Origin: a virus
Direction: 5' to 3' (one strand)
IMG/VR virus record: IMGVR_UViG_3300027749_000492
Coordinates: 1 to 22,871 of that record
DNA: 22,871 bases
Within the stretch, counting starts at the first letter, position 1. Every line of letters starts with the position of its first letter. Made by a program: the position numbers and the translations under genes. Below, piece by piece: positions 1 through 22,871 of the stretch. The notes below the pieces were generated by a model. It was not told the origin of the DNA and ran no database searches. It saw nothing but the letters and a program-made list of their open reading frames with translations.

Positions 1-225
1 CTTGGTTTATACATCTACGCAGGTGAAGATTTACCTGCTGGTGCAGAGCCTGAGTCAACCATTGACCCTGACACCATGATTGACTTGTTCTTGGCCATCG
101 ACAACGCCACCACACAAGATGAACTAAAAATTGCCTACAAAGTCGCTTATGCGGCTTGTGATGGCGACAAAGCCTGGCAGATGAAAGTCATTGCTGCCAA
201 AGACAAAGCCAAGGCAAAACTTTAA
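1..225 (+). CDS. C-terminal part of a probable ERF-type single-strand annealing protein (5' truncated)
   Basis: An open frame enters from the left edge and ends at TAA 223-225, giving 74 residues of C-terminus. The tail is an acidic linker followed by a helical segment with the pattern LFLAIDNATTQDELKIAY...VIAAKDKAKAKL. That arrangement, a short helical 'ATTxDELKxAY' domain ending in a Lys/Ala-rich helix, resembles the C-terminal end of phage ERF-family ssDNA-annealing proteins. The catalytic or annealing core lies outside the window, so the family call is inference. It is strengthened by the YqaJ-type exonuclease three genes downstream, since the two commonly travel as a recombination pair. 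The stop overlaps the next open frame by one base (TAATG). A RecT-type protein or an unrelated replication protein remains possible. Confidence 0.5.
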   Translation, partial: LGLYIYAGEDLPAGAEPESTIDPDTMIDLFLAIDNATTQDELKIAYKVAYAACDGDKAWQMKVIAAKDKAKAKL

Positions 226-245
226 TGTGGCGCAAAAGGAAAATT

Positions 246-449
246 ATGATCCATACAGATGAAGATGATGAGTTTGAACGCATCGAGCGTGAGAACAAAA
301 TGAAAGGCCAGTCATATCACTACGAATCAAAACGTATATGGATTGATTTATCTATGAATGAGTTAACTGATTTGTTTTACAACAAAAACCTTGATCGAAT
401 GAGTGCTGTTAATCACGCTATTGCTTTGTTAAAGGAAAAGAACACATGA
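246..449 (+). CDS. small hypothetical phage protein (67 aa)
   Basis: I do not recognise this protein. The frame opens at ATG 225, which overlaps the previous stop. I prefer the in-frame ATG at 246 because AAAGGA (235-240) sits five bases before it, while the 225 codon has no such signal. The 67-residue product is highly charged at its N-terminus (TDEDDEFERIERENK) and ends in a predicted helix (SAVNHAIALLKEK). It has no membrane segment or cysteine pair. It ends in an ATGA overlap with the next gene, so it belongs to the recombination operon and is probably translationally coupled. It could be an accessory factor or regulator; nothing in it decides which. Confidence 0.7.
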   Translation: MIHTDEDDEFERIERENKMKGQSYHYESKRIWIDLSMNELTDLFYNKNLDRMSAVNHAIALLKEKNT

Positions 450-715
450 TTATCAAACGTGCAATAGCCGTAGAAAGTTTGACCAAGGTTTGCGAAGAAA
501 GTTTAAACCTAATCAAACAATTGATTGACGCTGACAACGAAGTTTATGGCAAAGGCTTTGAGGATGGCATGGCGGCACAGGCCAAGGTTCAGCAAACCCT
601 TAAACCTTTGGCAAAGCTGACAGATGAAGAAATCATGCAAATTATGGAAATCGGTTTAGGGGTAAGAGACACCATCGACACCGCCCTTGAAAAATTAATG
701 GAGAAAAACCAATGA
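446..715 (+). CDS. hypothetical helical phage protein (89 aa)
   Basis: The function is not recognised. The start ATG overlaps the upstream stop (ATGA at 446-449) and is preceded by a purine-rich AAAGGAAAAG. The 89 residues look almost wholly alpha-helical, with a heptad-like stretch near the N-terminus (SLTKVCEESLNLIKQLI) and another at the C-terminus. There is no transmembrane stretch. The stop at 713-715 overlaps the start of the YqaJ-type nuclease, so the two are made from the same message with coupled translation. That position suggests a role linked to recombination or replication, but this is context only. Confidence 0.75.
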   Translation: MIIKRAIAVESLTKVCEESLNLIKQLIDADNEVYGKGFEDGMAAQAKVQQTLKPLAKLTDEEIMQIMEIGLGVRDTIDTALEKLMEKNQ

Positions 716-1338
716 TTGAACTTATGGAACAAGGTACAGAAGCCTGGTTCAACATCCGCATCGGCAAAGTCACCGCTAGTCGTGTTGCTGATGTGCTTGC
801 CAAAACCAAGACGGGCTACTCAACCACTCGTGACAATTACATGGCGCAATTAGTCTGTGAACGCTTGACAGGGCAGAAGGGTGAAAGTTTTACCAACGCT
901 GCCATCCAACATGGAATTGAAACTGAGGCGTATGCCAGAGCCGCCTATGAAGCCCGCTATGACGTTTTAGTCGATGAAGTGGGGTTTGTACCCCATCCCA
1001 CGATAGAAATGTCTGGTGCGTCTCCTGATGGTCTTGTTGGGGAAGATGGCTTGATTGAGATCAAATGCCCTAATACTGCGACACATATTGAGACTTTATT
1101 GTCTGAGTCTGTGCCGAATAAATACTACACCCAGATGCAGTTTCAGATAGCTTGCACAGGGCGCAAATGGTGCGATTTTGTCAGCTTTGACAATCGACTG
1201 CCTACCGAACTTCAGATGTTTGTAAAACGTGTCCCACGGGATGATATGTATATCAGACTGATTGAAGATGAAATCGTCAAATTCCTTGCCGAACTTGATA
1301 CCAAAATAAATCAACTAATGAAAGTCAAAAATGTCTAA
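712..1338 (+). CDS. YqaJ-type viral recombinase / exonuclease
   Basis: This 208-residue protein matches the phage YqaJ (lambda-Exo-like, PD-(D/E)XK) nuclease pattern. The N-terminus has QGTEAWFNIRIGKVTASR (7-24), the family's opening motif. A GIETE motif lies at 68-72. The catalytic core is SPDG (104-107) and EIK (116-118), giving the metal-binding Asp106 and Glu116 with Lys118. QMQFQ at 131-135 is the helix that follows the active site in this family. Length is normal. Family members degrade one strand of duplex DNA 5' to 3', leaving a 3' tail for an annealing protein. The upstream ERF-like fragment and downstream SSB-like gene fit that partnership. The start is set by an ATGA overlap and GGAG eight bases upstream. 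Confidence 0.92.
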   Translation: MIELMEQGTEAWFNIRIGKVTASRVADVLAKTKTGYSTTRDNYMAQLVCERLTGQKGESFTNAAIQHGIETEAYARAAYEARYDVLVDEVGFVPHPTIEMSGASPDGLVGEDGLIEIKCPNTATHIETLLSESVPNKYYTQMQFQIACTGRKWCDFVSFDNRLPTELQMFVKRVPRDDMYIRLIEDEIVKFLAELDTKINQLMKVKNV

Positions 1339-1564
1339 AGTCTACGAAATTACCATTGTTTCAGGTAAGTACACCAACAAAGATGGCCAAGAGAAATCAC
1401 GCTATCAAACCATCGGCTCGGTCATTGAGACTAAAAACGGCCTGATGTTGAAACTTGACAGCATCCCTCTGCCTGATGGCGGCTGGAACGGCTGGGCATA
1501 TATGAACACCCCAAAGCCTAGAGAAGAATTCAAAGGCTTACCCATTGATGACGCACCATTCTGA
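1331..1564 (+). CDS. small protein with SSB-like acidic C-terminal tip (putative ssDNA-binding protein)
   Basis: The 77-residue product begins with a beta-rich stretch (SKVYEITIVSGKY, then RYQTIGSVIE and GLMLKLDSIP) that could form a small barrel. It ends in DDAPF (73-77). This closely resembles the DDDIPF tip by which bacterial SSB recruits partner proteins. It is much shorter than a standard SSB (about 150-180 aa), so it may be a minimal phage-type single-strand binding protein. The assignment is inference from the tail and from its place directly behind the exonuclease, whose stop it overlaps by eight bases. An accessory protein that mimics the SSB tail to recruit host enzymes is the main alternative. 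Confidence 0.6.
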   Translation: MSKVYEITIVSGKYTNKDGQEKSRYQTIGSVIETKNGLMLKLDSIPLPDGGWNGWAYMNTPKPREEFKGLPIDDAPF

Positions 1565-1573
1565 GGAAAAATC

Positions 1574-1894
1574 ATGGACTATGTGAAATTTTTTGACAGA
1601 ATATTTCCTGAGTTCCCACGGGTCAGGGCAACCGACCCCGTGACTTCTTATGAAGCAGCCGACTCAATCAAGGAAATAGCCAATCAGCATCACATCATCA
1701 TCTTGGAGTGCTTGCAAAAGCATGGGCCGTTGGGCAAGGATGGCATCTCAGCCCGCACCGATCTTGACGGCAATCAGGTGGCCAGGCGGCTTAACGAGAT
1801 GAAAGTCCTTGGTCTTATCACTTTAACGGGTGAAAAAGTGACATCTAATTCAGGGCGAGGCGAACGTGAATGGCAAGCAATTGTCACAAATTGA
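1574..1894 (+). CDS. winged-helix DNA-binding protein
   Basis: This 106-residue protein has a short N-terminal extension with the phrase VRATDPVTSYEAA, common at the head of phage winged-helix proteins. A winged helix follows: helix 1 around 38-49 (HHIIILECLQKHG), a helix-turn-helix around 55-80 (DGISARTDLDGNQVARRLNEM) and a beta wing (GLITLTGEK) that ends in a Gly/Arg-rich loop. It probably binds DNA and may regulate the early operon or act in replication. The start has GAGGA about seven bases upstream. No partner is visible. It is not a CI- or Cro-type repressor as far as I can see. Confidence 0.75.
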   Translation: MDYVKFFDRIFPEFPRVRATDPVTSYEAADSIKEIANQHHIIILECLQKHGPLGKDGISARTDLDGNQVARRLNEMKVLGLITLTGEKVTSNSGRGEREWQAIVTN

Positions 1895-1940
1895 GCATAG
1901 TATTTGATTGCAACAATCGGTTGCGTTAACGGGGAATACC

Positions 1941-2138
1941 ATGAAATTTGAGATTACTTTTGGCTGGCTTGATGCTGAGAAAATCACTGTAGAAACACAT
2001 GACTTTGAGAAAATTCAGATCATTCAGGAATTTATTGAATTTCAAGAGGAGCATGAATGGGCGGTTGACTATGAAGCTGTTGACAGCCTTGAGATTGAGT
2101 TTGAAGAAGATACTGAAGAAGAAGAAGCTGCGGAGTAA
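1941..2138 (+). CDS. small acidic hypothetical protein (65 aa)
   Basis: I do not recognise this protein. A longer in-frame opening at TTG 1908 exists. The ATG at 1941 is preferred because GGGGAA (1931-1936) lies just upstream at proper spacing. The 65-residue product starts with a beta-like segment (MKFEITFGWLDAEKITVE), continues with a helix, and ends in a run of Glu and Asp (EFEEDTEEEEAAE). Its strong negative charge would suit a DNA mimic or a protein-binding tail, but this is speculation. It is the last gene of the rightward operon, and a hairpin follows the stop. Confidence 0.65.
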   Translation: MKFEITFGWLDAEKITVETHDFEKIQIIQEFIEFQEEHEWAVDYEAVDSLEIEFEEDTEEEEAAE

Positions 2139-2142
2139 TTAA

Positions 2143-2176
2143 GTGGGGCTTACTTTGCTAAAAGGTAAAGCCCCAC
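2143..2176. terminator. hairpin at the convergent junction, possible bidirectional terminator
   Basis: GTGGGGCTT (2143-2151) pairs perfectly with AAGCCCCAC (2168-2176) around a 16-base loop. It lies four bases after the stop of the last rightward gene and overlaps the 3' end of the last leftward gene. On the plus strand the stem is followed by ATTTCC, and on the minus strand by TTAATTA, so both U tracts are weak. Placement between converging operons supports a shared terminator. Efficiency cannot be judged. Confidence 0.5.
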
Positions 2177-2293
2177 ATTTCCTATTGCATAGCCGCCATA
2201 TACAACTGCCATAGCAGGGTTGCCCTTAAACAATTGCTCAACAGCAATATAGGCATAAATTGCCCCCACAAGGGCGATTAACCAAGCACTCAT
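2150..2293 (-). CDS. small integral membrane protein (47 aa)
   Basis: This frame runs from ATG at 2291-2293 to TAA at 2150-2152 on the minus strand. It encodes 47 residues: MSAWLIALVGAIYAYIAVEQ, a short polar loop (LFKGNP), then a second hydrophobic stretch ending NVGLYLLAK. Two transmembrane helices with a Gly/Tyr-rich character are evident. The frame is the only gene in what otherwise looks like an empty gap, and it is colinear with the leftward operon, 31 bases after the phosphoesterase. The ribosome site is weak (AAAGAG, about nine bases upstream). A lysis or membrane-stress role is possible given the lysis genes upstream, but nothing in the sequence proves it. Confidence 0.65.
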   Translation of the reverse strand: MSAWLIALVGAIYAYIAVEQLFKGNPAMAVVYGGYAIGNVGLYLLAK

Positions 2294-2324
2294 ATCGTTT
2301 TACTCTTTATTGTCCCTACAAGGG

Positions 2325-3311
2325 CTAAAACGCAGACACATCAATTACCTCGCCCCTGAACTGGATGCACCCTTCAGAAAAGGCATGAATTAACTCAGGC
2401 CACAATAGTTCACCATTAAAAAAGGTCAGTACTGCAAAGCCTGACCTGTGATTGTTTGGATTTAACTCAGCGTAAGTAAACTGAGGGCCATCGGGTTCTG
2501 CTAACGTCCCCGTATCCACCCCATATCTAACCCCGTTGTAATCGCTAAATGGAGTGACTTTTAAGCTGTGCAAATGCCCAGTTATACACGACACCCCCGC
2601 ATTGACGGTTGCATTATGGGTTGCGTGAATTCCACCCTTATATCGGTGTTTGACAATAACCTTAGATGTAGGCCAGCAAGCCCAACAAAATTCCCAATCG
2701 GGGATGTGGTCTGTAATCTTAAATCCAAGAACATCTTTGTATTGCGGGGCGTGTTGTGCAAGTCTATTTGCAAACCTTGAGTCATGGTTGCCCCATGTGT
2801 GGATCAGTTTGACGTTGTGGCGCTCGGCTTTGGCGGCTTCCTCAATCTCACCTAAAGCGCCCTGACAAGCCTTTAATTCTTGTAAAACAGTTGTAGCGGG
2901 TTGGTCAGTTGGATCATGGCGACTAATGGCTGCCCCGTCAAAACTGTCTCCATTTGCGATAACCGCTTTAGGGGATAGTGTCTCAATAGCCCACAGAAGT
3001 CCCTTAAAGGCCGTTGATCGTTGACCAGGTATAAAGTGGGCATCAGAGAACACAATGACTGTCCCATCTAGTATTCCAAGATCAATCTGCCTTAACGGGG
3101 AAAATGATTTCTGTCTCTCATCGTACAAAGCGCCTCGATGGTCTGCTGCGGGCAAAACACCATGCTCTTTTTCCATCCTGCGTCTACGATAAGCAACGGC
3201 TCGATCAGTAACGCATAAAATTTTGGCAATCTTTGACGTTGATTGGTACTGATCCCAAAGTTTAAGGAATTCCTCATCAGAGCAAGCGGTTAGCCCGTTA
3301 GTTGAAACCAT
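2325..3311 (-). CDS. HTH-fused calcineurin-like metallophosphoesterase
   Basis: The 328-residue product carries the full metallophosphoesterase signature: SDAH (Asp90, His92), NGD (Asp122), GNHD (174-177), a His pair in GGIHATH (around 229-232) and GHLH (245-248). These residues bind a dinuclear metal centre, so it should hydrolyse phosphodiester or phosphomonoester bonds. Residues 24-46 (STSKIAKILCVTDRAVAYRR...) form a helix-turn-helix of the resolvase/sigma type, suggesting the enzyme is brought to DNA. The start has AAAGGA five bases upstream and overlaps the metallopeptidase stop by 14 bases. Substrate is unknown; a nuclease-like role on DNA is inferred from the HTH. It is near the end of the late operon, downstream of lysis genes. 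Confidence 0.85.
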   Translation of the reverse strand: MVSTNGLTACSDEEFLKLWDQYQSTSKIAKILCVTDRAVAYRRRRMEKEHGVLPAADHRGALYDERQKSFSPLRQIDLGILDGTVIVFSDAHFIPGQRSTAFKGLLWAIETLSPKAVIANGDSFDGAAISRHDPTDQPATTVLQELKACQGALGEIEEAAKAERHNVKLIHTWGNHDSRFANRLAQHAPQYKDVLGFKITDHIPDWEFCWACWPTSKVIVKHRYKGGIHATHNATVNAGVSCITGHLHSLKVTPFSDYNGVRYGVDTGTLAEPDGPQFTYAELNPNNHRSGFAVLTFFNGELLWPELIHAFSEGCIQFRGEVIDVSAF

Positions 3312-3672
3312 TGGAATCCTTTAGGAGCAGTTGCTCAAGTCGATTTATTATGCGGTGTTCCTGTTTTTCTATTTCTTCTTCTGATGATTTTGGGTCTTGC
3401 GCTGCGGCCATAAGGTCATGTAGGAATACATGTAATACCTCATGTAAAGCTGTGGCTTCTAGAATATCATCTGTGATCTTTTCAGCACCAAAGTCACCCA
3501 AACGATAGGTGGCCAATCGTGCGCCCTCGTTAAACTCAACAGAGGCCATTGCTTGCTTGGCGGGTTTTAGTCCCTTTTCAATTCTCCAATCACCAAGGTG
3601 AAGAATTGATTGCCATTTCTTTACACAAAGTGCAAAAAACTCAGCATCTTGTGATGTTGGAATATTAGACAT
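3298..3672 (-). CDS. HExxH zinc metallopeptidase-like protein
   Basis: The 124-residue protein contains HEVLH at 77-81, the HExxH zinc-binding and catalytic motif, on a predicted helix (ILEATALHEVLHVFLHDLM). It sits after a beta region with FNEGARLATYRLGDFG. This layout resembles small phage putative metallopeptidases and loosely the SprT class. The third zinc ligand is not obvious; His106 or a nearby Glu are candidates. The C-terminus is a charged helix. There is no signal peptide, so it should act in the cytoplasm or in the virion. AAGGTG lies seven bases before the ATG. Possible roles are host-protein cleavage or head maturation, both unproven. Confidence 0.7.
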   Translation of the reverse strand: MSNIPTSQDAEFFALCVKKWQSILHLGDWRIEKGLKPAKQAMASVEFNEGARLATYRLGDFGAEKITDDILEATALHEVLHVFLHDLMAAAQDPKSSEEEIEKQEHRIINRLEQLLLKDSNGFN

Positions 3673-3707
3673 TTCAACACCTTAGTAAATATTTGTGACG
3701 TTTTTAT

Positions 3708-4136
3708 TTAAACAAACGGTCTAGTGCCTTGTTTATCAATAATAAGTGCTTGCTTACGGGGTTTTGCATCGGGGGTGTTTGGAATGCTTAAATGCGTCCA
3801 ACGGTCAAATTCCCGAATAACTTGATCGTAAGCCAGACTTGATGCGATGACAGTCCGCACCACTTGGTCAGGCGTTAATTCAGGAACTCGGATGTCCACA
3901 GCACAACCAATGCGATGCTGACTGCTATCTTTAGAACCCACCGCATCGTTGACTTGCTTGCTGCGAAAAGCAGAGTTAACCATAATTGGTCGCCCGCCCA
4001 AGGTCTGTTTGACTTCCTCAAGGAACTCTGCGAGGCGTTTGAGGTTTTCCAGTTCTGCATCATTTGGCGTATTATCATATTCACGGTGGTCGGTGTGGGT
4101 CAGTTCTTCAAGGGAAAAATGTTCAGTTAACTTCAC
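3708..4136 (-). CDS. peptidase M15-type endolysin
   Basis: The 142-residue product matches the M15 (D-Ala-D-Ala carboxypeptidase-like) endolysin layout. It has SAFRS at 55-59, His74 and Asp81 in SQHRIGCAVDIR (a HxxxxxxD zinc pair), and His115 in DRWTHLSI as the third ligand. The N-terminus (LTEHFSLEELTHTDHREYDN) is typical of phage M15 domains. It would cut peptidoglycan cross-links for lysis. The start codon is GTG (4134-4136), overlapping the holin stop as GTGA, with AGGG a short distance upstream. There is no signal peptide, so it needs a holin. The two membrane protein genes immediately upstream supply one. Confidence 0.88.
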   Translation of the reverse strand: MKLTEHFSLEELTHTDHREYDNTPNDAELENLKRLAEFLEEVKQTLGGRPIMVNSAFRSKQVNDAVGSKDSSQHRIGCAVDIRVPELTPDQVVRTVIASSLAYDQVIREFDRWTHLSIPNTPDAKPRKQALIIDKQGTRPFV

Positions 4137-4540
4137 TTTTTCACCCTGTCGGTTATTTTTTCAAGTGTTCTGCCGCCAAAATAGAACGACATCACAAGCA
4201 TCCCCCATTGACCAAGTAGCTCGACATAAGCACCACGAGTCTCGTACTCAAAGATTGAGGCGATGGCAAAGCCTGAATAGGCAATTAAAAGGAATATAAG
4301 GGTCATAGGGCGAATATTCTTGGACAACCAAGAGTCAGATGCCATATCCGCTTGAACACGCTGTGTGAGGTTGTTTTGTTCGGTTTTGTATAACTCAGTC
4401 TCGTTAGCCATCTTTGCCAACTCGCCATCTTGAGCCATTTTAGCCAAGTCCATCTGCGCTTTGGCTTTGGCTTCAGGATCAGGAATTAGCTTGTCAATGA
4501 GCTTGCCGCCAATGTTTAAAAGTGAATCTAGTCCGATCAT
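4133..4540 (-). CDS. holin, 3TM/GTA-type family
   Basis: This 135-residue protein begins with LLNIGGKLIDKLIPDPEAKA, the opening typical of the 'holin of 3TMs' family known from gene-transfer-agent release. A polar coiled region follows (about 25-65), then NIRPMTLIFLL leading into a hydrophobic segment (about 77-97) and a second one (about 108-123), with a basic C-terminus. It should make holes in the inner membrane to release the endolysin encoded directly downstream, with which it overlaps (GTGA). Its own start overlaps the preceding stop (ATGA), and AGGATG lies just upstream. Confidence 0.82.
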   Translation of the reverse strand: MIGLDSLLNIGGKLIDKLIPDPEAKAKAQMDLAKMAQDGELAKMANETELYKTEQNNLTQRVQADMASDSWLSKNIRPMTLIFLLIAYSGFAIASIFEYETRGAYVELLGQWGMLVMSFYFGGRTLEKITDRVKK

Positions 4541-4767
4541 TTTTCATCCTGATTTTGTGAAAGTTTAACGCCCGCTAAGAGGCCAATAAAGCCACCAATG
4601 ATGGTTTGAAAAGCAGGGTGCAACATGGCAAAGATTTCAGCGTTATCAACTTCTTTAGCCCACAGGCCAAGCAGAAAAGCCGTCACCATTCCAAGGATGC
4701 AAAGGCAAAGAGTGGCGCTCACCATGAACGTCACCCAAAATGTCAATTTGTTTCTTGAATCTTCCAT
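4537..4767 (-). CDS. two-helix membrane protein, possible second holin or antiholin
   Basis: The open frame extends to 4860. I place the start at ATG 4767 because GAGGA stands a few bases upstream, the upstream gene ends at 4775, and the extra 31 residues would overlap it. The 76-residue product has a short charged N-terminus (MEDSRNK), a long hydrophobic segment (8-36), a polar loop with Glu and Asp, a second hydrophobic segment (50-68) and a polar tail (QNQDEK). This is class-II holin topology. It precedes the GTA-type holin with an ATGA overlap, so the two may act as holin and antiholin. I cannot assign which. Confidence 0.65.
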   Translation of the reverse strand: MEDSRNKLTFWVTFMVSATLCLCILGMVTAFLLGLWAKEVDNAEIFAMLHPAFQTIIGGFIGLLAGVKLSQNQDEK

Positions 4768-4774
4768 TTTGTCC

Positions 4775-5011
4775 TCACACAAATATTGCAAAACGTCGGT
4801 GATTGTTAATATTCTCCAACGAAATTGTATTTTCACTAGCTCGTTTGTTGTAAAGCTCAACTTCTAATTCTTGCGTCTTGATGGCTTGTTTCTTACATTC
4901 CACGGCTTCTTTGTATTGTTCTAATTTCTTTTCCATCGCTTTGTCAAACGCCACCATTCTTGCGTCATAGGTTGGCTGAATCATTGGATACCATTTGTTC
5001 AGGGTTATCAC
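4775..5011 (-). CDS. small coiled-coil hypothetical protein in the lysis cassette
   Basis: This 78-residue protein of unrecognised family starts at GTG (5009-5011), which overlaps the upstream stop as GTGA. GAGAGGG lies about seven bases before it, which supports this start over the internal ATG at codon 10. Residues 20-60 form a strongly charged helix rich in Lys, Glu and Gln (DKAMEKKLEQYKEAVE), likely a coiled coil. There is no signal peptide or transmembrane stretch. Its place among holin-type genes suggests a lysis accessory role. It lacks the membrane anchor expected of an i-spanin, so an Rz role is not supported. Confidence 0.6.
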   Translation of the reverse strand: MITLNKWYPMIQPTYDARMVAFDKAMEKKLEQYKEAVECKKQAIKTQELEVELYNKRASENTISLENINNHRRFAIFV

Positions 5012-5292
5012 TTCTTTTCCCTCTCAACAGCTTTAGCATAGTAAAACAAAACTTTGCTTCTTAATTCCCCACTATCTGCCGTCCCCGCCCATGCCGCAAG
5101 ATTATTCCAAATGCCCGCTAGTTGCTCAGATGAGCAGTTATCACCATTTTTGGTGAGCCACTCCGACAATCTTTGATGCCTCTCCAACGGGTTTCCCAAC
5201 CAAGTCAGAGCGTAGAAGTCTGAAATTGTGCAAGGTGCTTTTGCACTCACCCAAAAAACAAAAAAGAGAACTAATAAAATAAGCCATTTCAC
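5008..5292 (-). CDS. exported periplasmic-type protein with two cysteines
   Basis: The frame opens at 5358 but would overlap the preceding gene. The GTG at 5292, six bases after that gene's stop, gives MKWLILLVLFFVFWVSAKAP, a near-ideal signal peptide with an AKA cleavage site. The 94-residue precursor would yield a mature domain of about 75 residues with Cys21 and Cys53, which could form a disulfide in the periplasm. The mature part is helical (FYALTWLGNPLERHQRLSEW; GIWNNLAAWAG). The residue before Cys21 is Pro, so it does not fit a lipobox and is probably not an Rz1-type lipoprotein. Location points to lysis or envelope interaction. Family not known to me. Confidence 0.65.
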   Translation of the reverse strand: MKWLILLVLFFVFWVSAKAPCTISDFYALTWLGNPLERHQRLSEWLTKNGDNCSSEQLAGIWNNLAAWAGTADSGELRSKVLFYYAKAVEREKK

Positions 5293-5297
5293 ATGAC

Positions 5298-5522
5298 CTA
5301 CTTTTTGATCCAGGTCTGCCAAGCAGCACCCGCAGCCATCACCAACCCACCAACCCACAGAATAGGTTTAGCGGCTGAAGCAACCCATCCAAGCACTTTA
5401 AAAGCCCCTTGAAGCGCATCAAACGCCTCTACAAGCCCTTTAGTGTTCTTGTCTATGCTATCTACCTTAGTTTCGACTTCAACGAGCCTGTCGTAGATTT
5501 GCTTGTGGGTCACTTCATCCAT
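5298..5522 (-). CDS. XhlA/holin-like single-pass membrane protein
   Basis: The 74-residue product has a soluble heptad-type N-terminal half (THKQIYDRLVEVETKVDSID) and a C-terminal membrane segment (about 43-68, including AAKPILWVGGLVMAAGAAW), ending in WIKK. This is the layout of XhlA-type haemolysin/holin accessory proteins, in which a coiled coil on the cytoplasmic side precedes one transmembrane helix. A good GGAG lies at proper spacing before ATG 5520-5522 and overlaps the stop of the small gene upstream. It opens the lysis cassette. The XhlA assignment is by architecture only. Confidence 0.65.
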   Translation of the reverse strand: MDEVTHKQIYDRLVEVETKVDSIDKNTKGLVEAFDALQGAFKVLGWVASAAKPILWVGGLVMAAGAAWQTWIKK

Positions 5523-5524
5523 AA

Positions 5525-5665
5525 TTACTCCACGTCTTTGGGTAACTGTGCTTCGGCTTGCTCTTTAATTTTAACTAACAATGGCCACACACCACTAGAT
5601 GATGGCAATTGACCAAGAGCTTGCAAAATGAATTGCACTTCATTGACTTCTAATTCTAATTTCAT
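5525..5665 (-). CDS. small conserved-type phage protein (46 aa)
   Basis: This short frame runs from ATG 5663-5665 to TAA 5525-5527. Its start overlaps the stop of the upstream gene (ATGA), and its stop falls within the ribosome site of the next gene. Both features mark it as a real member of the operon. The 46 residues read MKLELEVNEVQFILQALGQL, then SSSGVWPLLVKIKEQAEAQ and an acidic end. This is a beta strand followed by two helices. I have seen this 'ELxVNEVxxILxALGQ' pattern near phage tail fibre genes, but know no function. A tail fibre accessory or assembly role is a guess. Confidence 0.7.
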   Translation of the reverse strand: MKLELEVNEVQFILQALGQLPSSSGVWPLLVKIKEQAEAQLPKDVE

Positions 5666-5958
5666 GCTTGACCCCAAGGTGTACCAGTTGCTTTAATAGG
5701 ATTCTTCAGCAAAGCAATCTGAGCCGCCAAAGAAGCCTCTGTAGCTGACTTGTCAACAGCGTTCCACACCCATTCCAAAACAGTAGCTTCTGTTAGGTTT
5801 GCGTAGGGTACGGCAGGAGTGCCTTCAGGCCATGAGACTGTTGCGTAGGCAGAGGCAGAGTGTTCTCCATCTACTGCTGTAGCTGTCCAATGGGCTGTAG
5901 TTACAAAGCCATTAGAGACTTCACGATCAAGGGTAGAGATTTTCCAAGTTATGGACAT
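5662..5958 (-). CDS. small conserved phage protein following the tail fibre
   Basis: The 98-residue product starts ITWKISTLDREVSNGFVTTA and continues with a beta-rich, aromatic domain. It ends in a helix (EASLAAQIALLKN) and a short proline tail. This opening and the helix-tail pattern resemble a small domain of unknown function often found beside phage tail fibres (I believe the DUF7936 type). AAAGGA lies seven or eight bases before ATG 5956-5958. It follows the tail fibre by 17 bases, and its stop overlaps the next small gene. It may attach to or help assemble the fibre, but that is context, not evidence. Confidence 0.7.
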   Translation of the reverse strand: MSITWKISTLDREVSNGFVTTAHWTATAVDGEHSASAYATVSWPEGTPAVPYANLTEATVLEWVWNAVDKSATEASLAAQIALLKNPIKATGTPWGQA

Positions 5959-5975
5959 GATGTTTTCCTTTAAGG

Positions 5976-8459
5976 TTAGATGCCTGCGTCTGCAAGGCGT
6001 TTACGAAGTGATTGAATTTCAGCAACAAGGTCAGCAATAACTTCAGAAGTGCTTGCTTGCATTGTTTGGTAAACAGGGTTTCCATTAGCATCTACAGCGT
6101 CTTTTGAACCAGAAACACTGCTTGCATAAACTTCTTGGAATTTATGAGCTAAAAAGCCACGAGTGCGTGAGTTGTCAGATTTTAATTCGTACTCAATAGG
6201 CTCAAGCGCATCAAGACGCTCACCATGTCCTGTAACAGCACCAATTACATTTTTTAATCGGTAATCAGAAGTGATGTTGTAAAGCACACCTGCTGAATTT
6301 ACAGTAACGCTACCAACAGTTGTGTTTGATGCATTTGCAAAAAATATACCCGCATCACCATTTGTTGCAACGCTAAACCATCCTGCCGCTTGGCCTGCTA
6401 CGGCTTTGGAAGCAAAATGAGCATAGGCCGTCGTAGTCCCCACCAGCAAGTTACCGCTTGAGTCTATACGGGCGCGTTCTGAACCAGCAGTAGAAAACGC
6501 CATTGTGTTGGTTGCCGCACCACCACTAATTTTCCAATGCTGAGTAACACCAGTTGTGTTTGATGCAATGTAGTTATAAATAGCACCATTATCATTTTGG
6601 GCTTCAATGTTGATAATAGAAGCGTAGTTTGCTAACTCGGCTTTAACCGTCATGGCCGCATCTATTGCTGTGGTAGTTGCAACAACAAGGCGGTTTGTAC
6701 CAGAGAGTGTTGTAGTACCAATTAACAACTGACCGCCCGACGCAAGACGCATCCGCTCTGTTACTGTATTCGGATATGTGCCTGGGTTTTGTGTTGAAAA
6801 GGTAAGTGAACCTGAATAATTTGAATCAGCAACACACGCAATTTCGGCATGTGAGTTATAACGTGCGCCAGAGTCTGTGTACAGTGCAAAACCAAGAATT
6901 GAACTGTACGATGGGCTACCACCAAATGGGCCGTTGGCATCAAGGTAATAATAAGCGTTGGCGTTAGAAGCTCCTAAACCACGAATAGTTGCGCTTGCCG
7001 AGTTTGTAGTTCCAATTTGCAATCTACCACTAGCATCCAGAGTCATTGCCTGAGTAAAGGTAATGGCGTTTCCTGCTGTGCCTGATGGGGCTATTTTGAA
7101 ACCAAACCCCCCATTTGCAATTTGTATAGCTGAAGCGGCTTGACCAGAAGTTGTATATTTAAATCCGCTTTGATAATAAGCATTACTTCCAATATAAGTG
7201 TCAGCGGTTGCTGCATAATTAGCAAGGAATCCATTTCCAATTTGCAAAGCTACATATGCATTCCAAGCACTAGGAGTAACTCCCAATCCTAGATTGCCTG
7301 AGGAGTTAAGAATAAAAGCATTTGCGTTTGCTGTATTGCCAATACTTAAATCGCCAGAACCTGTAGTCAATCCAATGTACAAATTACCATTAGAAGCCGC
7401 TTCAATGCGTCCAACATTAGTGCCGTTGTAATCGGTATAAATTCCAGAGTTGCCAGAAGTTCTTTTTACATACAAAGCAGAAGCAGGACTACTTGTACCA
7501 ATACCTAGACCTGTGCTGGTTAGGCGCATTTGTTCGGAGTTATTGACGTTAAAAAGAATGTTGTTTCCTGCGGCACTACCAGAAATTTTGATTAAATTTT
7601 TAAGAGAGACACCCGCACCTAATGTTAATGTGTGTGCATCATAGTAAGTAGTTAGATAGGCATCAGAGCCAGCCCCATCCATTGATAATTGAACACCGCC
7701 TGTAGATGTAGCCCAATTTGTCCCCGAATTAACACGAAAATTTGAACCGTCATAAGTAAGCGCAGAACCTGTAGCAAGCGCACTTGATGAAGATGCGTAA
7801 ACAACTCCACCAGAAGTAAAGGATGTCAGTCCTGTGCCGCCATTAGTGGTTGCCAATGTACCCGCAAGAGTTACTGCGCCTGTCGTAGCAGAGGATGGCG
7901 TAAAGCCCGTAGAACCCGCACTAAACGATGCAACAGTAGAGGCTGATGGGTTAAGCAACTGAAACCGTGTGCCATCGTACTCAATTTGATATACACGGCC
8001 ACTCACAATGTCACCCGCAGCCAAAGCCGTAGAACCGAGTTTTGTGATGTTCTTAGCACCCAAACTGTTCAGGTTAATTGTGGCCGCACCCGTATTCGTA
8101 TTAGGCGCAACAAATGAGAACAAATTACCCGTTGCATAAGCGGCAATTGCGGGCGATAACGTACCCACATAAGTGTCTGTTCCTGTTACGGTTGCAATGG
8201 TTGTTGCACCCGCCTGAAGTTGGCCATATTGAGCCGCATCAGTTGCCGCAGTACCCGCGCCCAAACCCGTGATCTTAAATCCCCCTAGAGGGATGTTTGC
8301 GGTTGGGGTTGTTTGTCCATCCTTGGTCAACGCAGTAGATAAACCCGTTGCCAAGTCAGCGGTCAGCAAGTTAAATGCTGTGCTAGTGATGGTTGTGCCT
8401 GTGACAACGGGCTGACCCGCTGTGTTGATATTGAACGTGCCTGAACCGTTGTAACTCAT
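5976..8459 (-). CDS. tail fibre/spike protein with C-terminal peptidase-S74 chaperone
   Basis: This 827-residue protein has an N-terminal virion-attachment-like region (about 1-95, with IPLGGFKITGLGAGTAATDA, common in podovirus fibres). A long Gly/Ser/Thr-rich beta shaft follows, then a C-terminal intramolecular chaperone from about 731 (SDYRLK). Ser731 and Lys736 would form the Ser-Lys dyad that cleaves the chaperone off after trimer folding. A closing helix (VIADLVAEIQSLRKRL) would form the trimeric coiled coil. The shaft carries five copies of a 'xSSGNLxxGTT' motif at about residues 310-325, 383-397, 472-488, 570-586 and 662-678. The fibre should bind the host surface. AAGGAA lies just before the ATG. 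Confidence 0.88.
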   Translation of the reverse strand: MSYNGSGTFNINTAGQPVVTGTTITSTAFNLLTADLATGLSTALTKDGQTTPTANIPLGGFKITGLGAGTAATDAAQYGQLQAGATTIATVTGTDTYVGTLSPAIAAYATGNLFSFVAPNTNTGAATINLNSLGAKNITKLGSTALAAGDIVSGRVYQIEYDGTRFQLLNPSASTVASFSAGSTGFTPSSATTGAVTLAGTLATTNGGTGLTSFTSGGVVYASSSSALATGSALTYDGSNFRVNSGTNWATSTGGVQLSMDGAGSDAYLTTYYDAHTLTLGAGVSLKNLIKISGSAAGNNILFNVNNSEQMRLTSTGLGIGTSSPASALYVKRTSGNSGIYTDYNGTNVGRIEAASNGNLYIGLTTGSGDLSIGNTANANAFILNSSGNLGLGVTPSAWNAYVALQIGNGFLANYAATADTYIGSNAYYQSGFKYTTSGQAASAIQIANGGFGFKIAPSGTAGNAITFTQAMTLDASGRLQIGTTNSASATIRGLGASNANAYYYLDANGPFGGSPSYSSILGFALYTDSGARYNSHAEIACVADSNYSGSLTFSTQNPGTYPNTVTERMRLASGGQLLIGTTTLSGTNRLVVATTTAIDAAMTVKAELANYASIINIEAQNDNGAIYNYIASNTTGVTQHWKISGGAATNTMAFSTAGSERARIDSSGNLLVGTTTAYAHFASKAVAGQAAGWFSVATNGDAGIFFANASNTTVGSVTVNSAGVLYNITSDYRLKNVIGAVTGHGERLDALEPIEYELKSDNSRTRGFLAHKFQEVYASSVSGSKDAVDANGNPVYQTMQASTSEVIADLVAEIQSLRKRLADAGI

Positions 8460-8468
8460 TTTGTTTCC

Positions 8469-10532
8469 TTATCTGCCGTATTGGTCAAGGTTTTGCCCAA
8501 TGATTGAACCCGCACCCGTTTGAATTTGTGTTGATCGTTTGTTAAGAGCTTCGATCAATTTCTTTGTGTTTTCAACTTCTAACTGCCCCGTTGGGCCACG
8601 CAATAACAGCATTTTAGCTAGTTCATTGCGGGTTGTCTCAGGCATTTGATTGATTACTTGACCAATTCTATTTTTAACATTAGCCGCCTCACCCGCAGCC
8701 GCCAATGGGTTGCCTGTGGCCGCATTAGCCACCGCTTTACCCGCAGCCATAGTCGTTGGCATCACGCCCAAATCTTCAGCGCCTGCCATCCTAGAGAAAG
8801 TACCCGAACCCCTTCCGACTTGCTCTAAAGGCTTCAATCGAGCTTCTTTGGCCACATCTTGAGCAAACCTTTGGTAGTTGTCACCAAATATTTCTTTCAG
8901 TCTGTTACTTGTGGCGGGTTCTTTCCACATCTTGAGCAAAGAAGTCTGACCCGCTTCTGTGCCTACTTTGTCTTTTAAAGACTGCAACGCACCTATGCGG
9001 AAAGCCTCCAATTCGCTTTTTGACATATTGCCCATTAAGTCCGACAAAGCAATATCATCTTGCTTCATGGCCGTTCTGCCCTTAACCACAGCATTACTCA
9101 ACTGTGATGGCCCTGCATACGCATCTAAGGCTTGACGGTAGATTGAGCCGTTCTTATCTGCGGGAGACAAAGCTGCAAGTTTGTCTGTCAATGCCACTCG
9201 CAAATCGTCATATGCTCGGCTTGTATTTGTCGCCTCGCCAAACTTACCACGGGCTGATTCACCCATGTCATAAAGTGATTGTTTAACAACATCCAAAACC
9301 TTCAAAGGTACATCATCGCCCGCCTTTAGCTTAGAAATGTCAATCGGCAACTGTCTGTTCAATTGCGTCAACAACTCAGCCTTACCATGCGCAGATGTTG
9401 AGGCTTGAATCAACTTTTGCAATTCAGGGTCAACTCTTAAAGACACATTTTCAAGTTGTTGATACAAAGGCGTTGCCGCTGCTTTCTTAGCCGCATCCAA
9501 CGCTTCCAATGTGGCCGTAAAGCCCTTACCCTGAGTGCCTAAAGCCTCGTCAGCCGCATTTGCAAGGCGTTCAGGTCTAAATGTCTGTTGCTCACGAATT
9601 CTGCGCTCTACGAGCGTTTTAGCTTGACCAGGCATTGAGGCCAACACATCCAACTGAGACAACGCACTTGGGCCACCCGCTTGTGCAATGCTTGCGTTAG
9701 GGTTTAAGCCCATTTCACGATGAACACGCAACAAAACAGAGTTTGAGCCGTCTGCACTTGAACCACGTTGTAAGGCTTGAGCAAGTTTAAGCCGAGCCGC
9801 ATCTACCGCTGCTTCAGGGATATACCTTTGGGCAACATTGCTACCCACGTTATAAATGCCTTGTCCTGTGCCTGATAAAACACCACCTGAAGCCGCAGAA
9901 ATTGCACCTTTTTTGGCAATATCTGCCGCATAATCTGCGGGGTTTAGAACGGGGTTAATGTCAGATGCACCAGCGGCAGAAATAGTGCCTTGTGTACCCG
10001 CCATTTTTGCGGCCATTGCCATTTTCTGTGCCGCAGACAACGCTTCTGCTGTTTGAGCCGCTTTGCTTGTCATCCCCAAAGGAGTGAGCAATAGTGGCAA
10101 ACCACCAACCGCTTCGCTCACAAATGCAGTTTTAGGATTAGTTTCCCTAAATTGCTCATTAACCCCTTTAATGTAATCACGGGTATTAGCGTAAGTTTCT
10201 GTCGGGTTTGCATTAAGGCCATGTTGCAAAATGTCCATGCCCGCAGCGCCAGCACCCGCAATCTTTGGGGCAAAGTTAAAAGTCAAACCTTGAGCCGCTG
10301 CCAAACCAATTTTGCTTGGCAAAGATAAGTCAGCTTGGCGACCTTCCACCATAGCGGGGGATTCAACTGTTTTTTCTACTGCGGGTTCAGAGGCCATGCC
10401 CCTCAAATCTATTTTTACAGGCGTTTGAGCAATCTTGACAACAGCCGCATTGATTTGGTCATCCGACATTGAAACAGGAAAGTTAACAGGCCCATAATTG
10501 GGAATCTCTACGGTTTTAAATGCTTCAGCCAT
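8469..10532 (-). CDS. large internal virion/ejection-type protein (687 aa)
   Basis: The protein opens with a small domain, VEIPNYGPVNFPVSMSDDQI (8-27), a pattern often seen at the start of phage internal virion proteins. An Ala/Gly-rich segment follows with GLTFNFAPKIAGAGAAG and NTRDYIKGVNEQFRETNP, then hydrophobic stretches (GGLPLLLTPLG; AQKMAMAAKMAG). The C-terminal two-thirds is mostly helical. There is no transglycosylase motif that I can see. It sits between the tail tube and fibre genes with two other large proteins, the place of T7 gp14-gp16, so I infer it is packaged and ejected with the DNA. Its start overlaps the preceding stop (TAATG). Confidence 0.68.
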   Translation of the reverse strand: MAEAFKTVEIPNYGPVNFPVSMSDDQINAAVVKIAQTPVKIDLRGMASEPAVEKTVESPAMVEGRQADLSLPSKIGLAAAQGLTFNFAPKIAGAGAAGMDILQHGLNANPTETYANTRDYIKGVNEQFRETNPKTAFVSEAVGGLPLLLTPLGMTSKAAQTAEALSAAQKMAMAAKMAGTQGTISAAGASDINPVLNPADYAADIAKKGAISAASGGVLSGTGQGIYNVGSNVAQRYIPEAAVDAARLKLAQALQRGSSADGSNSVLLRVHREMGLNPNASIAQAGGPSALSQLDVLASMPGQAKTLVERRIREQQTFRPERLANAADEALGTQGKGFTATLEALDAAKKAAATPLYQQLENVSLRVDPELQKLIQASTSAHGKAELLTQLNRQLPIDISKLKAGDDVPLKVLDVVKQSLYDMGESARGKFGEATNTSRAYDDLRVALTDKLAALSPADKNGSIYRQALDAYAGPSQLSNAVVKGRTAMKQDDIALSDLMGNMSKSELEAFRIGALQSLKDKVGTEAGQTSLLKMWKEPATSNRLKEIFGDNYQRFAQDVAKEARLKPLEQVGRGSGTFSRMAGAEDLGVMPTTMAAGKAVANAATGNPLAAAGEAANVKNRIGQVINQMPETTRNELAKMLLLRGPTGQLEVENTKKLIEALNKRSTQIQTGAGSIIGQNLDQYGR

Positions 10533-12124
10533 TATTCAACCCTTCCTGTTGCGGGATTGTAGGTAGGAATTCGACCTTTGCCCGCTTTGGTAGCGGCATT
10601 GTTCATGCCTGTTTGGATTGCATCTCTGAACTTGGACAATGCGGCTCTGAACGCATCAGGAGACTGCGCTGTTGAGGCTTCTGTCAATGCGGCTGTGGCC
10701 TTTGTACCTTCAATCTCAGAAATAGCGCCAGTTCCCTTCATGCGTTGAACAGCCTCAAGGAAAGCACCACCTTTAACTTGGTCATAAAGGGCTTTAAAGT
10801 CAGCCGCAGGAGTGCCGCTTTGACCTAACTTGTATTCAAAGGGAATCATTGTGCCAACAACATCTTTCAAACCCTTGTGTTCAGGAACAATAACCTTGCC
10901 GTTTGCGTCTTTAACGCCAATCATTTGGTCAATTCCACTAATTAAGGTTTGACCTTGTTGCATCACTTGTGGCAATGCTTGAGCCGCTGCTTGTTGTTCT
11001 TTAATTTGACCAACTTGCAACTCTTGTTGAGCTTTTGGCGACAAGGCGGCAGCCAAAGCCAAATTAGGCGCTGTAGGTTGCGCAACAGGGGGCGCAACGG
11101 GTCTAGGTTGAGGCGGTGCAACTGGTCTTGGTTGTGGCGCTTGCGTTGCGGCTTGTGCAACAGGCTGTGCCAAAGGTTGTGCCAAAGGTTGTTGCACGGG
11201 CTGAACAACGGGTTGCGTAACAGGCTGATTTGCCAAGGGGTTTGGTACTCCGACCTTCATTCCCGAGTTAAAGAACAGATCAGCCGCACTAATATTGAGT
11301 CTTGTCGCATCATTAGTGAGGGTTGCTTTATCTTTTGCGGATAGATTATTAAATGCACGATCAGAAATTTCGCGCTCTTGTGTCAATCTTGCTTGCGTGT
11401 CTGCGCTAACTGAGGGGACTAGTAAAGAGAAGTCTTTGCCGCCTCCCGCTGTAAATGCTTTTAAACTATCAGAAGTGAATTGGGCGGGATTGACATTGCC
11501 AAAAGGAGACTTTGATCCCGCTTTAAACATTTCAGCGCCTGTTGTAGGATTAAATGCAACATCACCTTCTTTAAGCACCAAAGGCGCTTTAGGAGCAAGT
11601 TGGCTCATATACATAGACAGGGCTTGTTGTTGCATACCAGGCGTTTTAAACTCGCCAATCAACGATGGGTCAAGAATACCCGCAGTTTTTGCGGGCATGG
11701 CGGGCATCGTGAACGCTTTTTGTTGGTCAGGTTGCATCTGCGCAAATGATGGCGCAAGGTTTGGATTATCCTCAAAGTCTCGTGCCGTTGGTTCTTGCTT
11801 CATTTCAGGCTTGGCCGCTTGGCCTTGCAAGCCCTGAATTAATCGCTGAATATCAGCAGAAGTATCCGCACGATATTGCTCGCCCAAAGCCTTTTGTTCT
11901 GTTTTTAAGCCCTCTTGGTTTTTATTGACCAAGTACATTTGAAGCACTTTAGCCAAACCTTGAACGGGGCTAATAGGGGCTTGGATGCCTTGATACGAAC
12001 CTGCCTGAATAGGTTCAAATGCTTGCTGTTGGAGAATCTCAGCCATCTTTTGGCGTCTGTCCAACTCTTGCTGTTGCAACTGATAAGGGTTTGCAACATT
12101 AAACTGTTCGTATTGATTAGCCAT
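10532..12124 (-). CDS. internal virion/ejection-type protein with Pro-Gln hinge (530 aa)
   Basis: The product has three parts. Residues 1-100 are Gln-rich and helical (YQLQQQELDRRQKMAEILQQ). Residues 300-353 form a Pro/Gln/Ala/Val linker made of xQPV/xQPL tetrads and two APQPRPV/PPQPRPV copies. Residues 375-530 form a compact helical domain with LISGIDQMIG, YDQVKGGAFLEAVQRMKGTG and ISEIEGTKATAALTEAST, a pattern I associate with phage virion proteins. No enzyme motif is visible. Gene order places it second of three large ejection-type proteins. The linker probably lets the halves move or thread. A GGGG-containing site overlaps the upstream stop. Confidence 0.65.
   Translation of the reverse strand: MANQYEQFNVANPYQLQQQELDRRQKMAEILQQQAFEPIQAGSYQGIQAPISPVQGLAKVLQMYLVNKNQEGLKTEQKALGEQYRADTSADIQRLIQGLQGQAAKPEMKQEPTARDFEDNPNLAPSFAQMQPDQQKAFTMPAMPAKTAGILDPSLIGEFKTPGMQQQALSMYMSQLAPKAPLVLKEGDVAFNPTTGAEMFKAGSKSPFGNVNPAQFTSDSLKAFTAGGGKDFSLLVPSVSADTQARLTQEREISDRAFNNLSAKDKATLTNDATRLNISAADLFFNSGMKVGVPNPLANQPVTQPVVQPVQQPLAQPLAQPVAQAATQAPQPRPVAPPQPRPVAPPVAQPTAPNLALAAALSPKAQQELQVGQIKEQQAAAQALPQVMQQGQTLISGIDQMIGVKDANGKVIVPEHKGLKDVVGTMIPFEYKLGQSGTPAADFKALYDQVKGGAFLEAVQRMKGTGAISEIEGTKATAALTEASTAQSPDAFRAALSKFRDAIQTGMNNAATKAGKGRIPTYNPATGRVE
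11066..11227 (-). repeat. Pro-Gln tandem repeat region inside the 530-aa virion protein
   Basis: This stretch codes for residues 300-353. Tetrads of the type [V/L]xQP recur (TQPV, VQPV, QQPL, AQPL, AQPV), followed by a duplicated PQPRPVAPP unit. At DNA level, GGTTGTGCCAAA appears twice in direct succession on the plus strand. It looks like a slippage-prone, in-frame linker. Confidence 0.8.
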
Positions 12125-12127
12125 GTT

Positions 12128-14902
12128 TTACCCCAATAAACCGTAGTTGACCATTTTGTAACCGCTTGGATGCATCAAGACAGCTTCAGGCATGACTTTC
12201 TCAACTTCATCAGCCATTACGCCTTGTTGACGCTCACCAAAGATGTCGTACTCATAAATTCCGATACCAAGTTTATGAGTGCCAATGCGCTCAATGTTTG
12301 ACTTTAATCTGCGGTCAGATGGAAACACAACTGGTAATGCCGCACCCGCAAGATTAAACAAACCGCTTGTCATAGCATTAGCGCCAGCTTGCTGAATACC
12401 GTAATTCTGCAATGCCGCATTACCCTGTGCTTGCGCACCCGCAAATATTGGTGCGGGGGCAATGTTTGTTGGGTTGTAACCTTGGAATTGAGGCATCTGC
12501 AATTGTGAGCCACTCATCAGGCCCGTGATTTCGTTCAAAGGCTGATTGCGCAAAGCAAGTTGTTTCTGCAACTCTTGTGTGGCCGCTTGATTAGCAAACT
12601 GACCCGCACCAAGGTTTTGGTTGTACTGCTGAAGTTGCGCGGCATTTGCCAATTGTTGTTGTTGGGCGGCAATGGCTTGATTTTGCGCAAGCGCTTGGTT
12701 TTGCATTGATTGCGTACCCATGCCTTGCTGATAATTTTGAGCCGCAGCCGCATTTGCAAGTTGTTGAGCCGTAACGCTTTGACCAAAGTTCTGTGCAATC
12801 GCTTGGTTTTGAGCTTGTTGTGCAGCCAACGCATTGCTGAAATTTTGCTGTGTAGCTTGATTTCCAAGTTGCTGATTTGTTACGTTTTGGCCAAAATTTT
12901 GGGCAACTGCTTGATTTGCCAACTGTTGAGCAGTTACGTTTTGACCAAAATTCTGAGCCGCAGCTTGATTTTGTGCCGCTTGCTGACCCATGCCTTGTTG
13001 GTAATTTTGACCTATTGCGGCATTGTAGGCTTGTTGATTTTGCAAATTTTGACCAAAGTTCTGACCAATAGCAGCGTTGTAAGCCTGTTGTTGCGCCAAT
13101 CCTTGTGCAGAATTTTGAGCAATAGCTTGGTTTTGTGCTTGTTGGTTTTGCAAGTTTGCACCAAAACCCGCTAATTGGGCTTGATTGGCAAACTGAGCAT
13201 TACCTTGTGCCTGACCATACTGTTGCGCTTGAGCTTGGTTTGCGGCCGCTTGTTGTTGCAATGCCGCATTTTGATTTTGTTGTATTGCCGCATTTGCCGC
13301 ATTAGATGCGGTCATTCCTTGTCCAAAGTTTTGTGCAACGGCTTGATTTGCGGCTTGTTGAGCAGCTAATCCTTGTCCAAAGTTTTGACCAATAGCGGCA
13401 TTTGCGGCATTTTGAGCCGTTATACCTTGACCAAAGTTTTGAGCAGCCGCTTGGTTTGCCAATTGTTGTGCATTTAAACCTTGACCATAATTTTGAGCAA
13501 TTGCTTGATTGCCCGCTTGTTGATTCTGCAAATTGACACCAAAACTTGCCAATTGAGCTTGGTTGCCAAACTGACCTGATTGCAACTGTTGGTTAAAGCC
13601 TTGGCCTTGAGCCGCATTTTGGGCTTGTTGAGCCGCCAAAGCATTGCCAAAGTTTTGTTGTATGCCTGTATTGCCGAATTGACCCGCAGCCAAGGCTTGA
13701 TTAAAGCCTTGTTGATTAGCCGCAGTATCCAAACCAATACCTTGCAAAGCCGCTTGGGTCAACAAATCATTTTGTTGTTGGCTTTGATCTCGCATTGCAT
13801 TTGTATATGCCTCACCACCCGCCACCAAACCTTGATTAGCCAAACTTTGAGCAGTCAGTTTTTGTTGGCGCTCTAATTGAGGCGCAAGCCGAGCCATGAT
13901 TGCCGCTTGGCCTGTCATACCCGCATTAACAGGCATTTGAGCCACATTACTCAAATTTAATTGGTTGTTAGCAAGGTAATTATTGGCGTTCAGGTTTTGA
14001 TTGATTTGACCAATGTTGCCAAGTGATTGCTGAAGATTAACGCCCTCAACACCGCCTTGTGCCGTGCCATATTGAGATGGGTTAATACCACCCGCCAAAC
14101 CATATTGATTTGCCCCAACACTACCTTGTGCCAAACCATACTGATTTGCACCAACATTGCCTTGAGCTTGCCCATATTGACCCGCGCCAATAGATGAAGC
14201 AGAACCATAACCGCCTAAATTTGGCGCACCCTGAACTTGTCCATAGTTGCCGTAACTGTCTTGCAAAGTTGGGCCACTTACGCCACCAGTTGCCGTTCCA
14301 CCTTGGAAGTTACCTCTAGCAGTTCCACCATAAACACCGCCAACGGCTTGGCCGCCTTGAAAATTGGCACTTGCTTGAGGATTGGCAACAGAACCTTGCG
14401 CTAAACCACTATCAACAGAACCATATGCTTGACCGCTTTGAACATTTCCTTGAGCAGTTCCACCCGTGACATTGCCGTAGGCTTTATCGCCCATAAATCC
14501 ACCACTAGCTGAACCCATTCCTGTTAAGTCAGGCGAACCTTGAATATTTCCCGAATTGGCAAGTGAGAAAATACCACCTGGCCCTGTGTACTGAAACGGC
14601 TTGCCAATGATGTCTGATGCGCTTGATAAACCCTTTTCACCAAGGCTTGCCATGCCTTGCTGAACTCTTTGCTGTGCCTCCAACGTAGCTTGAGCCGTTG
14701 GGGTCAAGTTCTGCATTATCGTTGGCTGATTTGTAACAGGGTCAAATATGACCGTTTGACTACCCAATGGGCCAATCACGTTAGGGTTGTTTAAATACCC
14801 TTGGGTTTTGGCCGTTTCTACGTTTGCTTGACCTTGAGCAGTAGCTGCCGCAGCGTAATCAGGCGTTGCGGGGGCTTTGGGTTGTGGGCATAAGAAAGCC
14901 AT
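12128..14902 (-). CDS. repeat-built Gln/Asn/Ala-rich virion protein with C-terminal S74-type domain (924 aa)
   Basis: The N-terminus (1-135) is non-repetitive. Residues 140-211 are eight 9-residue units (e.g. QAYGSVDSG, TARGNFQGG). Residues 239-286 are four 12-residue units (GANQYGLAQGSV). A mostly helical spacer (about 300-397) holds MARLAPQLERQQKL. Residues 398-775 are 21 consecutive 18-residue units of the type QNFGQGLxAQQxANQAxA with no insertion or loss. From Ser862 there is SDRRLKSNI...GVMADEVEKVMPEA, the opening of a peptidase-S74-type chaperone, but the protein ends 63 residues later at NYGLLG without a coiled-coil tail. Position suggests an ejection-type protein (first of three). It follows GNAT directly with AAGGAA before the ATG. 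Whether it self-cleaves at 862 is unknown. Confidence 0.75.
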   Translation of the reverse strand: MAFLCPQPKAPATPDYAAAATAQGQANVETAKTQGYLNNPNVIGPLGSQTVIFDPVTNQPTIMQNLTPTAQATLEAQQRVQQGMASLGEKGLSSASDIIGKPFQYTGPGGIFSLANSGNIQGSPDLTGMGSASGGFMGDKAYGNVTGGTAQGNVQSGQAYGSVDSGLAQGSVANPQASANFQGGQAVGGVYGGTARGNFQGGTATGGVSGPTLQDSYGNYGQVQGAPNLGGYGSASSIGAGQYGQAQGNVGANQYGLAQGSVGANQYGLAGGINPSQYGTAQGGVEGVNLQQSLGNIGQINQNLNANNYLANNQLNLSNVAQMPVNAGMTGQAAIMARLAPQLERQQKLTAQSLANQGLVAGGEAYTNAMRDQSQQQNDLLTQAALQGIGLDTAANQQGFNQALAAGQFGNTGIQQNFGNALAAQQAQNAAQGQGFNQQLQSGQFGNQAQLASFGVNLQNQQAGNQAIAQNYGQGLNAQQLANQAAAQNFGQGITAQNAANAAIGQNFGQGLAAQQAANQAVAQNFGQGMTASNAANAAIQQNQNAALQQQAAANQAQAQQYGQAQGNAQFANQAQLAGFGANLQNQQAQNQAIAQNSAQGLAQQQAYNAAIGQNFGQNLQNQQAYNAAIGQNYQQGMGQQAAQNQAAAQNFGQNVTAQQLANQAVAQNFGQNVTNQQLGNQATQQNFSNALAAQQAQNQAIAQNFGQSVTAQQLANAAAAQNYQQGMGTQSMQNQALAQNQAIAAQQQQLANAAQLQQYNQNLGAGQFANQAATQELQKQLALRNQPLNEITGLMSGSQLQMPQFQGYNPTNIAPAPIFAGAQAQGNAALQNYGIQQAGANAMTSGLFNLAGAALPVVFPSDRRLKSNIERIGTHKLGIGIYEYDIFGERQQGVMADEVEKVMPEAVLMHPSGYKMVNYGLLG
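12578..13711 (-). repeat. 21 tandem 54-bp units (18-residue repeats)
   Basis: This stretch codes for residues 398-775 of the 924-residue protein. Each 18-residue unit follows Q-N-[F/Y]-x-x-x-[L/V/M]-x-x-Q-x-x-x-N-x-A-x-x. The register holds exactly from unit 1 to unit 21 (starts at 398, 416, 434 and so on to 758). The units are diverged in DNA sequence, so this is an old or diversified array rather than fresh slippage. Units 3-4 and 10-11 form a matching two-unit variant (QFxNQAQLAxFGxNLQNQQA), hinting at a higher-order duplication. Confidence 0.9.
14045..14188 (-). repeat. four tandem 36-bp units (12-residue repeats)
   Basis: Residues 239-286 of the 924-residue protein read GAGQYGQAQGNV, GANQYGLAQGSV, GANQYGLAGGIN and PSQYGTAQGGVE. 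Units 2 and 3 are nearly identical in DNA. This Gly/Gln/Tyr-rich period differs from the two other repeat periods in the same gene. Confidence 0.85.
14270..14485 (-). repeat. eight tandem 27-bp units (9-residue repeats)
   Basis: Residues 140-211 of the 924-residue protein are eight 9-mers of the type x-A-x-G-x-[V/F]-x-x-G: KAYGNVTGG, TAQGNVQSG, QAYGSVDSG, LAQGSVANP, QASANFQGG, QAVGGVYGG, TARGNFQGG, TATGGVSGP. The Gly and alternating hydrophobic positions suggest a beta or glycine-loop structure. Confidence 0.85.
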
Positions 14903-14904
14903 GT

Positions 14905-15342
14905 TTATTCCTTAAATTCGTATGTTTCGCCTGATGGTTCATAGTTTGCTCGCTGAAGCAACACGCTCAAATCTTGATCTTTTTTGTGGCTAATCATAAT
15001 TTGGCTAACACCATTGATTTTGAGCATTTGCCCTGCTAATTTCAGCATTTTGCAAATTCCAAGACCGCCTCGATGCTCAGGCAAAACATAATAAAAGACA
15101 TCTAATGCTTGCATTGCGCCATAAAAAGGCGATCTGAACACCATAAAACCCGCATGACCCGCCAATTCACCCGATTCGGTGCGCAAAGTGAAATATGCGA
15201 AATTTCCTGTTCTTTCTAGCTCAATCATGCCGCCTAAATCGCTTTTTAGGTTGCCGTTGCCATAAAGTTCAGCCCAATGTTTGCCAATAAGCGCCACGGC
15301 TTCGGCTGAAACATCGGCAAATCTTTCCATTTTTGCGTTCAT
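14905..15342 (-). CDS. GNAT-family N-acetyltransferase
   Basis: The open frame reaches 15387. ATG 15340-15342, which overlaps the tail tube B-like stop as ATGA with AAGGA upstream, gives a 145-residue protein of normal GNAT length. Acetyl-CoA binding motif A appears as YVLPEHRGGLGICKML (85-100), with R/H-R-G-G-L-G at the pyrophosphate-binding turn. It follows a central strand (DVFYYVLP). The later strand (GVSQIMISHKKD) and a C-terminal strand also fit. It should transfer an acetyl group from acetyl-CoA to an amine. The substrate, host or phage protein, is unknown. It is the only clear metabolic-type enzyme among the structural genes, and such genes recur in podovirus tail modules. Confidence 0.85.
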   Translation of the reverse strand: MNAKMERFADVSAEAVALIGKHWAELYGNGNLKSDLGGMIELERTGNFAYFTLRTESGELAGHAGFMVFRSPFYGAMQALDVFYYVLPEHRGGLGICKMLKLAGQMLKINGVSQIMISHKKDQDLSVLLQRANYEPSGETYEFKE

Positions 15343-16880
15343 ATGCCAGCCCATCCTTGTTGGAACACCACATCGGTTGAAGCCCACTCAATTTGCAAGC
15401 CCTTTGATGCTGATTTTAGCTGAATACCCGCACAATATCCAATGCCTGTGACGCCTTGCCAGTTGTTTGTGATGATCGTCCCACTTGACCACAATGCGTT
15501 GTCCCATGTTGACGTTCCCCATATTCCATAATTGGATGGGCTGAAGTTTAAAGTCCCCGTTGTGTCTGCCAAACTAAAATCAACATTAATACCGACCAAA
15601 ATTGTGGGCGCTCCATCTGTAAAAATAGAGGGTCTTGCTCGTGTGAAATATTTTTTAACGCCACGGCTTTCGTAATAGTTAAATGCTTGCAAAACGACAG
15701 CATTGATTTCGTTGCCATCATCGGCAAACCCATCCCAAGCCAAGCCAACATATCCATCACCGCCAAAATATGGGTTGTCGTTAAATGTCTCCCAACAATT
15801 AGCGTTCCATCCCGTGAATCTTGTCCATGACTTTGTAATCGTATTCATCACAAACTGCTCTTGCGCACCAAGGCCAACAGGCACATTGATCCACAAAGCA
15901 TTGTTTTTGGCGTGATAAAGCAAAGCCCACCCAAATGAATTTTGGTAAGCCGTTGTCGCCTCAGTAATAGCGCCCTGAATCTTGTCTGATAGATTAACCC
16001 TTGGGTCAAGTCGGCTTGATTGCAACGCTGAAGCCAACGGCAATAGACCGTCCAAACTTAAAACCAATAGGTCGCCACCATACTTGTACAAACAACGCCT
16101 AGAAACAGGCGCTCCGAGCTTCCAAATGCCCGTTAAAGCCCATGTACTAGCAGAGGCGGGGTCAGTACCTCGGTAAACAATAATCTCGCCCTGTGAAGTC
16201 ACAAAAACAAGGTTATCGTCTACGCCATAACCCGCATCAATTGTCCAAGCACTAATAGAAACAATGTAACCACCCATTCGGGCAATAGAACTCAAGTCTA
16301 AAACCTCGGCAGCGCCACCAACTGAGTTGGTCGGTAAGTACCATGCTTTTAGACTTTCTTTCTCAATAAACCAAACACGGTTTTTAAACAAGGTGACATT
16401 GTTCAGCTTGTTTGTGGTCACGCCCGTAATAGCGATGGGTGAGCTTGAGGCGTTGACGCTTTGCCACGTTGTGCCGTTGTAGAGGAGTGGATCATCTACG
16501 CCATTGCAAGCATAAAGGAAGCTACCTCCCGCGGTTGTGACGTTGATATGCTCAAAACGGCTGTTAGTAAGTCCTGTTTTCACAGCAGCGCCCACCGCGC
16601 CTTTGGTTGTGCAGTTGTAAATTGAACCATTGGCAACCGCAAACAGCTTGCTGACGCTTCCCGTCTCATAGGCCATGACCGTATCAACTTGGCCTGTGAT
16701 ACCCGTTGACCATTTGCTGAACCCACCGCGCAAGTTTACACTTGAAACAGTAGGGAAGAAATTAGTCATCGTCACCGCATCTGTTGGCGACATATTGGCC
16801 AACGAATCGCGCACATTCCACCCGCCAACGGGCGCAGGAATACTCGCTACATTAGCGGCAGTTCTTTGGGCAATTTTCAT
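15339..16880 (-). CDS. tail tubular protein B-like (tail nozzle) protein
   Basis: The 513-residue protein opens with IPAPVGGWNVRDSLANMSPT and DAVTMTNFFPTVSSVNLRGG. This opening is typical of a family of podovirus tail proteins related in role to T7 gp12. The rest is beta-rich with recurring strand-turn units (LFAVANGSIYNC; NLVFVTSQGEIIVYRGT; LLVLSLDGLLPL), consistent with a beta-propeller nozzle. It follows the tail tube A-like gene with a one-base TAATG overlap, as gp12 follows gp11 in T7-type genomes. It should extend the tail and guide DNA. The assignment is by N-terminal pattern and synteny. Confidence 0.75.
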   Translation of the reverse strand: MKIAQRTAANVASIPAPVGGWNVRDSLANMSPTDAVTMTNFFPTVSSVNLRGGFSKWSTGITGQVDTVMAYETGSVSKLFAVANGSIYNCTTKGAVGAAVKTGLTNSRFEHINVTTAGGSFLYACNGVDDPLLYNGTTWQSVNASSSPIAITGVTTNKLNNVTLFKNRVWFIEKESLKAWYLPTNSVGGAAEVLDLSSIARMGGYIVSISAWTIDAGYGVDDNLVFVTSQGEIIVYRGTDPASASTWALTGIWKLGAPVSRRCLYKYGGDLLVLSLDGLLPLASALQSSRLDPRVNLSDKIQGAITEATTAYQNSFGWALLYHAKNNALWINVPVGLGAQEQFVMNTITKSWTRFTGWNANCWETFNDNPYFGGDGYVGLAWDGFADDGNEINAVVLQAFNYYESRGVKKYFTRARPSIFTDGAPTILVGINVDFSLADTTGTLNFSPSNYGIWGTSTWDNALWSSGTIITNNWQGVTGIGYCAGIQLKSASKGLQIEWASTDVVFQQGWAGI

Positions 16881-17791
16881 TACTGTGATGCCCCATAACC
16901 GCTGTCAGGAATGTTGTCGTAGCCAATCAAAATCGTGCCTGGCCTTGGTGCAAACGACAAATTAGCCGCAGACATATCCAAAGCAATAGCCGCTTCCATT
17001 TCTTCCAAATAGTTGCGATACATGGCCGTTGTGTCAAAACCTTTAGCCTCAAAATATTTGAGCTTGGTTGACAAAACCATCAAACGATCAGGATAGATAC
17101 AAGTATCAGAGTCAGCAGTAAACGATGTCTTGGGTTCATCAGCAGAACTCATTGCCCATGCATTTGAACGGTACTCGTAGCCCAAAAACTCAGCGCTTGA
17201 GAAGCCTGGCCATATTTGAAAATACTTGCTAAACAAACGCCATCGAATCCGAGGGCCTGTAGCAATGTATCCTGACAGCAACCATTCCCATTGCTGTGCA
17301 TCTTCAGGGCCAAGCATCTCCCAATGTTTATCCTTGTCCCACATTGTCCTTGGGATGATGGCTTCATAGTCGCTTGGAAACGCATACTTCATCTTTTGAA
17401 AGTACACGGTTGCATTTGTGCCCGCCTCTGTCGTTTTTCTAGTTAAAGTGACAGAGGTGCTTGAATCTACAGTTTGAATGAAAGTATTTTGGTCAAGTCC
17501 TGTGCCAACCACCATGTAGGTGCTATCTAAACCATTGGTAGATGGGATATTTGTGATGGACAGCCCATCATCGCTCCATGTCCCTGTGGTGGTCAGATAT
17601 TCGGTGTAGAACTGCTTTTGCTTTGTAAGGGTTCGCCAAGGATGCTTGCGCAAGAATTCGTATCCACTTGCGTTCATTAACGCAAGAATTTGGATAACAT
17701 CTTGATTAGTATTTCCAGCAACACTTGTCGGTGTTGACACGCCTAATTCATTGGTAACTTGCTGCACTAACTGGAGCATAGTGCTAGACAT
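16880..17791 (-). CDS. tail tubular protein A-like / head-tail adaptor
   Basis: The 303-residue product starts MLQLVQQVTNELGVSTP (5-21), then DVIQILALMNASGYEFLRKHPW. This helical opening is typical of T7 gp11/P22 gp4-like adaptors. A beta insertion (about 70-130) carries Thr/Ser-rich strands, followed by YAFPSDYEAIIPRTMWDKDK, a motif common in this family. The C-terminal part is helical (KLKYFEAKGFDTTAMYRNYL). It should sit between portal and nozzle. AGAGGTG lies upstream of ATG 17789-17791. Its stop overlaps the next gene's start, so the two tail tube proteins are probably made in coupled amounts. Confidence 0.8.
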   Translation of the reverse strand: MSSTMLQLVQQVTNELGVSTPTSVAGNTNQDVIQILALMNASGYEFLRKHPWRTLTKQKQFYTEYLTTTGTWSDDGLSITNIPSTNGLDSTYMVVGTGLDQNTFIQTVDSSTSVTLTRKTTEAGTNATVYFQKMKYAFPSDYEAIIPRTMWDKDKHWEMLGPEDAQQWEWLLSGYIATGPRIRWRLFSKYFQIWPGFSSAEFLGYEYRSNAWAMSSADEPKTSFTADSDTCIYPDRLMVLSTKLKYFEAKGFDTTAMYRNYLEEMEAAIALDMSAANLSFAPRPGTILIGYDNIPDSGYGASQ

Positions 17792-17794
17792 AAT

Positions 17795-18325
17795 TTACAC
17801 CTCTTTTTTAGGGCGGCCTCTTGCTTTTTCAGACAACAAGGCTTTAACTTGCTCTTGTAATTCTTTCAATTCAGAACGGGTTTGCTCTAATTCAAATGAA
17901 CTCTCACTTTGATTGCGTCTTAGCAGATATGCTCTTGCCTTTTCACGCAATCCAACAGCGCCCATACCAACACGCTGAAGTTGAGCATCGCTTGCGGTTG
18001 CAACTTGCTCAACAGTTTGAAACTTTAGAATTTGCAGTTCAGCCATTTGGCCGTCTGTAAATTCTTCAGGGCGATCTAGATGCCAATTTTGCAAGGTTGT
18101 GCCGATAACAGGCCCACCCTCTGAGTTTTGCATTTGATAGTGCAACCATTGACGGGGAAAGCGCTCTTTATGGTCATCACGAACGGGCTGTTCAATGATG
18201 TTGTACTTATCGCCAGGAACCATAATTCGCACAAATGGGATGTCTTTGTACGGTGCTTTGTCAAATGTATAAAACTCAACGTGCAGATGTGTGTCTGCGT
18301 TTGCAATATCGGAATCTAGTGCCAT
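17795..18325 (-). CDS. head/neck-region protein with coiled coil and basic tail (176 aa)
   Basis: The N-terminal half (1-95) is a beta-rich domain with VEFYTFDKAPYKDIPFVRI and a KERFPRQWLHYQ segment. Residues about 100-135 (TVEQVATASDAQLQRVGMGA, then LREKARAYL) look like a helix-hairpin-helix. Residues 140-168 form a coiled coil (LEQTRSELKELQEQVKALLS), and the end is RGRPKKEV, an AT-hook-like basic tail. It lies between the capsid group and the tail tube genes, so a head completion or scaffold-like role is likely. The basic tail could touch packaged DNA. No named family is assigned. AGGATA stands before the ATG. Confidence 0.65.
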   Translation of the reverse strand: MALDSDIANADTHLHVEFYTFDKAPYKDIPFVRIMVPGDKYNIIEQPVRDDHKERFPRQWLHYQMQNSEGGPVIGTTLQNWHLDRPEEFTDGQMAELQILKFQTVEQVATASDAQLQRVGMGAVGLREKARAYLLRRNQSESSFELEQTRSELKELQEQVKALLSEKARGRPKKEV

Positions 18326-18342
18326 TTTTTATCCTGTGGGGA

Positions 18343-18705
18343 TTATGCTGAAGTGACGGATGCCCAAGTTGTTGCGCTTGGAGCAAAAAGAATCATACTC
18401 TTTGCCGTTGCCAATGTAACAGATGTTGCTGCTGCATTGATGGTTGAGCTAGTATTGTAAGGGTAAACAGTAATTGTTTGACCTGAATCGTTACGAATAC
18501 CAACCATTGCGCCCGCTTCTGTAGGAGGCAATTTAACGCCTGTAGAAGCAGATGAAGTTGTGATTGTGTTGAACACAGCCGACAATTGTGTTGCGGTAGC
18601 GGCAGTTGAACCCGTTGCAACAATGCCAACAGCGCCATCACCAGCGATGGAAACTGTAGACAAAGGCGAGTTTCCTGCGCCAAGAATTCGTGAGGGGATA
18701 GCCAT
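18343..18705 (-). CDS. small beta-rich virion protein (120 aa)
   Basis: The product is Ala/Thr/Ser-rich with little charge and reads as successive strands (LSTVSIAGDGAVGIVATGST; MVGIRNDSGQTITVYPYN; ATSVTLATAKSMILFAPS). A jelly-roll or Ig-like decoration fold is plausible, but the family is not recognised. The gene follows an intrinsic terminator, so it should receive less transcript than the capsid gene. AAGGAA lies five bases before the ATG. It may be a minor capsid or head decoration protein. Confidence 0.65.
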   Translation of the reverse strand: MAIPSRILGAGNSPLSTVSIAGDGAVGIVATGSTAATATQLSAVFNTITTSSASTGVKLPPTEAGAMVGIRNDSGQTITVYPYNTSSTINAAATSVTLATAKSMILFAPSATTWASVTSA

Positions 18706-18720
18706 TTTAATTCCTTGATT

Positions 18721-18750
18721 AAAAAAGGGCGGGTTTTATGCCGCCCCTTT
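18721..18750 (-). terminator. intrinsic terminator after the capsid-proximal gene pair
   Basis: On the minus strand the sequence reads AAAGGGGCGG, loop CATAAAAC, CCGCCC and six T. The GGGCGG/CCGCCC stem (18741-18746 with 18727-18732) plus flanking A-T pairs and the T tract (18721-18726) form a canonical rho-independent terminator. It begins four bases after the stop of the 98-residue gene and precedes the 120-residue gene's ribosome site. Confidence 0.85.
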
Positions 18751-18754
18751 AATT

Positions 18755-19051
18755 TTACACAGATGCTTTAGAGAACCATGCAACATTACCAGAAACTAGG
18801 TCAACTGCGGGCGATGTATATGAACCGCCTGAAGCTGTTACCAAGAATGTGGTTGTATTGATAGTGCAAGCTGTTGTTGAGGCGGAAATAGATGCGTTAG
18901 CTTGACCCAACACATAAATTTTGCCATCAGAACCAAATACTTCAGCACCCAAGGGGCCAAATGTAGGAACAGCCGTTCCTGCGCTGTTTGTGTTGGTGTT
19001 AACGATGTTGTTAAAGTCAACACCAATGACGGGGGTTACTGTATATGCCAT
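18755..19051 (-). CDS. small capsid-associated protein, possible head decoration
   Basis: The 98-residue protein follows the major capsid gene by 12 bases, with a strong AAAGGAG site before ATG 19049-19051. It opens TVTPVIGVDFNNIVNTNTN and then shows a beta pattern (GAEVFGSDGKIYVLGQANAS; ACTINTTTFLVTASGGSYT; DLVSGNVAWFSKASV). Few charges and many Thr/Ser/Gly residues suit a virion surface protein. A terminator immediately follows, so it is transcribed with the capsid gene at high level, as expected for a decoration protein. The call rests on size, composition and location. Confidence 0.65.
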   Translation of the reverse strand: MAYTVTPVIGVDFNNIVNTNTNSAGTAVPTFGPLGAEVFGSDGKIYVLGQANASISASTTACTINTTTFLVTASGGSYTSPAVDLVSGNVAWFSKASV

Positions 19052-19063
19052 GATTTTACTCCT

Positions 19064-20065
19064 TTAAGCGATCAGAACGCCACAGAATTGTGGGCCTGAG
19101 CTAGTCAAGTTACCAGCCCAACCAATCAACTTAACGATGGCGTCTTGGTTAACGGCTTGACGCTCACCACCGATAGGCACAAAGTTACGATCAGCATGGG
19201 GACGGAACATCAAATACTTGGTGTTCAAGAACCACATATGGTTTGCAGTAGCGGCAGAACCGATACCACCGTCAAGCACAACATCAGATGCCATGCCAGC
19301 GCCATAGTATTTCAATGAAGCAAAGCCCGCACCTTGAGTTGAATTGCCACCATCAGTAACACGTTGGATGGACTGCATAGATTGCAAATACAAACGGTAG
19401 TAGTTACTGTCGGCAACGATCAAGTCAGGCTTGTCTGTACCACGAATCAACTGAACGGCCAAAGCATCCATGTAAGATTGGATGTTTGAGGCAGAAACAG
19501 CAGAACCGCCATCGGTCACGCCAGAATATTTCTGTGAACGCCAGAAGCTGTAGGTAGCACGGTTAATGCCGCCATAAGTTCCTGTTGAGGGTGCATCAGG
19601 TACGGCAGCGCCCAAGCCTGTGATGTTTTTACCGCTGTTGCCTGTGCCATCTGTGTAGATGTCACCACCAATGCGGTTGGCCAATTGAGCTTCAGCAACC
19701 ATCATACGGCCATCGAGCAAATCAATAATAGCTTCTTTGCCTGAGTTCTGGATCATTTCCAAACCAGAAATAGACACGGCAGCGGCATATTGAGTAATGC
19801 TAAATTGAGCAGAACTGATAGGGCTGTTTTGTGAGACATTCAACACTTCATAACCTGAATAAGAATTCGTGTTATTTGTGGTGCTGTCGTTGTACATAAT
19901 CTCTTGCAAGATCACGTTACCGCCAGAGAATGTTTTCACATTTCCACGGTCTTTGAGTCTACGCAAAAGGGCGTTGTTGTTTGTGACGTTATCAGCTAAC
20001 TCACCAGTACGGCTTTGAATGTTGGTCGCAATGATGTCGCTGATACTGGAATTGGCAAATGCCAT
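19064..20065 (-). CDS. major capsid protein
   Basis: The 333-residue product has a helical N-terminus (ISDIIATNIQSRTGELADNV), then NNALLRRLKDRGNVKTFSGG and an EIMYNDSTT segment. In the middle come QFSITQYAAAVSISGLEMIQ and GRMMVAEAQLANRIGGDIY. The C-terminal part contains DLIVADSNYYRLYLQSMQSI and LNTKYLMFRPHADRNFVPIG. This is the layout of a podovirus capsid protein of the HK97 fold, with a normal length. It lies directly after the scaffold gene and has an excellent AGGAG seven bases from its ATG, which fits very high expression. No protease gene is next to it, so N-terminal cleavage is not indicated. Confidence 0.87.
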   Translation of the reverse strand: MAFANSSISDIIATNIQSRTGELADNVTNNNALLRRLKDRGNVKTFSGGNVILQEIMYNDSTTNNTNSYSGYEVLNVSQNSPISSAQFSITQYAAAVSISGLEMIQNSGKEAIIDLLDGRMMVAEAQLANRIGGDIYTDGTGNSGKNITGLGAAVPDAPSTGTYGGINRATYSFWRSQKYSGVTDGGSAVSASNIQSYMDALAVQLIRGTDKPDLIVADSNYYRLYLQSMQSIQRVTDGGNSTQGAGFASLKYYGAGMASDVVLDGGIGSAATANHMWFLNTKYLMFRPHADRNFVPIGGERQAVNQDAIVKLIGWAGNLTSSGPQFCGVLIA

Positions 20066-20072
20066 AATAATT

Positions 20073-20077
20073 CTCCT
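20073..20077 (-). promoter_or_regulatory. strong ribosome binding site of the major capsid gene
   Basis: AGGAG on the minus strand lies seven bases before ATG 20063-20065. It is among the strongest sites in the window, in line with the need for many capsid copies. Confidence 0.8.
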
Positions 20078-20084
20078 ATATCAA

Positions 20085-21044
20085 TTAAAGTCGTGCAGCT
20101 ATTTGGTCAAATTGCTCTGCCAATAAACTGCGCCTATCTTGAGCATTGTTTTTGGTAGCCATTCCTGGTGTGGAACTCTTTACCGAAACCGCATTAGCCC
20201 TTGCAGATTTCGCTGCTCGGTCTGCCGCTACTCGTTTTGCGTTATCCAATTCGGCCTGTTTGCTGACTTGTACGCTGTCAAATAACTCAGGGTCGAGGCG
20301 CACAGCTTTTTCATATGCGTCCTCTAACGTCTGCGCCACGCCACTCTGTAGGAGTTGAATCATGGTCGGACGCGCTTCTTCAAAATATTCGGCTTTAGAG
20401 CTAAATTTTTCAATTTCGCCTAAAAGCTGCTGATTTTGAACTTGCTCTTGTTGCTGTTTCCAGCCAATCACTTCACCACGAACATTGTTTAGTTCGTTTT
20501 GTAGTGCGTAAATTGTCGGGTCAACTCCTTGAGGGAAGTTTACTTCATTTAAGTTTACTCCATATTGCTGCGCTAATCTACTAAATAATTGCAATTTTTC
20601 TTGCCCATTACTAGTTCGCAACATATTGTCAGCCTCTAACAAGGCTTTTATCGCTTTGGGTGCATCTAAACCCATGCCTTGGATCGTCTGCAAATAAGGG
20701 TTAACCACCTCATTGATCTGATCTGCAAACTGCGCTTTGGAGATTAAAGGCTCAACGCCTTTGCGCATTTGTTCTTCACGCTGCCAGGCATACTCTTGCA
20801 TCCTTGGGTCGGCAGTTTGCCAAACTTCGTGATAATCCTTCTTCCAACTTGCTGGCGCACGTTTCCAGACGGGTTCTTCTACAGGTTCTTCTACAGGCGC
20901 TTCATTCGCAGAAGCAAATTTCCCAGTATCGTCACGTTGGAATTTTGCGGGTTCGGCTTGAGCTACCTCATCAAATTGCTGAGAAAGTAATTCTCGGCGA
21001 TTATCAGGCGCTTCTGTTGGGACGATGGGTTCTGTAGTATCCAA
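20085..21044 (-). CDS. scaffolding protein
   Basis: The 319-residue product is acidic at the N-terminus and has a VEEPVEEPVW repeat. Then comes WKRAPASWKKDYHEVWQTAD and DPRMQEYAWQREEQMRKG, a pattern recurrent in phage scaffolds (helix near 60-95). The rest is helical with long Glu/Gln stretches (RGEVIGWKQQQEQVQNQQLL). The C-terminal third is basic and Ala-rich (DNAKRVAADRAAKSARANAV). Residues 16-27 (RRELLSQQFDEV) and 304-315 (RRSLLAEQFDQI) are near copies of one motif. The gene starts at TTG (21042-21044) with AGGAG six bases upstream; no other start codon preserves the N-terminal motif. It lies directly before the capsid gene. Confidence 0.8.
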   Translation of the reverse strand: MDTTEPIVPTEAPDNRRELLSQQFDEVAQAEPAKFQRDDTGKFASANEAPVEEPVEEPVWKRAPASWKKDYHEVWQTADPRMQEYAWQREEQMRKGVEPLISKAQFADQINEVVNPYLQTIQGMGLDAPKAIKALLEADNMLRTSNGQEKLQLFSRLAQQYGVNLNEVNFPQGVDPTIYALQNELNNVRGEVIGWKQQQEQVQNQQLLGEIEKFSSKAEYFEEARPTMIQLLQSGVAQTLEDAYEKAVRLDPELFDSVQVSKQAELDNAKRVAADRAAKSARANAVSVKSSTPGMATKNNAQDRRSLLAEQFDQIAARL

Positions 21045-21046
21045 AG

Positions 21047-21388
21047 TTATCTCCTATGATATTTCATTTGATTGACTTGCTCACGCAATGAATTCATGAT
21101 TTGATTGGCCTCGTTTTGGGTCATGTTTCCCAACTGTTGAGCCAATACCTCACGCCGTTTCTCGCTTGAAGGCGGTGTGATTTTTGTTTCCATTGATTCA
21201 TTGCCCACCTCAATACATCCATGCGCTTTCAGATGCTCGCGGTGTCGGCTTCGGCTCTGGATCATAGAACCGTCAATCATTGATTGATAAGGGGTAATGT
21301 CGCCCATTATCATAGGAGCTTGTATATCGTCACTGGCTTTGTGTTTTTCAACCAATTCGCCATTACGCATAACGTAAGTTGTTCTCAT
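21047..21388 (-). CDS. scaffold-associated hypothetical protein (113 aa)
   Basis: Residues 1-65 include MRTTYVMRNGELVEKHKAS and ITPYQSMIDGSMIQSRSRHR, then EHLKAHGCIEVGNE. This block recurs in many phages next to the scaffold gene, though I know no function. Residues 75-89 (SSEKRREVLAQQLGNM) resemble the RRxLLxxQF motif at both ends of the scaffold. The C-terminus is a helix (QIMNSLREQVNQMKYHRR). The start overlaps the preceding stop (ATGA), and a GAGGA lies rather far upstream. I infer a head-assembly partner of the scaffold; a single His/Cys-containing motif (HREHLKAHGC) might bind metal. Confidence 0.7.
   Translation of the reverse strand: MRTTYVMRNGELVEKHKASDDIQAPMIMGDITPYQSMIDGSMIQSRSRHREHLKAHGCIEVGNESMETKITPPSSEKRREVLAQQLGNMTQNEANQIMNSLREQVNQMKYHRR
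21051..21055 (-). promoter_or_regulatory. ribosome binding site that fixes the TTG start of the scaffold gene
   Basis: AGGAG on the minus strand, then ATAACT, then TTG at 21042-21044. The site overlaps the 3' end of the preceding gene. There is no ATG near it in the right frame; the next in-frame Met is about 75 codons on. Confidence 0.75.
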
Positions 21389-22161
21389 AGTAGCAAAATT
21401 TCCTCGTCATCTGATTCGATGTGGTCGTCCCAAATTAACTGCATTTTGTCCAAATTAGACAGCATTTTCTGAATGTCTGTCAATGTGACATTTTGCTTCG
21501 TTGCGATTGTAGCAAATGTTTCAACGTAAGGCGCAATTATTTCTTCGGGTATTTTGCCTTCAACAATGCGCTCGTATGCCGCAACAATCTCGTCTCTGCG
21601 TTTTTTATTCTTTTCTTGCTCAAGTTTATGTTGTTTCTTGCGCTTATCAGGGCCAGGGTCATGGGTGTCGTCAATGTAGATAATAGGCTTGAAAGCCGTA
21701 AGAGTGCCAACCGCGCCCGTAGCCTGGACACCCGTTAATTGGATTGATTTTAAGATTGATGCAAAGGATCCCGCAAATCCTGTTGCTGATACACCATTGA
21801 TGCCAATTGAACTGTTAGGGGTTATAGAGCCAGCTAGTCCTGAAGCCGAGACGCCACTCAGGGCGATAGTCACTGACCCGCTTTGATTGCCTGCAAAACC
21901 AGAGGCCTGGACACCAGTTAGCCCAATGGTTATGTTGCCAACAACCGAGCCAACAGCGCCTGTGGCTGATACGCCCGTTAATGTGGCAACAGTTGCCTCT
22001 AAAACAACTCCAACAGCGCCTGTGGCCTGAACGCCTGTTAATGCTGCGCTAACGGCGACACTAGGGCTGCCAACGCCGCCCGTAGCCTGATTGCCTGTTA
22101 ATGGGAGACTATCCCATTGAGCATCATCCCAAGTACCTGTGTCCCAAGGCCCTTGTGCCAT
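21385..22161 (-). CDS. virion protein with seven tandem 20-residue Gly/Val repeats (258 aa)
   Basis: Three regions are visible. Residues 1-20 (MAQGPWDTGTWDDAQWDSLP) form a Trp/Asp-rich head found in phage structural proteins. Residues 21-160 are seven units beginning LTGVxATGAxG, each 20 residues long (unit 6 has 21). Residues 165 onward are highly charged and helical (KRKKQHKLEQEKNKKRRDEI), ending in an acidic tail (ESDDEEILLL). It probably forms a beta-rich stalk or surface structure. The start overlaps the preceding stop (TAATG), and no clear Shine-Dalgarno is visible, so translation may be coupled. It is upstream of the scaffold and capsid genes. Family not named. Confidence 0.7.
   Translation of the reverse strand: MAQGPWDTGTWDDAQWDSLPLTGNQATGGVGSPSVAVSAALTGVQATGAVGVVLEATVATLTGVSATGAVGSVVGNITIGLTGVQASGFAGNQSGSVTIALSGVSASGLAGSITPNSSIGINGVSATGFAGSFASILKSIQLTGVQATGAVGTLTAFKPIIYIDDTHDPGPDKRKKQHKLEQEKNKKRRDEIVAAYERIVEGKIPEEIIAPYVETFATIATKQNVTLTDIQKMLSNLDKMQLIWDDHIESDDEEILLL
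21682..22101 (-). repeat. seven tandem 60-bp units (20-residue repeats)
   Basis: Units start at residues 21, 41, 61, 81, 101, 121 and 142 of the 258-residue protein. The conserved core is [L/I]xGV[Q/S]A[T/S]G[A/F]xG, followed by nine or ten variable residues with alternating hydrophobics. Unit 6 carries one extra residue. The DNA of units 2, 3 and 7 is similar in the core, so an origin by tandem duplication is likely. Confidence 0.88.
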
Positions 22162-22607
22162 TACGCAATACGCAAAAGACCTGTGGTCGCATCGTTAGTT
22201 GGCATGGTCAACGTAAAAGTGCCAGCCGTTACTGTTTGCGAGCCAAAGTTGTGAACGCTAACTGCTTTGTTGCCAGAGCTTGAGTTGTAGATTAAAACAG
22301 CATCAAAAGCCGTTGTAACCGTCAAGGCAGACCATGAGAAACTGGCTGATGGCGTCCAGTATGCGGTTGTGCCGCTTGTTGCTGGCGCATTTGCATTAGT
22401 GACCGTAACGCCGCCCGCAGTGTAGCCTGTGCCTGATGTATTCGTAACCTCATTGGTCGTTGAATAAACAGTGGTCGCTGCACCCAAGCTACCAGACGCA
22501 AAGTACAACGCCGCTTTAAAGGTGTTGCCTGTGCTTGGCGTGAAGTTGTGAGTTCCTGTGAGCAATTCGCCCTTGAAACTTGTACACATTGCTGTTGTAT
22601 TTGCCAT
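22161..22607 (-). CDS. beta-rich structural protein (148 aa)
   Basis: The 148-residue product starts MANTTAMCTSFKGELLTGTH and consists of Thr/Ser/Ala-rich strands (FKAALYFASGS; GYTAGGVTVTNANAPATSGT; AFDAVLIYNSSSGNKAVSVH), closing with GTFTLTMPTNDATTGLLRIA. Such proteins occur in phage virion gene clusters and may form part of the capsid surface or a fibre, but I cannot name a family. AAGGAAA stands before ATG 22605-22607. The stop overlaps the start of the 258-residue repeat protein, suggesting their amounts are linked. Confidence 0.7.
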   Translation of the reverse strand: MANTTAMCTSFKGELLTGTHNFTPSTGNTFKAALYFASGSLGAATTVYSTTNEVTNTSGTGYTAGGVTVTNANAPATSGTTAYWTPSASFSWSALTVTTAFDAVLIYNSSSGNKAVSVHNFGSQTVTAGTFTLTMPTNDATTGLLRIA

Positions 22608-22616
22608 TTTATTTCC

Positions 22617-22802
22617 TTAGAAAGATGATGCAGCGCCATCAGCAATGGCTGCGTGTTTAAGTTTTACATGAACTGATCGATGGACTAATTCTTCGCCAAG
22701 CCAGTATTCAACCCACTCAGTAGTTTCTGTATCGGTATCTACTTGGCCTTCGCGCTTTTTAAGCAAAGATTCATCCATTTCGCCTTTTGTGGTTGTAATC
22801 AT
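22617..22802 (-). CDS. small conserved-type phage protein (61 aa)
   Basis: Unrecognised function. The 61-residue product reads MITTTKGEMDESLLKKREGQ, then an acidic segment (DTDTETTEWVEYWLGEELVH), and a beta strand (RSVHVKLK). A short 'ITTTKGEMDxxLLxKREG' head followed by an 'EYWLxxELVHRSVHVKLK' strand is a pattern I associate with phage genomes. Its start overlaps the stop of the incoming gene (ATGA). It lies at the head end of the structural operon. No enzyme motif or membrane segment. Confidence 0.7.
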   Translation of the reverse strand: MITTTKGEMDESLLKKREGQVDTDTETTEWVEYWLGEELVHRSVHVKLKHAAIADGAASSF

Positions 22803-22871
22803 TTAATTACCTCCATGCCAATCGCCTTGCCATCAGGCCCGCGCACGATTCGTTTGGGCGCTGAAATCATA
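22799..22871 (-). CDS. C-terminal end of an upstream structural gene (truncated by the window)
   Basis: A minus-strand frame enters from the right edge and ends at TGA 22799-22801, overlapping the next ATG. The visible residues are MISAPKRIVRGPDGKAIGME and VIK. The 'APKRIVRGPDGKAxG' tail looks like the end of a larger phage protein. The internal Met at 22868-22870 could be a start of a very short gene, but no ribosome site can be checked. Position just before the head genes would suit a portal or neighbouring protein; this is only a guess. Confidence 0.5.
   Translation of the reverse strand, partial: MISAPKRIVRGPDGKAIGMEVIK

Follow-up and report, generated by a model that had tools for sequence, protein, structure and literature searches.

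The window (the whole stretch of viral DNA that was analysed, 22,871 nucleotides) carries on its minus strand a run of virion genes whose order includes a major head protein (PHROG 9953), a tail protein (PHROG 6013) and a hub-like protein (PHROG 5107), and then an acetyltransferase-like protein, the protein studied here (P0001), a gp20-like protein (PHROG 2534) and a PHROG 5880 protein. P0001 and its neighbours lie as follows.

15339..16880, minus strand: hub-like protein in the slot of P22 gp10 (PHROG 5107, E 2e-129; synteny with Mx8, P22 and phiGT1)
14905..15387, minus strand: N-acetyltransferase-like protein in the slot of P22 gp14 (PHROG 1249; the same-slot protein of phiGT1 is annotated as gp14-related)
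12128..14902, minus strand: whole gene of P0001, a 924-aa virion structural protein (open reading frame and translation; PHROG 6121)
10532..12124, minus strand: P22 gp20-like ejection protein (PHROG 2534, E 1e-17)
8469..10532, minus strand: gp16-slot protein (PHROG 5880, E 3e-31)

The P22 gene order is gp4, gp10, gp26, gp14, gp7, gp20, gp16, and the succession gp10 - (gp26) - gp14 - gp7 - gp20 - gp16 is matched here without a gp26-like gene. P22 gp20 also matches PHROG 2534, but over another part of the profile, and phiGT1 gp19, likewise of PHROG 5880, is annotated as weakly similar to P22 gp16. Between the gp14-like and gp20-like genes, P0001 holds the same gene-order place as the DNA ejection protein of P22 (gp7) and Sf6 (gp11; PF25688, PHROG 598). 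In phiGT1 the same slot, between the gp14-related acetyltransferase and the injection proteins, holds an S74 'putative structural protein' (PMC10386132). If the phiGT1 naming (IVPA = P22 gp14) is extended, the equivalent slot in T7 would be that of the core protein gp14, which is 196 aa long and builds the section of the ejection channel at the outer membrane (PMC11784390, PMC8954989). Products of this slot exit the virion in both P22 and T7 and help to build the DNA conduit (PMC8402733, PMC11784390, PMC8954989).

By its gene order, P0001 would thus be an ejection protein, internal to the virion, of the P22 gp7/T7 gp14 slot, in agreement with the sequence-only reading, which had reasoned in terms of an ejection protein; homology to P22 gp7 was not detected. 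P22 gp7 is 229 aa long and without arrays, profile comparison with it by hhalign gave E 0.3-0.5, and a Pfam search for its family, PF25688, found no match in P0001 or its relatives. The assignment to the ejection slot therefore rests on gene order, not on descent.

Elsewhere in the window, a 208-aa protein at 712-1338 (plus strand) has by eye the look of a YqaJ-type recombination nuclease, and 3708-4540 (minus strand) encodes a lysis pair, an M15 peptidase (PF08291) adjoining a GTA-type holin (PF11351). The gp20-like protein contains proline/glutamine low-complexity repeats at 11087-11227 (QPVAQP, PQPRPVAPP), and a 258-aa protein at 21385-22161 (minus strand) contains a repeat of roughly 20 residues, of the type TGVQATGAVGxV, in several copies.

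P0001 matches PHROG 6121 ('virion structural protein') with E 6e-47 in a profile search, best over residues 698-922; this match extends beyond its S74 domain, and the array-less homologue L071 matches the same family over residues 4-360 (E 3e-61). Members of PHROG 6121 include Mx8 p54 and proteins of Rhizobium phage RHph_N2 and Microcystis phage Mwe-JY13, to which phiGT1 gp17 can be added by slot and S74 domain. They resemble P0001 in the N-terminal, tip and C-terminal regions, the S74 end and the gene slot (the tip region aligns with Mx8 p54 at 47% over query residues 337-408); unlike P0001, however, the proteins of these isolates are about 320-345 aa long and lack both limbs. The literature searched yielded no description of coupled arrays in PHROG 6121 proteins. 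P0001 itself is built from the following parts.

14627..14902, minus strand: N-terminal head, residues 1-92 (helix, beta-hairpin and helix in the AF2 model; kept in array-less members)
13934..14626, minus strand: Gly-rich limb, residues 93-323 (length covaries with the 18-mer array)
14276..14524, minus strand: 9-mer zone within that limb, residues 127-209, 83 aa (matched in number by the 18-mers of the array's C-terminal part)
14189..14275, minus strand: middle block within the same limb, residues 210-238, 29 aa (co-occurs with the marker 18-mer)
14054..14188, minus strand: 12-mer zone within the same limb, residues 239-283, 45 aa (one for each 18-mer of the array's N-terminal part, less a constant; residual 0.00)
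13727..13933, minus strand: tip, residues 324-392, a 69-aa helical hairpin (constant length; AF2 helices 331-356 and 364-405)
12578..13711, minus strand: 18-mer array, residues 398-775, 21 units (repeat analysis; long helices in AF2)
13172..13225, minus strand: marker 18-mer QQYGQAQGNAQFANQAQL, residues 560-577 (divides the array for the antiparallel test)
12320..12577, minus strand: C-terminal domain, residues 776-861 (kept in array-less members)
12131..12319, minus strand: Peptidase_S74 intramolecular chaperone, residues 862-924 (PF13884, E 2.6e-6, above the cut-off)

The C-terminal Peptidase_S74 chaperone is the sole Pfam match in P0001 (28.1 bits against a curated cut-off of 22) and suggests that the protein forms trimers. 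Ser862 and Lys867 fall at the positions of the known S74 cleavage dyad (S-D-x-x-x-K, a spacing known from endosialidases), and P0001 may cleave itself at this domain. The putative tail fibre of the window (827 aa, 5976-8459, minus strand) also has an S74-like end, just under the Pfam cut-off, so the phage seems to have two S74-type proteins. Locus L090 (MW202675, 5179-8736) encodes a protein of 1186 aa with an S74-like domain at mid-length, followed by an apparent transglycosylase domain; self-cleavage there would cut the protein in two.

The 18-residue array, first described in the sequence-only reading as 21 exact units, was confirmed with a spacing of 18 throughout. Self-identity was 0.46 at a lag of 18 and 0.52 at a lag of 36, compared with 0.18 +- 0.02 in shuffled sequences (maximum 0.25 of 500). 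Conservation is strongest at N14 (21/21 units), A16 (20/21), Q1 (19/21) and F/Y3 (18/21), with an aliphatic residue at position 7 in 19/21 and Q10 and Q11 in 16/21 each. To the positions singled out earlier (3, 7, 10, 14 and 17) must be added Q1, Q5, Q11 and A16, which are equally conserved. A 9-residue half-repeat within the 18-mer is suggestive only (p 0.06). The array of P0001 contains neither charged residues nor proline.

Homologue searches returned about 150 viral loci, nearly all uncultured contigs, some of them partial and some overlapping copies of one contig. Among the 134 open reading frames carrying all three conserved anchors, the tip measured 69 aa in every one, and its distance to the C-terminal motif was 13 modulo 18 in 132; the two that depart from this phase (L117 and L139) are both short, divergent members. 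Related viral contigs carry from none to 34 units, array length differs even between close relatives, and the units are absent from five proteins of 362-429 aa. Comparison of P0001 with L003 over the array gave a dN/dS of about 0.08 with dS about 1.0, so the array is under purifying selection and not a product of recent slippage. Literature searches on 18-residue repeats in phages and on coupled repeats found nothing relevant.

The Gly-rich stretch between head and tip consists of 9-residue units (for example GGTAQGNVQ) and 12-residue units (for example GANQYGLAQGNV), and array-less members lack both this limb and the array. Across 103 unique sequences, with nothing excluded, the length of the Gly-rich limb correlated with the number of 18-mers at r 0.974; removal of eight outliers, selected by residual and inspected afterwards, left 95 unique sequences at r 0.998. 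Six of the eight have an obvious non-repeat insert, and L075 is mis-anchored or irregular. In the remaining one, L026, which lies at a contig edge, the Gly-rich limb predicts about 17 units and the array has 11; its array is probably a collapsed assembly. The relation found in the first set was then applied to 36 loci fetched later: its predictions missed by no more than one unit in 35 of them, and the mean bias was 0.34 unit. As a negative control, the lengths of the downstream gp20- and gp16-slot proteins showed no such relation to unit number (r 0.03 and -0.01). Among prophage relatives in Rhizobiales (L158-L200, genome contigs), most lack both limbs, and L157, L159, L169 and L189 carry, at the same site, short inserts that resemble the array.

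Many of these sequences are related metagenomic contigs whose repeats assemblers can collapse, and the correlation might in principle stem from shared ancestry or assembly artefact only. We find this hardly credible: phylogenetic contrasts still gave r 0.998 (80 contrasts, 73 with agreeing sign), 21 distinct unit combinations occur within clade A, and collapse would destroy the match, as L026 seems to show.

How the two limbs are matched was examined in 27 sequences of clade A that have both the distinct middle block and, in the array, the marker 18-mer. In these, unit number = L1/9 + L2/12 + 8 with a residual SD of 0.16, a total rule that P0001 also obeys. With 9-mers and 12-mers counted as one each, the unit model fitted better than one based on residue length (F 102, p 4e-10), and matching by residue length was rejected. 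The middle block and the marker 18-mer occur together in 27 sequences and are both missing in 13, with one discordant case. An antiparallel expectation was recorded before the close-pair and split tests, with the zones, however, defined on the same sequences. The split bore it out: the number of 18-mers before the marker was 5.53 + 1.000 x m12 with a residual of 0.00 (n=27), and the number after it about 3.2 + m9 with a residual of 0.15 unit (n=27), which is not zero because the 9-mer zone of some members has inserts of 2 residues. With the zones paired in parallel, r was only 0.61 and 0.62, and this arrangement was rejected against the near-exact antiparallel split. In close pairs, the positions of gained units showed the same opposite-order pattern. 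Mutual information between paired units was swamped by position-specific end units.

At sequence level, the two limbs are thus shown to be coupled one to one, in antiparallel order and by unit count. Such an exact opposite-order match between two unlike arrays is strong evidence, from sequence alone, for physical pairing, and most likely the limbs lie paired alongside each other, the chain running out to the conserved tip and back. An overall correlation would also be obtained if the two stretches were non-touching spacers, matched in total length since they join the same two ends. This is very improbable, because the marker split shows that the match holds separately on either side, and in units, not residues.

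The fold of the array is less directly read. In the AF2 prediction (monomer, 21-23 sequences), the array of P0001 formed long helices (492-636 and 654-784) and no strands, with block-mean pLDDT up to 80 but low confidence overall (mean pLDDT 51.7, pTM 0.25). The head comprised a helix (16-38), strands (42-66) and a second helix (68-100) at block-mean pLDDT 51-77, and the Gly-rich limb was unstructured in the monomer. The earlier view of the array as helical is thus favoured by the model, within the limits of a monomer prediction at this confidence. No proline was found in 21,831 array residues of the homologues, and this, with the near-absence of indels, fits a helix. The proposed amphipathic face of an 18-over-5 helix did not survive: the hydrophobic share at 100 degrees was 0.01-0.05 (permutation p 0.66-0.83), conservation at 100 degrees was flat (share 0.01-0.03), and hydrophobicity peaked instead at 80 degrees per residue, a period of 4.5. 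On a helical wheel, positions 3, 7, 10, 14 and 17 do fall on one side, but the equally conserved Q1, Q5 and A16 lie opposite.

Because of the 80-degree peak and the conserved positions on both sides of the wheel, a beta-solenoid is retained as a rival. The two limbs would then be adjacent antiparallel solenoids, with 18-residue coils in one and 9- or 12-residue coils in the other, one coil per level, and the rod would be about 10 nm long, not 57 nm. The 4.5-residue hydrophobic period suits such a fold, as do the Gly and Asn content and the near-invariant Asn14, which could form a ladder; Gly-limb units of unlike length count equally, as solenoid loops permit. However, AF2 gave long helices, and solenoid turns usually tolerate both proline and indels, of which the 18-mers have none and almost none, respectively. 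Moreover, clade-A Gly zones vary by steps of 9, 11 or 12 residues and never shorter, 2-residue inserts aside, as an extended span of 27 angstrom would require. We therefore consider the solenoid quite unlikely. Structure searches were of limited use: Foldseek with the P0001 model, a weak query, returned nothing from the PDB at E below 0.001, the short homologue L051 matched mostly S74 'intramolecular chaperone' proteins among viral models, and the family profile had no match among PDB chains outside S74.

Taken together, the two coupled repeat stretches, found across dozens of related phages, suggest an out-and-back rod that grows in fixed steps. In the model that we favour, the chain would leave the N-terminal head base as an extended Gly-rich limb, turn at the tip and come back through the 18-residue repeats, which probably form a long helix, to end in a C-terminal base with the S74 trimerising chaperone. 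One Gly-rich unit of 9 or 12 residues would stand against one 18-mer in opposite order; a helical 18-mer spans about 27 angstrom, as does a 9-residue segment at 3.0 angstrom per residue, and the 12-mers would need a bulge. Contact between the limbs, within or between chains, would accompany the helical array and the trimer. The resulting trimeric arm, about 19-92 nm long across the family and 57 nm here, would move the conserved tip off the base during DNA delivery, and its length would shift by gain or loss of paired units. We regard it as probable, though well short of certain, that P0001 is such a two-limbed rod, an ejection protein of the gp7/gp14 slot acting as a length-adjustable delivery arm, and its presence in virions is part of this proposal. 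The sequence-only reading was right in part; it lacked the Gly-rich partner of the array and its coupling unit for unit, as well as the S74 domain and the length variation among close relatives.

Several points weigh against this model: the low mean pLDDT and pTM, the unstructured Gly limb, a hydrophobic period odd for a helix and the failure of profile comparison and Pfam to link the family to P22 gp7. Some family members also lack the S74 domain; two of these (L048 and L049) have a Gly-zipper-like hydrophobic tail that by eye recalls the P22 gp7 C-terminus. With a head of about 60 nm, there would be little room for straight rods of 57-92 nm, so that an internal protein would need to be packed unfolded, its rod forming only on ejection, or else the rod is external.

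The latter is the main rival to an ejection arm. The paired rod would be an external fibre or tail needle outside the tail, where it would stand in for the gp26-like needle of P22, which is missing here, and serve for reach or as a plug; it would never be ejected. S74 domains are commoner on external fibres, typically trimeric ones, a subunit of a long tail fibre (6f45) is the best PDB match to the S74 region of the family, and the hub and acetyltransferase genes have no separate needle gene between them. Rods of up to 92 nm would be too long for the head, and unit number differs among close relatives while the gp20- and gp16-slot proteins do not follow. P22 gp26 is a trimeric coiled-coil needle; as a long trimeric rod it compares with P0001 in function only, since its slot differs and it has no second limb. 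Against this rival, P0001 does not follow the hub directly: its gene has the gp14-like gene ahead of it and the gp20-like one immediately behind, which is the gp7 slot. Nor is an S74 end foreign to that slot: Pseudomonas phage AH02 gp11 occupies it, matches the P22 gp7 PHROG (598) over residues 2-185 and yet carries S74 at its end. We judge the external rod unlikely on these grounds and retain the ejection arm as the preferred reading.

Sequence rarely reveals an architecture so directly. A helix and an extended Gly-rich chain of one protein, held antiparallel in fixed register, with steps of about 2.7 nm setting the DNA-delivery reach of short-tailed phages, may be a previously undescribed architecture, a suggestion that we offer tentatively. 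It provides a testable fold together with a natural length series of up to 34 units, and the unit-matching rule may flag misassembled repeats in metagenomes. For the phages themselves, the family offers a handle on how short-tailed phages may tune their reach over cell envelopes.
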